64,000 nt of DNA. It comes from Halomonas beimenensis (lineage in GTDB: Bacteria > Pseudomonadota > Gammaproteobacteria > Pseudomonadales > Halomonadaceae). Of the stretch, positions 1 through 64,000 are shown piece by piece. The notes beneath the pieces were generated by a model. The model saw nothing but the letters and a program-made list of their open reading frames with translations. It ran no database searches and was not told the DNA's origin. Made by a program: the position numbers and the translations under genes. Position 1 is the stretch's first letter; every line of letters begins with the position of its first letter. The DNA lies in contig NZ_CP021435.1 of NCBI RefSeq assembly GCF_002549795.1, forward strand, positions 1,984,001 to 2,048,000, written 5' to 3'.

Positions 1-307
1 CCCGCGGCTTCACCACCCGGGCTTCGACTGCGGGCGACTCGGCCAGGACCTCGGCCGGCTCGACGACGCCCTGCGCCAGGCCGGCCTCGCCGGCCATGCC
101 GACCGCCATCACGGCATCCTCCCCATCTCGCCCCTGCTGGACTATCGCTTCTATCCGACCCAGCCCCGTCGACTCGCCTTCGCCCAGGGTGACGAGCATC
201 GCGTGTCGCTGGGCGGCCTGGCCCTCGTGCAGAAGCAGGTCAGTGCCAACCAGGAACGGGCCGCCGAGCTGCTGCTGCCCCACCATACCCGCTGCGAGCT
301 GACCTGA
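1..307 (+). CDS. C-terminal fragment of an unrecognised protein
   Basis: An open frame enters from the left edge and ends at TGA 305-307, giving about 101 C-terminal residues. Codon use is GC-rich like the neighbours and no stop interrupts it. The visible segment has ISPLLDYRFYPTQP and ends in HHTRCELT. I do not recognise a family, and no membrane segment or nucleotide-binding motif is visible. The start lies outside the window, so length and function cannot be judged. It converges on the minus-strand CoA-transferase genes across about 200 bp that hold a hairpin. Confidence 0.55.
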   Translation, partial: PRLHHPGFDCGRLGQDLGRLDDALRQAGLAGHADRHHGILPISPLLDYRFYPTQPRRLAFAQGDEHRVSLGGLALVQKQVSANQERAAELLLPHHTRCELT

Positions 308-450
308 TCTCCAGGCCCGGCTCGATCGGCCATCCACAGAATCTGTGGATAACGCTGTGCATCGCCCCGGCACAAGCGTCCACGGCCCCCATGACGCGGC
401 CAAGCCCCTCGGAATGATCAGTTTTTCGACAGCCCGCCGGTGCCGAAACG

Positions 451-482
451 ACGACGGCCCGGGCGCAGGCCCGGGCCGTCGT
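451..482 (-). terminator. Hairpin downstream of scoB
   Basis: A perfect 14-bp inverted repeat (ACGACGGCCCGGGC and its complement) surrounds a four-base loop. It lies between the ends of two convergent genes. There is no clear U tract on either strand, so termination is inferred from stem strength and position. Confidence 0.5.
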
Positions 483-505
483 GACGCGTCGCGACCGCTC
501 CTGCA

Positions 506-1168
506 TCAGTCGCCGAAGACCATCTCCGGCACATGCTCGGGAACGACCAGCTTGCCGGCGGTCTTCTCGACGATCTCCTCGACGGAGACCCCGGGGGCAC
601 GCTCCTTCAGCACGAAGGCGCCGTCCTCGATCTCCAGGTAGGCCAGGTCGGTGAGCACCCGGTTGATGCAGCCGGCGCCGGTCAGCGGCAGGGTGCACTG
701 TTCGAGCAGCTTGGATTCGCCGTGCTTGGAGGCGTGGGTCATGGTGCAGATGATGTTCTCGGCCCCGGCCACCAGGTCCATGGCGCCGCCCATGCCCTTG
801 ATCAGCTTGCCGGGAATCATCCAGGAGGCGATGTTGCCGTGCTGGTCGACCTCGAAGGCGCCGAGCACGGTCAGGTCCACATGGCCGCCACGGATCATGG
901 CGAAGGATTCCGCGGAGGAGAAGATCGCCGCGCCCGGACGGGCGGTGACGGTCTGCTTGCCGGCATTGATCATGTCCGGATCCACCTCTTCCTCGGTGGG
1001 GAAGCGGCCCATGCCCAGCAGGCCGTTCTCGGACTGCAGCATGACGTCGATGTCGTCCGGGACGTAGTTGGCCACCAGGGTGGGGATGCCGATGCCCAGG
1101 TTGACGTAGAAGCCGTCCTCGAGTTCGCGCGCCACGCGCATTGCCATCTGTTCGCGAGTCAGTGCCAT
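506..1168 (-). CDS. scoB: 3-oxoacid CoA-transferase subunit B
   Basis: Small (beta) subunit of a two-subunit family I CoA-transferase, about 220 residues, the usual size. It moves CoA between acyl-CoA and a 3-oxo acid such as acetoacetate. The SENG segment near residues 46-49 carries the catalytic glutamate (about E47) that forms the covalent CoA thioester. GIGIPTLVANYVP near residue 25 is typical of the family. The ATG at 1168 was chosen because AAGAGG precedes it and the product then begins MALTREQMA like relatives; an ATG at 1288 would add an atypical tail. It follows the subunit A gene after 222 bp, wide for a subunit pair, and is probably cotranscribed. The symbol could equally be atoA. 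Confidence 0.9.
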   Translation of the reverse strand: MALTREQMAMRVARELEDGFYVNLGIGIPTLVANYVPDDIDVMLQSENGLLGMGRFPTEEEVDPDMINAGKQTVTARPGAAIFSSAESFAMIRGGHVDLTVLGAFEVDQHGNIASWMIPGKLIKGMGGAMDLVAGAENIICTMTHASKHGESKLLEQCTLPLTGAGCINRVLTDLAYLEIEDGAFVLKERAPGVSVEEIVEKTAGKLVVPEHVPEMVFGD

Positions 1169-1390
1169 CGTTGATGCCTCTTGAATCTTGTAAGGGATAA
1201 GCGTCATCTTCGAGCGCAGTTCCCCGACCTCGGCCAGGATGAGCGCCGGGAACAAGCCGGAGCGAGGGGCTCTTGCCATGGAGGGCAAAAGTAGCGCCCA
1301 TGCATGGGTTTGCTGCGCCCTCGCGGTGGCCCGGCATTCCGGGGCTTGTCGCCGGAAAAGCTCATCTCTCGACGGGTCGTGAAAAGGCTC
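1169..1390. other. Spacer between CoA-transferase subunit genes
   Basis: This 222-bp gap separates two genes that usually overlap or nearly touch. It holds a perfect 12-bp palindrome (CCCATGCATGGG, 1297-1308) and several short GC-rich inverted segments, but no credible ORF. It may be an inserted intergenic repeat. Confidence 0.4.
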
Positions 1391-2092
1391 TTAGCCCTGG
1401 TGCACGGTGCGCTTCTCGATGCGCTTCTCGAAGCTGCCCTGGATGATGCGGTCCACGTAGATGCCCGGGGTGTGGATCTGGTCGGGCTTGAGCTCGCCGG
1501 GTTCCACGATCTCCTCCACCTCGACCACGGTGATCTTGCCGGCGGTCGCGGCCAGGGGGTTGAAGTTCTGGGCGGTGTCACGATAGACGACGTTGCCGTA
1601 GCGATCGGCCTTCCAGCCCTTGACGATGGCGAAGTCGCCCACCACGGATTCCTCGAGGATGTAGTGGCGGCCGTTGAACTCGCGCACCTCCTTGCCCTCG
1701 CCGATCGGCGTGCCGTACCCGGTGGCGGTATAGAAGGCGGGAATGCCGGCGCCGCCGGCGCGCATCTTCTCGGCCAGGGTGCCCTGGGGGGTCAGCACCA
1801 CCTCGATGTCGCCCTCCAGCATCTGCTGCTCGAACAGCGCGTTCTCGCCCACGTAGGAGGCGTGGATGGTCTTGATCTGGCGGTCCTCGAGCAGCAGGCC
1901 CAGACCGAAGCCGTCCACGCCACAGTTGTTGGAGTAGACGGTCAGGTCCGTGACGCCGCGACGCTTGATCTCGGCGATCAGGTTCTCGGGAATGCCGCAC
2001 AGCCCGAAGCCACCGGCGATCACGGTCATGCCGCTCTCGATACCGGCCATCGCTTCTTCGTAGGTGCCCACACGCTTGTCGAATCCGGCCAT
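1391..2092 (-). CDS. scoA: 3-oxoacid CoA-transferase subunit A
   Basis: Large (alpha) subunit, about 233 residues. The N-terminal [10 protein letters not shown] segment is the CoA-transferase family I glycine-rich signature. It pairs with the downstream subunit B to activate acetoacetate or a related 3-oxo acid at the expense of an acyl-CoA, probably succinyl-CoA. The start at 2092 (MAGFDKRVG) has GCGAGG about seven bases upstream; an in-frame ATG at 2107 has no better site. It is transcribed away from the LysR gene at 2228 through a short AT-rich divergent promoter region, which suggests LysR control. The symbol could also be atoD. Confidence 0.9.
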
Positions 2093-2107
2093 ATCGCTGC
2101 CTCGCAT

Positions 2108-2227
2108 GGTTGGAGATGGGATTGTTGTCGCCGTTACGGCAGTGTCGCGGGGGGCAATATATTTGTTAAGTTTGTTTTTTTTATGAATTGCTTTACTTTA
2201 TAAATAAATCCCTCCCGGGAGGTCGCC
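2108..2227. promoter_or_regulatory. AT-rich divergent promoter, scoA / lysR
   Basis: The 120 bp between divergent genes are strikingly AT-rich (2155-2212) against a GC-rich background. On the plus strand TTGTTT and TATAAA look like promoter boxes for the regulator. On the minus strand AATATAT could serve scoA. This is the usual place for a LysR-type operator, but no single T-N11-A site stands out. Confidence 0.5.
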
Positions 2228-3130
2228 ATGACCGTCAAGCAGCTGCGTGCCTTCCTCGCCGTGGCCCAGACCCTCAGCTTCACCCAGGCCTGCGAACGGC
2301 TGCATCTCTCCCAGCCGGCGCTCAGCCTGACCATCAAGGGACTGGAGGAATCGCTGGGGGGCCGCCTGTTGACGCGCAGCACCCGCAGCGTTCGTCTGAC
2401 CCCGGAGGGCGAGTCCCTGGTGCCCCTGGCCAAGCGCCTGCTGGCCGACTGGGACAACACCGAGGAACTGCTGCGCCAGCGCTTCACCCTGCGCCTGGGC
2501 CGCGTCGCCCTGGCCGCCATGCCCTCCTTCGCCGGCAACCAGCTACCCGCGGTGCTGATGGCCTTCCGGGCGCGCTACCCGCACATCAACGTCACGGTAC
2601 ACGACGTCATCAACGAGCAGGTCATCGACATGGTCCGCCAGGGCCGCGTGGAACTGGGCATCGCCTTCGAACCCGAGGCGGCGGAATCCCTGCACTTCGC
2701 GCCGCTGTTCGAGGATCGCTTCGTGGCCGTGGTGCCGGCGGCCTCGCCCCTGGCCGATCGGCCGGACATCGACTGGCCCACCCTGCTCAGGGCGGACTTC
2801 ATCACCCTGCAACGTCCCTCCATGGTGCGCCTGCTGCTGGAGCAGCAGCTGCAACGCCAGGGCATCGCGCTGCCCGTGGCCTTCGAGAGCCACCAGTTGG
2901 CCACGGTGGGCCGGATGGTCGCCGAGGGCCTGGGGGTGAGTGCCGTCCCCTCGCTGTGCATCGACCAGATGCACGAGCTGGGCGCACGCTGCCTCGCCCT
3001 CCATGCGCCGGTCATCCAGCGCGCCGTGGGGGTGCTCTCGCCGGGCCCGGGCAGCCTGTCGGTCGCCGCCCAGGCGCTGCGCGAGGTGCTTCAGGAGACG
3101 ATCACCACCCCGGTGCTAAGCTCGGAGTAG
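2228..3130 (+). CDS. LysR-family transcriptional regulator
   Basis: A 300-residue protein, standard LysR length. Residues 1-60 form the winged helix-turn-helix (TVKQLRAFLAVAQTLSF, then LHLSQPALSLTIKGLEE). The rest is a periplasmic-binding-protein-like effector domain. GGGAGG sits just before the ATG. It lies between the divergent CoA-transferase genes and the downstream acetoacetyl-CoA synthetase, so the natural inference is control of acetoacetate or ketone-body use. The inducer cannot be read from sequence. The aacS start follows 26 bp after its stop, so the two are probably cotranscribed. Confidence 0.88.
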   Translation: MTVKQLRAFLAVAQTLSFTQACERLHLSQPALSLTIKGLEESLGGRLLTRSTRSVRLTPEGESLVPLAKRLLADWDNTEELLRQRFTLRLGRVALAAMPSFAGNQLPAVLMAFRARYPHINVTVHDVINEQVIDMVRQGRVELGIAFEPEAAESLHFAPLFEDRFVAVVPAASPLADRPDIDWPTLLRADFITLQRPSMVRLLLEQQLQRQGIALPVAFESHQLATVGRMVAEGLGVSAVPSLCIDQMHELGARCLALHAPVIQRAVGVLSPGPGSLSVAAQALREVLQETITTPVLSSE

Positions 3131-3156
3131 GCGTTGCGGCAAGGGGAGGCAAGCCC

Positions 3157-5106
<1,950 letters not shown>

Positions 5107-5116
5107 CCCTCGTCCG

Positions 5117-5138
5117 GCCACGCCGTTAATGGCGTGGC
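5117..5138 (+). terminator. Weak hairpin after aacS
   Basis: GCCACGCC and GGCGTGGC form an 8-bp stem with a six-base loop just after the aacS stop. There is no U tract, so it may act only as an mRNA 3' stabiliser. Confidence 0.35.
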
Positions 5139-5200
5139 TGGGCACCCCCGCCGGGATCCATTAGCATTGTCGCTCATACCAAGGACGAAGGAGACCCGGC

Positions 5201-6070
5201 ATGTCCACGCTCAGGGGGATCGTCAGCCTGCTGCTGCTGACCCTCAACACCCTCTTCTGGGCGGTGCCGCTGATCGCGCTCACCCTGCTCAAGCTGGTGA
5301 CCCCGGGACGCCCCCTGCGTCGCCGCGTGCTCGGCGGCCTCAACGCCGTGGCCCTGGGCTGGATCGACGTCAACCTGTGGTGGATCCGCCGCTGGCTGCG
5401 CCCCGACCTGCGACAGGAGCTCCCCGCAGGGCTGACCCCGGACGACTGGTGGCTGGTGATCGCCAACCACCGCAGCTGGACCGACATCTTCGTGCTCTTC
5501 CTGGCCCTGCACCGCCGCCTGCCCATGCCGCACTTCTTCGTCAAGCGTCAGCTGATCTGGATCCCCGTGGTCGGCCTGGCCTTCTGGGCCATGGAGTTTC
5601 CGATGCTGCGCCGCTTGACCCGGGAACAACGGGAACGACATCCCCACCTGGCCCGACGCGACCGGGAGGCCACCGAGCGCATGTGCCGACATGCCCGAGA
5701 GCGCCCCATCGCCATCTACAACTTCGTCGAAGGCACCCGCTTCACCCCGGCCAAGCACCTCGCCCGTCAGAGCCCCTACCGCCACCTGCTGCCGCCCCGG
5801 GCCGGCGGCATCGCCCAGGTGATGGGGCTGCTGGGCGACCGCCTCGGGGGGATCCTGGACGTGACGATCCGCTACGAGCGCCCCGAGCCACGCTTCTGGG
5901 ACTTCCTCTGCGGCCGCGAGGGCGCCATCCACCTGAGCGCTCGATCCCTCGCGGTTCCCGCCTGGATGACCGACGGCGACTACCACCAAGACCCGGACTA
6001 CAAGGAACGCTTCCATTCATGGCTCAACGCCCTCTGGCAGGCGAAGGACGCCACCCTCGACTCGCTCTGA
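5201..6070 (+). CDS. YihG-like 1-acylglycerol-3-phosphate acyltransferase
   Basis: A 289-residue PlsC-superfamily acyltransferase. Residues 8-35 are a hydrophobic N-terminal anchor. The HX4D catalytic motif is NHRSWTD (H90 and D95). The acyl-acceptor block FVEGTRF follows near residues 175-181. The overall form matches the E. coli YihG type, which acylates lysophosphatidate at the inner membrane. GGAGACC precedes the ATG. Its last 52 bp overlap the next gene in another frame, which implies coupled expression with the envelope genes downstream. Substrate and acyl preference are not visible. Confidence 0.85.
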   Translation: MSTLRGIVSLLLLTLNTLFWAVPLIALTLLKLVTPGRPLRRRVLGGLNAVALGWIDVNLWWIRRWLRPDLRQELPAGLTPDDWWLVIANHRSWTDIFVLFLALHRRLPMPHFFVKRQLIWIPVVGLAFWAMEFPMLRRLTREQRERHPHLARRDREATERMCRHARERPIAIYNFVEGTRFTPAKHLARQSPYRHLLPPRAGGIAQVMGLLGDRLGGILDVTIRYERPEPRFWDFLCGREGAIHLSARSLAVPAWMTDGDYHQDPDYKERFHSWLNALWQAKDATLDSL

Positions 6071-6930
6071 TCCTGCTGCTGGTCCTCTGGCTGTCGGGCT
6101 GCGCCGGGGGCACGACCGGCTGGCAGGCCCCTCCCCTGGCCGGCAACTGGGTGACCATCCAGCGGGGCGACACCCTGGGGGAGATCGCCCGCCGGGCCGA
6201 CGTCCCGCTGGTTCGCCTGCAACGCTTCAACCCGGGAGTCGATGCGCGCCGCCTGGCCGTGGGCCAACGCATCCTCGTGCCCACCCGGCGCGAGCGAGCG
6301 CCTGCCGGCGGCCCCTACCGCTATCAGGTCCGCCCCGGGGACACCTATTCCGCCATCGCCCGCCGTTTCGGCAGCACCCCGCAACGGCTGGCCTCGGCCA
6401 ACCCGGGAGTGCCCGCCACCGGCCTGCGGGTCGGCCAGCTGGTAAAGGTGCCCCTGGACGGCGGCAGTCGCCGTTCGCCCTCCTCCCGCGGCGACGATGC
6501 GGCTGCGACCGCCGCGACGCCGCGCCGGTTGCCGGATCCCGGCCCGGTGCCGGACGCGGCCCGCGGCTGGCCCTGGCCGCTGGAGGACTACCGGATCGTG
6601 CGCGCCTTCGGCCAGGACGACCGGGGCACCCTGCAGCCCATGCTGCTGGCCACCCCCGAGCCGGCTCGGGCCAAGGCGGTGGCCGACGGCGAGGTCCGCT
6701 TCGCCGACAGCATGCGCCAGCTCGGCCGGGTGGTCATCGTCCACCATCCGGACAACCTGCAGAGCGTCTATGCGCTGTGCCACCGACTGCTCGTCGACCG
6801 CGGTACCCGCGTGAGTCGCGGCACGCCCCTGTGCGAGGTGGGCCGGCACGCGGCCACCGGCCGGCATGACCTGCTGTTCGACATGCGCCATGGGGGCAAG
6901 CCCATCGATCCCGCCCGGGTGCTGCGCTGA
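6019..6930 (+). CDS. LysM lipoprotein with degenerate LytM (M23) domain, NlpD/EnvC-like
   Basis: A 303-residue putative lipoprotein. Residues 15-28 are a signal ending in lipobox LSGC (Cys28). Two LysM peptidoglycan-binding domains follow (about 44-88 and 100-143), then a low-complexity linker, then a C-terminal LytM/M23-like fold. The zinc-ligand motifs of active M23 peptidases are not conserved: the usual HLHFE block reads HDLLFD. It is therefore probably a non-catalytic activator of a cell-wall amidase, as known for NlpD and EnvC, rather than a hydrolase. The ATG at 6019 has AAGGAA upstream and overlaps the acyltransferase gene by 52 bp. Confidence 0.8.
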   Translation: MAQRPLAGEGRHPRLALILLLVLWLSGCAGGTTGWQAPPLAGNWVTIQRGDTLGEIARRADVPLVRLQRFNPGVDARRLAVGQRILVPTRRERAPAGGPYRYQVRPGDTYSAIARRFGSTPQRLASANPGVPATGLRVGQLVKVPLDGGSRRSPSSRGDDAAATAATPRRLPDPGPVPDAARGWPWPLEDYRIVRAFGQDDRGTLQPMLLATPEPARAKAVADGEVRFADSMRQLGRVVIVHHPDNLQSVYALCHRLLVDRGTRVSRGTPLCEVGRHAATGRHDLLFDMRHGGKPIDPARVLR

Positions 6931-7038
6931 TGCCCGGTCATCCTCCCGTCATCCGATCGTCGCCATGCCGTCATTCCGCCGCGGCATCGTCGGGATGGAG
7001 GGCGGCCATCCCGGCCTGCCGACGGCAAGAGGACGGAC

Positions 7039-8196
7039 ATGCGCATCTGCCTGGTCAGCGAAACCTGGTCCCCCGACATCAACGGTGTCGCCCATACGCT
7101 GGGGCGACTCAGCGAGGAGCTTCGGCAGCAGGGCCATGATCTCCAGCTGGTTCGTCCCCGGCCGGCCGGGGGACGCCATCGCGCCACGGGCATGAGCGCC
7201 GAATTGCAGGTTCCCGGCTTCGCCCTGCCGGGATACCGGGAAGTGCGCCTGGGGCTTCCGGCGGCCCGGCGCATCCGTCGCCTCTGGGAGGCCGAGCGTC
7301 CCGACGCGGTCTATGTCGCCACCGAGGGCCCCCTGGGCTGGTCGGCGCTGGCAGAGGCGCAACGCCTGCGGGTGCCCGTGGTCGGGGGATGGCACACCAA
7401 CTTCGACCACTACTGCCGGGACTATGGCGTCGCCTGGCTCCGCCCCCTGGTGCTCCGCCGCCTGCGTGTCTTCCACAACCGTTGCGGTGCCACCCTCGTG
7501 CCGACCCGGGCCCAGGCCGAGGCACTCGCCGCCCGTGGGTTCGAGCGGGTGCGGGTGATGGCCCGGGGCATCGAGGGCGAGCGCTTCTCCCCGGCACACC
7601 GGGACCCGGCCCTGCGGGCGGCCTGGGGCAGCGATGCCCACCGCCCCGTCGCCCTCTACGTGGGGCGCCTGGCGGTGGAGAAGAACCTCGACCTGCTGCG
7701 CGACACCTTCGCCGCCATGCTCGAGGCACGCCCGGACATGTCCCTGGTGGTGGTGGGCGACGGCCCGGGACGGGCCGGCCTCGAGAAGGCCCTGCCCCAG
7801 GCCCGCTTCACCGGTTTCGTACCGCCGGAGGCGCTGGCCCGGCACTATGCCAGCGCCGACCTGTTCATCTTCCCGTCGATCTCCGAGACCTGGGGCAACG
7901 TGGTCCTCGAGGCCATGGCCAGCGGACTGGCCGTGGTGGCCTTCCGGCATGCCGCCGGCGCCGAGCTGATCGACGACGACGTCAACGGCGTCAGCCGCGC
8001 CGTCGGGGACGAGACGGGCTTCCGCGAAGCCGCCGTGGCCCTGTGCCAGCAGCCTGCCCGCTATGCCCGGCTGGGCCGCGCCGCCAGGGAACGCGCGCTG
8101 CACTGCCGCTGGCCCGCCATCGCCGACGATTTCCTCGCCGCCCTGCACCTCGCCCGGGAGATGTCCGATGAAACCTCGCGCCCCTGCCGTGTTTGA
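7039..8196 (+). CDS. GT4-family glycosyltransferase
   Basis: A 385-residue GT-B glycosyltransferase. The N-terminus (RICLVSETWSPDINGVAHTL) matches the mannosyl- and glucosyl-transferase branch that includes MgtA-, SqdX- and Agt-like enzymes. The C-terminal donor-site EX7E motif is E283-TWGNVVL-E291. No transmembrane segment is visible, so it probably works at the inner face of the membrane. It overlaps the PAP2 phosphatase gene by 29 bp and follows an acyltransferase, which points to glycolipid or lipid-linked sugar synthesis. Donor and acceptor are unknown. The ATG is preceded by GAGGACGG. Confidence 0.82.
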   Translation: MRICLVSETWSPDINGVAHTLGRLSEELRQQGHDLQLVRPRPAGGRHRATGMSAELQVPGFALPGYREVRLGLPAARRIRRLWEAERPDAVYVATEGPLGWSALAEAQRLRVPVVGGWHTNFDHYCRDYGVAWLRPLVLRRLRVFHNRCGATLVPTRAQAEALAARGFERVRVMARGIEGERFSPAHRDPALRAAWGSDAHRPVALYVGRLAVEKNLDLLRDTFAAMLEARPDMSLVVVGDGPGRAGLEKALPQARFTGFVPPEALARHYASADLFIFPSISETWGNVVLEAMASGLAVVAFRHAAGAELIDDDVNGVSRAVGDETGFREAAVALCQQPARYARLGRAARERALHCRWPAIADDFLAALHLAREMSDETSRPCRV

Positions 8197-8707
8197 ACGG
8201 CTCGACCTGCTGGAATGGCCGTACTGCCAGAGACTGGCCGCCTTCAGCATTCACCGCCCCTGGCTGGCCACGCTGCGACTGGCCAGCAAGGCCGGCGACT
8301 GGCCGATCTGGGTGGCCCTCATCCTCGCCCAGCCCGGTCTGCACGACTCCGGCGGCTGGCACCTGGCCGCGCATTATGGCCTCACGGCCCTGGTGGCGAT
8401 CGCCTTCTACCGCCTGGTGAAGACGCGGCTGTGTCGCGAACGGCCCTTCATCACCTTCTCCGGCATCGCCTGCCGGGAGCCCGCCCGGGATCGCTACAGC
8501 TTTCCCAGCGGCCACACCATGCATGCGGTGATGTTCGCCACCCTGGTGGCGGCCCACACGCCCTGGCTGCTGCCCTGGCTGCTCCCGGTGGTCGCGCTGA
8601 TCGCCGTGTCACGGGTCGGCCTGGGGCTGCACTACATCAGCGACGTCCTCGCCGGCGCCGCCATCGGCTACGGCATTGCGCTGACGAGCCTGCCGCTGGC
8701 GGGATGA
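8168..8707 (+). CDS. PAP2-family membrane phosphatase
   Basis: A 179-residue integral membrane phosphatase with the full PAP2 signature: K85-X6-R92-P93, PSGH (113-116), and R149-X5-H155-X3-D159. Several hydrophobic helices surround these. The family removes phosphate from lipid phosphates such as phosphatidate, PG-phosphate or undecaprenyl pyrophosphate. The ATG at 8168 has GGGAG at good spacing and lies inside the 3' end of the glycosyltransferase gene, so translation is probably coupled. An upstream ATG at 8063 would add an atypical tail. The substrate is not determined. Confidence 0.85.
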   Translation: MKPRAPAVFERLDLLEWPYCQRLAAFSIHRPWLATLRLASKAGDWPIWVALILAQPGLHDSGGWHLAAHYGLTALVAIAFYRLVKTRLCRERPFITFSGIACREPARDRYSFPSGHTMHAVMFATLVAAHTPWLLPWLLPVVALIAVSRVGLGLHYISDVLAGAAIGYGIALTSLPLAG

Positions 8708-8731
8708 CCGCGTCCCTGGCAAGCTCGGCGC

Positions 8732-9334
8732 ATGACATCGACCACTCCCGACGGCGAGCGTCTGCTGACGTCGCCCTGCCTGATCCGTTTCCCGCGGCTG
8801 CTCGGCGATGAGGCCGACGGGGCCCTGGCCCGCCTGGACCGGGAACTGGACTGGCAACGCCCGAGCCTGCGGCTCTTCGGTCGCGACCACCCCATCCCCC
8901 GCCGACAGGTCTGGATGGGCGATGCCGCCTACCGCTATTCCGGGCGAGATTTCGCGCCGACGCCCTGGCACCCCGTCGTACGGACCATCCACGAGGCCGT
9001 GGTGGCCCGCCTGGCGGCCGCCGGCGTCGCCGCCCGCTTCAACAGCGTGCTGCTCAATCGCTACGACGGCGGGACGGATCGGATGGGCTGGCACTGCGAC
9101 GACGAACCGGAACTCGGCGAGGCACCGCTGATCGCCGCCGTCAGCCTGGGAACCGAACGCCCCCTGCGCTTTCGCTGGAAGGACCGCCGCGCCCCGGCCT
9201 TCAACGTCGCCCTGCCCCACGACAGCCTGCTGCTGATGGGCGCCGGGACCCAGGACGCGCTGGAGCATGCCCTGCTGCCGCGCCGCCTCGAGGGCCTGCG
9301 TCTCAGCCTCACCTTCCGCTGGGTGCATCCCTGA
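8732..9334 (+). CDS. AlkB-like 2-oxoglutarate/Fe(II) dioxygenase
   Basis: A 200-residue dioxygenase close to AlkB2/ALKBH2-type repair enzymes, which oxidatively remove small alkyl groups from DNA or RNA bases. The iron triad is H121-x-D123 (WHCDDE) and H179 (EHALLP). The 2-oxoglutarate-binding arginines lie in RLSLTFR at the C-terminus. NSVLLNRYDGGTDRMGWH is a strong family signature. It starts 24 bp after the PAP2 gene and may be cotranscribed, though its function is unrelated. No Ada-box operator was identified. Confidence 0.88.
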   Translation: MTSTTPDGERLLTSPCLIRFPRLLGDEADGALARLDRELDWQRPSLRLFGRDHPIPRRQVWMGDAAYRYSGRDFAPTPWHPVVRTIHEAVVARLAAAGVAARFNSVLLNRYDGGTDRMGWHCDDEPELGEAPLIAAVSLGTERPLRFRWKDRRAPAFNVALPHDSLLLMGAGTQDALEHALLPRRLEGLRLSLTFRWVHP

Positions 9335-9339
9335 ATGAG

Positions 9340-9373
9340 GAAGGCGACCACCCCTCGCGGGATGATCGCCTTC
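9340..9373. terminator. Bidirectional hairpin between alkB-like gene and gcvT
   Basis: GAAGGCGA and TCGCCTTC form 8-bp arms around an 18-base internal region. They lie between convergent stop codons 64 bp apart, so the hairpin probably ends transcription from both sides. Confidence 0.5.
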
Positions 9374-9398
9374 GAGACCGAAAGATAACGGTATAAGA

Positions 9399-10508
9399 TC
9401 AGCCGCGATAATACCCCGGCGTGACGAAGGGCATCTTGCTGACGGTCATCGGCAGGCGCTTGCCGCGCACCTCGGCATAGACGGTAGTGCCGACCTCGGC
9501 CTGGTCGATGGTCACGTAGCCCATGGCCACCGGCTTGCCGACGGTGGGGCCGAACCCGCCGGAGGTCACGATGCCCACCGGATTGCCCTCGGCGTCGACG
9601 AGCTCGGCGCCCTCACGGACCGGCGCCCGCCCCTCGCCCAGCAGGCCGACCCGCTTGCGGCGGTGATCCTTCTCGGCGACCTGATGAAGGATCAGGTCGG
9701 CGCCCGGGAAGCCACCGGCACGCTCGCCGCCACGACGGCGCGGCTTGCCGATGGCCCAGATCAGGCCGCCTTCCACGGGCGTGGTGCCGGTGTCGATGTC
9801 GTGGCCGTAGAGGCAGAGGCCGGCCTCGAGGCGAAGCGAGTCCCGAGCCCCCAGACCGATGGGTTCGACCTCCTGCTCGGCGAGCAGGCGACGGGCCAGG
9901 GCCTCGGTCTGCTCGGCGGACACCGAGATCTCGAAGCCATCCTCGCCCGTATAGCCGCTGCGGCTGATCCACACGGGAATGCCGTCGATCTCGAAACGGC
10001 CGTGCTGCATGAAGACCATGTCGCAGGCCTCGGGGCAGAGGCGCCCCATGACCGCCGCGGCCTGGGGGCCCTGCAGGGCCAGCAGGCCGCGATCCAGCAC
10101 CTCGACTTCATGACGAGGCAGCCCCCGGCGCAGGTGGGCGATATCCTGCTCCTTGCAGGCCGCATTGACCACGAGGTAGAGGTGATCGCCGGCGTTGACG
10201 ATCATCAGGTCATCGAGGATCCCGCCTTCCTCGCTGGTGAACAGGCCATAACGCTGCATGCCCTCGCCCAGCCCCACCAGATCGGCGGGGACCAGGGTCT
10301 CCAGGGCCTCGGCGACCTTGTCGCCGCGCAGCAGGACCTGTCCCATGTGCGAGACATCGAACAGGCCACAGGCCTCGCGGGTGTGCTCGTGTTCCTTCTT
10401 GACGCCCAGCGGGTACTGCACCGGCATGCTGTAGCCGGCGAAAGGCACCATCTTGGCGCCGAGTTCCACGTGCAGGTCATGAAGCGGGGTCTTGCGTTGT
10501 TCGGTCAT
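9399..10508 (-). CDS. gcvT: Aminomethyltransferase (glycine cleavage T protein)
   Basis: A 369-residue T protein. It takes the aminomethyl group from lipoyl-H protein and, with tetrahydrofolate, releases ammonia and 5,10-methylene-THF. Family landmarks are FAGYSMPVQY near residue 23, LFDVSHMGQ near residue 49, RSGYTGEDGFEI near residue 180, and a C-terminal FGPTVGKPVAMGYV. It lies on the minus strand after the AGCS symporter, divergent from gcvH and gcvP, which is unusual beside the common gcvTHP order. The ribosome site is weak (AAGGG about 12 bases upstream). Together with gcvH and gcvP here, only the shared L protein is missing from the complex. Confidence 0.95.
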   Translation of the reverse strand: MTEQRKTPLHDLHVELGAKMVPFAGYSMPVQYPLGVKKEHEHTREACGLFDVSHMGQVLLRGDKVAEALETLVPADLVGLGEGMQRYGLFTSEEGGILDDLMIVNAGDHLYLVVNAACKEQDIAHLRRGLPRHEVEVLDRGLLALQGPQAAAVMGRLCPEACDMVFMQHGRFEIDGIPVWISRSGYTGEDGFEISVSAEQTEALARRLLAEQEVEPIGLGARDSLRLEAGLCLYGHDIDTGTTPVEGGLIWAIGKPRRRGGERAGGFPGADLILHQVAEKDHRRKRVGLLGEGRAPVREGAELVDAEGNPVGIVTSGGFGPTVGKPVAMGYVTIDQAEVGTTVYAEVRGKRLPMTVSKMPFVTPGYYRG

Positions 10509-10571
10509 CGGTTCGTATCACCCTTGCCATGAGATGGGCGGAGGCGGCCGGGTCGCCGGCCACCCGACCGC

Positions 10572-11948
10572 TTACTTGCTGAGGTCTTCGCCCGGCAGGA
10601 TCTCCTTGCCGTCGAAGTAGTCCTTGGTGAGCTTGAACACCACCGGCGACAGCAGCGCCAGGGCGATCAGGTTGGGGATGGCCATCATGGCGTTGAACAC
10701 GCTGGCCAGCAGCCAGACGAAGCCCAGCGGCAGCACCGAGCCGACGAAGATCGCCAGGATGTACACCACCCGGTAGAACTTGATGGAGGCCACGCCGAAC
10801 AGGTACTCGAAGCACTTCTCGCCGTAGAAGGCCCAGCCCAGGATGGTGGTGAAGGCGAACACCGCCAGGGCGAAGGACACCACGTACTGGCCGACGCCCG
10901 GCAGGGCCTCGTTGAAGGACAGCGCGGTCAGCGAGGCACCGGTCTCGCCGGAGGTCCAGGCGGTGGTGAGGATGGCCAGGGCGGTGATGGTGCAGACCAC
11001 GATGGTGTCGATGAAGGTACCGAGCATCGCGATCAGGCCCTGACGCACCGGGTTCTTGGTCTGGGCGGCGGCGTGGGCGATGGGGGCGCTGCCCAGGCCT
11101 GCCTCGTTGGAGAAGACACCGCGTGCCACGCCGAACTGGATGGCCTTGGCCACCGCGGCGCCGGCGAAGCCACCCGCCGCGGAGATCGGCGTGAAGGCGT
11201 GGCCGAAGATCAGCCCCAGGGCGTGACCGACCTGGTCGGCGTTGATGATCAGCACCAGCAGGCCACACAGGATGTAGGCCACCGCCATGATCGGCACCAG
11301 CTTACCGGCGACCTTGGCGATCCGCTTGATGCCGCCGAGAATCACGGCGCCGGCCAGGATCATGATGACCAGGCCGGTGATCCAGTGCGGCAGGCCGATG
11401 GACTGCCCCAGGCCATCGGCCACGGAGTTGGACTGGACGGTATTGCCGATGCCGAAGGCGGCCACGGCCCCGAAGAGCGCGAAGGCGCCACCCAGCCAGG
11501 CCCACTTCCGGCCCAGGCCGTTGCGGATGTAATACATGGGCCCGCCGACATGGTCGCCGGCCTCGTCCACCTGGCGATACCGCACCGCCAGCACGGCCTC
11601 GGAGAACTTGGTGGCCATGCCGACCAGGGCGGTGATCCACATCCAGAACACCGCGCCCGGCCCGCCGAGGAAGATGGCGGTCGCGACCCCGGCGATGTTA
11701 CCGGTGCCGATGGTGGCCGACAGCGAGGTCATCAGGGCATTGAAGGGCGAGACCTCGCCTTCGCCTTCCTCGCCCTTGGCGGTGCTGCGGCCCTGCCACA
11801 ACAGCTTGAAGCCCATGCCCAGCTTGCGGATGGGCATCACCTTCAGGCCGGCCTGCAGGTAGAGGCCGACCCCCAGCAGCAGCACCAGCATCAAGGGGCC
11901 CCATACGACCCCTTCGATGGCTGTCAGAAAATTGGTCAAGGTTTCCAC
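10572..11948 (-). CDS. Alanine/glycine:cation symporter (AGCS), probably glycine
   Basis: A 458-residue sodium:amino-acid symporter with about ten or eleven hydrophobic helices. AGCS hallmarks are SATIGTGNIAGVATAI near residue 78, GGPGAVFWMW, and FSNEAGLGSAPIAHAAA near residue 283. The start codon is GTG (11946-11948), with GGGAG seven bases upstream. Because it precedes gcvT and shares a divergent control region with gcvH-gcvP, glycine is the likely substrate; alanine cannot be excluded. Confidence 0.88.
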   Translation of the reverse strand: METLTNFLTAIEGVVWGPLMLVLLLGVGLYLQAGLKVMPIRKLGMGFKLLWQGRSTAKGEEGEGEVSPFNALMTSLSATIGTGNIAGVATAIFLGGPGAVFWMWITALVGMATKFSEAVLAVRYRQVDEAGDHVGGPMYYIRNGLGRKWAWLGGAFALFGAVAAFGIGNTVQSNSVADGLGQSIGLPHWITGLVIMILAGAVILGGIKRIAKVAGKLVPIMAVAYILCGLLVLIINADQVGHALGLIFGHAFTPISAAGGFAGAAVAKAIQFGVARGVFSNEAGLGSAPIAHAAAQTKNPVRQGLIAMLGTFIDTIVVCTITALAILTTAWTSGETGASLTALSFNEALPGVGQYVVSFALAVFAFTTILGWAFYGEKCFEYLFGVASIKFYRVVYILAIFVGSVLPLGFVWLLASVFNAMMAIPNLIALALLSPVVFKLTKDYFDGKEILPGEDLSK

Positions 11949-12063
11949 GTCTCGTCTCCCTTAAGGTTGTTGTTATGCACCAACGTGCATGCCTCACGGC
12001 TGGGTGACACCAGCTCCGATACGAACCCGCGTACCATAGCGGATCCTTCCGTTGGCGCTCCAG

Positions 12064-12077
12064 TCTCCTATAGGAAA
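12064..12077. promoter_or_regulatory. Palindrome copy 1, gcv operator candidate
   Basis: The site reads TCTCCTATAGGAAA: a perfect 10-bp core TCCTATAGGA with one outer mismatch. It lies about 116 bp upstream of the symporter start. The owner is unknown. Confidence 0.55.
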
Positions 12078-12182
12078 ATTTGGCAATTTTTGCCCGCAGC
12101 AGGACAAAGTATAGTCGGCTTCCGCCCTGTCACCGTGGCAATCGTCCGCGCATACCGCGCTCTGCGCCGTTAAGGAGAAACT

Positions 12183-12200
12183 TGTTTCCTATAGGAAACA
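12183..12200. promoter_or_regulatory. Palindrome copy 2, perfect 18-bp gcv operator candidate
   Basis: TGTTTCCTATAGGAAACA is a perfect 18-bp dyad, the best of three related copies in this divergent region. Its symmetry and AT/GC pattern fit a dimeric helix-turn-helix repressor or activator. No regulator gene is adjacent. Confidence 0.65.
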
Positions 12201-12434
12201 GGCGCTACTCTAGCGGGGGCCATCCCTCGGGGCAAGCCCGCCAGGACCGGCGCCGGGGCGCTCGTCGCCGACGCCCGGTCACTGCCCCGGAGGATTCGCC
12301 GGCCCTCGAGGCAGGCATTCACGGCGAGTCCCGCCTAAGCTGGGGGAGGACGACCCGCCGGGGAGCGAGCCCCGCGCCCGGGACTCGCCAAACGACGCCG
12401 AGGGCGTTAGGATGCCCCGGTATCAGAAAACCTT

Positions 12435-12448
12435 TTTCGTATAGGAAA
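12435..12448. promoter_or_regulatory. Palindrome copy 3 overlapping the gcvH ribosome site
   Basis: TTTCGTATAGGAAA differs from the palindrome at one position. It ends six bases before the gcvH ATG, so its AGGAAA half is also the Shine-Dalgarno sequence. Binding here could block expression, or the resemblance could partly come from the ribosome site. Confidence 0.45.
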
Positions 12449-12453
12449 TCGTC

Positions 12454-12846
12454 ATGAGCGCTATCCCCGCCAACCTGCGTTACACCGAAAGCCATGAATG
12501 GGTCCTGGACAACGGCGACGGCACCGTCACCATCGGCATCACCGACCATGCACAGGAAGCCCTCGGAGACGTGGTCTTCGTCGAGCTGCCCGAGGTGGGC
12601 GCCGCCCTGGCCAAGGGCGACGAGTTCGGCGTGGTCGAGTCGGTCAAGGCGGCCTCCGACCTCTACGCCCCGATCGCCGGCGAGGTGGTGGCGGTGAACG
12701 AGGCGCTGGAGGACGCGCCCGAGACCCTCAACGAGTCTCCCTACGAGGATGGTTGGATCATGAAGCTGCGCCTCGAGGACGCCGCCGCCCTCGAGGGGCT
12801 GCTGGACACCGACGCCTACCAGGCCGTGGCCGACGCCGACGACTGA
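12454..12846 (+). CDS. gcvH: Glycine cleavage system H protein
   Basis: A 130-residue lipoyl carrier. The lipoylated lysine is K65 in [12 protein letters not shown], and the N-terminus ([11 protein letters not shown]) is typical. The lipoyl arm shuttles the aminomethyl group from the P to the T protein, then electrons to the L protein. AGGAAA lies seven bases before the ATG and is part of a palindromic candidate operator. gcvP follows after 135 bp that include a GC-rich hairpin at about 12847-12871, which could adjust the ratio of the two proteins. Confidence 0.96.
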
Positions 12847-12981
12847 TCCCGGCCTTCCGGGGCCGGCCCGGGACATCGCCGATGCGGGCGACGCCCGGGA
12901 CCGCCGGCATCACGGCGTCCGGCCCCACCCTTCCCGTATTCCCCTCCCGGCACCGGGTACGACATCGCAATAGGGTATTCC

Positions 12982-15876
12982 ATGGCTTTCGAACAACGCC
13001 GCCTGGCCGAACTGGCCAATCACGATGCTTTCCTCCATCGCCACAACGGTCCCGAGGCGGCCGACGTGGCCACCATGCTGGACGCCCTGGGCATGGACAG
13101 CCTGGCCAGCCTGATCGAGCGCACCGTGCCCGCCGGCATCCGCCTGGGGCGCGAGCTCGACCTGGACCCGCCCCGCAGCGAGGCCGAGGCCCTGGACTAC
13201 CTGTATCGCCTGGCCCGCCAGAACCGCGTCGCCAAGAGCTACATCGGCCAGGGCTACTACGATACCCACCTGCCGGCGGTCATCCAGCGCAACGTGCTGG
13301 AGAATCCGGGCTGGTACACCGCCTACACGCCCTACCAGCCGGAGATCTCCCAGGGCCGCCTGGAAGGCCTGCTCAACTTCCAGCAGATGGTCATGGACCT
13401 GACCGGCATGAGCCTCGCCAACGCGTCCCTGCTCGACGAGGCCACCGCCGCCGCCGAGGCCATGGCGCTGTGTCGCCGCGCGAACAAGAAGGCCAAGACC
13501 AACGCCTTCTTCGTGGCCGACGACGTCTTCCCCCAGACCCTGGACGTGGTGCGCACCCGGGCCCACTACTTCGACTTCGAGCTGGTGGTCGCCCCGGCCG
13601 AGGAGCTCGCCTCCCACGACGTCTTCGGCGCCCTGCTGCAGTACCCGGGGGACGGCGGCCGGGTCCACGACCTCGCCGCGCTGCTGGCCGCGGCCCGGGA
13701 GCGCGGCATCATGACCTGCGTGGCCGCCGACATCATGGGCCTGGTGCTGCTCAAGGAGCCCGGCGCGCTCGGCGCGGACATGGTGGTGGGCTCCGCCCAG
13801 CGCTTCGGCGTGCCCTTGGGCTTCGGCGGCCCCCATGCCGCCTTCTTCGCCACCACCGACAAGCTCAAGCGCTCGATCCCGGGCCGCATCATCGGCGTCT
13901 CCCAGGACAGCCGCGGCGAGACCGCCCTGCGCATGGCCATGCAGACCCGCGAGCAGCACATCCGTCGCGAGAAGGCCACCTCCAACATCTGCACCGCCCA
14001 GGCGCTGCTGGCCAACATCGCCGGCTTCTATGCCGTCTACCACGGCGCCGAGGGCCTGCGTACCATCGCCGGGCGCATCCACCGCCTGACCACCATCCTC
14101 GCCGAGGGCCTGAGCCGCTCCGGGGTCACCCTGGTCCACGACAGCTGGTTCGACAGCCTGCGCCTGACCGGCGTCGATGCCCGCAAGATCCATGGCCGCG
14201 CCATGGCCCACGACGTCAACCTGCGCTACTTCGCGGGCGGCGACGTCGGCGTCAGCCTGGACGAGACCACCACCGCCCATGACCTGGATCGACTGTTCGA
14301 CGTCCTGCTGGACGAGGAGCACGGCCTGTCCGTGGCGGCGCTGGACGCCGAGATCGTCGAGGCCGGCAAGACCGGCATCCCGGCGGCCAGCCGGCGCGAG
14401 TCCGACTTCCTGACCCATCCCACCTTCCGCCGCTATCACAGCGAGACGGAGATGCTGCGCTACCTCAAGCGCCTGGAGAACAAGGACCTGTCGCTGGCCC
14501 ACGCCATGATCCCGCTGGGCTCCTGCACCATGAAGCTCAACGCCACCACGGAGATGATCCCCATCACCTGGCCGGAACTGGCGCGCATCCATCCCTTCGC
14601 GCCCAAGGATCAGGTGGCCGGCTACCAGCAGATCATCGATGAGCTGGCCGACTTCCTGGTGGAGATCACCGGCTACGACCACATCTCCATGCAGCCCAAC
14701 TCCGGGGCCCAGGGCGAATACGCCGGCCTGGTCGCCATCCGCCGCTACCAGGCGGCCCAGGGCCAGGGCCACCGGGACGTCTGCCTGATTCCCAGCTCCG
14801 CCCACGGCACCAACCCGGCCTCCGCCGCCATGGCGCACATGAAGGTCGTGGTCGTCGAGTGCGACGAGGACGGCAACATCGACCTGGGCGACCTGCGCGC
14901 CAAGGCCGAGCAGCACGGCGACAGCCTTTCGGCGATCATGCTCACCTACCCGTCCACCCACGGGGTCTTCGAGGAAGGCGTGCGCGAGGCCTGCGACATC
15001 GTCCATGCCCACGGCGGTCAGGTGTACATCGACGGCGCGAACATGAACGCCCAGGTCGGCCTGGCCCGCCCCGGCGACTTCGGCGGCGACGTCAGCCACC
15101 TCAACCTGCACAAGACCTTCTGCATCCCCCATGGCGGCGGCGGCCCCGGCATGGGCCCGATCGGCGTCAAGGCGCACCTGGCGCCCTACGTCTCGAACCA
15201 CGTGGTGCGCCCGCTGGACGGCGTGAACCCCGATGCCGGCGCGGTCTCCGCCGCCCCCTACGGCAGCGCCTCGATCCTGCCGATCTCCTGGGCCTACATC
15301 AAGATGATGGGCGCCCGGGGCCTGCGCGAGGCCACCGAACTGGCGATCCTCGGCGCCAACTACATCGCCACGCGCCTCGGCGAGCACTACCCGGTGCTCT
15401 ACAAGGGCCGCAACGGCACCGTGGCCCACGAGTGCATCATCGACATCCGTCCGCTCAAGGCCGCCTCCGGCATCAGCGAGGAGGACATCGCCAAGCGCCT
15501 GATGGACTACGGCTTCCACGCCCCGACCATGTCCTTTCCGGTGCCGGGCACCCTGATGATCGAGCCCACCGAGTCGGAGTCGCTGTTCGAGCTGGACCGC
15601 TTCTGCGACGCCATGATCGCCATCCGCGAGGAAGTCGCCCGGGTCGAGGCCGGCGAATGGCCGGCGGACGACAACCCGCTGGTCAATGCCCCCCACACCA
15701 TGGCCGACCTGATGGACGCCGACTGGGAGCGCCCCTACTCCCGCGAGCTGGGCGCCTTCCCCTCCGAGGCGGTCAAGGCGGCCAAGTACTGGCCGGCGGT
15801 GAACCGCGTCGACAACGTGCTCGGCGATCGCCAGCTGATCTGCTCCTGCCCGAGCATCGACGCCTACCGGGAGTGA
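12982..15876 (+). CDS. gcvP: Glycine dehydrogenase (decarboxylating), P protein
   Basis: A 964-residue full-length P protein of the fused type, with two homologous PLP-transferase-like halves. It decarboxylates glycine and loads the aminomethyl group on lipoyl-H. The PLP lysine is in [16 protein letters not shown] (about K711). The N-terminal half keeps [13 protein letters not shown] and the C-terminal half [18 protein letters not shown] lies six bases before the ATG. A strong hairpin follows the stop. Confidence 0.97.
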
Positions 15877-15890
15877 TCCCGGCCGGCCGA

Positions 15891-15930
15891 ACGCAACGCG
15901 CCCCGCCATTCGGCGGGGCGCTTGCGTTGC
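15891..15930 (+). terminator. Terminator hairpin after gcvP
   Basis: A long GC-rich stem (CGCAACGCGCCCCGCC against GGCGGGGCGCTTGCGTTG, one bulge) with an ATTC loop lies 15 bp after the gcvP stop. The U tract is poor. Confidence 0.65.
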
Positions 15931-16044
15931 TAGGGCCGCGGCGTTGCCGAGGAGCGACGAGTCGGCTTGGCGCTCATCGCCAGGCGTCGGGAAAGCCGAG
16001 CGCCGGGGAAAGCTCATATCCTTCGCCGATGATGAAGGACGCGC

Positions 16045-16977
16045 TCAGGCCAGTCCTTCCCCCGCCTCGGCGAGACTCGGCTCGCCATGGCCATAGCGCT
16101 CGTGGCGGCGATGCTCGCGGAAGGCCTCGAGCAGGCGGGTATAGCGCCGGGGCATCCGCATGCCACGCCGGGTGACCAGGTAGAGGGTCTCGTGGATGGG
16201 ATGCGGCAGGGTCAGCTCCTTGACCTGCCGCTGCCAGGGCGAGGTCTCCAGCACCAGCCGCGATACCACCGTGAAGCCGAGGCCCCGGGCCACGGCGTCC
16301 AGCACCATGCTGACCTCGTTGGTGAAGCCCTGGCGGGGGAAGTGGCTCATGGAGCGGAACTCGCCGGGGAAGTTGTGGCGCAGCAGGACCCCGGCGTGAT
16401 TGACGCCGTCGGTGTAGCTGATGAAGCCGAGCCCCATCAGGTCGGTGAGCCCGGTGCCGGCGAACTCCGCCGGCACGACCAGGCAGAGCGACTCCTGGTG
16501 CCAGGCCTCGCAGTCGATCTCCGGATGGCGGACCGCCTCGGTGACGATGCCCAGGTCATGGCGACCGGCCAGGACGTCGCTGACGATCTCGTGATTGAAG
16601 GCGAAACTGTAGCTGACCGTCAGCCCGGTGTGCATCTGCTGGTGGCCGAGGATGAAGGGATAGAGCATCAGCCCGACGCTGCCCGGGGAGGCGATGCGGC
16701 ACTCCCCGCTGTCGAGGCTCTCGTCATCCAGCGAATGGCGAAACTGCTCGTGCTCGGCGAACAGCTTGACGGCGTAGTCGTAGGCGCGTCGCCCGGCCTC
16801 GGTCAGCACGAAGCGCCGCCCCTGGCGGTCGAGCAGCGACTTGCCCAGGTACTGCTCGAGCTTGCGGACGTGCTGGCTGACCCCGGGCTGGGTCATCTCC
16901 AGGCGCCGGGCCGTGCGGGTGAAGCTGCCGGTCTCGACGAGGGTGATGAAGGTGCGAAAATACTGGGCGTTGAACAT
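16045..16977 (-). CDS. LysR-family transcriptional regulator
   Basis: About 310 residues, with an N-terminal winged helix-turn-helix (FNAQYFRTFITLVETGSF, then LEMTQPGVSQHVRKLEQYLG) and a C-terminal effector-binding domain (SPGSVGLMLYP onward). The start could be ATG 16977 (MFNAQ) or ATG 16992 (MKRPVMFNAQ). Neither has a strong ribosome site; the first fits the family better. It is divergent from ppnN, 148 bp apart, and could regulate it, but LysR proteins often act elsewhere too. The C-terminal tail (HERYGHGEPSLAEAGEGLA) is likely disordered. The ligand is unknown. Confidence 0.85.
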   Translation of the reverse strand: MFNAQYFRTFITLVETGSFTRTARRLEMTQPGVSQHVRKLEQYLGKSLLDRQGRRFVLTEAGRRAYDYAVKLFAEHEQFRHSLDDESLDSGECRIASPGSVGLMLYPFILGHQQMHTGLTVSYSFAFNHEIVSDVLAGRHDLGIVTEAVRHPEIDCEAWHQESLCLVVPAEFAGTGLTDLMGLGFISYTDGVNHAGVLLRHNFPGEFRSMSHFPRQGFTNEVSMVLDAVARGLGFTVVSRLVLETSPWQRQVKELTLPHPIHETLYLVTRRGMRMPRRYTRLLEAFREHRRHERYGHGEPSLAEAGEGLA

Positions 16978-17125
16978 GACGGGTCGCTTCATGGCGGGGA
17001 CCGGGCACCCCCATTCTACCAGTTCGGCGCTCTCGCCGCAGCGCTGCGCGGCGCCGGGCGGCGTGGTAGCATCGAGGGACGGCGGCCCCGCGCCGCCCCC
17101 TTCTCCAGTGACACGGACGCGCTGC

Positions 17126-18487
17126 ATGGCCGATACCATCTCCAGCACCATCTCCCCGGAAGGCAGCCTCGAGATCCTCTCCCAGCACGAGGTCAACCGG
17201 CTGCACGACACCTCCCGCACCGGGCTGCACGACCTGCTGCGCAGCTGCGCGCTGGCGGTGCTCAACTCCGGCAACCCCACCGACGACGGCCTGGCCCTGA
17301 TGGAGACCTACCCCGATTTCGACATCGAGGTGCTCCAGCAGGATCGCGGGGTGCGCCTCAAGCTGACCAACGCCCCGGCCGAGGCCTTCGTCGACGGCAA
17401 GATGATCCGCGGCATCCGCGAGCACCTCTCCTCGGTGTTGCGCGACATCGTCTATGTCTACAACGAGATCCAGACCCACCATCGCTTCGACCTGTCCACC
17501 GCCGAGGGCACCACCAACGCCGTCTTCCATATCCTGCGCAAGGCCGGGACCCTCAAGCCCAGCCGCGACCCGAGCATGGTGGTCTGCTGGGGCGGGCACT
17601 CCATCTCCCGGGAGGAATACGACTACACCAAGCACGTGGGCTATCACCTGGGCCTGCGCGAGCTCGACATCTGCACCGGCTGCGGCCCGGGAGCCATGAA
17701 GGGCCCCATGAAGGGGGCCAACGTCGCCCACGCCAAGCAGCGCCGCCACGAGGGCCGCTATCTGGGGGTCTCCGAGCCCGGCATCATCGCCGCCGAGGCC
17801 CCCAATCCCATCGTCAACGAGCTGGTGGTGATGCCCGACATCGAGAAGCGCCTGGAGGCCTTCGTGCGCCTGGGCCACGGGATCATCGTCTTCCCCGGCG
17901 GGGTGGGCACCGCCGAGGAGATCCTCTACCTGCTCGGCATCCTGCTGCATCCGGACAACGCCGACATGGAGCTGCCGGTGATCCTCACCGGGCCCGCCGA
18001 TTCGGCGGACTACTTCCGGCGCATCGACGAGTTCCTGGTCTACACCCTGGGCGAGTCGGTACGCCGGCTGTACGACATCATCATCGACGATCCCGTGGAG
18101 GTGGCCCGCACGATGCGCAAGGGGATCGACGGCGTGACCGAGTACCGCCGCGCCCGCCAGGATGCCTTCTACTACAACTGGCGGCTCACCGTGGCCCGGG
18201 ACTTCCAGGAACCCTTCGAGCCGACCCACGACTCCATGGCGGCCCTGGCGCTGCACCGCGAACAGCCGGTCCACGAACTGGCCGCCAACCTGCGCCGGGC
18301 CTTCTCGGGCATCGTCGCGGGCAACGTCAAGGAGCGCGGCATCCGCCTCATCGAGGCCCATGGCCCCTTCCGGCTCAGCGCCGAGCCCGAGCTGATGGCC
18401 CGGCTCGACGAACTGCTGAACTCCTTCGTCGCCCAGAACCGCATGAAGCTCGCCGGGGACTATGTGCCCTGCTATACGCTGGGCTGA
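17126..18487 (+). CDS. ppnN: Pyrimidine/purine nucleotide 5'-monophosphate nucleosidase
   Basis: A 453-residue protein of the LOG/YgdH family, essentially the length of E. coli PpnN. It cleaves nucleoside monophosphates to base and ribose 5-phosphate and in E. coli responds to (p)ppGpp. The catalytic/nucleotide loop FPGGVGTAEEILYLLG is intact, as are the upstream GCGPGAMKGPMKGA segment and the N- and C-terminal regulatory regions found in proteobacterial PpnN. The ATG at 17126 has only a weak ribosome site (ACGG). The gene stands alone. Confidence 0.93.
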   Translation: MADTISSTISPEGSLEILSQHEVNRLHDTSRTGLHDLLRSCALAVLNSGNPTDDGLALMETYPDFDIEVLQQDRGVRLKLTNAPAEAFVDGKMIRGIREHLSSVLRDIVYVYNEIQTHHRFDLSTAEGTTNAVFHILRKAGTLKPSRDPSMVVCWGGHSISREEYDYTKHVGYHLGLRELDICTGCGPGAMKGPMKGANVAHAKQRRHEGRYLGVSEPGIIAAEAPNPIVNELVVMPDIEKRLEAFVRLGHGIIVFPGGVGTAEEILYLLGILLHPDNADMELPVILTGPADSADYFRRIDEFLVYTLGESVRRLYDIIIDDPVEVARTMRKGIDGVTEYRRARQDAFYYNWRLTVARDFQEPFEPTHDSMAALALHREQPVHELAANLRRAFSGIVAGNVKERGIRLIEAHGPFRLSAEPELMARLDELLNSFVAQNRMKLAGDYVPCYTLG

Positions 18488-18795
18488 GAAGGAAGAGGGA
18501 AGAGCCGGTTCGAGTAGTAAGTGGAAAGTGGAAAGCAACAAGTGGAAAGTAGGCAAGGAGGTCATCGCCCCTTGCTCCCAGGGCACTCGCATGAGAAGAA
18601 CGCTTCTCATCGGAGGCGATATCACGATGGCCTGTACCGCCGCGCGATGGCGGTGAGCAAAGGGGATCTTTTGCCACCCAGGGCGTCTGTCGGCGCCAAT
18701 CGCTCAGTAAACTGAGCTTCCCCAGGCCAGGGCTGTCTTGTGCCTGAGACGCATTAATGATGTGCGATCGCCCTGCCCTTGCTACTTGTCACTTG
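18488..18795. other. Structured, repeat-containing spacer after ppnN
   Basis: This 308-bp spacer has no credible ORF. It contains AAGTGGAAAGT twice (18519-18529, 18540-18550), an imperfect inverted repeat of about 13 bp at 18564-18577 and 18655-18667 enclosing two inner hairpins (ATGAGAAG/CTTCTCAT at 18591-18610 and CCGCC/GGCGG at 18637-18653), a hairpin GCTCAG-TAAA-CTGAGC (18702-18717), and CTTGCTACT twice (18778-18799). Base composition is lower in GC than in the flanking genes. It may be a small repeat element or an unannotated RNA. Confidence 0.5.
18519..18550 (+). repeat. Short direct repeats AAGTGGAAAGT
   Basis: Two exact 11-bp copies are separated by ten bases (18519-18529 and 18540-18550) in a purine-rich run just after ppnN. 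A related but distinct pair (CTTGCTACT) lies at the other end of the spacer. Confidence 0.6.
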
Positions 18796-19170
18796 CTACT
18801 CGCTGCTCTCGAGCGGCTTCCACCACAGCCCGAGGGCATGCAGCAGCAGCCCGAGGGTCGCGCCATGGGACACCAGGATCGCCCAGCCCTGCCAGCCGGC
18901 GGCCAGCAGCTGCCAGCCGGCGGTGAGCGCCACCCCCGCCACCAGGCACACCGCCAGGCGCCGCAGCAAGGCCGGCAGGCGGCGGCGTGCCTCATCGGCC
19001 AGCAGCCGCCAGTGGGCCAGGGCCACGCCGATGACCACCACCAGGGCCACCCCCAGCAGGGTCAGGCGGGATTGGTGGCCGCCCAGCAGGTAGCGCGGCA
19101 GGGTAACCAGCATCACCACCGCCAGGCCCAGCAGCAGGCTGAAGCGTTCCGGTGTCGGCGTCGCCCCCAT
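18796..19170 (-). CDS. Small integral membrane protein, unknown function
   Basis: About 124 residues, mostly hydrophobic, with four probable transmembrane helices (around residues 10-25, 28-45, 68-88 and 92-115) and an arginine-rich cytoplasmic loop (ADEARRRLPALLRRL). I do not recognise the family. The ATG at 19170 lies two bases after the flavodoxin stop, so the two are very likely translated together; this favours it over an ATG further upstream. A role tied to the flavodoxin is possible but unproven. Confidence 0.6.
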   Translation of the reverse strand: MGATPTPERFSLLLGLAVVMLVTLPRYLLGGHQSRLTLLGVALVVVIGVALAHWRLLADEARRRLPALLRRLAVCLVAGVALTAGWQLLAAGWQGWAILVSHGATLGLLLHALGLWWKPLESSE

Positions 19171-19172
19171 GA

Positions 19173-19637
19173 TCAGGCCACCTTCAGCCGCTGGGTCTCG
19201 ATCCACTCCGCCACCCAGGGCAAGGCGGCATCGTCGGCCATGAAGGTCTCCATGGCGTCGATCTCCAGTCGCTCGCCGAGGCGGGTGGCCCCCTGCCCCT
19301 GGAGCAGCTCGTCCAGGGCGCGACCGGCGCCACAGTAGGAATCGACGTACGAGCTGTCGCCGAGCGCGATCAGGCCATAGCGCAGGCCGACGAGCCCCGG
19401 GCTCTTCGCCTCCAGGTCGCGCACGAAGGGCAGCAGGTTGCCGGGAATGTCGCCGCTGCCGGTGGTGGAGACGCAGAACAGCGCCAGGTCGGTGGGCGAA
19501 CCCACGAGGTCGTCCAGGGTCGGCTGGTCGAAGATCTCGACCCGATAGCCGGCCTCCTCGAAGAGCGGCTGGATCTGCTCGGCCACGTCCAGGGCGCCGC
19601 CGTACATGGTGCCTACGAAGATCTTGAGCATGGGCAT
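19173..19637 (-). CDS. Flavodoxin (MioC/YqcA-like)
   Basis: A short-chain flavodoxin of 154 residues. FMN phosphate-loop residues are in GTMYGGALD (near residue 10), and the isoalloxazine-contacting loops are STTGSGDIPGN and LGDSSYVDSYCGAG. It is a soluble electron carrier related to E. coli MioC and YqcA; the partner is unknown. An in-frame stop lies just upstream, so the start is the ATG at 19637 or the next one at 19631. Neither has a clear ribosome site. It is followed directly by a small membrane protein gene. Confidence 0.88.
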   Translation of the reverse strand: MPMLKIFVGTMYGGALDVAEQIQPLFEEAGYRVEIFDQPTLDDLVGSPTDLALFCVSTTGSGDIPGNLLPFVRDLEAKSPGLVGLRYGLIALGDSSYVDSYCGAGRALDELLQGQGATRLGERLEIDAMETFMADDAALPWVAEWIETQRLKVA

Positions 19638-19740
19638 GTGAAGGATTTACTTGAGAATTTCAGTCGGATACTAGCATGACTCGCCACCCCGGGGCGAGAC
19701 GGTACGCCGCACCCGGCGGACCTGCGTCACGGCACAAGAC

Positions 19741-19757
19741 CGAGTATAATGCTCGGC
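19741..19757 (+). promoter_or_regulatory. Promoter -10 inside a small dyad, upstream of DUF2788 gene
   Basis: A consensus TATAAT (19745-19750) lies 39 bp before the ATG, flanked by CGAG and CTCG. The dyad over the -10 box could be an operator. The -35 region is poor. Confidence 0.5.
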
Positions 19758-19788
19758 CTTACGTTCCCCTGACCCGCCCGGAGGCGAG

Positions 19789-19995
19789 ATGACGCAGACC
19801 TTCGAAGCCTGGATCACCCCCCTGATGATCGGCGGCCTGATGCTGTTCATGTGCTTCATCATCTGGGACCTGGCCAAGCAGTCGAAGGCCGGCCGCTTCG
19901 GCACCCTGATGCTGTTCGTGGTGCTCGGCGCCGGCATGCTCGGCTATGTGTTCAAGGTGGTGATCACCTGGGCGCTGGAGAACGGCGTGGTGTGA
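19789..19995 (+). CDS. DUF2788 family membrane protein
   Basis: A 68-residue protein with two transmembrane helices (about residues 10-27 and 38-60) joined by a basic loop (DLAKQSKAGRFG). The length and pattern match DUF2788, found in pseudomonads and halomonads; function unknown. GGAGG is placed well before the ATG. It has its own TATAAT promoter and a strong hairpin terminator, so it is a single-gene unit. Confidence 0.82.
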   Translation: MTQTFEAWITPLMIGGLMLFMCFIIWDLAKQSKAGRFGTLMLFVVLGAGMLGYVFKVVITWALENGVV

Positions 19996-20016
19996 CCGCC
20001 CCTCTCCCCCGACGCA

Positions 20017-20052
20017 AACGCCGACGCCACCCCGCGGGGTGGCGTCGGCGTT
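20017..20052. terminator. Strong bidirectional hairpin, DUF2788 gene / ihfA
   Basis: Two perfect 17-bp arms (AACGCCGACGCCACCCC and its complement) are separated by two bases. They lie between convergent stop codons and probably terminate both units. Confidence 0.75.
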
Positions 20053-20071
20053 GATGGCGACATGGACGGCG

Positions 20072-20374
20072 TCAGTCATGCTCGGGATGGTAGTCCTCGA
20101 CCTGGCTCTTGAGCTTCTGGCCGGGACGGAAGGTCACCACCCGCCGGGCGGAGATCGGGATCTCCTCCCCGGTCTTGGGATTGCGCCCCGGCCGTTCCCG
20201 CTTGTCACGCAGGTCGAAGTTGCCGAAGCCGGACAGCTTGACCTGCTCGTTCTCGCGCAGGCAGGCCCGGATCTCCTCGAAGAAGGCTTCCACCATGGAC
20301 TTGGCCTCCCGCTTGGAGAGACCCAGCTCGGCGTGCAGGTGTTCGGCCAGTTCGGCCTTGGTCAACGCCCCCAT
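20072..20374 (-). CDS. ihfA: Integration host factor subunit alpha
   Basis: A 100-residue DNA-bending nucleoid protein that pairs with IHF beta. It matches IHF alpha throughout: [23 protein letters not shown] at the start, then [28 protein letters not shown] with the proline arm that intercalates DNA. The ATG at 20374 has GAGAGGGAA upstream and gives the standard length. An in-frame ATG at 20416 overlaps the pheT stop as ATGA and would add 14 residues; coupling from pheT is possible but that start is less typical. It is last in the thrS-to-ihfA cluster, as in E. coli. Confidence 0.95.
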
Positions 20375-20412
20375 GTCGCTTCCCTCTCGCTGCTGGTCGA
20401 GCCCCGACACGC

Positions 20413-22794
20413 TCATGCGCGGAGCTCGGCGCCCAGATGCTGCCGCGACTCCTCGACGATGGCATCGACCAAGTGGTTGATTTCCTCGTCATTTAGCGTG
20501 CGCGAAGGATGCTGCCAGGTCAAGCCCAGGGCGACGCTCTTGCGCCCCTCGGGCACCCCCTTGCCCTGGTAGACGTCGAACAGCCGGGCTTCCACCAGCC
20601 ATTCGCCCGCCCTGGCATGCACGGTGTCGAGCAGCGCCTGCTCGGGGCGATCGTCGTCGACCAGGAAGGCCAGGTCCCGTCGCACCTCGGGATAGCGCGA
20701 CAGCGGCGTGAAGGCCGGCACCCGCCCCTGGACCAGCGCATCGAGACGCACCTCGCAGAGCACGGCATCGACCTTGAGGCCCAGCCTGCTCCGCACCGCC
20801 GGATGCAGGGTCCCGATCCAGCCGGCTTCCTCGCCGCGATACAGCACCCGGGCACACTGACCGGGATGCAGGGCCGGATGCTCGGCGGGCTCGAACCGCC
20901 AGGCCTCGAGCTCGCCGCCCAGGGCGAGCAGGCTCTCCAGATCCCCCTTGAGGTCGAAGAAATCGACCGGCTCCTTGCCGCCGGCCCAGCCCTCGGGCGA
21001 CCGGGGGCCGCAGGCCAGGGCACCGAGCATCGGCACCTGGTGCAGGCCGTCGAGCTCGCCGCGGAACACCAGCCCCGTCTCGAACAGCCGCACCCGGGTC
21101 TGCTGGCGATTGAGGTTGTGCTGCAGCGCGCGGATCAGGCCCGGGAAGAGGCTCGCCCGCATCACCGAGAGGTCGCTGGAGATGGGGTTCGCCAGGGTCG
21201 GCGACACCGCCTCCGGCAACAGGGCCTGCTGAAGCTCCGGGGCGACGAAGCTGTAGGTCACCGCCTCGAAGTAGCCCCGGGCGACCATCTGCCGACGCAG
21301 GCGAGACAGCGGCGTGCTGGCCTCGTGATCGGGCTTGAGCGCCAGGCGTGCCGCCGGACGCCGCACCGGCAGACGGTTGTAGCCATGGATACGCGCCACC
21401 TCCTCGATGAGGTCCTCCTCGATGGCGAGATCGAAGCGCCAGCTCGGCACCCGGGCGTGCCAGCCGTCCGCCACGGCGTCCACGGCCAGGCCGAGTCGCT
21501 CGAGGATCTCGGCGACTTCATCGCCGGGCAGCGCCTTGTCCAGCGCCTGGTCCAGGCGCGCACGGCGCAGCAGGACCTCCCGGTCGCCGGGCAGCCGGTC
21601 CACGTCGGCGACCTCCACGAGGGGCCCGGGCTCGCCGCCGACGATCTCGAGCAGCAAGGCGGTGGCCCGCTCGGCGGCCTCGCGGGCCAGGGCCGGGTCC
21701 ACGCCCCGCTCGAAGCGGTGGGAGGCATCGGTATGCAGCCCATAGGAACGCGCCTGGCCGGCCACGGCCAGCGGGGAGAAGTGCGCCGCCTCCAGGAAGA
21801 TGTCGCGGGTCTCGGGCCCCACGCCGGAGTGCTCCCCGCCCATCACGCCGGCGATGGCCAGGGGCGCCCGCTCGTCGGCGATGATCAGGGTGCCGTCGGA
21901 CAGGGTCACCTCCTGGCCGTCCAGCAGCACCAGGCGCTCGCCCTCGCGGACCTCGCGGACCACCACCGCCCCGTTCAGGTTGCCCCGGTCGAAGGCGTGC
22001 AGCGGCTGACCCAGCTCCAGCATCACGTAGTTGGTGACGTCCACCACCGGATCGATCGCCCGGATGCCGCCGCGACGCAGCCGCTCGACCATCCACAACG
22101 GGGTCTCGGCGGTCACGTCGACCCCCTTGATCAGCCGCCCCAGGTAGCGGGGACAGCCCGCGGCGTCCTCGACGCGGACCGGGAAGGTCTCGTCGTGGAC
22201 GGGCGCCACCGGGGCAATCGCCGGCCCCTCGACGGGCAGCCGGTTGAGCACGCCGACCTCGCGGGCCAGCCCCTTGACGCTCAGGCAATCCCCCCGGTTG
22301 GGGGTCAGGTCCACCTCGATGGTGTGGTCGTCGAGGCCCAGGTAGGCGCGCACGTCCTCGCCGACCGGGGCATCGGCCGGCAGCACCAGGATGCCCGCCG
22401 AGGCCTCCTCCTCGAGCCCCAGCTCGGAGGCGGAACAGATCATGCCCCGGGACTCGACGCCACGGAGCTTGGCCTTCTTGATCTTGAAGTCGCCGGGCAG
22501 CACCGCCCCGACCCGGGCGAAGGGCACCTTCTGACCTTCGGCCACGTTGGGCGCACCGCAGACGACCTGGACCCGCTCGCCGCTGGCATCCTCGACCTGG
22601 CAGACGTTGAGCTTGTCGGCATCGGGGTGCGGCGCCTTGGCGACGACCTCCGCCACCACCACGCCGTCGAAGGCGGCGGCGACGGGCTCGATGGCGTCCA
22701 CCTCCAGGCCGGCCATGGTGATCTGGTCGGCCAGGGCCTGGGTCGCCAGCGCCGGGGAGACCCATTCACGCAGCCACTGTTCGGAAAATTTCAT
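20413..22794 (-). CDS. pheT: Phenylalanyl-tRNA synthetase beta subunit
   Basis: A 793-residue beta chain of the heterotetrameric synthetase. Domain order is normal: an N-terminal EMAP/OB tRNA-binding domain ([15 protein letters not shown] near residue 56), B3/4 editing domain, B5 domain, catalytic-like core, and a C-terminal ferredoxin-fold anticodon-binding domain ([17 protein letters not shown]). It works with PheS to charge tRNA-Phe and to hydrolyse Tyr-tRNA-Phe. It starts 31 bp after pheS on the same strand. Confidence 0.97.
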
Positions 22795-22825
22795 GACTCA
22801 TCCTATCGCTGTGTGCTGGAGACGT

Positions 22826-23848
<1,023 letters not shown>

Positions 23849-23883
23849 TTATGCTCCGAATCTTGATCAGGGTGTCGCATGCG

Positions 23884-23918
23884 AAAAAAACAGGGGAAGA
23901 GCGGCTGCTCTTCCCCTG
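23884..23918 (-). terminator. Rho-independent terminator or attenuator between rplT and pheS
   Basis: CAGGGGAAGAGC and its complement form a perfect 12-bp stem (23891-23918) with a four-base loop. On the minus strand seven consecutive U residues follow. In E. coli this spot holds the pheM attenuator, but no Phe-rich leader peptide is visible here. Confidence 0.85.
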
Positions 23919-23975
23919 CGACGATCAGCGAGACGGTGCACCCGGCCGGGCGAGCCGTCCCGTTATCGAGACCAC

Positions 23976-24329
23976 TTACTGGGCAGCCTTGGCCTTCTCG
24001 ACGATGGCGGCGAAGGCGGCCTTCTGGTTGACGGCCAGGTCGGCCAGCACCTTGCGGTCGATCTCGATGCCGGCCTTCTTCAGGCCGCCGACGAAGCGGC
24101 TGTAGGACAGGCCGTGCTGCCGGGCACCGGCGTTGATGCGCTGGATCCACAGGGCGCGGAACTGGCGCTTGCGCTGGCGACGGTCGCGGTAGGCGTACTG
24201 ACCGGCCTTGATGACGGCCTGCTTGGCGACGCGAAAGACGCGTGAACGGGCACCGTAGTAGCCCTTGGCCTGCTTGAGAATCTTCTTGTGACGACGACGG
24301 GCGACGACACCACGCTTGACGCGAGTCAT
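23976..24329 (-). CDS. rplT: 50S ribosomal protein L20
   Basis: A 117-residue, very basic L20, the exact usual size. The arginine-rich N-terminal extension ([23 protein letters not shown]) and the conserved [18 protein letters not shown] segment identify it. It is needed for early assembly of the large subunit. In E. coli it also represses the rpmI-rplT mRNA; the order infC-rpmI-rplT is kept here, so similar control is plausible but not visible. Confidence 0.98.
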
Positions 24330-24366
24330 GGCTTACTCCTGACGATTAAGGGTTGGCAACCAAGGG

Positions 24367-24561
24367 TTACAGGTTCGGCAGCATGCGCTGCACGAGCTGC
24401 TTGTCGGCGTCGTGGATCTGCTTCATACCACGCAGCTGACGCTTCCGCTTGGTGGACTTCTTGGTCAGGATGTGGCTCCGGAACGACTGCTTGTGCTTGA
24501 AGCCGTTGGCCGTCTTCTTGAAGCGCTTGGCAGCGCCGCTGTTGCTCTTGATTTTCGGCAT
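24367..24561 (-). CDS. rpmI: 50S ribosomal protein L35
   Basis: A 64-residue basic protein beginning [16 protein letters not shown], diagnostic for L35. The ATG at 24561 has GGAG eight bases upstream and gives the standard length; the same frame open further upstream is not coding. It lies between infC and rplT as in most bacteria. Confidence 0.97.
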
Positions 24562-24646
24562 GAGATGAACTCCGCTCGAGATTGTTGAGAAAACCCGGGG
24601 CCGGTGGCCGGTGCATGGCCGGCCACCCGTTTGACGGGCCGTCGGA

Positions 24647-25186
24647 TCACTTCTTCTTGGGGGCAATGATCATGATCATCTGGCGCCCTTCCATCTTGGG
24701 GAAGGACTCCACGGTGCCGATCTCCTCGAGATCGGCGGCGATCCGCTCCATCAGCTTGCGACCGAGGTCCTGATGGGCCATCTCGCGTCCGCGGAAACGC
24801 AGGGTCACCTTGCCCTTGTCGCCACCTTCGAGGAAGCGCTTCAGGTTCTTCATCTTGACCTGATAGTCGCCCTCGTCGGTGCCAGGCCGGAACTTGACTT
24901 CCTTGACCTGGATCTGCTTCTGCTTCTTCTTCTGTGCCGCCTTCTGCTTCTTCTGCTCGAAGACGAACTTGCCGTAATCCATGATCTTGCAGACGATCGG
25001 ATCGGCGTTGGAGATCTGGACGAGATCCATACCGGCGGCTTCGGCGCGCTCCAGCGCCTCGCTGGTGGGCAGGATGCCCAGCTGCTCGCCGTCGCTGTCG
25101 ATCAGGCGAACCTGATCCTCGGTAATGCGCTCGTTCATCGGGGGCCGCTTGTCCTGCGGGCGCCCTCTGGGGTTGCTTCGCTTGAT
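24647..25186 (-). CDS. infC: Translation initiation factor IF-3, probable AUC start
   Basis: IF-3 with N-domain ([18 protein letters not shown]), a lysine-rich linker helix ([16 protein letters not shown]) and C-domain ([32 protein letters not shown]). The first ATG (25138) would give 163 residues and cut the N-terminus. Reading 16 codons further reaches ATC at 25184-25186, with GGAG eight bases upstream and an in-frame stop before it, giving 179 residues (start [16 protein letters not shown]), the normal length. infC is known to start at AUU in E. coli, which lets IF-3 repress its own mRNA. The thrS stop is 34 bp upstream. Confidence 0.9.
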
Positions 25187-25220
25187 GGTTCCGTCTCCAC
25201 TTTAGCCTTGGAAGATGTCG

Positions 25221-27119
25221 TTATAACCGCTCGGCCCGCACCTTGTCGATGAAGGCGTCCACCGGCAGGGTGCCGAGATCCTCACCCTCGCGGGTACGGA
25301 CGGCGACCGAGTCGGCCTCGACTTCCTTATCTCCCACCACCAGGAGATAGGGGACCTTCTGCAACGTATGCTCGCGGATTTTAAAGCCGATTTTCTCGTT
25401 CCTCAAGTCCGCCTTGACGCGCAGGCCGATTTTCTGCAGGCGCCGCTCGAGCGCCAGGGCGTAATCGCGCTGGGCGTCGGTGATGTTGAGGATCGCCGCC
25501 TGCTGGGGAGCCAGCCACAGCGGCATGGCGCCGGCATGGTGCTCGATGAGGATGCCCAGGAAGCGCTCGAAGGACCCCAGGATGGCGCGATGCAGCATCA
25601 CCGGCGTCTTGCGGCTGCCGTCCTCGTCGACGAATTGCGCCCCGAGCCGGCCCGGCAGGTTGAAGTCGAGCTGCAGGGTGCCGCACTGCCAGACCCGGTT
25701 GAGGCAGTCGCGCAGCGAGAACTCGATCTTGGGCCCGTAGAAGGCCCCCTCCCCCGGCTGCAGCTCCCAGTCCAGGCCGGTCGCATCCAGCGCCGCCTCC
25801 AGGCCCGCCTCGGCGCGATCCCAGAGCGCCGCCTCACCCATGAAGTCGTCCGGGCGGGTCGACAGCTTGAGCTCCACGTCCTCGAAGCCGAGATCCTTGT
25901 AGACCTTGAGGGTCAGGGCGATGAAGGCCTCGGCCTCGGCCTGGATCTGCCCCTCGGTGCAGAAGATGTGGGCGTCGTCCTGGGTGAAGCCGCGCACCCG
26001 CATCAGGCCATGCAGCGAACCGGACGGCTCGTTGCGGTGGCAACTGCCGAACTCGGCCAGGCGCAGCGGCAGGTCGCGATAGCTCTTGAGCCCCTGATTG
26101 AACACCTGCACGTGGCAGGGACAGTTCATCGGCTTGACCGCGTACTCGCGCTTCTCCGACTCGGTGGTGAACATCAGCTCGCTGTAATGCCCCCAGTGCC
26201 CGGAGGCCTTCCAGAGCGAGAGGTCCACCACCTGCGGCGTCTTGATCTCCTGATAGCCGTTGTCGATCTGCACCCGGCGCATGTACTGCTCGAGGGCCTG
26301 GTACATGGTCCAGCCATTGGGGTGCCAGAAGACCATGCCCGGCGCCTCCTCCTGGAGGTGGAAGAGGTCCATCTTCTTGGCGAGCTTGCGGTGATCGCGC
26401 TTCTCGGCCTCCTCCAGGCGCTTCAGGTAGGCCTTGAGCTGCTTCTTGTCGCCCCAGGCGGTGCCGTAGATGCGGGTCAGCATCGGCCGCTCGGCATCGC
26501 CGCGCCAATAGGCGCCGGCCAGCTTGGTCAGCTTGAAGGCCTTGAGGTGCCGGGTGTTGGGCACGTGGGGCCCCCGGCACATGTCGGTGTACTCCTCGTG
26601 ATGATAGAGCCGGATGGTCTCGCCGTCGGGGATCTCGCGGACGATCTCCTGCTTGTAGGGTTCGTCCCGGTGCAGGAAGGTCAGCATCGCCTTGTCCCGG
26701 TCGACGTATTCGCGGACCACGTCATAGCCCTTCTCGATCAACGCCTTCATGCGCTGCTCGATGGCCTCGAGGTCCTCCGGCGTCGCCGCACGACCGAAGT
26801 CGATGTCGTAGTAGAAGCCGTCCTCGATCACCGGGCCGATGGCCATCTTGGCGTCGGGATACAGCTGCTTGACCGCATGGCCGATCAGGTGGGCGCAGGA
26901 GTGACGGATGATCTCGAGACCTTCGGGGTCCCGGGCGGTGATGATCGCCACCTCGGCGTCGTGGTCGATGACGTCAGCGGCATCCACCAGCTCGCCGTCG
27001 ATGCGCCCGGCCACGCAGGCCTTGGCCAGGCCGGCACCGATGCTCTCGGCCAGCTGCATCACGGTAAGCGGTTCGTCGAAGGTTCTCTGGCTGCCGTCCG
27101 GCAGGGTCACGATGGGCAT
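25221..27119 (-). CDS. thrS: Threonyl-tRNA synthetase
   Basis: A 632-residue class II synthetase. Domains: TGS (residues 1-60, [22 protein letters not shown]), editing domain with [23 protein letters not shown] near residue 70, catalytic core with [10 protein letters not shown] (zinc Cys) and [19 protein letters not shown] (motif 2), and a C-terminal anticodon-binding domain. AAGGAAA precedes the ATG. A hairpin just upstream imitates the tRNA-Thr anticodon arm (separate entry), suggesting the translational autorepression known in E. coli. Confidence 0.97.
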
Positions 27120-27145
27120 GATGAAGCGTTTCCTTGTGCGCAGTG

Positions 27146-27166
27146 GTGATCCATACCAAGGATCAC
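27146..27166 (-). promoter_or_regulatory. thrS translational operator: tRNA-Thr anticodon-arm mimic
   Basis: On the minus strand GTGATCC-TTGGTAT-GGATCAC forms a perfect 7-bp stem with a seven-base loop. The loop reads U, U, GGU, A, U, so U33 is followed by GGU, the anticodon of tRNA-Thr that reads ACC. It ends 26 bases before the thrS ATG and ten bases before the AAGGAAA ribosome site. E. coli ThrRS represses thrS by binding a comparable anticodon-like stem-loop there. The role here is inferred from that. Confidence 0.7.
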
Positions 27167-27382
27167 GTGTCGCCAGAAAGAATGGTCGGGGGCACGGGCC
27201 CGGACAGGGCGGCGGCAGACGCCCGCTCGCCGAGGCCGCGGTTCGACGCGGCATCCCATCGGCACAGGCTCCGTGGAATCCTCCCGCGGCGGCAACGGCG
27301 CGACGGCCGATGCGCAGCCCGGGCCGTAAAGCGCCGTCTAGCCTAGCAAAGCCGTCCCCGTGGCGCCATGGGAGGCAGCACG
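27167..27382. other. Upstream part of the thrS leader
   Basis: GC-rich non-coding DNA between the OmpA-lipoprotein terminator and the thrS operator hairpin. TTTGCTAGGCTAGACGG on the minus strand (about 27335-27352) may be the promoter region. Several GC-rich inverted segments occur at 27180-27260, but no second clear tRNA-like arm could be drawn. Confidence 0.4.
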
Positions 27383-27406
27383 AAAAGAGGCGCCCGAAGG
27401 CGCCTC
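27383..27406 (-). terminator. Rho-independent terminator of the OmpA-family gene
   Basis: GAGGCGCC-CGAA-GGCGCCTC is a perfect 8-bp stem with a tetraloop, followed on the minus strand by four U residues. It lies about 50 bp after the OmpA-family stop. Confidence 0.8.
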
Positions 27407-27453
27407 CGTGGGGGGTCGCCGCCGGCGAAGGGGCGGCGGGCCTCAGGCGGGGA

Positions 27454-28266
27454 TCATTCCCACTCGCCGAGTTCGACGCGGCGGTTCTGGGCCCGGCCGG
27501 CGTCGGTCTCGTTGCTGGCCACCGGCTGGGACTCGCCATAGCCGACGGTGCGCATGCGATCGCGGTCGACCCCCTGGGCGGCCAGGTAGTCGGCCACGGA
27601 ATCGGCTCGGCGCTGGGACAGATCCTGGTTGTAGGCCTCGCTGCCCACGGCATCGGTGTGGCCCTCGATGCGGACGCGGACGTTCTCGTTGGCGATCAGC
27701 TTGTCGGCGACGCCATCGAGGATCTGCTCGGCCCCCATGGTCAGGGTGGCGGAGTCGAACTCGAAGTTCACGTCACGCAGCACCAGGTCTTCCACGCAGC
27801 CCAGCGCGTTGACCTCGGCGCCGGCCGGAGTGCCCGGACACTGGTCCTGGTAGTCCGGCACGCCGTCACCGTCGGAGTCCAGCGGACAGCCCACGGCGTC
27901 CACGGCCACCCCGGCCGGGGTACCCGGACACTGGTCGTTGGCGTCGATCACGCCGTCACCGTCGGTGTCCCGCGGAGCCGGGGCCGGCTTGTCCGGCTCG
28001 GCGCACAGGAAGGCCCCGATGGCGGCACCGGTGGTCCCGCCGATGGCGGCCCCCTGGTCCTCGTCGGAATCGCTGCTGGCGGCGTAGCCGATGCCGCCGC
28101 CGATCAGGCCGCCGGCGAGACCGCACACGGTGGGGTGCTGGTACCAGGCACGGTCGGAGGAGGCGCTTTCCCCCATGCCGGACGATTGGGAGGCCGAGCT
28201 GGCACAGCCGGTCAGGCCGACCACCAGTGCGGAACCAAGCAGCAAGCCAGTCGTAGATTTCTTCAT
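27454..28266 (-). CDS. OmpA-family outer-membrane lipoprotein with TSP3 repeats
   Basis: A 270-residue putative lipoprotein. The signal peptide ends in lipobox LTGC (Cys21). A glycine-rich segment with [14 protein letters not shown] and [12 protein letters not shown] follows (residues 45-90). Next are two calcium-binding thrombospondin type 3-like repeats ([18 protein letters not shown] and [18 protein letters not shown]), then an OmpA C-terminal peptidoglycan-binding domain ([34 protein letters not shown]). It probably tethers the outer membrane to the wall. AAGGAG precedes the ATG at 28266; an ATG eight codons earlier lacks this fit. Confidence 0.9.
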
Positions 28267-28345
28267 GTAAGACTCCTTCTTTACACACATCTGGCATGGG
28301 CAACGTCAGCGAAGCCATCCAGGGATCCGATGGTACGGCCAACGG

Positions 28346-28364
28346 AGGCGAACAGCGTTCGCCT
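28346..28364. repeat. Small hairpin in the OmpA-gene upstream region
   Basis: AGGCGAAC-AGC-GTTCGCCT is a perfect 8-bp inverted repeat about 80 bp upstream of the lipoprotein gene. It could be an operator or simply the end of the upstream transcript. Nothing else stands out in 28267-28527. Confidence 0.4.
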
Positions 28365-28527
28365 ACACCGACCAAGAAAGCACGAAATCGCGTTTTCGGC
28401 CAGTGAAGACGCGCAGATGACCCGGGTTTCCATTCGCATATGAGCCATCTGCGGTGCGGGGACAAGCTTGCCGAAGCGGGCCCGGCAATGCAATCGAACG
28501 ACTGTGCGAGATCGCCGACACGTCGCC

Positions 28528-28995
28528 TCAGTGCAGGGAACCGGGCCAGTCCCGGCGGAAGGTCAGGGCGGCATCGGCGGCCTCGAGCACGGCCTCGCCC
28601 AGCTCGTCCTCCACCGCCAGGCGTTCCCGATCCTCCCGGAAGCGCTCCTTGGGACTCAGCGCCTGGCGCGCCGAGTGGGTGTGCAGATGACGGGTGCGTC
28701 GGTGGACCTCGCCGAAGGCCCGGAACTCGGCACGCTCGACCAGGCCGGGATCGAGGATGTCGAGCAGGGTCTTGCAGCGCCAGGCCCCCTCGGTGATGTC
28801 GACCTGACGCTGGAGGAGCGCCGAGGCCACGAGCTCGAGGTTCTCGAGGCAGTTGTCGTGGGCACGGCGCAGCTCATCCCGGCGGAAGGCTTCGCGTCGG
28901 CGCACCTCCTTCCAGAGGGTGAGGGCGTAGGCGCCGAGACCGGCGACGAGGGCCAGTCCCAGGCCGAGCAGGATCAGCGCGGTAGTGGTGGTCAT
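28528..28995 (-). CDS. DUF2489-type protein, unknown function
   Basis: About 155 residues: one N-terminal transmembrane helix (ALILLGLGLALVAGLGAYALTLW, residues 6-28), then a charged helical cytoplasmic domain with cysteine and histidine residues (AHDNCLENLELVASALLQRQVDITEGAWRCKTLLDILD). Size and pattern match DUF2489, of unknown role. The start at 28995 was chosen because the membrane helix then sits at the N-terminus; the ribosome site is weak. It is divergent from the DASS transporter gene. Confidence 0.65.
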   Translation of the reverse strand: MTTTTALILLGLGLALVAGLGAYALTLWKEVRRREAFRRDELRRAHDNCLENLELVASALLQRQVDITEGAWRCKTLLDILDPGLVERAEFRAFGEVHRRTRHLHTHSARQALSPKERFREDRERLAVEDELGEAVLEAADAALTFRRDWPGSLH

Positions 28996-29096
28996 GGAGG
29001 GTATCCGGACGGTCGGGAAAGTGAAGGCCCACATTCTATACTCCCGGTATTCGTCTCCCCAACCCGCCCCGTGACTCACCGGCAGAGGACGCCCCT

Positions 29097-30548
29097 ATGC
29101 CAGCCCGATCTCCCGACAAGCCCACCTCCCCTTCCCTGGCCGCTCGCCTCGGCCTCTGGCTGGGCCCGCTCTGGGTGATCCTGACGCTGAGCCTGCCGGC
29201 CCCGACGGGCATGAGCGAACCGGCCTGGGCCTGCGCCGGCCTGGCCTTGCTGATGGCCACCTGGTGGTCCACCGAGGCGATCCCCATCCCGGCCACCGCC
29301 CTGCTGCCGCTGGTGCTGGTACCGGCGCTGGGCATCGGCGACATGGGCGAGGCCTCGGCCGGCTACGCCAACCCGATCATCTATCTCTTCCTGGGCGGCT
29401 TCCTGCTGGGCATCGCCATGCAGCGCTGGAACCTGCATCGTCGGATCGCCCTGAAGGTGCTGCGCGTGGTCGGCCACGAACCCCGCCGGCAGATCGCCGG
29501 CTTCATGCTGGCCACGGGGTTTCTCAGCATGTGGGTGTCGAACACGGCCACCACCATCATGATGCTGCCCATCGGCATGTCGGTGATCAGCCTGCTCGAC
29601 GACCGCGACCCCGAGGCCCTGGCCCGCTACGCGACCGCCCTGCTGCTGGCCATCGCCTATTCGGCCAGCATCGGCGGGGTGGCGACCCTGATCGGGACCC
29701 CGCCCAACGCCCTGCTCGCCGGCTACCTGGCCGACAGTCGCGGACTCGACCTGGGCTTCGCCCAGTGGATGCTGGTGGGGCTGCCGGTCAGCCTGGTCAT
29801 GATGGGCTGCGCCTGGTGGTGGCTGACGCGCCGGGGGTTCGCCCTGCAGGCCGCCGAGGGCGGCGCCGCGCTGGTCGAGGACGAGCTGGCCAGGCTGGGG
29901 CCCACCACCCCGGCGGAACGGCGGGTGGGCATCGTCTTCCTGCTGGCCGCCCTGGCCTGGGTCGGCCGCCCCCTGCTCAACGACGCGGGCGTGGCCTGGC
30001 TGACGGACACCGGCATCGCCGTCGCCGCCGGGGTCGCGCTCTTCCTGATGCCCGCCGGGGACGCCGAGCGCTCGAGGCTGATGACCTGGGAGGACGCCCG
30101 GGAACTGCCCTGGGGGATCCTGATCCTGTTCGGCGGCGGCCTGGCGCTCGCCGGGGCCATCAGCCGCTCGGGACTGGCCGAGTGGATCGCCGAGCGGCTC
30201 GCCGTGTTCGGCGCCTTCCCGCTGCTGGCCCTGATCGGCGTGGTGGTCCTGGTGATCGTCTTCCTCACCGAGATCACCTCCAATACCGCCACCGCCGCGG
30301 CCTTCCTGCCGCTGCTCGGCGCCCTGGCCCTGTCGCTGGACGTCTCGCCGCTGCTGGTGACGGTGCCCGCCGCGGTGGCCGCGAGCTGCGCCTTCATGAT
30401 GCCGGTCGCCACCCCCCCCAACGCCATCGTCTTCGCCACCGGCCACCTGCGCATCCAGTCGATGATGCGCGCGGGCTTCGCCCTGAACCTGATCGGCACC
30501 CTGGTGGTGACCCTGCTGACCTATCCCCTCCTGCGGCTGTTCTGGTAG
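29097..30548 (+). CDS. DASS (SLC13) family sodium:dicarboxylate-type symporter
   Basis: A 483-residue transporter with about eleven to twelve hydrophobic helices. The two SNT signature motifs of the divalent anion:sodium symporters are present (VSNTATTIMMLP near residue 153, TSNTATAAAFLP near residue 397), each followed by a proline-containing loop (IGTPPNALLAG, VATPPNAIVFATG). Substrates in the family include succinate, malate, citrate and sulfate; which applies here cannot be read. It converges on the ctaB gene with only 6 bp between stops. Confidence 0.88.
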   Translation: MPARSPDKPTSPSLAARLGLWLGPLWVILTLSLPAPTGMSEPAWACAGLALLMATWWSTEAIPIPATALLPLVLVPALGIGDMGEASAGYANPIIYLFLGGFLLGIAMQRWNLHRRIALKVLRVVGHEPRRQIAGFMLATGFLSMWVSNTATTIMMLPIGMSVISLLDDRDPEALARYATALLLAIAYSASIGGVATLIGTPPNALLAGYLADSRGLDLGFAQWMLVGLPVSLVMMGCAWWWLTRRGFALQAAEGGAALVEDELARLGPTTPAERRVGIVFLLAALAWVGRPLLNDAGVAWLTDTGIAVAAGVALFLMPAGDAERSRLMTWEDARELPWGILILFGGGLALAGAISRSGLAEWIAERLAVFGAFPLLALIGVVVLVIVFLTEITSNTATAAAFLPLLGALALSLDVSPLLVTVPAAVAASCAFMMPVATPPNAIVFATGHLRIQSMMRAGFALNLIGTLVVTLLTYPLLRLFW

Positions 30549-30554
30549 CGCGCC

Positions 30555-31481
30555 TCAGAGGCCCGGGAGCCGCCACAGGTGCGCATAGTGATCCAGCAGC
30601 AGGACGCCGAAGACGCCCAGGATATAGCGGATGGAGAACCAGAACGCCGCCAGCGGGGCCTCGGGGTCCCGACCGCGCCAGACCCGCCAGTTCCAGGTCA
30701 TAAAGCGCAGATTCAGGAGGGACACGCCGGCAAGATACACGACCCCGCTCATCCCGATGGCGAAGGGCAGCAGGGTCACCGCCACCGTCAGCCAGCCATA
30801 GAGCCAGACCTGCAGCCGGGTGAAGGCCGAGCCATGGGTGACCGGCAGCATCGGCACCCCCGCCCGGGCATACTCGTCCCGCTTGTGGATCGCCAGCGCC
30901 CAGAAATGCGGTGGCGTCCAGGCGAAGACGATCAGCATCAGCAGCAGCGGCTCGGGACCCAGCTGGCCGGTCACCGCCGTCCAGCCCAGCAACGGCGGCG
31001 CCGCCCCGGCGACCCCGCCGATGACGATGTTCTGTGGCGTGGCCCGCTTGAGGAAGGCCGTGTAGACCAGGGCATAGCCGATCAAGGAGCCCAGGGTCAG
31101 CCAGGCGGTCAGCGCATTGACCTGCCAGTGCAGCAGGCCGATGCCGAGCACCGACAGCAGCGTCGCCCAGGCCAGCGCCAGCGGGGTCGGCAGGCGCCGG
31201 CTGGCCAGGGGACGACGCGCGGTTCGCAGCATCAGGGCATCCAGGCGGCGGTCCACCACATGGTTGAAGGCCGCCGCCCCCCCGGCGGCGAGCCCGATCC
31301 CCAGCAGGCCGAAGGCCACCGCCGCGGGGGACGGGATCGGCGTCGCCAGCAGCATGCCCACCAGGCTGCACACCAGCATCACGACCACCACCCGTGGCTT
31401 GCACAGGGTCAGCAGGTCCCGGCAGGTCCAGCGTGTGGCCGTCCCGGCCGGTGCGCGTCGAATCACCAGGGCGTCAGACAT
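30555..31481 (-). CDS. ctaB: Protoheme IX farnesyltransferase (heme O synthase)
   Basis: A 308-residue UbiA-superfamily prenyltransferase with about nine helices. It converts heme B to heme O by adding a farnesyl group. The first Asp-rich site is NHVVDRRLDALMLRT and the second is HKRDEYARAG. LTLCKPRVVVVMLVCS at the N-terminus is typical of CtaB/CyoE. It overlaps ctaA by 8 bp and ends the first oxidase operon. No sco copper chaperone gene follows, which differs from the Pseudomonas arrangement. Confidence 0.95.
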   Translation of the reverse strand: MSDALVIRRAPAGTATRWTCRDLLTLCKPRVVVVMLVCSLVGMLLATPIPSPAAVAFGLLGIGLAAGGAAAFNHVVDRRLDALMLRTARRPLASRRLPTPLALAWATLLSVLGIGLLHWQVNALTAWLTLGSLIGYALVYTAFLKRATPQNIVIGGVAGAAPPLLGWTAVTGQLGPEPLLLMLIVFAWTPPHFWALAIHKRDEYARAGVPMLPVTHGSAFTRLQVWLYGWLTVAVTLLPFAIGMSGVVYLAGVSLLNLRFMTWNWRVWRGRDPEAPLAAFWFSIRYILGVFGVLLLDHYAHLWRLPGL

Positions 31482-32514
31482 GGGCCCACTCCTTTCGCTC
31501 GTCAGGGTTGGAGACCACGACCGCCGACGGCCAGCGCCACTGCCAGGCCGCCAGCGTCAGGGCGACCACCAGCGCGACCGCCCCGGCGGTATGCAGCAAG
31601 GCCAGCCACAGCGGCAGCCAGAACACTACGTTGGCCACCCCGATCGCCGCCTGGGCCAGGCCCGCGGCCAGGACCAGCCAGGGGCGGCGGGCCGCATCGC
31701 GACCGTAGCGCCATGCCAGGCCAGCCAGGCAGGCCAGCAGGGCCAGGGCGCCCAGACGGTGCCCCACCTGGATGGCGCTGCGCGCTTCGGCATGCAGCTG
31801 GCCGTGGAGGTAGTTGGGTCCCACGGTCTGGGTCAGGTGGAACCCCTCCCCCCAGTCCAGGGATGGCCACCACTCGCCGTTGCAGGTGGGGAAACCCTGG
31901 CAGGCGATGCCGGCATAGTTGCTGGAGGTCCAGCCTCCCAGGGCGAGCTGCAGGACCAGCAGCAACATCGCCGCGCCCCACAGGGGCGAGAACCTGCGCG
32001 GTCGCACCTGGGCCGGCTCGCCGCCGGCCAGCCGCCCGAGCCGCAGCGACAGCCAGAGGAAAAGCGTCATCACCGAAAGCCCCCCGAGCAGGTGCAGGGT
32101 CACCACCTGGGGCCACAGCTTGAGGGTCACGGTGAGGGCCCCGAAGGCCCCCTGAAGCAGGATCAGCGCCAGCAGCGCCAGGGTCAGGGCCCAGGGATAA
32201 CCGCTCAGCCGGCGGCGCAGGGCCGTCCCCAACGCCACCAGGACGAGCACCATCAGCCCCAGGGCGGCCGCCAGATAACGGTGCAGCATCTCCATCCAGG
32301 CCTTGGCCGCCTCCAGGGGGGCCTCGGGGGAATGGACCAGGGCCCGGGCGGCATCCGGCACCACCAGTTCGCCGTAGCAGCCCGGCCAGTCCGGACAGCC
32401 CAGGCCGGCATCCACCAGCCGGGTCCAGGCACCGGCCAGCACCACCAGGGCGGCGAACCCTGCCCCGACCAGGCTCAGCCGACGGGCCAGGCGCAGCAAG
32501 CGTTCAGTGCCCAT
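31474..32514 (-). CDS. ctaA: Heme A synthase (COX15/CtaA)
   Basis: A 346-residue membrane protein with about eight helices that oxidises the methyl group of heme O to make heme A. The four-helix half-repeats each carry conserved histidines: EMLHRYLAA near residue 96, VTLHLLGGLS, and QVGHRLGALALL. GLGCPDWPGCYGELVVP has the cysteine pair of the first extracellular loop. It overlaps both neighbours, so translation is probably coupled. Together with ctaB it supplies heme A for the aa3 oxidases encoded here. Confidence 0.95.
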   Translation of the reverse strand: MGTERLLRLARRLSLVGAGFAALVVLAGAWTRLVDAGLGCPDWPGCYGELVVPDAARALVHSPEAPLEAAKAWMEMLHRYLAAALGLMVLVLVALGTALRRRLSGYPWALTLALLALILLQGAFGALTVTLKLWPQVVTLHLLGGLSVMTLFLWLSLRLGRLAGGEPAQVRPRRFSPLWGAAMLLLVLQLALGGWTSSNYAGIACQGFPTCNGEWWPSLDWGEGFHLTQTVGPNYLHGQLHAEARSAIQVGHRLGALALLACLAGLAWRYGRDAARRPWLVLAAGLAQAAIGVANVVFWLPLWLALLHTAGAVALVVALTLAAWQWRWPSAVVVSNPDERKEWAHV

Positions 32515-33061
32515 CGGCCGACTCCTCGGTGATCGCCTCCCGCCGCACCAGCGGCGACGCGGGATTCAGCTCGAGCAATCGCTCGATATCCGCCAGCACC
32601 TGATCGGCGGGCACGCCCGCCGGATACTCCAGGACCGCCCGCCCCTCGGGATCGACGACCCAGAGGCGCCCCGGAGACCGCCACGGAGGCAGCTCCCGCC
32701 ACGCCGCCGCCGCCGCGCCGGGCAGCGGCGCACCGCTCCCGCCGATACGCAGCCGGCTGAGGCGGTGCGCCTCCCGCCCCAGGGCGCGATGCAGGCGCCA
32801 CCAGCGGTCGGCCTCGGACGCGCAGGCCGCGGGGCAGTCGAAGGCCAGCAACCAGTCCTCGTCCCCCGCCTTGCGGACGCCTTGCACGGGCCAGGCCGCC
32901 AGGGGCGGCACGGCGGGATCGAGCCGGCCATGGGCGGTACGTGCCTCGGGGATGCCCAACCGCCACTCCACCATGCCCCAGGCCATGGCCATGGGCAGAA
33001 CGAAGACGCCGAACAGCGCCAGCAACTTGAGGCGCGAGACGCGCCGAGGGGACGGGCTCAT
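32504..33061 (-). CDS. Conserved membrane-anchored protein of the cox operon
   Basis: About 185 residues with one N-terminal transmembrane helix (LLALFGVFVLPMAMAWGMVEW, residues 12-34) and a periplasmic domain. A protein of this type occupies the same place between SURF1 and ctaA in Pseudomonas cox operons. The segment DEDWLLAFDCPAACASEADRWWRLH suggests a degenerate thioredoxin-like (Sco-type) domain with two cysteines spaced PAAC, and YPAGVPADQVLADIERLLEL near the end fits a thioredoxin C-terminal helix. That is inference. It overlaps SURF1 by 4 bp (ATGA) and ctaA by 11 bp. Confidence 0.75.
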   Translation of the reverse strand: MSPSPRRVSRLKLLALFGVFVLPMAMAWGMVEWRLGIPEARTAHGRLDPAVPPLAAWPVQGVRKAGDEDWLLAFDCPAACASEADRWWRLHRALGREAHRLSRLRIGGSGAPLPGAAAAAWRELPPWRSPGRLWVVDPEGRAVLEYPAGVPADQVLADIERLLELNPASPLVRREAITEESADGH

Positions 33062-33789
33062 GGTGCCACCTCCTGCCGGGAAGACGGGCCTCGATCGCGC
33101 CACAGGCGGCGACCGCCCAGGATCATCACCACCAGGGCCGTCAACGACAGCCCCCACCACTGGACGGCATAGCCCAGGTGCCGCGCCGGCGGCAGCACAT
33201 TGGGCTCCCACCAGGAGGCGAGGTGGCCGGGGCCGCCTTCCAGATGCAGCCAGCCGGCATGGGCGAAGCCACCGAGCCCAGCCCAGGCATCGAGCTCGAT
33301 ACGCTGCAGGCGACGTCCCTCGCGGTTGGGGCCGAACACCGGCGGCCGGGCGCCATCGGCCTGCCAGCGCCCCTGCAGGGTCACCGGGCCTCCCGGGGTG
33401 GTGACGGTCGGCCTCTCGCGGGTCGGGCCGGTGGCCAGGAAGCCCCGCTCCACCAGCCAGAGGCGACCGTCCGCCCCCCGCAAGGGCGTCAGGACGGCGA
33501 CCCCCAGGCGCCCTCGATGGGTGCGGTTGTCGAGAAACAGGGTCTCCTCGGCGAGGTACTCGCCCCGCAGGGTCAGTCGAGCCCCGTCGGGCGGCGTGGC
33601 CACGGGCGCTGCGAGGTGCGGGGCCGCGGCATGGCGGGCCAGCAGGGCGCGCTTGTCCTCGGCCCGTTCCCACTGCCATAGTCCCAGGGCGAGGCCGAGC
33701 GCCACCAGGACGGACCAGAACCCCGCCCAGAGCACCAGACGCCTGCCGGTCCCGGTCTTGCCGCTGGTTCCTGTCACGGAGTGTGTCAT
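33058..33789 (-). CDS. SURF1-family cytochrome oxidase assembly protein
   Basis: A 243-residue SURF1 protein with helices near each end: LVLWAGFWSVLVALGLALGLWQWERAEDK (the first carries the WQ-x2-RA-x2-K signature) and a C-terminal YAVQWWGLSLTALVVMIL. SURF1 binds heme A and helps insert it in subunit I. GEYLAEETLFLDNRTHRG is typical. The likely ATG (33787-33789) overlaps, on opposite strands, the ATG of the DUF2909 gene; both share the bases CATG. The ribosome site is weak (AGGA about eleven bases away), so the start is uncertain. Confidence 0.88.
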   Translation of the reverse strand: MTHSVTGTSGKTGTGRRLVLWAGFWSVLVALGLALGLWQWERAEDKRALLARHAAAPHLAAPVATPPDGARLTLRGEYLAEETLFLDNRTHRGRLGVAVLTPLRGADGRLWLVERGFLATGPTRERPTVTTPGGPVTLQGRWQADGARPPVFGPNREGRRLQRIELDAWAGLGGFAHAGWLHLEGGPGHLASWWEPNVLPPARHLGYAVQWWGLSLTALVVMILGGRRLWRDRGPSSRQEVAP

Positions 33790-33982
33790 GCTGCTCAAGA
33801 TCCTGATTGCGCTTGTTTTTCTTGCCATGGTGGCGAGCCTCGCCGCCGGAGCGGGATTCCTGATCAAGGACGCCGGCCGCTCCCGCCGGGTGCTCGTCTC
33901 GCTGAAGTGGCGCGTGGCCATGGCGGCCCTGCTGATGGCCCTGCTCACCTATGGCTTCTATTTCGGCGACCTGGGCGGCTGA
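33788..33982 (+). CDS. DUF2909 twin-transmembrane protein, inverted in the cox operon
   Basis: A 64-residue protein with two transmembrane helices (LLKILIALVFLAMVASLAAGAGFL and VAMAALLMALLTYGFYF) around a basic turn (KDAGRSRRVLVSLKWR). It matches DUF2909. GGAG lies six bases before the ATG. The gene runs against the surrounding operon: its start overlaps the SURF1 start and its stop is 5 bp from the ctaE stop. A role in oxidase biogenesis is suggested by location only. Confidence 0.8.
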   Translation: MLLKILIALVFLAMVASLAAGAGFLIKDAGRSRRVLVSLKWRVAMAALLMALLTYGFYFGDLGG

Positions 33983-33987
33983 TCCCC

Positions 33988-34851
33988 TCAGAAGACATAG
34001 ACGAAGGTGAACAGCCCGATCCACACCACATCGACGAAGTGCCAGTACCAGGCGGCCGCCTCGAAGGCGAAGTGATCGTCGGCCGAGAAGTGCCCTCGAT
34101 GCACCCGCGCCAGGATCGCCATCAGGATGATAGTGCCGATGATCACGTGAAGCCCGTGGAAGCCGGTCAGCAGGAAGAAGGTGGCGCCGTAGATGCCGGC
34201 TTCCAGGGTGATGCCGTAGTGGGTATAGGCCTCGTGGTATTCGACCCCCTGGATGGTGATGAAGGACAGCCCCAGCAGCACGGTCACCGCCAGCCAGAAC
34301 CGGGCGCTGCGCCGGTAGCCCTCCTTCAGGCCCTCGTGGGCGATGGTCAGGGTGATGCTCGAGCTCACCAGGATGATGGTGTTGACCAGCGGCAGGTGCC
34401 ACGGGCTGAAGGTCTCGTGGGGTCCCTCGATGGCGGCATCCGGCGGGTTCATCAGCGGCCAGCTGGCGGTGAAGTCGGGCCACAGCAGGGCCGCCACGCC
34501 CTTGGCCCCCTCCCCGTCCAGCCAGGGCAGCGCAAAGGTTCGCACGTAGAAGAGGGTGCCGAAGAAGGCGGCGAAGAACATCACCTCGGAGAAGATGAAC
34601 CAGCCCATCCCCCAGCGGAAGGAGCGGTCCATCTGGGCATCGTAGAGCCCGCTGCGCGACTCCTGGATGACGTCCCGGAACCACAGGGTCATCACGGCCA
34701 GCACCGCCAGCAGGCCCAGCACCATCACCGGCAGGCCGGCGACACCGAAGACCAGCAGGGTTCCGGCCCCGACCATCATCGCCCCCAGCGCCAGGGACGC
34801 CAGCACCGGCCACTTGCTGGAGGCGGGTACATAGTAGCTGCCACCGCTCAT
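33988..34851 (-). CDS. ctaE: Cytochrome c oxidase subunit III
   Basis: A 287-residue subunit III with seven helices. Signatures: YYVPASSKWP at the N-terminus, FRWGMGWFIFSEVMFFAAFFGTLFY near residue 78, LTGFHGLHVIIGT near residue 225 and the C-terminal AAWYWHFVDVVWIGLFTFVYV. It stabilises the catalytic core of the first aa3 oxidase. Its start overlaps the ctaG stop by 4 bp. Confidence 0.96.
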   Translation of the reverse strand: MSGGSYYVPASSKWPVLASLALGAMMVGAGTLLVFGVAGLPVMVLGLLAVLAVMTLWFRDVIQESRSGLYDAQMDRSFRWGMGWFIFSEVMFFAAFFGTLFYVRTFALPWLDGEGAKGVAALLWPDFTASWPLMNPPDAAIEGPHETFSPWHLPLVNTIILVSSSITLTIAHEGLKEGYRRSARFWLAVTVLLGLSFITIQGVEYHEAYTHYGITLEAGIYGATFFLLTGFHGLHVIIGTIILMAILARVHRGHFSADDHFAFEAAAWYWHFVDVVWIGLFTFVYVF

Positions 34852-35450
34852 GCTCGATCTCCTTCGCTGTTGGTGCCCTGGGGTCGGACCGTTTGCGTTT
34901 CGGCGCCCGGCTCGACGGGATAGAGGGTATAGACCAGGGTCACGGTCGTGACGCCTGCGGGAAGGTCCGGGGTGAGCTGGAAGACCAGCGGCGCCGCGAG
35001 CTCCTCGCCGGCGGCGAGCCGTTGTTCCTGGAAACAGAAGCAGGCGAGCTTGCGCAGGTGCAGCGACGCCTCGGAGGGCGAGACGCTGGGGACGGCCCGG
35101 GCCCGGCTCGCCGTCTCGCCCTGGTTGCGAAAGCGGAAGGTCACCTCGCGGCTCTCGCCGGGATGGACGCGCAGCTGGCGATTATCCGCCTCGAGCCGCC
35201 AGGGCAGCCCGGCGCTGCCTCGGGTGATGAACTGGACCGTGACCGTGCGTGAGGTGTCCACGCCCTCGTGGACCAACGCCTGGGCCCGACCGGACGTCTT
35301 GCCGTTGAGCCCGGTCACCTGACAGAAGACGTCGTAGAGCGGGACCAGGGCGAAGGCGAACACGAACATCCCGGCCAGCACCACCAGGGTGCGACCGACG
35401 GTGCGCCGTACGCCCCGACGCCGGTCCTCGCGCTCGATGCCTGTCTGCAT
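34848..35450 (-). CDS. ctaG: Cytochrome c oxidase assembly protein CtaG/Cox11
   Basis: A 200-residue copper chaperone that delivers copper to the CuB site of subunit I. It has one N-terminal membrane helix (TLVVLAGMFVFAFALVPLYDVFCQVTG) and a periplasmic immunoglobulin-like domain with the CxCF copper motif (LACFCFQEQ). GGAGG precedes the ATG at 35450, which gives a normal Cox11 N-terminus. It lies between ctaD and ctaE, as in Pseudomonas. Confidence 0.94.
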   Translation of the reverse strand: MQTGIEREDRRRGVRRTVGRTLVVLAGMFVFAFALVPLYDVFCQVTGLNGKTSGRAQALVHEGVDTSRTVTVQFITRGSAGLPWRLEADNRQLRVHPGESREVTFRFRNQGETASRARAVPSVSPSEASLHLRKLACFCFQEQRLAAGEELAAPLVFQLTPDLPAGVTTVTLVYTLYPVEPGAETQTVRPQGTNSEGDRA

Positions 35451-35466
35451 CACGGCCTCCGCGCTC

Positions 35467-37098
35467 TCAGTGCTGCTGCGGCTGGAAATCGGGCGGTGTC
35501 TCGAAGGTGTGCAGCGGCGCCGGACTGGGCACGCTCCACTCCAGGTCCTCCGCGCCCTCCCAGGCCCGAGCCGGCGCCTTCTCCCCGCCCCGCACGCAGC
35601 GCACCACCACGACCAGGAAGAGCAGCTGGGAAGCCCCGAACAGGAAACCGCCGAGGCTGGTGACCAGGTTGAAGTCGGCGAACTGCAGGGCATAGTCGGG
35701 GATTCGCCGCGGCATCCCGGCCAGCCCGGCGAAGTGCATGGGGAAGAAGGTCAGGTTGACGCCGATCACCGACAGCCAGAAGTGCCACTGGGCCAGACGT
35801 TCATGGGGGTAATGCCCGGTCCACTTGGGCAGCCAGTAATAGACGCCGGCCATGATGGCGAACACCGCTCCGGGCACCAGCACGTAGTGGAAGTGCGCCA
35901 CCACGAAATAGGTGTCGTGGTACTGGAAGTCCGCCGGCGAGATGGCCAGCATCAGCCCCGAGAAGCCGCCGATGGTGAACAGCACCACGAAGGCCAGGGC
36001 GAAGAGCATGGGCGGCTCGAAGCTGATCGAGCCGCGAAACAGGGTGGTGATCCAGTTGAACACCTTCACCCCGGTGGGCACCGCGATCAGCATGGTCGTG
36101 TACATGAAGAACAGCTCCGCCACCAGCGGCAGGCCGACCACGAACATGTGGTGCGCCCAGACCACGAAGGACAGGATGGCGATGGACGCCGTGGCATAGA
36201 CCATGGAGGCGTAGCCGAACAGGCGCTTGCGGGCGAAGGTCGGGATGATCACCGAGACGATGCCGAAGGCCGGCAGGATCATGATGTAGACCTCGGGGTG
36301 CCCGAAGAACCAGAACAGGTGCTGGAAGAGCACCGGGTCGCCCCCGCCGGCGGCGTTGAAGAAGCTGGTGCCGAAGTTGATGTCCAGCAGCATCATGGTG
36401 ATGACCCCGGCGAGCACCGGCATCACGGCGATCAGCAGGAAGGCGGTGATCAGCCAGGTCCAGACGAACAGCGGCATGTCCATCATGCGCATGCCGGGGG
36501 CCCGCAGGTTGAGGATGGTGGCGATGATGTTGATGGCGCCGAGGATCGAGCTGATTCCCGCCAGGTGCAGCGAGAAGATGAAGAAGGTGGTGGACGGGGG
36601 GGCGTAGGTGGTGGACAGCGGCGCGTAGAAGGTCCAGCCGAAGTTGGGGGCCCCACCGGGCATCACCAGGGTCGCCAGCAGGATGGTGAAGGCCACGGGC
36701 AACAGCCAGAAGCTGAAGTTGTTGAGCCGCGGCAGGGCCATGTCCGGCGCGCCGATCTGCAGCGGGACCATCCAGTTGGCGAGGCCCACGAAGGCCGGCA
36801 TCACCGCCCCGAACACCATGATCAGGCCGTGCATGGTGGTCATCTGGTTGAAGAACTCGGGCTGGACGAGCTGCAGCCCGGGCTGAAACAGCTCTGCCCT
36901 CACCACCAGCGCGAAGATCCCGCCGATGAAGAACATGCACAGCGAGAAGACCAGGTAGAGGGTCCCGATCTCCTTGTGGTTGGTGGTCAGCAGCCAGCGA
37001 AGCGGCCCCCGCGCCGGGGCATGGGCCCCGGCCGCGGCGCCGCCCTCGGCGGCATGCTCGTACTGCACGGAAGGCTTGGGAGGCAGGTGCGAAGCCAT
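35467..37098 (-). CDS. ctaD: Cytochrome c oxidase subunit I (aa3 type)
   Basis: A 543-residue catalytic subunit with twelve helices. It binds heme a and the heme a3-CuB centre. [16 protein letters not shown] carries a heme a ligand. [17 protein letters not shown] has the CuB histidine, the proton-channel glutamate and the cross-linked tyrosine. [10 protein letters not shown] gives two more CuB histidines, and [14 protein letters not shown] holds the distal heme ligands. This is a canonical type A1 oxidase. A hydrophilic N-terminal stretch of about 40 residues precedes the first helix. Confidence 0.97.
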
Positions 37099-37134
37099 GG
37101 GATTCCCCCTGGTGTCCGGAACGATGGAATGCGC

Positions 37135-38256
37135 CTAGTCCGCCAGCCACTCGTCGGCGATCGTCGAGGGCTGGACGGCGTCGCCGGTATCGTTGCCCCA
37201 GGCATTGCGCTCGTAGGTGATCACGGCGGCGATCTCCACCGGGTTGAGGGTGCTGCGGAAGGCCGGCATGGCGGTACCGGAGACGCCGTTGACCACGGTA
37301 TCGATGTGCCGATCACGCTCGTCGAGCAGTGCCTGGTTGCCTGCCAGGGCAGGGAAGGCTGGCGGACTGCCGGAGCCGTCGGGCTGGTGGCAGGAGGCAC
37401 AGATGGTGCCGTAGACCCGTTCGCCGCGCTCCATCAGCGCTTCCAGGCTCCAGTCGCGGTCGACGCCGAGTGCTTCCTGGGCGGCGGCCTCCTTGCGCTG
37501 GGCCAGCCAGGCGTCGAAACGTTCCGGCTCGACCGCCTGGACCACCACCGGCATGAAGGCGTGGTCCCGACCGCACAGCTCCGCGCACTGGCCGCGATAG
37601 ATCCCCGGCTCGTTGATGCGCACCCAGTTCTCGTTGACGAAGCCCGGCACGGCATCCTGCTTGACCGCCAGGTCCGGCACCCACCAGGAGTGGATGACGT
37701 CGTCGGAGGTCAGCAGCAGCCTGACCTTGCGCCCCGCCGGCAATACCAGCGGCTCGTCCACCTCCAGGAGATAGTCTTCCCCCTTGGCGGCCTCGCCGGC
37801 GATCTGCTCTCGTGAGGTGGCGAGGTTCGAGGTGAAGGCCACGTCCTCGCCGAGGTATTCGTAGCGCCAGCGCCACTGCTGGCCGGTCACCATGACGTCC
37901 AGGTCGGCCTCGGTGGTGTCGTACATGCTCTTGAGGGTGGCGGTGGCGGGAACCGCCATGCCGACCAGGATCAGCAGCGGGATCACGGTCCAGATGACCT
38001 CGACCGTGGTGTGTTCGTGGAAGTTGGAGGCCTCGGCCCCCTGAGAGCGGCGATACCGGAACAGCGAATAGAACATCGCCCCGAAGACGACCACACCGAT
38101 GACCACGCAGATCCAGAAGATGATCATGTGCAGCGAATGGATCTCGCGGCTGACATCGGTGACGCCCACCGGCATGTTCCAGCCGTCGGCCGACGCCAGC
38201 CCGGACAGTCCCGCGAAGGCGAAGCCCCCCGCCGTCCACAAGAGCCGCTTGCGCAT
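37135..38256 (-). CDS. ctaC: Cytochrome c oxidase subunit II with C-terminal cytochrome c domain
   Basis: A 373-residue subunit II: signal peptide (to about residue 23), two membrane helices, the CuA cupredoxin domain (QCAELCGRDHAFMP with both CuA cysteines, His and Met), and a C-terminal cytochrome c domain with heme motif CASCH near residue 288. The caa3-like fusion lets it receive electrons from soluble or membrane cytochromes c. GGGAGGGGG precedes the ATG. It is the first gene of the first oxidase operon. Confidence 0.95.
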   Translation of the reverse strand: MRKRLLWTAGGFAFAGLSGLASADGWNMPVGVTDVSREIHSLHMIIFWICVVIGVVVFGAMFYSLFRYRRSQGAEASNFHEHTTVEVIWTVIPLLILVGMAVPATATLKSMYDTTEADLDVMVTGQQWRWRYEYLGEDVAFTSNLATSREQIAGEAAKGEDYLLEVDEPLVLPAGRKVRLLLTSDDVIHSWWVPDLAVKQDAVPGFVNENWVRINEPGIYRGQCAELCGRDHAFMPVVVQAVEPERFDAWLAQRKEAAAQEALGVDRDWSLEALMERGERVYGTICASCHQPDGSGSPPAFPALAGNQALLDERDRHIDTVVNGVSGTAMPAFRSTLNPVEIAAVITYERNAWGNDTGDAVQPSTIADEWLAD

Positions 38257-38378
38257 CGCCCCCTCCCGAACGTCGTTGTTGTATTAGCCATGCCTGGATC
38301 GAGTATAGAAGGCCCGAAACCGGCCTCCCGGCGCAGGGGACGGCGCCCGTAAACGCGACTGTCAACGCAGCGGGGCGC

Positions 38379-38552
38379 TCAACCGGCCGCCAGGGTCGCC
38401 ACCAGCACCACCAGGATCACCAGGACGATCGCCATCAGCACGCCGACGATGATGAAGGGCGCGGCGCGCCCCTTCTCGAAATCCTCCCGGCGCCGGGCCT
38501 CCTTCTGTACACCGAAGAAGGCGGCCAGCACGGACTTGATGATCTGCCACAT
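38379..38552 (-). CDS. DUF2970 small membrane protein
   Basis: A 57-residue protein: an amphipathic N-terminus (WQIIKSVLAAFFGVQKEARRREDFEKG) and one C-terminal transmembrane helix (FIIVGVLMAIVLVILVVLVATLAAG). The pattern matches DUF2970, unknown function. GGGAGG lies before the ATG at 38552. It precedes ctaC on the same strand by 122 bp and could be expressed with the oxidase or alone. Confidence 0.82.
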   Translation of the reverse strand: MWQIIKSVLAAFFGVQKEARRREDFEKGRAAPFIIVGVLMAIVLVILVVLVATLAAG

Positions 38553-38748
38553 CGTCACCTCCCGGATTCTGTCCCCCCTGACAGTAGCCCAGATACGGCC
38601 TCCCGTGATCACCCCTTGATGTGGATCATGCGGAAGCGACGCCTTTCCCATCGACGCCGGTCCATGACTTCTATACTGGGGATGATGCGCCCCTCCCGGA
38701 CGGAGGGTCCGCCGCCTCACCCCGCACCGATCCCAGAGGAGACCCGAG

Positions 38749-39105
38749 ATGACTCAACAGAAGGGGGATGCCGCCGAGGCCCTCAAGGCGCCCAACGAGG
38801 CCATGCTGCAATGGTGGAGCCAGCAATGGCTCCAGGGTGCGAATCCCCTCGCCCGCCTCCAGCTCGCCTGGATGGAGAGTCTCGCCGAGGCGATGCAGTT
38901 CGAGGCCCAGTGCCTGCATGCCCTGGCCGAGAGCGGCGAGCGGATGGCGGGCTGCTACACGGGGGACCCGACCAAGACGCCGCAGGAACTGCAGGAGTGC
39001 TATCAACGCCTCATCGAGGACGTCACCCAGACTCACATGCGACGGCTCGAGAAGGTCGCCCAGCTTTCCGAGGACTTCCGCAAGCGAATCTGGGAAGAGA
39101 TCTGA
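38749..39105 (+). CDS. Helical protein, possibly phasin-like
   Basis: A 118-residue, all-helical soluble protein without cysteine-rich or membrane segments (QQWLQGANPLARLQLAWMESLAEAMQFEAQCLHAL, then a charged C-terminal helix). The amphipathic pattern resembles short phasins that coat polyhydroxyalkanoate granules, common in halomonads. No firm family motif was recognised, so this is a weak inference. GAGGAGA precedes the ATG. A strong hairpin follows the stop. Confidence 0.6.
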   Translation: MTQQKGDAAEALKAPNEAMLQWWSQQWLQGANPLARLQLAWMESLAEAMQFEAQCLHALAESGERMAGCYTGDPTKTPQELQECYQRLIEDVTQTHMRRLEKVAQLSEDFRKRIWEEI

Positions 39106-39120
39106 GCGGGTCCGCTTCCC

Positions 39121-39150
39121 TGCGGCACCAGGGGATCCCCCGGTGCCGCG
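39121..39150 (+). terminator. Hairpin after the phasin-like gene
   Basis: GCGGCACC and GGTGCCGC pair, with an inner GGGG/CCCC stem, giving a long GC-rich hairpin 16 bp after the stop. No U tract is present; the inserted repeat begins right after it. Confidence 0.6.
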
Positions 39151-39151
39151 C

Positions 39152-39222
39152 CTAGGAGCCTGTCGGGTTTGACCGGTCGTCACGATTCGCAGTAGATCAG
39201 CTTAAGCCCGACAGGCTCCTAG
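39152..39222. mobile_element. 71-bp MITE-like element with 19-bp inverted ends
   Basis: CTAGGAGCCTGTCGGGTTT (39152-39170) and AAGCCCGACAGGCTCCTAG (39204-39222) are inverted copies with one mismatch around a 33-bp non-coding core. The form is that of a miniature transposable element or solo ends of an insertion sequence. No transposase is present. The right arm supplies the TAG stop of lrgB. Confidence 0.5.
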
Positions 39223-39950
39223 TCCAGCCCCAGGAGTCGGGTGACCAGCGGCAAGAGGAAGGCCGTCAGCAAGCCCGTCAGCCCCATCGCCAGTCCCGAG
39301 AAGGCTCCCGCCACCGCACCCAGGCGGGCGAAGGCATGGGCGGTGCCGAAACCATGCGCCGCCAGTCCCAGGGTGAAGCCCTGGATGGCCGGGTCGTTGA
39401 TCCGCAGCAGGCGCAGGATGAAGGGCCCCAGGGCACAGCCGATCGCCCCGGTCAGCAGCACCAGCCCCGCCGACAGGGAGGGGATTCCGCCGATCTGCTC
39501 GGCGATGCCCATGGCGATCGGCGAGGTCACCGAACGGGGGGCCAGCGACATCAGGGTCTCGTGACGCGCCCCCAGCAGCATCCCCAACCCGAGCGTGCTG
39601 GTCACGGCGGTCACGATGCCGGTCACGCAGGCCAGCAGCAGCGGCATCAGCAGTCGACGCACCCGCTCCCGGTGGTCATAGAGGGGAATCGCCAGCGCCA
39701 CCGTCGCCGGCCCCAGCAGGAAGTGGATGAACTGGGCCCCCTCGAAATAGGTGGCGTAGTCGAGGTCGACCAGCCGCAGCCAGCCGATCAGCAGGGCGAT
39801 GGCCAGCATGACCGGATGCAGCAGCGGGGTGCCGCCGACGAGGCGGTTGAGGCGAACCGCCAGGAGGAAGGCCAGCAGGGTCGCCAGCAGCGACAGCAAC
39901 GGCTGTCCGGACAGGTAGACCCAGAGCTGGTCCAGGGGGGCGACGCTCAT
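39219..39950 (-). CDS. lrgB: LrgB-family membrane protein
   Basis: A 243-residue membrane protein with eight or more helices, LrgB/CidB family. Signature segments are LGPATVALAIPLYDHRE near residue 78, APRSVTSPIAMGIAEQIGG near residue 133 and GLAAHGFGTAHAF near residue 198. With LrgA it forms a holin-like or metabolite export system; in several bacteria this family exports pyruvate or glycolate. GGAGGGAA precedes the ATG, which overlaps the lrgA stop by 4 bp. The stop codon lies in the terminal repeat of a MITE-like element, so the C-terminus may have been altered slightly. Confidence 0.9.
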   Translation of the reverse strand: MSVAPLDQLWVYLSGQPLLSLLATLLAFLLAVRLNRLVGGTPLLHPVMLAIALLIGWLRLVDLDYATYFEGAQFIHFLLGPATVALAIPLYDHRERVRRLLMPLLLACVTGIVTAVTSTLGLGMLLGARHETLMSLAPRSVTSPIAMGIAEQIGGIPSLSAGLVLLTGAIGCALGPFILRLLRINDPAIQGFTLGLAAHGFGTAHAFARLGAVAGAFSGLAMGLTGLLTAFLLPLVTRLLGLD

Positions 39951-40306
39951 CCCCGTTCCCTCCGGAATCGGACCTGCAGACGGGACAGGACCCAGGCGGT
40001 CACTGCCAGGGTAATGGCCGTGGAGCCCACCAGGGCGACCAGGATCGGCAACAGGTCGCGGCCGATCAGTGTGCCGTGCACCATCAGGCCCACGCCCGCC
40101 GGCACGAACAGCAGGGTCAGGTAACGAAGCAACCCTTCCCCGGTCAGCCTCAGGCCCTGGGGGACCCCGCCACCAACCAGGAGCACCGCCAGCAGGATCA
40201 CCATGCCGATCACCGGCCCCGGTATCGGCAGCGTCAGCCCCCTGGCCACCAGCTCGCCCAGGGTCTGGCAGGCCAGCAGGATGCTCATTCCCATGATCAT
40301 CGGCAT
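39947..40306 (-). CDS. lrgA: LrgA/CidA-family membrane protein
   Basis: A 119-residue partner of LrgB with four helices. Key family segments are LACQTLGELVARGLTLPIPGPVIGMVILL and YLTLLFVPAGVGLMVHGTLI. The proposed start at 40306 has GGGGAGAA nine bases upstream; methionines at codons 3, 5 and 7 are alternatives. lrgA and lrgB overlap by ATGA and form a two-gene unit divergent from tRNA-Pro. Confidence 0.9.
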   Translation of the reverse strand: MPMIMGMSILLACQTLGELVARGLTLPIPGPVIGMVILLAVLLVGGGVPQGLRLTGEGLLRYLTLLFVPAGVGLMVHGTLIGRDLLPILVALVGSTAITLAVTAWVLSRLQVRFRRERG

Positions 40307-40415
40307 CGTCGTTCTCCCCGGCTCGATACAGCCTCCAGTCTGGCAAAGCCGGCGACGGCCGACATCGTCCCGGGGCCGGTCGGCCAAGCATTTGAAAGAA
40401 ATCGCAAAAAAGGGG

Positions 40416-40444
40416 TTTTCATTTCCCGGGGATCGCGCTAGTAT
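40416..40444 (+). promoter_or_regulatory. Promoter of tRNA-Pro(GGG)
   Basis: TTTTCA (40416-40421) and TAGTAT (40439-40444) are separated by exactly 17 bases and followed by a GC-rich discriminator. Transcription would start about 45 bases before the tRNA. Confidence 0.6.
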
Positions 40445-40498
40445 ACGCCTCGTTCTCGGGGGCAACGCCAGACGGCACCCGCCCCACCAAGAGAACGT

Positions 40499-40575
40499 CG
40501 GAGCGTGGCGCAGCTTGGTAGCGCGTTGCAATGGGGTTGCAAAGGTCGCTGGTTCGAATCCAGTCGCTCCGACCA
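40499..40575 (+). tRNA. tRNA-Pro(GGG)
   Basis: A 77-base tRNA with encoded CCA end. Acceptor arms CGGAGCG and CGCTCCG pair fully. The D arm has GCGC-AGCTTGGTA-GCGC. The anticodon arm is TTGCA-ATGGGGT-TGCAA, giving anticodon GGG, which reads CCC and CCU. The T arm has GGTTCGAATCC. It stands alone with its own promoter and a U-rich terminator. CCC is frequent in this GC-rich genome, so the gene is important. Confidence 0.97.
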
Positions 40576-40590
40576 TCAAACATCAAGAGA

Positions 40591-40625
40591 AACCGCCGCC
40601 CAGGCCTCGCCGGGCGGCGGTTTTT
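40591..40625 (+). terminator. Rho-independent terminator of tRNA-Pro
   Basis: CCGCCGCCC and GGGCGGCGG form a 9-bp stem with a 10-base loop and are followed by five T residues, 16 bp after the tRNA. Confidence 0.9.
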
Positions 40626-40685
40626 CGTTGTCGGCAAGCCTTCCCTGCTCTTCCGCTCTTCTTAACCTCTTAACCCCATAACGAA

Positions 40686-40712
40686 AGACCGGGAGCCGAT
40701 CGCTCCCGGTCT
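40686..40712 (-). terminator. Hairpin terminator after the 32-codon ORF
   Basis: AGACCGGGAGC-CGATC-GCTCCCGGTCT has a perfect 11-bp stem and, on the minus strand, ends in UCUUUCG. It lies 26 bp after the stop of the small minus-strand ORF. Confidence 0.65.
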
Positions 40713-40738
40713 CGAGCCTCAGGCGAGTCCTGTCGGCG

Positions 40739-40837
40739 TCACCCGAGCAAGCCTTCGATGGCTGCCTCGGCTTCACGCAAGGCGAGGGCGGCGGCATTCC
40801 AGTGGGTCAGCACTTCGCAGGTCAGGGGAAAGGACAT
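40739..40837 (-). CDS. Putative 32-residue small protein
   Basis: The reading frame gives MSFPLTCEVLTHWNAAA, continues LALREAEAAIEGLLG and stops at TGA. GGAG lies six bases before the ATG at 40837. Two in-frame ATGs upstream (MNMESI) could lengthen it to 38 residues. A dyad, ATACG-AA-CGTAT, lies just upstream and a hairpin terminator just downstream, so the gene has all parts of a small transcription unit. The peptide is predicted helical and amphipathic with one cysteine; no family was recognised. It is divergent from the 82-residue ORF at 40967. Confidence 0.5.
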   Translation of the reverse strand: MSFPLTCEVLTHWNAAALALREAEAAIEGLLG

Positions 40838-40966
40838 GATCGACTCCATATTCATACGTTCGTATCAAGAGCAGAAATTACAGATTGTGCCAAAACGTCG
40901 CCATTCGCCTTTTGGCTACCCCCTTGCGATACTGCAAAGACGATGGCAGGCAGAGGAGATCACGGC

Positions 40967-41215
40967 GTGCGCCAGTACGAGAAGACTCACATCGCCTTCG
41001 ATGATCAGGGCAACGAGTACGTCATCGATCAGTACCATGACATCAAGGACATCGACAGCCTCCAGCATGGCGGGGCCATCAGCCGTGGCCTGCCCACCTT
41101 CAAGACCCGGGACGGCCATGAGGTCGAGCAGTTGGGGCCCGGGGAATTCTCCGTGCGGGTACCGGGCGAGGAGGATGGCGTCACGGTCTGGACCCATGAC
41201 CCGGAGCATGTCTAG
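40967..41215 (+). CDS. Conserved-looking 82-residue protein, unknown function
   Basis: Begins at GTG 40967 with the strong site GAGGAGAT seven bases upstream. The product (RQYEKTHIAFDDQGNEYVI, later GLPTFKTRDGHEVEQLGPGEFSV) is acidic, soluble and probably all-beta, resembling small DUF-type proteins of pseudomonads, but I cannot name a family. An in-frame ATG at 40943 is possible but lacks a good ribosome site. The acidic composition suits a halophile. It stands alone between the small ORF and the second oxidase operon. Confidence 0.65.
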   Translation: MRQYEKTHIAFDDQGNEYVIDQYHDIKDIDSLQHGGAISRGLPTFKTRDGHEVEQLGPGEFSVRVPGEEDGVTVWTHDPEHV

Positions 41216-41308
41216 GTCCCGGCCTGAGCCGCCCTCCCCGCTTGCCGGAGACCACACGGCGGTGCCGGGATGCCACGGCGAATGCCCGAACGAGCGTCCG
41301 GCCACGCC

Positions 41309-41626
41309 CTACTGGGCCAGCCAGGTCAGGCGGCTGGCCAGCACATGATGGCCCTCGAGGGCCATCAGCAGCATCAGGAACACCAGGACGCCGGGCGGCA
41401 CCAACACCACGCAGATGATCGCCAGGCGCTCCCATGCCATGTGCATGAAGACCGCGATGATGAGGCCGGCCTTGAGCAGCATGAAGACCGTGATCAGCGA
41501 CCAGCGCAGGTAGCCCTCGAACTGCAGGATATCCACCAGGTAGGACCCCACGCTGAGCACGAACAGCAGGAACCAGACCCAGAGGTAGATGCCGATGGGA
41601 TGCCGCTGCCCTTCGCCCCTTGCCAT
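41309..41626 (-). CDS. Cytochrome c oxidase subunit IV family protein
   Basis: A 105-residue bacterial subunit IV with three helices (IYLWVWFLLFVLSVGSYLVDIL, WSLITVFMLLKAGLIIAVFMHMAWE, AIICVVLVPPGVLVFLMLLMAL). The MHMAWE segment is typical. GGGAGGTGAAC precedes the ATG. It is the last gene of the second oxidase operon, 17 bp after a subunit III gene. Confidence 0.88.
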   Translation of the reverse strand: MARGEGQRHPIGIYLWVWFLLFVLSVGSYLVDILQFEGYLRWSLITVFMLLKAGLIIAVFMHMAWERLAIICVVLVPPGVLVFLMLLMALEGHHVLASRLTWLAQ

Positions 41627-41643
41627 GTTCACCTCCCTCGCGT

Positions 41644-42354
41644 CTACCAGAGATAGAAGAACGCGAAGATGAAGACCCAGACCAGGTCGACGAAATGCCA
41701 GTAGAGCCCCAGGGTCTCGACCATCTCGTAGCGCCCGCGGCGCCGGGTCAGGAAACCGGGACGCTCGGCCGCCAGGGAACCGCGCACGACCTTGGCCGCC
41801 ATCACGATCAGCAGGATCACGCCGATGGTCACGTGGGTGCCGTGGAAGCCGGTGATCAGGAAGAAGGCCGCGCCGAACTGCGCCGCGCCCCAGGGATTGC
41901 TCCAGGGCCTCACGCCCTCGTGGATCAGCGTGGTCCACTCGAAGGCCTGCATGCCGACGAAGCTGGCCCCGAGCAGCGCCGTGAGGATGAGCAGCCCTCC
42001 GGTGGCCAGCCGTCTTCGCTCGTAGCCGCACTTGACCGCCAGCGCCATGGTGCCGCTGCTGCTGATCAGGATGAAGGTCATGATGGCGATCAGCAGCAAG
42101 GGGATATCCCGCCCCCCCAGATGCAGGGCGAAGACCTCGCTGGCGCTCGGCCAGGGCTCCGGGGTGGTGATCCGCACCTGCATGTACCCCACCAGGAAGC
42201 AGGCGAAGATGAAGATGTCGCTCAGCAGGAAGAGCCACATCATCGCCTTGCTCCAGGGGACTCCCTTGAAGGCCCGCTGGTCCGAGGCCAGATCGCTTAC
42301 CAGGCCCCGCCAGCCGGGCTCCAGGGTCGGGCCGCTCGTGCGTCTGTCCGCCAT
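41644..42354 (-). CDS. Heme-copper oxidase subunit III (second oxidase)
   Basis: A 236-residue subunit III of the shorter type without the long N-terminal helices. Signatures: KAMMWLFLLSDIFIFACFLVGYMQ near residue 36, LITGFHGTHVTIGV near residue 168 and LYWHFVDLVWVFIFAFFYLW at the end. GAGGAGG precedes the ATG at 42354. It is distinct from ctaE of the first operon and adjacent to another subunit III-like gene. Confidence 0.92.
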   Translation of the reverse strand: MADRRTSGPTLEPGWRGLVSDLASDQRAFKGVPWSKAMMWLFLLSDIFIFACFLVGYMQVRITTPEPWPSASEVFALHLGGRDIPLLLIAIMTFILISSSGTMALAVKCGYERRRLATGGLLILTALLGASFVGMQAFEWTTLIHEGVRPWSNPWGAAQFGAAFFLITGFHGTHVTIGVILLIVMAAKVVRGSLAAERPGFLTRRRGRYEMVETLGLYWHFVDLVWVFIFAFFYLW

Positions 42355-42368
42355 GGTGGCCTCCTCTC

Positions 42369-43037
42369 TCAACTCATCAGCAACACCCCGAAGAGCCCCC
42401 CCCAGACCAGCAGCAGGAAGTGCCAGTAGAGCGCGCACAGCTCGACCGCCTGCCGTAGCCGGGGCTGGGAGATGCCGCGTCCGGCCAGGGCCAGCACCCG
42501 CCCCCAGGCGACCAGCCCGCCCAGCAGATGCAGGGCATGCAGGGCGGTCAGCAGGTAGAAGAAGGCGTTCGCCGGGTTGGCCGCCGGGGGGTGGCCGGCG
42601 GCCTCGAGCCGCTGCCAGGCCAGGGCCTGGCCGATCACGAAGGCCAGGGTCAGGCCGCCGCCCAGGGCCAGCCGGCGCCGCAGCGCCGCCTGGCGACCCT
42701 GACGGGTCGACCGCCAGGCCAGCTGGAGGGCCACGCTGGCGGCGATCAGCAGGCCGGTGTTCCACCACAGCAGGGCCGGAACCGGCACCGCCTGCCAGTC
42801 CGCACCGATGTGTCGGCGCATCAGGAAGGCGCTGACGGCCAGCGCGAACAGCGAGGTGACCACCGCCAGGAACACCGCCAGCCCCACCCGCGGGGCGGTC
42901 ACGAAGGGAGGCGTCTGGGGCGCGGGCGGGGTCGCGCCGGTGTCGGCGACCCAGGGCCGCACCCTGATCGACTGCCCGATCAGCCAACCGGCGAAGCCCG
43001 CCATCAGCAACACGATCAGCACCAGGGAAACGGTCAT
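42369..43037 (-). CDS. Heme-copper oxidase subunit III-like protein
   Basis: A 222-residue membrane protein with six or seven helices. The second half resembles subunit III (FFYLLTALHALHLLGGLVAW and AVELCALYWHFLLLVWGGLFGVLLMS), while the N-terminus is divergent and has a proline-rich linker (GATPPAPQTPPFV). With the next gene the operon has two subunit III-type proteins, as in some CoxMNOP-like alternative oxidases. It overlaps the subunit I gene by 4 bp. Confidence 0.85.
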   Translation of the reverse strand: MTVSLVLIVLLMAGFAGWLIGQSIRVRPWVADTGATPPAPQTPPFVTAPRVGLAVFLAVVTSLFALAVSAFLMRRHIGADWQAVPVPALLWWNTGLLIAASVALQLAWRSTRQGRQAALRRRLALGGGLTLAFVIGQALAWQRLEAAGHPPAANPANAFFYLLTALHALHLLGGLVAWGRVLALAGRGISQPRLRQAVELCALYWHFLLLVWGGLFGVLLMS

Positions 43038-44830
43038 GATTCCCCTCCCCGCCCGCGATCGGCGGCGGGCTCGCGCTCCACCGCCTGGGGCGGCACGTTC
43101 TGCGGAATGTAGTCATCCTTGACTCCAGGCACGCTGTAGTCATAGGGCCAGCGATAGACGAGCGGCAGCTCGTCGCCGAAGTTGCCGTGCCGGGGCGGCG
43201 TATGGGGCGTCTGCCACTCCAGGGTGGTGGCCCGCCAGGGATTGGGCCCCGCCTCGCGCCCCCGGAAGAGGCTCCAGGCCAGATTGAACAGGAACAGCAG
43301 CTGTGCCGCGGCGACGACGAGGGCGGCGATGGTGATGAAGGCGTTCAGCGACTGCACGGAATCCGGAACGAAGGCCGTCTCGCCGTAGGCGTAATAGCGG
43401 CGCGGCACCCCCGCCAGGCCGAGGAAGTGCATGGGATAGTAGATCGCATAGGTGCCCAGGAAGGTCACCCAGAAGTGCACCTTGCCCAGGGTGGCGTCGA
43501 GCATCCGCCCAGTGATCTTCGGGTACCAGTGGTAGATCGCGCCGAAGATCACCAGCACCGGTGCCACCGCCATGACCATGTGGAAGTGCCCGACCACGAA
43601 ATAGGTATCCGAGAGGGGCACGTCCACGGTGACGTTGCCGAGGAAGAGCCCGCTGAGCCCGCCGTTGACGAAGGTGAACAGAAAGCCGATGGCGAACAGC
43701 ATGGGCACGGTCAGGTGGATGTCGCCGCGCCACAGGGTCAGCACCCAGTTGTAGACCTTGAGGGCCGTGGGCACGGCGACGATCAGGGTGGTGGTGGCGA
43801 ACAGGAAGCCGAAATAGGGACTCATGCCGCTGACGTACATGTGATGCGCCCAGACGACGAAGCTCAGGGCGCCGATGATGATGATCGCCCACACCATCAT
43901 GCGGTAGCCGAAGATGTTCTTGCGGGCATGGGTGGCGATCAGGTCGGAGACGATGCCGAAGGCCGGCAGGGCCACGATATAGACCTCGGGATGGCCGAAG
44001 AACCAGAACAGATGCTGGAAGAGCAGCGGGCTGCCGCCGCGCTGACTGCCCTCCTCGCCCATGCCCAGCATCTCCGGCATGAAGAAGCTGGTGCCGAGCA
44101 GCCGGTCGAGCAGCATCATCACCACCGCGACGAACAGGGCCGGGAAGGCCAGCAGCGCCATCACCGTGGCCATGAAGATGCCCCAGACGGTCAGCGGCAG
44201 CCGCATCAGGGTCATGCCCCGGGTCCGTCCCTGGAGCACCGTCACCACGTAGTTGAGCCCGCCCATGGTGAAGCCGATGATGAAGACCGCCAGCGACACC
44301 AGCATCAGCACGATGCCGCCGTCGGCCCCCGGCGTGCCCTGGCTGATGGCCTGGGGCGGGTAGAGGGTCCAGCCGGCCCCGGAGCTGCCGTCTCCCACGA
44401 AGAAGCCGGCGACCAGCAGCAGCACCGAGGCCAGGTAGACCCAGAAGCTCAGCATGTTGAGGTAGGGGAAGGCCATGTCCCGGGCCCCGCACATCAGCGG
44501 GATCAGGTAGTTGCCGAAGCCGCCGAGGAAGATCGCGGTGAGCAGGTAGACCACCATGATCATGCCGTGCATGGTCACGTACTGCAGGTAGCTCTCCGGG
44601 TCGATCAGCGACAGGCTGTTGGGGAAACCCAGCTGCAGGCGCATCAGCAACGACAGCACCAGCGCCACCAGGCCGATCGCCGTGGCGGTGACGGCATACT
44701 GGATGGCGATGACCTTGGCGTCCTGGCTCCAGATGTACTTGCCGATGAAGGTGCGGGGATGGACCAGTTCCATCTCGCCGGTTTCGGCCGGCGGCGCCTC
44801 GGGGCTGGCCTCGTACTCGCGCTCGTGCAT
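43034..44830 (-). CDS. Heme-copper oxidase subunit I (second oxidase)
   Basis: A 598-residue catalytic subunit with about twelve to fourteen helices. MHGMIMVVYLLTAIFLGGFGN has the heme a ligand. [17 protein letters not shown] carries CuB His, Glu and Tyr. VWAHHMYVSGMSPYFG has the other CuB histidines, and SDTYFVVGHFHMVMA the distal ligands. It is clearly different from ctaD in sequence and length. The C-terminal tail (residues 535-598) is hydrophilic with PYDYSVPGVKDDYIPQN. GGAGGAG precedes the ATG. Confidence 0.95.
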   Translation of the reverse strand: MHEREYEASPEAPPAETGEMELVHPRTFIGKYIWSQDAKVIAIQYAVTATAIGLVALVLSLLMRLQLGFPNSLSLIDPESYLQYVTMHGMIMVVYLLTAIFLGGFGNYLIPLMCGARDMAFPYLNMLSFWVYLASVLLLVAGFFVGDGSSGAGWTLYPPQAISQGTPGADGGIVLMLVSLAVFIIGFTMGGLNYVVTVLQGRTRGMTLMRLPLTVWGIFMATVMALLAFPALFVAVVMMLLDRLLGTSFFMPEMLGMGEEGSQRGGSPLLFQHLFWFFGHPEVYIVALPAFGIVSDLIATHARKNIFGYRMMVWAIIIIGALSFVVWAHHMYVSGMSPYFGFLFATTTLIVAVPTALKVYNWVLTLWRGDIHLTVPMLFAIGFLFTFVNGGLSGLFLGNVTVDVPLSDTYFVVGHFHMVMAVAPVLVIFGAIYHWYPKITGRMLDATLGKVHFWVTFLGTYAIYYPMHFLGLAGVPRRYYAYGETAFVPDSVQSLNAFITIAALVVAAAQLLFLFNLAWSLFRGREAGPNPWRATTLEWQTPHTPPRHGNFGDELPLVYRWPYDYSVPGVKDDYIPQNVPPQAVEREPAADRGRGGES

Positions 44831-44834
44831 CGCC

Positions 44835-46232
44835 TCACTCCTCCGCCTGCCGGGCGACCGCCGGGGCGGCGTCGGCCCGCGCCAGGCCGTTGATGTAGGC
44901 CACCACATCCCGCACCGCGGCCTCGTCGACCAGCACCTGGGCCATGTCGACCATCTGGTTGCCGTAGGGATCCCGGGGGTGCCGCCCCCGGATGCCGGCC
45001 CGGAAATGCTCGAGCTGGCGGACCAGGTACCAGTCGTTCATCCCGGCCAGGCGCGGGGCCTTGTACCGGGTGTTGCCCTGGCCCCCGGCGCCGTGGCAAT
45101 TGGCGCAGCTGCGGTAGAGCCGCCGCCCCTGGCGCGGATCGCCCTCGACGGTGAGAGGCGATGGATCCATGGGCAAGGTCGCGACATGGGCCGCCAGGTC
45201 GCGCATGGCCGCCTCCCCCGCCAGGGACCGGGCGAAGGGCCGCATCTGCCGGCCCTGGACGTCCTGCTCGTGGGTCCCCCGAGCGCCCACGCGGAAGTTG
45301 CGCAACTGCCGGACCAGGTAGTCGGTCCCGAGGCCGGCGAGCCGCGGGGCGCCGGTCGTCTGCCGCCCCTGGCCCCGTTCCCCGTGGCAGGCCGTGCAGG
45401 TCGCGAAGAGGGCCTCGCCCGCCCGGGGATCGCCCGGCGGACAGGCGAGCCGCTCGGCGTGGGTGGGCTGCTCCGCCAGCCAGGCCTCGAACCGCGCCGG
45501 CTCCACCACCCTCACCCTCGCCCGCATGGCGAAGTGGCCGATGCCGCACAACTCGGCGCAGACCGCCTCGAAGTCGCCGATCCGCGTGGGGGTGAACCAG
45601 AAATAGGAGACCTGCCCCGGGATGGCATCCATCTTGGCGCGGAAGGGGGGGACCTTGAAGTTGTGCAGGACGTCCTTGGAGCGCAGCAGCACCTTCACGG
45701 GACGCCCCTCGGGCAGCATGAGGAGGGGCCGCTCCACCAGGACGTCGTCGCGCCCGGCGGGGTCGCCGGGGGCCAGCCCGAGGGGGTTCGACGCGTCGAT
45801 CAGGGCATTGCGGGCCTCGCCGAAGATCCCGTCCTCCCCCGGGAAGCGGAAGCTCCAGTGCCACTGCTGGCCGACCACCTCGACCTCGTGGGCGTCGTCC
45901 GGGACGGTGACGAAATGCCCCCAGACGACCAGGCCCGGCGCAAGGAGCGCCCCGATGCCCAGGGTGGTGGCGGCGGTCAGCCAGAACTCGAGCGGCTTGT
46001 TCTCCGGCCGGTAGTGGGCGCGCCCGCAACGGTGGTGACGGAAGCGGATCAGGGCGACCGCGATGAACAGCGAGACGGCCAGGAAGACCAGCCCCGTGAC
46101 CCAGAAGGAGATGGCGATCGTGACGTCGATGGCGCCCCAGTTGGAGGCCAGGGGAGTCAGGTGCCAGGGACTCAGGAAGTAGAACAGTACCGAGCCCCCG
46201 GCCAGGACGATCAAGGCAATCGCGATAGCCAT
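44835..46232 (-). CDS. Oxidase subunit II with two fused cytochrome c domains
   Basis: A 465-residue subunit II. Two N-terminal helices are followed by a CuA cupredoxin domain (SKDVLHNFKVP, then CAELCGIGHFAMRARV with all CuA ligands). Two cytochrome c domains follow, with heme motifs CTACH (near residue 280) and CANCH (near residue 378); the APRLAG segment after each heme is repeated. The diheme tail resembles a fused c4-type cytochrome, so electrons could come straight from a bc1 complex. It leads the second oxidase operon. Confidence 0.93.
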   Translation of the reverse strand: MAIAIALIVLAGGSVLFYFLSPWHLTPLASNWGAIDVTIAISFWVTGLVFLAVSLFIAVALIRFRHHRCGRAHYRPENKPLEFWLTAATTLGIGALLAPGLVVWGHFVTVPDDAHEVEVVGQQWHWSFRFPGEDGIFGEARNALIDASNPLGLAPGDPAGRDDVLVERPLLMLPEGRPVKVLLRSKDVLHNFKVPPFRAKMDAIPGQVSYFWFTPTRIGDFEAVCAELCGIGHFAMRARVRVVEPARFEAWLAEQPTHAERLACPPGDPRAGEALFATCTACHGERGQGRQTTGAPRLAGLGTDYLVRQLRNFRVGARGTHEQDVQGRQMRPFARSLAGEAAMRDLAAHVATLPMDPSPLTVEGDPRQGRRLYRSCANCHGAGGQGNTRYKAPRLAGMNDWYLVRQLEHFRAGIRGRHPRDPYGNQMVDMAQVLVDEAAVRDVVAYINGLARADAAPAVARQAEE

Positions 46233-46400
46233 CGGTGGGCCCCCTTGCCCGCCTCATCGCGTGGCGCGGCCGGGCGTGACGTATCTGTCACTTTAGCACC
46301 CAGCCGGGCGTCGCACTGCCCGGGAACAAGCCGGCGGTTCCGCCGCGACCGATCGGGTCCGAGCCTGCCGACGGGCTCGCGGGTCGCCCGTCGAGCGGGC

Positions 46401-47000
46401 TCAGGCGCGGCGAAGCACCAGGCTCAGGTTGTTGGCCGGCATGGCGACCACGCGCTCGAGCCCCAGGCCATGGGCGGCCGCCTCGGCCGTCACGGCCTCC
46501 AGATCGCGAATCCCCCAGCGAGGGTCCCGCCTTCGCAGGTCGGCATCGAAGGCCGCGTTGCTCTCCGAGGTGTGACGGCCGCCACGACGGAAGGGGCCAT
46601 AGAGGAAGAGCACGCCGCCCGGCTCGAGATGATCGCCGGCCCTGGCCATCAGGGCCTCGCCGACGGCCCAGGGCGCGATATGCAGCAGGTTGATGGCCAG
46701 GATGGCGTCGAAGCGCCCCAGGGGCCAGTCAGCGGCGACGTCCAGGTCCAGGGGCTCGTGCAGGTTGGCCGGCCCCGTCCGGCCCCGCCAGGCGTCGATG
46801 GAGGCCCTCGCCCGCGGACTGGGGTCGCTGGGCTGCCAGTCCCAGCCGGGGTGGGCGCCGGCGAAGTGCAGCGCATGCTCGCCGCTGCCGGCGGCCAGCT
46901 CCAGGACCCGCGCCCGTCCGGGCAGGACCTCGGTCAGGACCTCGAGGATGGGCTGGCGATTGCGCGCCACGGCGGGACTGTGCAGACGGGCATCGGGCAT
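46401..47000 (-). CDS. DUF938 SAM-dependent methyltransferase-like protein
   Basis: About 199 residues of class I methyltransferase fold. The SAM-binding glycine motif is VLELAAGSGEHALHFA (near residue 34). The motif after strand 4 is FDAILAINLLHIAPW. The N-terminal SPAVARNRQPILEVL and later LFLYGPFRRGGRHTSESNAAFDADLRRRDPRWGIRD are hallmarks of DUF938. The methyl acceptor is unknown. GAGG lies six bases before the ATG at 47000, which fits the family N-terminus. It is a single gene. Confidence 0.87.
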   Translation of the reverse strand: MPDARLHSPAVARNRQPILEVLTEVLPGRARVLELAAGSGEHALHFAGAHPGWDWQPSDPSPRARASIDAWRGRTGPANLHEPLDLDVAADWPLGRFDAILAINLLHIAPWAVGEALMARAGDHLEPGGVLFLYGPFRRGGRHTSESNAAFDADLRRRDPRWGIRDLEAVTAEAAAHGLGLERVVAMPANNLSLVLRRA

Positions 47001-47102
47001 GTCGGACCTCGGGACGGCGGCGGCGCCGGACACCTCCGGCTCCGGGACGCATGATAGTCGAGCCGGTCGGCCCTGTCGCCCGCGACGATCGGCAGAGGCG
47101 GC

Positions 47103-47636
47103 CTAGGCGCCGGTCCCGAGGTGATGGCGGCGCTCGTCGGAGGTGACCTTGTCGATGGTCACGTCGGGGTGGTGGCGGTGGATGATCCGGCGGACGTGAT
47201 CCTCACGCAGGTCGGAGATATCGACCATCATCAGGAAGGCGCCCTTCTCCAGCTCTCGCTCGTACTTGTCGACCTTGGCGTCGTGGACCGAGACGCCGAC
47301 CATGGTACCGACCCAGGCGCCGAAGAAGACGCCGCCGATGCCCAGGCCGATGATCAGGGGCCAGGGCCCCACCCCCAGCGCCTCCCCGGCGAGCCAGTAC
47401 ACCAGCACGCCCAGCACCAGGCCGAGGATGGCGCCGTAGGCGACGCCGCGATAGCCGGCATGGACCACGTCGGTGGTTTCCCTGAGCGTGGCATTGTTCA
47501 CCCCCCTCTCCTGTAGATGCTGCCAATCGCGTCCGGTGACATGGACCTGGTCATGGGTCAGCCCCAGATCATCGAGTTCATGGGCGATGTTCACCGTGGT
47601 ATCCAGGTCGGGGGTCAGGAAGTACAGACGTTGCAT
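47103..47636 (-). CDS. Membrane protein with glycine-zipper helices (DUF1269-like)
   Basis: A 177-residue protein. Residues 1-60 are a small soluble alpha/beta domain (RLYFLTPDLDTTVNIAHELDDLGL). Two central helices rich in glycine follow (GYRGVAYGAILGLVLGVLVYWLAG, IIGLGIGGVFFGAWVGTMVGV). Last is a ferredoxin-like domain (GAFLMMVDISDLREDHVRRIIHRHHPDV). This resembles DUF1269/Alr-like stress membrane proteins; function unknown. GGAGGGCGAG precedes the ATG at 47636. Confidence 0.7.
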   Translation of the reverse strand: MQRLYFLTPDLDTTVNIAHELDDLGLTHDQVHVTGRDWQHLQERGVNNATLRETTDVVHAGYRGVAYGAILGLVLGVLVYWLAGEALGVGPWPLIIGLGIGGVFFGAWVGTMVGVSVHDAKVDKYERELEKGAFLMMVDISDLREDHVRRIIHRHHPDVTIDKVTSDERRHHLGTGA

Positions 47637-47894
47637 GACTCGCCCTCCAGTCGGCGGAGCGGGCACACCACGCCCTGCCCCGTGAATGACGCCCCGGGTG
47701 GCGGGTCGGGACGTGCCGACGCGCCGCGGGCGGCGACCCGGATCGAGGGGGCGTCCTGGTTTCAAGATTGCGTATCCTTTCGTTCCCGACAAGTCTTCGG
47801 GCGGACGCCCCTGGCCGCCGGGGTGTCACGGGGCCGCTGCGCGGGTAAACTGAACGGCGCACCGACCCCACCAGTGAAGGATTCACGGCCGACC

Positions 47895-48605
47895 ATGGGC
47901 AGCACTCTCCCGCTCTACCTCAAGATTCAGCAGCACCTGCTGGAGAAGATCCGCGGTGGCGAATGGGCGCCTCACCATCAGATCCCCCCCGAGGAACAGC
48001 TGGCCCGGGACTTCGGCGTCAGCCGCATGACCGCCAACAAGGCGATCCGCGACCTGGTCCAGCAGGGCTACCTGACCCGTCAGCCCGGGGTCGGGACCTT
48101 CGTCACCGATCACAAGGCGGAATCCTCGCTGGTCGAGGTCCACAACATCGCCGCCGAGGTCGAGGGTCGCGGCCATGCCTACACCAGCCAGGTGCTGGTG
48201 GCCGAGGCGCTGGACGCCGGCGACGAGGTGTCCATGCGACTCGGGGTGCGCCTGGGAACCCGGGTCTTCCATACCCTGATCATCCATCGCGAGGATGGCG
48301 TGCCCATCCAGCTCGAGGATCGCTACGTCAATCCCCGCCAGGTCCCCCACTACCTGGAGACTGACTTCTCCCGCCGTACGCCCAACGAGGTGCTGGTGGC
48401 GGCCTGTCCGATCACCGACGTCGAGCACGTCGTGGAGGCCGTGCTGGTGGACCCCGACACCGCCGACCGACTCGAGATCCCCCCCGAGCAGCCCTGCCTG
48501 CGGATGATCCGACGGACCTGGTCCGGCGATCACCTGGTCAGCTACGCCCGCCTGCTGCACCCCGGTGACCGCTACAAGCTGCGCTCTTCGCTGCACACCG
48601 CCTGA
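47895..48605 (+). CDS. hutC: Histidine utilisation repressor HutC (GntR family)
   Basis: A 236-residue GntR/HutC regulator: winged helix-turn-helix at residues 8-75 (LYLKIQQHLLEKIRGGEW, FGVSRMTANKAIRDLVQQGYLTRQPGVGTFV) and a UTRA ligand domain to the end (LRMIRRTWSGDHLVSYARLLHPG). HutC releases DNA when it binds urocanate. The ATG at 47895 has only a distant AAGGA; a GTG seven codons upstream is an alternative. A small dyad (GTGAA-GGA-TTCAC) lies before the start. TGTATATACA sites in the nearby hut promoter region are its probable targets. Confidence 0.92.
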   Translation: MGSTLPLYLKIQQHLLEKIRGGEWAPHHQIPPEEQLARDFGVSRMTANKAIRDLVQQGYLTRQPGVGTFVTDHKAESSLVEVHNIAAEVEGRGHAYTSQVLVAEALDAGDEVSMRLGVRLGTRVFHTLIIHREDGVPIQLEDRYVNPRQVPHYLETDFSRRTPNEVLVAACPITDVEHVVEAVLVDPDTADRLEIPPEQPCLRMIRRTWSGDHLVSYARLLHPGDRYKLRSSLHTA

Positions 48606-48624
48606 TCGCGCGATCCCCTACAAG

Positions 48625-48657
48625 AAAAGGCCGGAGGCGTTCGCCTCCGGCCTTTTT
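48625..48657. terminator. Bidirectional terminator between hutC and yjiH-type gene
   Basis: AAAAGGCCGGAGGCG and CGCCTCCGGCCTTTT pair around a two-base centre, with T on one side and A on the other, so it works for both convergent genes. Confidence 0.9.
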
Positions 48658-48691
48658 CCATCGATTGGCGCCATCCGCAGCGCCCCAGACG

Positions 48692-50017
48692 TCACACCAG
48701 GGACTGAACCAGGATCCCGGTGGGCACCGCCAGCAGCAGGCTCAGCGCCACCCGCAGGAACCAGACGACCACGATGCGCCCCACCGGGATGGGGATGCTG
48801 GTGGACAGGATGCAGGGGATCGAGGCGGAGAAGAACAGCACCGCCGACACCGAGACCACGCCGGTGGCGAAGCGCGCCACGAAGCCGGCATCCCCCATCA
48901 GCAGCGCCGGCAGGAACATCTCGGCCAGCCCGGCGGCCGAGGCCTGGGCCACCGCGGCGGCCTCTTCCACGCCCCACACGGCGACGAAGGGATAGAACAC
49001 CCAACCGAGCCATTCGAAGACCGGGGTGTACTTGGCCAGCAGCAGCCCGGCCAGACCGACGGACATGATGGACGGCAGGATGCTGATGGCCATGATCAGG
49101 CCCTCGCGGAAGTTCAGCGCCACGCTGGCCGGCAGGCTGGGCGCCTTGGCGGCCACGTCCAGGCCGGTGTTCCAGGCGGTGGACCAGCGCCGGCCGGACT
49201 CGGCCTCCGGCTCGGGGTCGGTCTTGGTGTCGTCCATGCCGGACAGCGGCGGAATCCGCACGGTGATGGCGGTGACCAGGAAGGTGATCACCAGGGTCAG
49301 CCAGAAATAGGCGTTCCAGACGCTCATCAGGTCCAGGGTCTTGGCGACGATGATCATGAAGGTCGCCGAGACGGTGGAGAAGCCGGTGGCGATGATCGCC
49401 GCCTCGCGGGCGGAATACTCGCCCGCCTGATAGACCCGGTTGGTGATCAGCAGGCCGATCGAGTAGCTGCCGACGAAGGAGGCCACGGCATCGATGGCGC
49501 TGCGCCCCGGCGTGCGCCAGATCGGGCGCATGATCGGCTGGACCAGCACCCCGATCAGCTCGAGCAGGCCGAAACCGATCAGCAGTGCCAGGAAGATGGC
49601 GCCGATCGGCACGATCAGGCCCACGGGGATGACCAGCTTCTCGAACAGGAAGGGCAGCATGTCCGGGGTGTGCAGGAAGGCCGGCCCCCAGCCGGTCAAC
49701 GCCAGCACGGCGGTCAGGATCCCCGCGAACTTCAGCACGGTGAAGATGACGTCGGTGAGGCTGCGCCGCCAGATGCCCTTGTAGAACGGGTAGAGGGCCC
49801 CCGCCACGATCAGCGCCAGGGCGTAATAGCCGCTGGCCCCGCCCAGCAGCGCCTTGGCCCCGGTGACCATGTGGTCCAGGGGGATGGTGGTCCTGCCCCC
49901 CAGGGTCAGGGGAACGAAGAAGATCAGCACGCCCAGCAGGCTGGGCAGGAAGAGTTTCAGCACGGTGGCCGACGAATGTCGGCGTGCCGTAGGCGAGACG
50001 GAGGGAGGTGTAGGCAT
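48692..50017 (-). CDS. YjiH-family membrane transporter, putative histidine-related
   Basis: A 441-residue membrane protein with about ten to eleven helices and a nucleoside-recognition (gate) type fold typical of the YjiH family (RTPGRSAIDAVASFVGSYSIGLLITNRVYQAGEYSAREAAIIATGF near residue 167). No transport substrate has been proved for most members. It is divergent from hutI with a HutC-type operator 47 bp upstream of its ATG, so a role in histidine, urocanate or product transport is a reasonable inference. AGGAGAG precedes the ATG. Confidence 0.8.
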   Translation of the reverse strand: MPTPPSVSPTARRHSSATVLKLFLPSLLGVLIFFVPLTLGGRTTIPLDHMVTGAKALLGGASGYYALALIVAGALYPFYKGIWRRSLTDVIFTVLKFAGILTAVLALTGWGPAFLHTPDMLPFLFEKLVIPVGLIVPIGAIFLALLIGFGLLELIGVLVQPIMRPIWRTPGRSAIDAVASFVGSYSIGLLITNRVYQAGEYSAREAAIIATGFSTVSATFMIIVAKTLDLMSVWNAYFWLTLVITFLVTAITVRIPPLSGMDDTKTDPEPEAESGRRWSTAWNTGLDVAAKAPSLPASVALNFREGLIMAISILPSIMSVGLAGLLLAKYTPVFEWLGWVFYPFVAVWGVEEAAAVAQASAAGLAEMFLPALLMGDAGFVARFATGVVSVSAVLFFSASIPCILSTSIPIPVGRIVVVWFLRVALSLLLAVPTGILVQSLV

Positions 50018-50063
50018 GGGACTCTCCTGCGTTGTCGTTATGGGACGGCGTCGGGATGCCGCT

Positions 50064-50079
50064 TAATGTATATACATTA
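50064..50079. promoter_or_regulatory. HutC-type operator, yjiH side
   Basis: TAATGTATATACATTA is a perfect 16-bp dyad 47 bp upstream of the YjiH-type gene. TGTATATACA is the core of HutC sites known in pseudomonads. Confidence 0.8.
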
Positions 50080-50170
50080 CCCGACCTACCTCCGCCAACC
50101 CCACCCTCCACCCACCCTATATACTTTGGTCTAACGCCGGCTGCCCACCTCCCCGGAACCCCAGGGCAAA

Positions 50171-50200
50171 ATAACTGAATTACCCTTGTTTTTCAGTTAT
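50171..50200. promoter_or_regulatory. Second inverted repeat in the hut divergent promoter
   Basis: ATAACTGAA (50171-50179) and TTCAGTTAT (50192-50200) are perfect 9-bp inverted arms, 12 bases apart, midway between the two HutC sites. They do not resemble the HutC core, so another regulator may act here. Confidence 0.45.
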
Positions 50201-50283
50201 CTGGGATAGCTCACGGCGCCTCTTCACCGTACCGGCTCGAATGCGGAGAGCGAGGATGACGGCGCACGGAAGATGGGCTAGCA

Positions 50284-50298
50284 TTTGTATATACATTA
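50284..50298. promoter_or_regulatory. HutC-type operator, hutI side
   Basis: TTTGTATATACATTA contains the 10-bp dyad TGTATATACA and lies about 20 bp before the hutI ATG, directly upstream of its GGGAGG ribosome site. Binding here would block transcription of hutIGUH. Confidence 0.78.
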
Positions 50299-50317
50299 CG
50301 CATCGGGAGGGCTTCAC

Positions 50318-51535
50318 ATGACCCAGACAACGCCGAACCGCCTGCTCTGGCGCGACGTCACCGTCTTCGACGGGCTGGCCACGCGCCCCGAGCCCATGGC
50401 GGTGATCGTCGAGGACGGGCGCATCGCGCGCCTGCTCCCCATGCAGGACCTCGATGCGGCCCTGACCGACGGCTGTCGGGACATGGGCCGCGGCGGGGTC
50501 ATGACGCCGGGCCTGGTGGATTGCCACACCCATATCGTCTTCGGCGGCGGCCGGGCCGAGGAGTTCGAGGCGCGCCTGGAGGGGGTCAGCTACGAGGAGA
50601 TCGCCCGGCGCGGCGGTGGCATCCTCAGCACCGTGAAGGCCACCCGCCAGGCCTCCGAGGACACCCTCTTCCGGGCCGCCCTGCCCCGACTGGAGGCGAT
50701 GATCGCCGACGGCGCCACCACCGTGGAGATCAAGTCGGGCTACGGCCTCACCGTGAACGACGAGCTCAAGATGCTGCGCGTGGCCCGTCGCCTCGGCGAG
50801 GCTCTGCCGGTGCGCGTCGTCACCACCCTGCTCGGTGCCCATGCCCTGCCGCCGGAGTACCAGGGCCGGAGCGACGCCTACATCGACCTGGTCTGCGACG
50901 AGATGATCCCGGCGGCGGCCGCCGAGGGGCTGGCCGACGCGGTGGATGTCTTCTGCGAGAAGATCGCCTTCTCGGTGGCCCAGTGCGAGCGCGTCTTTCA
51001 GGCGGCCGAGGCGCACGGCCTGCCCATCAAGGCTCACGCCGAGCAGCTCTCCAACCTCGGCGGGACCGCCATGGCCGCCCGCCATGGCGCCCTCTCGGCG
51101 GATCACATCGAATACCTCGACCCGGCCGGCATCGAGGCCATGCGCGAGGCCGGCAGCGTGGCCGTCATCCTGCCCGGGGCCTTCCATACCCTGCGCGAGA
51201 CCCAGCAGCCGCCCATCGCCGGCCTGCGCGAGGCGGGCGTGCCCATGGCCGTGGCCACCGACGCCAACCCGGGCAGCTCGCCGCTGTTCATGCCGAGCCT
51301 GATGCTGAACCTGGCCTGCACCCTCTTCCGCCTCACGCCTTCCGAGGCGCTGGCCGGGATGACCGCCCATGGCGCCGCGGCGCTGGGCCGCCGGGAGCTG
51401 GGTCGCCTGGAGGAAGGCGCTCCCGCCGACCTCTGCGTCTGGAACATCGACTCGCCGGCGGAGCTGGCCTATGCCGTCCAGCCGGGCCGCCTGCGTCAAC
51501 GCCTCTTCCAGGGAGTCCCCAGCCATGGCGCCTGA
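50318..51535 (+). CDS. hutI: Imidazolonepropionase
   Basis: A 405-residue amidohydrolase that opens the ring of imidazolonepropionate to formiminoglutamate (third step of histidine breakdown). The metal-binding HxH is H70-T-H72 in [33 protein letters not shown] and [15 protein letters not shown] carry further site residues, and [10 protein letters not shown] holds the catalytic Asp. GGGAGG precedes the ATG at 50318; an earlier ATG within the operator is not the start. It is first in the hutIGUH operon, an unusual order, and its end overlaps hutG by 11 bp. Confidence 0.96.
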
Positions 51536-52484
51536 ACACGACATCGCCACCACCCTCGACATGAGCCCGTGGCAGGGCCGCACCGACCCGGAGCCGGACA
51601 GCGAGCGCTGGCACCAGTGCATCCGCCCCCTGTCGGCCGAGGCCGCCCCCGGCACCGTGCTGGTCGGCTTCGCCAGCGACGCCGGCGTGGCCCGGAACCA
51701 GGGGCGCCCCGGCGCCGCCGCGGGCCCCTCGGCCATCCGGCGCGCCCTGGCCCCACTGGCCTGGCACCGCCGGGGCCCCGCCTACGACGCCGGCGACGTG
51801 GCCTGCGACGGCGATGCCCTGGAGGCCGCCCAGGACACCCTCGCCGATCGCCTGGCGCCGCTGCTCCATGCCGGCCACCTGCCGATCGTGCTGGGCGGGG
51901 GCCACGAGGTGGCCTACGCCAGCTGGTCCGGCCTGGCCCGTCACCTCGAGTCCCGGGAAGACGCCCCGCGGATCGGCATCGTGAACTTCGATGCCCACTT
52001 CGACCTCCGCGACCCGGCCCAGGTGCGCTCCTCCGGCACCCCCTTCGCCCAGATCGCCGAGGGGTGCCGGACCCGGGGCTGGCCCTTCCGCTATGCCTGC
52101 CTGGGCGTGAGTCGGGCCGCCAACACTCGCGCCCTCTTCCAGCGTGCCGAGGCGCTCGCGGTGCTGGTCCGCGAGGATCGCGACTTCACGCCCCAGGCGT
52201 TCGACGCCCTGCGGCGGGACCTGGAACGCTTCGTGACCGACTGCGACCACCTCTACCTCACCATCGATCTGGACGTGTTGCCCGCCGCCGAGGCGCCGGG
52301 CGTCAGCGCGCCCGCCCCCCGCGGGGTATCGCTGGCCATGCTCGAGCCGCTGATCGAGGTGATCCGCGACAGCGGGAAGCTGCGCCTGGCCGATCTGGCC
52401 GAGCTCAACCCCGCCTACGACGTCGACAGCCGCACCGCCAAGGCGGCGGCCCGGCTCGTCCATCTGCTGACCCTGAACGGCTGA
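51525..52484 (+). CDS. hutG: Formimidoylglutamase
   Basis: A 319-residue ureohydrolase (arginase fold) that splits formiminoglutamate to glutamate and formamide, the last step of the four-step pathway. Manganese ligands are in [19 protein letters not shown] and [18 protein letters not shown]. Because this enzyme is present and no hutF is seen, the five-step route through formylglutamate is not indicated. GGGAG precedes the ATG, which lies inside the 3' end of hutI. Confidence 0.94.
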
Positions 52485-52529
52485 ATCGGCCGACACCCTC
52501 ATAACGGACCACAAGCGAGGAAAGACGAC

Positions 52530-54233
52530 ATGAGCCTCACCGACAAGCGCCGGAGCGCCGACCGCCACGACCCCAGCCGCAAGATCGCCGCCCCCACCGG
52601 CCCCGAGCTGTCCTGCAAGAGCTGGCTCACCGAAGCGCCGCTGCGCATGCTGATGAACAACCTGCATCCGGACGTCGCCGAGCGTCCCGAGGACCTGGTG
52701 GTCTACGGCGGCATCGGCCGCGCCGCCCGGGACTGGGAGTGCTACGACCGGATCGTCGAGACCCTCCGTCGCCTGGAGGACCACCAGTCCCTGCTCATCC
52801 AGTCCGGCAAGCCGGTGGGCGTCTTCGAGACCCACAAGGACGCCCCCCGGGTGCTGATCGCCAACTCCAACCTGGTGCCGGCCTGGGCCAACTGGGAGCA
52901 CTTCAACGAGCTGGATCGCAAGGGCCTGATGATGTACGGCCAGATGACCGCCGGCTCCTGGATCTACATCGGCTCCCAGGGCATCGTCCAGGGCACCTAC
53001 GAGACCTTCGTGGAGGCCGGCCGCCAGCACTACGGCGGCGACCTCAAGGGTCGCTGGATCCTCACCGCCGTCCTCGGCGGCATGGGCGGCGCCCAGCCGC
53101 TGGCCGCCACCCTGGCCGGCGCCTGCTCGCTGAACATCGAGTGCCAGCAGTCGCGCCTCGACTTCCGCCTGCGCACCCGCTATCTGGACGAGCAGGCCGA
53201 GGACCTGGACGACGCCCTGGCCCGCCTCGAGCGCTACACCGCCGAGGGCAAGGCCATCTCCATCGGCCTGTGCGCCAACGCCGCCGACATCCTGCCGGAA
53301 CTCGTGCGCCGCGAAGTTCGGCCGGACATGGTCACCGACCAGACCAGCGCCCACGACCCGCTGCACGGCTACCTGCCCTCCGGCTGGACCTGGGAGGAGT
53401 ACGTGGCCCGCGGCAAGGACCAGCCCGAGGCCACCGTCAAGGCCGCCAAGCGGTCCATGGCGGTGCACGTCCAGGCCATGCTCGACTTCCAGAAGCAGGG
53501 CGTGCCGACCTTCGACTACGGCAACAACATCCGTCAGATGGCGATGGAAGAAGGGGTCGCGAACGCCTTCGACTTCCCCGGCTTCGTGCCGGCCTACATC
53601 CGCCCGCTGTTCTGCCAGGGCATCGGCCCCTTCCGCTGGGCGGCGCTGTCCGGCGACCCGGAGGACATCTACAAGACCGACCAGAAGGTCAAGGAGCTGA
53701 TCCCGGACGACCCGCACCTGCACAACTGGCTGGACATGGCCCGCGAGCGGATCTCGTTCCAGGGCCTGCCGGCGCGGATCTGCTGGGTCGGCCTCAAGGA
53801 CCGCGCCCGTCTGGGCCAGGCCTTCAACGAGATGGTCGCCAACGGCGAGCTCAAGGCGCCGGTGGTGATCGGCCGCGACCACCTGGACTCCGGTGCGGTG
53901 GCCAGCCCCAACCGCGAGACCGAGGCGATGCAGGACGGCTCCGACGCCGTGTCCGACTGGCCGCTGCTCAACGCCCTGCTCAACACCGCCGGCGGCGCCA
54001 CCTGGGTGTCGCTGCACCACGGCGGCGGCGTGGGCATGGGCTACTCCCAGCACGCCGGGGTGGTGATCGTCGCCGACGGCACCGACGACGCCCACGCCCG
54101 CCTGGGCCGGGTGCTGCGCAACGACCCGGGCACCGGCGTCATGCGCCACGCCGACGCCGGCTACGAGATCGCCACGCGCTGCGCCGTGGAGAACGGCCTC
54201 GACCTGCCGATGATCGAGGACACCCAGCGCTGA
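52530..54233 (+). CDS. hutU: Urocanate hydratase
   Basis: A 567-residue urocanase, full length. It adds water to urocanate using tightly bound NAD as an electrophile. The NAD-binding glycine motif [14 protein letters not shown] is near residue 177, and the C-terminal region keeps the conserved [18 protein letters not shown] and [24 protein letters not shown] precedes the ATG. It lies between hutG and hutH in the same operon, 45 bp after hutG. Confidence 0.97.
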
Positions 54234-54332
54234 GCGCCGTCACGCGCTTGCACGCCCCATCGGATCGTCGCCGGCGAGCCACCGCCGGCGGCGACCGTCG
54301 AGAACGGCCCGGCCCGGTCGAGGGTCAACCCA

Positions 54333-55889
54333 ATGACAGCCATGAGTGAATCCGCCATGCCCCATCTCGAGATCCAACCCGGCCAGATGACCCTGGCCCA
54401 GGCGCGCCAGGCCTTTCAGGCCCCCGTGAGGGTCAGCCTGCCCGAGAGCGCCGACGCCGACATCCAGCAGGCCGTCGACTGCGTCGACCGGGTGATCGCC
54501 GACGACCGCACCGTCTACGGCATCAACACCGGCTTCGGCCTGCTGGCCCAGACCCGCATCGAGAAGGACCAGCTCGAGGACCTGCAGCGTTCCCTGGTGC
54601 TCTCCCATGCCACCGGCGTCGGCGAGCCCATGAGCGACGACCTGGTGCGCCTGATCATGGTGCTCAAGGTCAACAGCCTGGCCCGCGGCTTCTCCGGCAT
54701 CCGCCGCAAGGTCCTGGACGCCCTGGTGGCCCTGATCAACGCCGAGGTCTACCCCCATATCCCCCTGAAGGGCTCGGTGGGCGCCTCCGGCGACCTGGCC
54801 CCGCTGGCCCATATGAGCGTGGTGCTGCTCGGCGAGGGCAAGGCCCGCCACAAGGGCGAATGGCTGCCGGCCACCGAGGCGCTGGCTGTCGCCGGCCTCG
54901 AGCCGCTGGCCCTGGCGCCCAAGGAGGGCCTGGCGCTGCTCAACGGCACCCAGGTGTCCACCGCCTATGGCCTCAAGGGGCTGTTCGAGGCCGAGGACCT
55001 CTTCGCCGCCGCCGCCGTCTGCGGCTCGCTCACCGTGGAGGCAACCCTGAGCTCCCGCTCGCCCTTCGATGCACGCATCCACGAGGTCCGCGGCCAGCGC
55101 GGCCAGATCGATGCCGCGAGCACCTACCGCCACCTGCTGGGCGAGCGCAGCGAGGTCAGCGACTCCCATGCCCACTGCGGCAAGGTTCAGGACCCCTACT
55201 CGCTGCGCTGCCAGCCCCAGGTGATGGGCGCCGCCCTGACCCAGATCCGCCAGGCCGCCGAGGTGCTGGCCGTGGAGGTCAACGCGGTCTCCGACAACCC
55301 CCTGGTCTTCGCCGAGCAGGGCGACGTCATCTCCGGCGGCAACTTCCACGCCGAACCGGTGGCCATGGCCTCCGACAACCTGGCGCTGGCCCTCGCCGAG
55401 ATCGGCTCGCTCACCGAGCGCCGCGTCTCGCTGATGATGGACAAGCACATGTCCCAGCTGCCGCCCTTCCTGGTCGAGAACGGCGGGGTCAACTCGGGCT
55501 TCATGATCGCGCAGGTCACCGCCGCCGCCCTGGCCAGCGAGAACAAGGCCCTGGCCCATCCGCACAGCGTCGACAGCCTGCCCACCTCGGCCAACCAGGA
55601 GGATCATGTCTCCATGGCCCCGGCCGCCGGCAAGCGCCTCTGGGAGATGGCCGACAACGTGCGCGGCATCCTGGCCATCGAGTGGCTGGCCGCCTGCCAG
55701 GGGCTGGACTTCCGCGACGGCCTCGCGACCACCGCGTGCCTGGAGGAGGCACGCCGCACCCTGCGCGAGCGCGTCGCCTACTACGACCGGGATCGCTTCT
55801 TCGGCCCCGATATCGACGCCGCCCGCGAGCTGCTGGTCCGGCGCACCCTCAGCCACCTGGTCCCCGACGGGCTGCTGCCCAGCCACTGA
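54333..55889 (+). CDS. hutH: Histidine ammonia-lyase
   Basis: A 518-residue lyase that converts histidine to urocanate and ammonia, the first step. The MIO cofactor forms from A151-S152-G153 in [14 protein letters not shown]. Other signatures are [15 protein letters not shown] near residue 69 and [15 protein letters not shown]. Three in-frame ATGs are possible (54333, 54342, 54357); the first has GAGGG nine bases upstream. The enzyme is slightly longer than usual at the N-terminus if the first is used. It is followed by a hairpin and a permease gene. Confidence 0.96.
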
Positions 55890-55900
55890 GACCGCCCCCG

Positions 55901-55924
55901 CCGCCCACCCCTCGGGGTGGGCGG
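55901..55924 (+). terminator. Intercistronic hairpin after hutH
   Basis: CCGCCCACCCC and GGGGTGGGCGG form an 11-bp stem with a two-base centre. There is no U tract, so it may be a partial terminator or an RNA stabiliser before the permease gene. Confidence 0.5.
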
Positions 55925-55972
55925 CCCATAACGCCCCCAACAACAACCACCGATTCTCAAGGCTCCTACAAC

Positions 55973-57319
55973 ATGAATGCTGTCGTCCTGGCCATCCTGG
56001 TGATGGTCGTACTAAGTCTCGCCCGCGTCTCCGTGGTCTTCGCCCTGATCGCCGCCTCCCTGGTCGGCGGCCTCTACGCCGGCATGCCGATCGGCGAGAT
56101 CATGGACGCCTTCAACGACGGCCTCGGCAACGGCGCCACCGTGGCCATCTCCTACGCGGTGCTCGGCGCCTTCGCCGTGGCGCTGTCCCGCTCCGGCATC
56201 ACCCAGATGCTTTCCCAGAAGGCCATCGCCAGGCTGCACCTCGATGAGGGCATTCCCCATCGCAGGACGATCGTCTTCGTCCTGCTGGGGACCCTGCTGG
56301 CCTTCTCGGTGAGCTCGCAGAACCTGATCCCGGTGCACATCGCCTTCATCCCGGTGCTGGTGCCGCCGCTGCTCAAGCTGATGAACCACCTGAAGCTCGA
56401 CCGGCGCGCCGTGGCCTGCGTGATCACCTTCGGCATCACCGCCCCCTACATGCTGCTCCCGGTGGGCTTCGGCTCGATCTTCCTCCACGACATCCTGCTG
56501 GCCAACCTCAACGAGGCCGGCGGCGCCCTGGGCCTGACGGTCACCCCCGACATGGTCCCCCTCGCCATGGTCGTGCCCATCGGCGGCATGCTCCTGGGGC
56601 TGCTGGTCGCCACCGGGTTCAGCTATCGCGGCAAGCGCGAGTACCGGGACCTGGGCCTGTCCCACGGCGACGAGACCCCGGCCCAGGCGGCGGGCCACCT
56701 CCAGCCCTGGCAGCTCGGCGTCCTGGCGATCGCCCTGGGCGGTACCGTGGCCACCCAGCTGGTCACCGGCTCCATGGTGCTCGGCGGCGTCTTCGGCTTC
56801 GCCTTGCTGTCGGTGAGCCGCGTCTTCCACTGGCACGAGCAGGACGGCATCTTCACCGAGGGCATGCGCATGATGGCCCTGGTCGGCTTCATCATGATCT
56901 CGGCGGCGGGCTTCGCCAGCGTCATGCAGGAAAGCGGCCAGGTCGAGACCCTGGTGGAGAGCTCCACCGCCCTGATCGGCGACAACCAGGGCCTGGCCGC
57001 GCTGATCATGCTGCTGGTGGGCCTGTTCATCACCATGGGCATCGGCTCGTCCTTCTCCACCATCCCCATCATCGCCTCCCTCTACGTGCCGCTGGCGATC
57101 AACTTCGGCTTCTCGCCCATGGCCACCGTCGCCCTGGTGGGCACCGCCGCCGCGCTCGGCGACGCCGGCTCACCGGCCTCGGACTCCACCCTCGGGCCCA
57201 CTGCCGGCCTCAACGCCGACGGCCAGCACGATCACATCTGGGACAGCGTGGTGCCCACCTTCCTGCACTACAACATCCCGCTGATCGCCTGCGGCTGGCT
57301 CGCCGCCATGACGCTCTGA
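55973..57319 (+). CDS. YuiF-like amino-acid (probably histidine) permease, copy 1
   Basis: A 448-residue membrane protein of the Na+/H+ antiporter-like family (about eleven to twelve helices) that includes B. subtilis YuiF. Conserved parts are PIGEIMDAFNDGLGNGATVAISYAVLGAFAVAL, SQNLIPVHIAFIPVLVPPLL and LGDAGSPASDSTLGPTAGLNADGQHDHIWDS. Being last but one in the hut cluster makes histidine the likely substrate; the antiporter label for the family is from similarity only. It has no strong ribosome site (AAGGCTCCTACAAC). A near-identical copy follows 137 bp later. Confidence 0.85.
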   Translation: MNAVVLAILVMVVLSLARVSVVFALIAASLVGGLYAGMPIGEIMDAFNDGLGNGATVAISYAVLGAFAVALSRSGITQMLSQKAIARLHLDEGIPHRRTIVFVLLGTLLAFSVSSQNLIPVHIAFIPVLVPPLLKLMNHLKLDRRAVACVITFGITAPYMLLPVGFGSIFLHDILLANLNEAGGALGLTVTPDMVPLAMVVPIGGMLLGLLVATGFSYRGKREYRDLGLSHGDETPAQAAGHLQPWQLGVLAIALGGTVATQLVTGSMVLGGVFGFALLSVSRVFHWHEQDGIFTEGMRMMALVGFIMISAAGFASVMQESGQVETLVESSTALIGDNQGLAALIMLLVGLFITMGIGSSFSTIPIIASLYVPLAINFGFSPMATVALVGTAAALGDAGSPASDSTLGPTAGLNADGQHDHIWDSVVPTFLHYNIPLIACGWLAAMTL

Positions 57320-57410
57320 GCCCAGCCCACGAGGGGCCGGCCCCGGCACCCTCCCCTCCCCCCGGCGTGCTTTCCGAACGGTGCCCTGGCGTCGACGTCC
57401 AGCGCGGTTA

Positions 57411-57416
57411 CAATGT
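57411..57416 (+). promoter_or_regulatory. Possible promoter of the second permease
   Basis: TACAAT lies 41 bp before the second permease ATG, in a 137-bp gap. A convincing -35 box was not found, so separate transcription of copy 2 is only a possibility. Confidence 0.3.
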
Positions 57417-57456
57417 GCGGCTTTCCCCTTCCGCCCATCTGCTCCAAGGACCGTTC

Positions 57457-58803
57457 ATGAATGCCGTCGTCCTGGCCATCCTGGTGATGGTCACCCTCAG
57501 CCTCGCCCGCGTCTCCGTGGTCTTCGCCCTGATCATCGCCAGCCTGGTCGGCGGCCTCTGGGCCGGCATGCCGATCGGCGAGATCATGGACGCCTTCAAC
57601 GACGGCCTCGGCAACGGCGCCACCGTGGCCATCTCCTACGCGGTGCTCGGCGCCTTCGCCGTGGCGCTGTCCCGTTCCGGCATCACCCAGCTGCTCTCCC
57701 AGAAGGCCATCGCCGGCCTGCACCTCGACGAGGGCATCCCCCACCGGGGCACCATCGTCTTCACCTTGCTGGGCGTGCTGCTGGCCTTCGCGGTGAGCTC
57801 CCAGAACCTGATCCCGGTGCACATCGCCTTCATCCCGGTGCTGGTGCCGCCGCTGCTGAAGCTGATGAACCACCTGAAGCTCGACCGCCGCGCCGTGGCC
57901 TGCGTGATCACCTTCGGCATCACCGCCCCCTACATGCTGCTGCCGGTGGGCTTCGGCTCGATCTTCCTCCACGACATCCTGATGGCCAACCTCAACGAGG
58001 CCGGTGCCGAGCTGGGCCTGACGATCACCGCCGACATGGTGCCCCTGGCCATGGTGATCCCCATCGCCGGCATGGCCCTGGGGCTGGGGGTGGCCGTCCT
58101 GCTGAGCTATCGCGGCAAGCGCGAGTACCGGGACCTGGACCTGTCCCACGGCGACGAGACTCCGGCCGAGGCCGCGAGCCACCTCAAGCCCTGGCAGATG
58201 GGGATGCTGGCGATCGCCCTGGTGGGCACCGTGGCGGTGCAGCTGATCAGTGGCTCCATGGTGCTCGGGGGGCTCTTCGGCTTCGCCTTGCTGTCGGTGA
58301 GCGGCGTCTTCCACTGGCACGAGCAGGACGGCATCTTCACCGAGGGCATGCGCATGATGACCCTGGTCGGCTTCATCATGATCTCGGCGGCGGGCTTCGC
58401 CAGCGTCATGCAGGAAAGCGGCCAGGTCGAGACCCTGGTGGAGAGCTCCACCGCCCTGATCGGCGACAACCAGGGCCTGGCCGCGCTGATCATGCTGCTG
58501 GTGGGCCTGTTCATCACCATGGGCATCGGCTCGTCCTTCTCCACCATCCCCATCATCGCGTCGCTCTACGTGCCGCTGGCGATCAACTTCGGCTTCTCGC
58601 CCATGGCCACCGTCGCCCTGGTGGGCACCGCCGCCGCGCTCGGCGACGCCGGCTCCCCGGCCTCGGACTCCACCCTCGGGCCGACCGCCGGCCTCAACGC
58701 CGACGGCCAGCACGATCACATCTGGGACAGCGTGGTGCCCACCTTCCTGCACTACAATATCCCGCTGATCGTCTTCGGCTGGCTGGCCGCCATGACCCTC
58801 TGA
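57457..58803 (+). CDS. YuiF-like amino-acid (probably histidine) permease, copy 2
   Basis: A 448-residue paralogue of the gene just upstream, same length with no gaps. By eye, about 33 residues differ in the first 285, but only three differ in the last 163. That uneven pattern suggests gene conversion between the copies after an older duplication. Differences cluster in the helices around residues 165-280, so transport specificity or kinetics may differ. CAAGGA precedes the ATG. It ends the hut region. Confidence 0.86.
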   Translation: MNAVVLAILVMVTLSLARVSVVFALIIASLVGGLWAGMPIGEIMDAFNDGLGNGATVAISYAVLGAFAVALSRSGITQLLSQKAIAGLHLDEGIPHRGTIVFTLLGVLLAFAVSSQNLIPVHIAFIPVLVPPLLKLMNHLKLDRRAVACVITFGITAPYMLLPVGFGSIFLHDILMANLNEAGAELGLTITADMVPLAMVIPIAGMALGLGVAVLLSYRGKREYRDLDLSHGDETPAEAASHLKPWQMGMLAIALVGTVAVQLISGSMVLGGLFGFALLSVSGVFHWHEQDGIFTEGMRMMTLVGFIMISAAGFASVMQESGQVETLVESSTALIGDNQGLAALIMLLVGLFITMGIGSSFSTIPIIASLYVPLAINFGFSPMATVALVGTAAALGDAGSPASDSTLGPTAGLNADGQHDHIWDSVVPTFLHYNIPLIVFGWLAAMTL

Positions 58804-58804
58804 G

Positions 58805-58846
58805 CCCGGGCGTCGCCCGGGAGCTTCAAGCCACAAGCTTGAAGCT
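58805..58846 (+). repeat. Two consecutive inverted repeats after permease copy 2
   Basis: CCCGGGC-GTC-GCCCGGG (58805-58821) is directly followed by AGCTTCAAGC-CACAA-GCTTGAAGCT (58822-58846). The first acts like a terminator stem without U tract. The second resembles widespread short intergenic repeats of gammaproteobacteria. A larger imperfect inverted repeat (CCCCGCC/GGCGGGG, about 58860-58913) follows. Confidence 0.5.
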
Positions 58847-58935
58847 GTAAGAAACGACGACCCCGCCTGGTTGAACGCCCCCAACAGGGGACATGACATT
58901 CAGCCGGCGGGGCCGCTTGCACCCGACCTAGGGGA

Positions 58936-59415
58936 CTAGCCTGTCACACAGCAGGCCTTGCCCTTCCTTCCGCTGCCGCAGGGGCAGGGCGCGTTGCGGC
59001 CGGGCTTGAGGCGATGCACCTGAGGCTCGCCGTCCACGTAGACCCAGCGTCCCGCCTCCCGACGAAACCGCGAACGCTCCTCCAGCACGCCCCAGCGCCG
59101 CCCCTCGCGGAAGGTGGCACGGAAGTGCACCCTCCCCTCATCGCCCGACTCGCCATGGTCGAGGATCTCCAGGCGCACCCAGCGGGTGCCGTCGTCGGCG
59201 GGCAGGCTCGCGGGCCGCGTCTCGGCGGCCCAGCTTTCCAGCAGGTAGTCGGTGAGGCCCAGGGCGAAGGCACTGTAGCGCGAGCGCATCAGGGCCTCCG
59301 GCGTCGGCGCCGGGGCGCCTCGGTGGTACAGGCCGCAACAGGCGGCCAGCGGCAGGCCGCTGCCGCAGGGGCAGGCATCGGGAGTGGCCATGGGGCATCG
59401 GTCCGGGTCGGGCAT
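58936..59415 (-). CDS. YchJ-like protein with two SEC-C zinc motifs
   Basis: A 159-residue protein of the UPF0225/YchJ family. SEC-C-type metal motifs lie at both ends: CPCGSGLPLAACCGLYH (near residue 15) and CPCGSGRKGKACC (last 20 residues). A central domain (RSRYSAFALGLTDYLLESW) is NTF2-like. The function is unknown; the motif resembles the SecA C-terminal zinc domain. GGGAGG precedes the ATG at 59415; a later ATG at 59391 is possible. It is divergent from the P-type ATPase. Confidence 0.88.
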   Translation of the reverse strand: MPDPDRCPMATPDACPCGSGLPLAACCGLYHRGAPAPTPEALMRSRYSAFALGLTDYLLESWAAETRPASLPADDGTRWVRLEILDHGESGDEGRVHFRATFREGRRWGVLEERSRFRREAGRWVYVDGEPQVHRLKPGRNAPCPCGSGRKGKACCVTG

Positions 59416-59513
59416 GAGGCCTCCCATGATACCGGATCGCGCGCCGGCCTTGTCGATGGCGTTGCGGTGCAGCATAGTCATCGCCATACGCACGCTTCCG
59501 GGAGGCCCGGACC

Positions 59514-62225
59514 ATGGACGTCGAGCGTCGCCCCGCTTCTGCCGACTGGCATGCCATGCCCGCCGACCAGGCCCTCGAGTGCCTGGAGGCCCGCCCCGAG
59601 GGACTCACGGAAGCCGAGGCCGAGGCGCGCCTGGCTCGCTTCGGCCCCAACGCCCTGCCCCGAGCCCGGCCGCGACCCGCCTGGCGGCGGCTGCTGGCCC
59701 AGTTCGCCAATGTCCTGATGCTGATCCTGGTGGCGGCGGCCGGGGGCAGCCTGCTCCTCGGCGAGACCCTGGATGCGACGGCGATCCTCCTCGTGGTCGG
59801 CGTCATCGCGATGATCGGGTTCCTTCAGGAGGGCCGGGCCGAACAGGCCCTGGCCCGCATCCGCGACATGCTCGCCCCCCGAGCCCAGGTCCTGCGCGAC
59901 GGCCGGCGCCGGGAGATCGCCGCCGAGGCCCTGGTCCCCGGCGACATCGTCCTGCTGGAGGGCGGCGACCGGGTACCCGCCGACCTGCGTCTGCTCGAGG
60001 CCCGCCGCCTCCGCCACCAGGAAGCCACCCTCACCGGCGAGTCGCTGCCGGTGGACAAGGCCAGCGACCCCGTGGCGGCGGACGTGGCCCTCGGCGACCG
60101 CAGCGCCATGGCCTATGCCGGCACCCTGGTGGTCCAGGGCAGCGCCCGTGGCCTGGTGGTCGCCACGGGCGCCGCCACCGAGCTGGGGCGGATCTCCGAA
60201 CTGCTCGGCGGGGTGGAGAAGCTGCGCACGCCCCTGCTCCGCCAGCTCGATCGGGCGGGCCGGGTCCTGGCGACGATCATCCTGGCCTGCGCGGTGGTCA
60301 CGGCCCTGGTGGGCATAGGGATTCATGCCAGCCCCTGGCCGCAGATGTTCATGGCCGCGGTGGGGCTGGCCGTGGCCGCCATCCCCGAGGGCATGCCGGC
60401 CATCGTCACCATCGGCCTGGCCCTCGGCGTCCAGGCCATGGCCCGCTGCCACGCCATCATCCGCCGATTGCCGGCGGTGGAGACCCTGGGGGCGGTCTCG
60501 ACCATCTTCTCCGACAAGACCGGCACCCTGACCCGCAACGAGATGACCGCCCGGACGATCTGGCTCCCCGAAGGCGAAGTGCTTCTGGACGGCACGGGCT
60601 TCGCGCCGGAGGGCGAACTGCACAGGGTCGAGGGGGACGCGCCTCGACGGGAAGCCCTGATCCTCGACGACCATCCGGCGCTGTGCCATTTCCTCGAGGT
60701 CGGCATCCTGTGCAACGACGCCGAGCTGGCCCGGGAGGACGACACCTGGCGGATCCACGGCGATCCCACCGAGGGCGCCCTGGTGGTCGCCGCCGCCAAG
60801 GCCGGTCTGTCGGCCTCGGCCATCCGCGGCGACCATGATCGCCATGACGCCATCCCCTTCGCCTCCGAGCACCAGTACATGGCCACCCTTCATACGCTCG
60901 ACGACGAACCGATGCTGCTGGTCAAGGGGGCGCCGGACCGGCTGCTGGCGATTTGCGACCGGATGCGCACCGCCCAGGGGGAGGACGAGCTGGACCGCGG
61001 GCTCTGGGAAGCGCGGCTGCACGCCCTCTCCTCCCGGGGCCTGAGGGTCCTGGCCCTGGCCGAGAAGCCTCACCCGGCGAGATCGCCGCTGGACGAGGCG
61101 GACCTCGAGGAGGGCCTGGTGCTGCTGGGCCTGGTGGGGTTGCTGGACCCGCCACGGGAAGAGGCCATCGTCGCCGTGGCGGAGTGCCGGGCGGCGGGCA
61201 TCCGCCCGATCATGGTCACCGGCGACCACGGCGTCACCGCCCGTGCCATCGCCGAGCAGTTGGGGTTCGAGCGCACCGGGCGGGTGCTCGACGGCCCGGC
61301 GCTGGAGGCCATGAGCGACGCGGCGCTGGCCGATGCCGTCCTGGAGGTGGACGTCTTCGCCCGGGCCGCCCCGGAGCACAAGCTGCGCCTGGTCAAGGCC
61401 CTGCAGTCACATGGGGAGATCTGCGCCATGACCGGCGACGGGGTCAACGACGGCCCGGCCCTCAAGCGGGCCGACGTCGGCGTGGCCATGGGGCGACAGG
61501 GCACCGCGGCGGCCCGGGAGGCCGCGGAGATGGTGCTGGCCGACGACAACTTCGCCACCATCGTCGCCGCCATTCGCGAGGGGCGGAAGGTCTACGACAA
61601 CATCCGCAAGACCATCACCTTCCTGCTGCCCACCAACGGCGCCCAGGGCCTGGCGATCATGCTCGCGGTCCTGTCCGGATCGCTGCTGCCGGTGACCCCG
61701 CTCCAGGCCCTGTGGGTCAACATGGTGGTGGCGGTGACCCTGGGCCTGGCGCTGGCCTTCGAGGCCGGCGAGCACGACCTGATGCGCCGACCGCCCCGCC
61801 GGCCCGAGGCCGCGCTGCTCGACCTCTTCCTGCTGTGGCGGGTGGTCTTCGTCTCGGCGCTGCTGCTGCTGGCCACCTACGGCGTCTTCTCCTGGCTCCA
61901 CAACGCCCAGGGCGCCCCCATCGCCGTGGCCCGGGCCGGGGCGGTGAACATGCTGGTGGCGGGCTGCGCCGCCTACCTGATCAACAGCCGCTTCCTGACC
62001 CGCAGCGCCCTGTCGCGCCAGGGTCTGTTCGGCAGCCGGCCGGTCTGGGTGGCGATCGGCCTGGCGGTGGCGATACAGCTCGCCTGGACCTATGTGCCCG
62101 TCCTGCAGCGGCTGTTCGGCGCCGCGGGCCTTGCCCCGTCCCACTGGGCGGCGATCCTGGCCACCGCCGCGGTCCTGATGCTGGTCGTCGAGGCGGAGAA
62201 GGCGCTGCTGCGCCGCCGGGGCTGA
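59514..62225 (+). CDS. Cation-transporting P-type ATPase (P2, CtpF-like)
   Basis: A 903-residue P-type ATPase. The N-terminal cation ATPase domain (residues 15-90) is present. Actuator motif TGES lies near residue 180. Helix M4 has AAIPEGMP. The phosphorylated Asp is D334 in DKTGTLT. The nucleotide-binding domain includes KGAPDR, and the hinge is TGDGVNDGPALK. Ten helices fit a P2 transporter. In M6 the Asp used for Ca2+ in SERCA is replaced (WVNMVVAVTLGLALAFE), so the ion is uncertain. GGGAGG precedes the ATG. It ends 15 bp before the convergent hrpB. Confidence 0.88.
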   Translation: MDVERRPASADWHAMPADQALECLEARPEGLTEAEAEARLARFGPNALPRARPRPAWRRLLAQFANVLMLILVAAAGGSLLLGETLDATAILLVVGVIAMIGFLQEGRAEQALARIRDMLAPRAQVLRDGRRREIAAEALVPGDIVLLEGGDRVPADLRLLEARRLRHQEATLTGESLPVDKASDPVAADVALGDRSAMAYAGTLVVQGSARGLVVATGAATELGRISELLGGVEKLRTPLLRQLDRAGRVLATIILACAVVTALVGIGIHASPWPQMFMAAVGLAVAAIPEGMPAIVTIGLALGVQAMARCHAIIRRLPAVETLGAVSTIFSDKTGTLTRNEMTARTIWLPEGEVLLDGTGFAPEGELHRVEGDAPRREALILDDHPALCHFLEVGILCNDAELAREDDTWRIHGDPTEGALVVAAAKAGLSASAIRGDHDRHDAIPFASEHQYMATLHTLDDEPMLLVKGAPDRLLAICDRMRTAQGEDELDRGLWEARLHALSSRGLRVLALAEKPHPARSPLDEADLEEGLVLLGLVGLLDPPREEAIVAVAECRAAGIRPIMVTGDHGVTARAIAEQLGFERTGRVLDGPALEAMSDAALADAVLEVDVFARAAPEHKLRLVKALQSHGEICAMTGDGVNDGPALKRADVGVAMGRQGTAAAREAAEMVLADDNFATIVAAIREGRKVYDNIRKTITFLLPTNGAQGLAIMLAVLSGSLLPVTPLQALWVNMVVAVTLGLALAFEAGEHDLMRRPPRRPEAALLDLFLLWRVVFVSALLLLATYGVFSWLHNAQGAPIAVARAGAVNMLVAGCAAYLINSRFLTRSALSRQGLFGSRPVWVAIGLAVAIQLAWTYVPVLQRLFGAAGLAPSHWAAILATAAVLMLVVEAEKALLRRRG

Positions 62226-62240
62226 CCGGCGCCGGGTCCT

Positions 62241-64000
62241 TCACCGCTTGCGCTTGGTGCGCGCGGTGGCCTCGGCCGACCAGGGGTCCTCCGGCCAGGG
62301 ATGCTTGGGATAGCGACCCCGCATGTCCTTGCGCACCTCCGGGTAGCCGTTGTCCCAGAAGCTCGCCAGGTCCGCCGTGACCTGCAGGGGCCGCCGGGCC
62401 GGCGACAGCAGGTGCAGCAGCGGCGCCACCCGCCCGTCCACCAGCCGCGGCGCCTCCCGCCAGCCGAACACCTCCTGGAGCTTGACCGCCAGCACCGGCG
62501 TCCCGTCCCGGTAGTCCAGCCGGATCCGCGAGCCGCTGGGCACCTCGAGGTGCGTCGGCGCCAGCTCGTCGAGGCGGGTGCGCAACGACCAGTCCAGGCG
62601 GTCGAGCAGGATGCGCGACAGCGGCAGACGCTCCACCTCGTCGAGCCGGCTCAGCCCCGCGAGGTAGGGGCCGAGCCAGGCGTCCAGGTCGTCGAGCAGC
62701 GCCGCCTCGGACCAGTCCGGCCAGGGCTCGCCGAGCTCGCGGCGCAGCAGCGCCACCCGGGCGCGCAGCTGCTCGGCCTCCGGGTCCGGCGGCAGGCCCC
62801 GCCGGCGCAGCGCCTCGAGCAGGGCCCGGCGCACCGCCTCGGGGGGCAGGTCGGTCAGGGGACGACGCTCGAGCACCACCGCGCCCAGCCCCCGGCGCCG
62901 CTCGCCGACCAGGCGCCCCGCCGACTCGGACCACTCCAGGTGCTCCCGCCACTCGCCGGCCTCGGCATGCAGCGCCGGCAGTCGCGCGGGATCCAGGGCC
63001 GCGGCGCGGAAGATACGCCCGCCCCCGCCCCCGCCCTCGCCGTCGAGGGCCACCGCCACCAGCAGCTCGGCATGGCCCAGCGGATGCTCGTCCGGCAGGC
63101 TCGCCCGGCCCCCCCCGGCCAGCCGGAAGCGTCCCGGCTCGAGACGCTGGGCGATGCGTTCGGGCCAGGCCAGGGCCAGCAGCTCGCCGAGGGGCTCGAG
63201 GCTCGACGCCTCGAGCCGGCAACCCATCCGGTCGGCCAGGCGCCGGGCGTCGCGTCGCCAGGCCCGATGCTCGCCGGGGGCGGCGAAGCGGCGCTCGAGC
63301 GCCGCCGCCAGGTCGCGCTCGTCGTCGCCGTCGCCGCCCTCGACCAGGGCGGCCAGGCCGCAGGCCAGGCCCCGCGCCTCGAGCTCGCCGGCCCGCGTCA
63401 GCATCACCGCCAGGCGCGGATGGACGGGCCAGCGGGCACAGGCCCGACCCAGCGCGGTCAGGCGGTGCGTCTCGTCCAGGATCCCGAGGCGGATCAGCAG
63501 GTCCCGACCGGCGGACAGCGCCCCCGCCGGGGGAGGCGTGACCCAGGTCAGGGCGTCGGGCTCGGCGATGCCCCAGCGGGCCAGCTCGAAGGCCAGCGGC
63601 GACAGGTCCCCCTGGCGGATCTCCGGCTCGCGATCCGGGGCCAGGGGCTGCTCCTCGGCCCAGAGGCGATAGCAGACCCCGGGGCCCAATCGGCCGGCCC
63701 GTCCGCGGCGCTGATCGGCGCTGGCCCGGTTGACGCGGCGGGTCTCCAGCCGGGTCAGGCCGGAACGCGGCTGGAACACCGGCAGGCGCTCGCGGCCGGC
63801 GTCGATGACCAGGCGCACCCCGGGCACGGTGACGCTGGACTCGGCGATGGCGGTGGCCAGCACCACTCGCCGTCGCCCCTCGGGCGCCGGGGCGAGTGCC
63901 CGGCGCTGTGCCTCCAGCGGCAGCCGACCATGGAGCTCGCCGACCGCCACGTCCGGGAGTCGCTCCGCCAGCGCGCGGCCCAGACGGCGGATCTCGCCGA
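62241..64000 (-). CDS. hrpB: ATP-dependent helicase HrpB, 3' part
   Basis: The C-terminal 585 or so residues of a DEAH-box helicase. The frame runs off the right edge without a stop, so the N-terminal ATPase motifs are outside the window. Visible are the helicase C domain (VAVGELHGRLPLEAQRRAL, VVLATAIAESSVTVPGVRLVIDAG, and motif VI QRRGRAGRLGPGVCYRLW), the HA2 region, and the HrpB-specific C-terminal domain (DLASFWDNGYPEVRKDMRGRYPKHPWPEDP). Its cellular role is unclear in most bacteria. It converges on the ATPase gene. Confidence 0.93.
   Translation of the reverse strand, partial: GEIRRLGRALAERLPDVAVGELHGRLPLEAQRRALAPAPEGRRRVVLATAIAESSVTVPGVRLVIDAGRERLPVFQPRSGLTRLETRRVNRASADQRRGRAGRLGPGVCYRLWAEEQPLAPDREPEIRQGDLSPLAFELARWGIAEPDALTWVTPPPAGALSAGRDLLIRLGILDETHRLTALGRACARWPVHPRLAVMLTRAGELEARGLACGLAALVEGGDGDDERDLAAALERRFAAPGEHRAWRRDARRLADRMGCRLEASSLEPLGELLALAWPERIAQRLEPGRFRLAGGGRASLPDEHPLGHAELLVAVALDGEGGGGGGRIFRAAALDPARLPALHAEAGEWREHLEWSESAGRLVGERRRGLGAVVLERRPLTDLPPEAVRRALLEALRRRGLPPDPEAEQLRARVALLRRELGEPWPDWSEAALLDDLDAWLGPYLAGLSRLDEVERLPLSRILLDRLDWSLRTRLDELAPTHLEVPSGSRIRLDYRDGTPVLAVKLQEVFGWREAPRLVDGRVAPLLHLLSPARRPLQVTADLASFWDNGYPEVRKDMRGRYPKHPWPEDPWSAEATARTKRKR

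Follow-up and report, generated by a model that had tools for sequence, protein, structure and literature searches.

Does the thrS leader of Halomonas beimenensis carry an operator of the kind through which Escherichia coli threonyl-tRNA synthetase (ThrRS) controls its own mRNA, and does the triplet in its anticodon-like loop mean that a particular threonine isoacceptor is being copied? Reviews and a further paper, in the passages that touch on this system, describe E. coli ThrRS as binding two hairpins, domains II and IV, and blocking the 30S subunit, with tRNA-Thr as competitor (PMC9976931, PMC11088916, PMC7373986, PMC6542539, PMC3858243), and four of them treat both domains as mimics of an anticodon arm (PMC9976931, PMC11088916, PMC7373986, PMC6542539). 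Review passages also describe binding of anticodon-arm mimics in mRNA by yeast AspRS and HisRS, and yeast ThrRS is reported to bind RPC10 mRNA (PMC9956033). These cases are alike in that a synthetase binds an anticodon-arm mimic in mRNA, for which we claim no homology, and they differ in being eukaryotic and in lying at other places in the mRNA or acting on another target gene.

We analysed a 64,000-nt stretch of the H. beimenensis genome (hereafter the window), in which an anticodon-like hairpin had been predicted ahead of thrS. The hairpin is a real and conserved arm, and its kind is already known from E. coli. That part of the original prediction which saw an operator arm of the E. coli kind in the thrS leader is supported; the part which saw a meaningful switch from CGU to GGU is not.

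An anticodon-like hairpin before thrS

The gene thrS, which is both the regulated gene and the source of the proposed repressor, occupies 25221..27119 on the minus strand (start codon 27119-27117) and encodes a threonyl-tRNA synthetase of 632 aa (TIGR00418 thrS equivalog, 746 bits). The protein aligns over its full length to E. coli ThrRS (1qf6; phmmer E=2.6e-280 across residues 1-630), and both the anticodon-binding and the N-terminal domains are present. The latter is needed for repression in E. coli, according to the relevant passage of one review (PMC7373986).

On the same strand, 27146..27166 form a perfect 7-bp stem (GUGAUCC/GGAUCAC) that closes the loop UUGGUAU, with GTGATCC at 27166-27160, TTGGTAT at 27159-27153 and GGATCAC at 27152-27146. 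Given tRNA numbering, the loop reads U32 U33 G34 G35 U36 A37 U38, so that the anticodon-like triplet GGU lies at 27155..27157 (G34 at 27157, G35 at 27156, U36 at 27155). The order towards the gene is GTGATCC-TTGGTAT-GGATCAC-CACTGCGCAC-AAGGAAA-CGCTTCATC-ATG: the hairpin ends 10 bases before AAGGAAA, the Shine-Dalgarno sequence (27129..27135), and 26 before the start codon. Stem, loop, numbering and the ten-base spacing are all as originally predicted, and the range then given, 27129-27166, comprises hairpin, spacer and ribosome site. Among 37 leaders of the Halomonas group, AAGG or AGGA starts 9-11 bases past the stem in every one.

Across both strands of the whole window there are 46 perfect Watson-Crick hairpins with seven pairs and a seven-base loop (23 per strand). 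U33-NGU occurs in two of them and U33-NGU-A37 in one, that of the thrS leader. If G-U pairs are allowed, the number of hairpins rises to 238, with U33-NGU in four and U33-NGU-A37 still in one.

In the predicted fold, the stem stands on a lower helix (GCG/CGC plus CA/UG), and between the two is an internal loop in which a single base faces CAC. The 5' flank GCGACAC (27167..27173, minus strand) would contribute GCG and CA to the lower helix as its 5' strand, leave a single A bulged, and place C27167 across from CAC; the 3' flank CACUGCGC (27138..27145) would supply the CAC side of this 1x3 internal loop (27145-27143) and then the 3' strand of the helix (UG, CGC). The stability of the folded leader (83 nt) is ordinary (z = -0.67; 51/200 shuffles were equally or more stable). 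Fold energy is uninformative here; the evidence for the element is comparative. At the Rfam gathering score the sole match within the window is a tRNA, and no T-box leader was found; nor did Rfam report a family for the thrS leaders of the window and three other loci (L097, L098 and L109, the last two being enterobacterial with an arm of the E. coli type).

Conservation and covariation among relatives

We read 140 thrS leaders, taken from relatives' loci (at least 80 fetched from named genomes) and from two further fetches; L130, L140 and L143 gave no leader. Two genomes are represented twice among the 140 (L009/L031, L029/L033), and three of the leaders belong to second copies of thrS (L139, L141, L142). 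The duplicates L031 and L033 were left out of the ThrRS tree, the Halomonas-group counts, the second-arm survey and the promoter count, and were kept in the scored, loop-blind and tail-blind selections. Because our first selection score rewarded both NGU and a CACTG tail, the claims of invariance rest on two selections that ignore one or the other.

The loop-blind selection, which uses the stem and 3' tail only, picks 113 of the 140 leaders, and G35-U36 is present in 112 of these (the exception, L075, has the loop GCGTTCC). Position 34 of the same 113 is G in 80, C in 24, A in 8 and U in 1. Without L031, L033, L139, L141 and L142, the selection takes 112 of 135 leaders, 111 with NGU. The tail-blind selection, which uses the stem and U33-NGU and ignores the flanks, takes 110 of the 140 leaders (66 distinct elements), and among these 66 the flanks are nearly fixed: A on the 5' side in 64 and, on the 3' side, C in 64, A in 62, C in 65, U in 63 and G in 57.

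An alignment of the 66 distinct elements (A1) has 97.3% of cells paired, and eight of nine pairs have changes on both sides. None of 500 shuffles was as good on any of five measures, and structures slid along the alignment pair in 28-49%. Elements at the extremes keep the fold with other letters (AUGAUUG/CAAUCAU in Psychrobacter, AUGCCCC/GGGGCAU in Acinetobacter). Outside the stem, column A5 of the 5' flank is invariant, as are C28 and C30 on the 3' side, and pair 4-32 is CG, UG or GC in 61 of 66 elements. The stem covariation and constant NGU that had been proposed as a check on the arm are present, and these, together with the position before thrS, agree with the claim of an anticodon-arm mimic placed as it is in E. 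coli.

ThrRS is present in all 58 related genomes, and N575, K577, E600 and R609 of the E. coli enzyme, which we take to contact the anticodon, are identical in 110/110 proteins (both duplicate genomes kept in). The sequence in PDB 1kog, presumably the ThrRS-operator complex, is the same as that of E. coli ThrRS. Some genomes have a second full-length ThrRS gene, 56-63% identical (L139-L143; G024, G007, G052, G053, G047), and the five stretches upstream of the duplicated genes (L139-L143) contain no convincing operator match, the 10.5 bits of L141 being at chance level.

Distribution of the element

A covariance model (R1) was built from the 66 distinct elements of A1. It gives 47.5 bits to the window element, which is among its training sequences, and 42.2 bits to the E. 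coli leader (L253), which is not, its near relative L109 being included. Of 58 relatives, 55 match at E<=0.5, and 53 at E<=1e-6. Across the class, 143/369 genomes and 116/272 genera match at E<=0.05, and 226/369 genomes have no match; because searches over 40 genomes used stricter filters and lost weak matches, such absences are upper bounds.

The strong matches are placed almost exclusively before one gene. Setting G000 and G056 aside, 112 class matches were entered at E<=1e-5; 111 of them precede thrS by 4-43 nt, and the last falls on a thrS start at the end of a contig (L237). All entered class matches, a tally with just three of the listed matches above E=0.01, number 136, of which 123 precede thrS; these come from 122 genomes, and adding G000 and G056 gives at least 124 of 369. 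As judged from sequence and placement, the thrS operator arm is found across many gammaproteobacterial genera.

The 118 elements from 116 loci of the class sample have C34 in 72, G34 in 31, A34 in 8 and U34 in 7, and G35 and U36 in all 118, which is partly built in, the elements being model-selected. An alignment of 96 distinct class elements (A2), taken from 99 of the 116 loci, has 95.7% of cells paired, with double changes at four of nine pairs, and leans to the model structure, having been chosen and aligned with the covariance model; its count of double changes was matched by 20/500 shuffles and its covariation score by 0/500. The 17 loci outside A2 scored lower and have the same GU.

Beyond these, the leaders seen in Methylococcales and betaproteobacteria have no element (five of them also by model search). 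A sample of 200 genomes from the phylum yields 33 with a match at E<=0.001, of which 31 belong to the same class. The two from outside it (G504, G545) were rejected as operators: both lie inside a long open frame which, by eye, we take to be glutamate synthase.

A wider ThrRS regulon was also considered and rejected. Eleven entered matches at E<=0.01 are not before thrS, and eight of these were examined (G068, G320 and G122 were left out). They comprise the thrS start at a contig end (L237), a leader copy (L234) and six matches inside open frames, so that no regulon appeared among the eight examined. The L234 copy (G361:C18, 980-1035) is nearly identical to the same genome's thrS leader (L297), with one mismatch over the operator; it is intergenic, follows a tRNA-like 3' fragment (no tRNA is called there) and has no thrS behind it. 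It is probably a duplicated relic.

Since the hairpin adjoins the Shine-Dalgarno sequence, and the predicted fold lets AAGGAA pair with a nearby upstream UUCUUU, it might be a plain hairpin (a standby structure, thermosensor or mRNA stabiliser) in which ThrRS has no part. We find this scarcely credible: it leaves unexplained both a G35-U36 that is fixed amid changing stem letters and the place of the strong matches before thrS.

Position 34 and the choice of isoacceptor

The operator reading having been preferred, there remains the claim that this arm copies a different isoacceptor from that of E. coli. If the loop were an isoacceptor-specific sensor, thrS of H. beimenensis would answer to tRNA-Thr(GGU), unlike the CGU of E. 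coli; and UUGGUAU does resemble the loop of this bacterium's tRNA-Thr(GGU), UUGGUAA, from which it differs in one of seven bases. The comparative record argues strongly the other way. The element occurs in 37 of 38 sampled Halomonas-group genomes (including Halomonas sp. A11-A), conserved there as predicted, and is GGU in 28 and CGU in 9. On a FastTree phylogeny of ThrRS (87 labelled rows), position 34 requires at least 13 changes, with G, C, A and U all occurring, and G35-U36 stays fixed. Eight CGU Halomonas form a supported subclade beside GGU ones, so that neighbouring clades differ at this position, and GGU as a trait of Halomonas is rejected.

Moreover, A34 is present in 8 of the 113 loop-blind leaders, and to our knowledge an A34 tRNA-Thr is not expected in these bacteria. 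In six A34 genomes, a rough pattern for an AGU loop fell on the anticodon of none of the listed tRNAs, a weak point, being judged by eye against an incomplete tRNA list; one match runs into the end of a tRNA listed for the opposite strand. On these grounds, an isoacceptor-specific sensor appears highly improbable. Because position 34 varies and the tRNA-Thr genes of H. beimenensis include GGU, UGU and CGU alike, G34 seems best read as the product of drift, at a site with which ThrRS can dispense, and not as a choice of isoacceptor.

The one Halomonas-group genome without the element, that of Halomonas sp. NO4 (L009 = L031), keeps the 3' half with a broken stem and has no R1 match, a sign that species of this genus can lose such control. 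The element is also present in Larsenimonas (L048) and in two genomes from other genera of the family (G328, at 1.5e-5, and G421).

The likely promoter and the number of arms

The likely thrS promoter is marked by an extended -10 element, TTTGCTAGGCT, at 27340..27350 on the minus strand, recognized from a pattern in relatives' leaders. This pattern, TyTGnTAnnn(T/G), was set after viewing the leader alignment; upstream of the operator it has exactly one occurrence in 36 of 37 Halomonas-group leaders (the remaining leader offers no more than 82 nt there), and it has none on the stored strand of 49.3 kb of mostly thrS coding sequence. Both promoter and terminator were assigned from alignment and by eye, and a generic sigma-70 and terminator scan of 26800-28200 gave neither. 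If the promoter is correctly placed, the thrS leader of the window would be about 210 nt. From -10 element to operator, the distance is 32-47 nt in 19 of 36 leaders, 63-133 nt in 16, and 170 nt, the longest, in the window; given the short distances, many Halomonas seem to fit one arm only.

Several features of this interval were observed in passing. The stretch between promoter and operator (27173-27340, minus strand) exceeds that of the relatives L002-L004 by about 120 nt, and near 27220 there is, by eye, a seemingly degenerate second copy of promoter-like sequence. Between thrS and the upstream gene, which we take to be OmpA-like, lies a terminator-like hairpin, GAGGCGCC-TTCG-GGCGCCTC-TTTT (27383-27407, minus strand; seen by eye and unlisted by the scan), and relatives have a comparable hairpin with AGGCGCC. 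In L126, L237 and L249, thrS is preceded at a short distance by a gene for tRNA-Val(GAC), and by eye L071 and L079 seem to have a similar arrangement.

Second arms are present in other leaders. The 209 upstream segments surveyed contain 124 hairpins with a 7-nt loop and at least six pairs, and 35 of these have GU at 35-36, against 7.9 expected from the background rate; the 35 come mostly from related Pseudomonas, hence are not independent, and three look false (promoter sequence in L023 and L028, a terminator in L090). The listed Pseudomonadaceae-type leaders number 24: 22 named Pseudomonas, L118 and Halopseudomonas (L034). In 23 of these, all but L034, a second hairpin precedes the main arm by about 48-64 nt; where candidates tied, the count took the one with GU, and L055 has five of six pairs. 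The loop of the second hairpin varies at 32, 33, 34, 37 and 38, with G35-U36 constant. The stem of this hairpin (L036-L047, L049-L057, L072, L118) is mostly CCTGCC/GGCAGG with an NGU loop.

Seven Halomonas leaders have in common a predicted three-way junction with the loop N-G-U-A (N being A, G or C), and double changes occur in 4 of the 43 pairs predicted for the whole leader; another seven were compared by alignment alone. The second arm differs in shape, lying within a predicted three-way junction in some Halomonas and forming a simple hairpin in Pseudomonas. The main element occurs in tandem copies in L073, L131, L124/L251 and L245.

Could the window hold a full two-arm operator whose second arm has diverged too far to be seen? 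Its leader is long enough, and the arms of E. coli, of the Pseudomonas leaders and of the seven Halomonas leaders offer precedents, but between the element and the promoter GTA does not occur, nor does any loop of 6-8 nt that contains GT and is closed by at least five pairs, and in 19 of 36 Halomonas-group leaders the 32-47 nt available leave little room for such an arm. We regard a hidden second arm as unlikely, and the window operator seems to consist of one arm only.

Discussion

The closest known counterpart of the hairpin is domain 2 (H2) of the E. coli thrS operator. The E. coli record before thrS reads UUUGUA-U-GUGAUCU-UUCGUGU-GGGUCAC-CAC-UGCAAA, and its loop does imitate CGU, as had been supposed. 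Both arms have a 7-nt loop with U33-NGU, a 7-pair stem and one base opposite CAC, and both stand before the Shine-Dalgarno sequence of the same gene, thrS. They differ in that the window has GGU and not CGU at 34-36, A37 and not G37, a stem that is perfectly Watson-Crick, and a lower helix of GCG/CGC plus CA/UG where E. coli has UUUGUA/UGCAAA. With the whole E. coli operator (four domains, two of them anticodon-like arms), the window leader has in common its proposed role, its adjoining ribosome site and a pyrimidine-richer stretch upstream of the arm; E. coli has two arms, whereas no second arm was found in the window.

Place in the leader, the 7-nt NGU loop, a homologous structure that takes in the E. 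coli leader, and the domains of ThrRS all assign the hairpin to domain 2. The arm of domain 4 was not found between the window element and the promoter, and for want of it we file the hairpin as a homologue of domain 2 and not as the full two-arm form. Very probably this hairpin serves thrS as the operator to which ThrRS binds, as a homologue of E. coli domain 2. The primary work on that operator reportedly includes Moine (1988), Romby (1996) and Torres-Larios (2002), among others. Titles and openings of abstracts from a full-text literature search, in which most of these primary papers did not figure, contain no thrS operator outside E. coli, and a prior description is possible.

What we observe directly is an element of conserved structure with a fixed GU, situated just before thrS in many genera, together with a ThrRS whose candidate contact residues are conserved. 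ThrRS binding, repression and competition by tRNA in Halomonas we infer by analogy with E. coli. Free ThrRS would bind the arm through its C-terminal anticodon-binding domain, reading G35 and U36; once bound, it would deny the 30S subunit access to the ribosome site next to the arm; and abundant tRNA-Thr would compete for ThrRS, such that the mRNA would be freed.

With regard to how such operators are assembled, we hold, with confidence evenly divided, that one conserved arm may be the base of a widespread gammaproteobacterial autocontrol by ThrRS, to which NGU arms of unrelated shape have been added in several lineages (E. coli, Pseudomonas and a clade of Halomonas), other Halomonas, including that of the window, being single-arm. 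Selection would then act on those features of the arm that ThrRS recognizes, G35-U36 and possibly also the internal loop with CAC, and would not favour any one isoacceptor.

Covariation and the fixed GU carry a control known as a textbook case in E. coli to many genera, and a covariance model is now available for an element for which Rfam reported no family in the window or at three other thrS loci. The comparison separates the features of the mRNA that are fixed (G35-U36 and the CAC internal loop) from the one that is free (N34). In addition, the leaders with one arm, those with two, and the Halomonas species whose arm is broken offer natural experiments.
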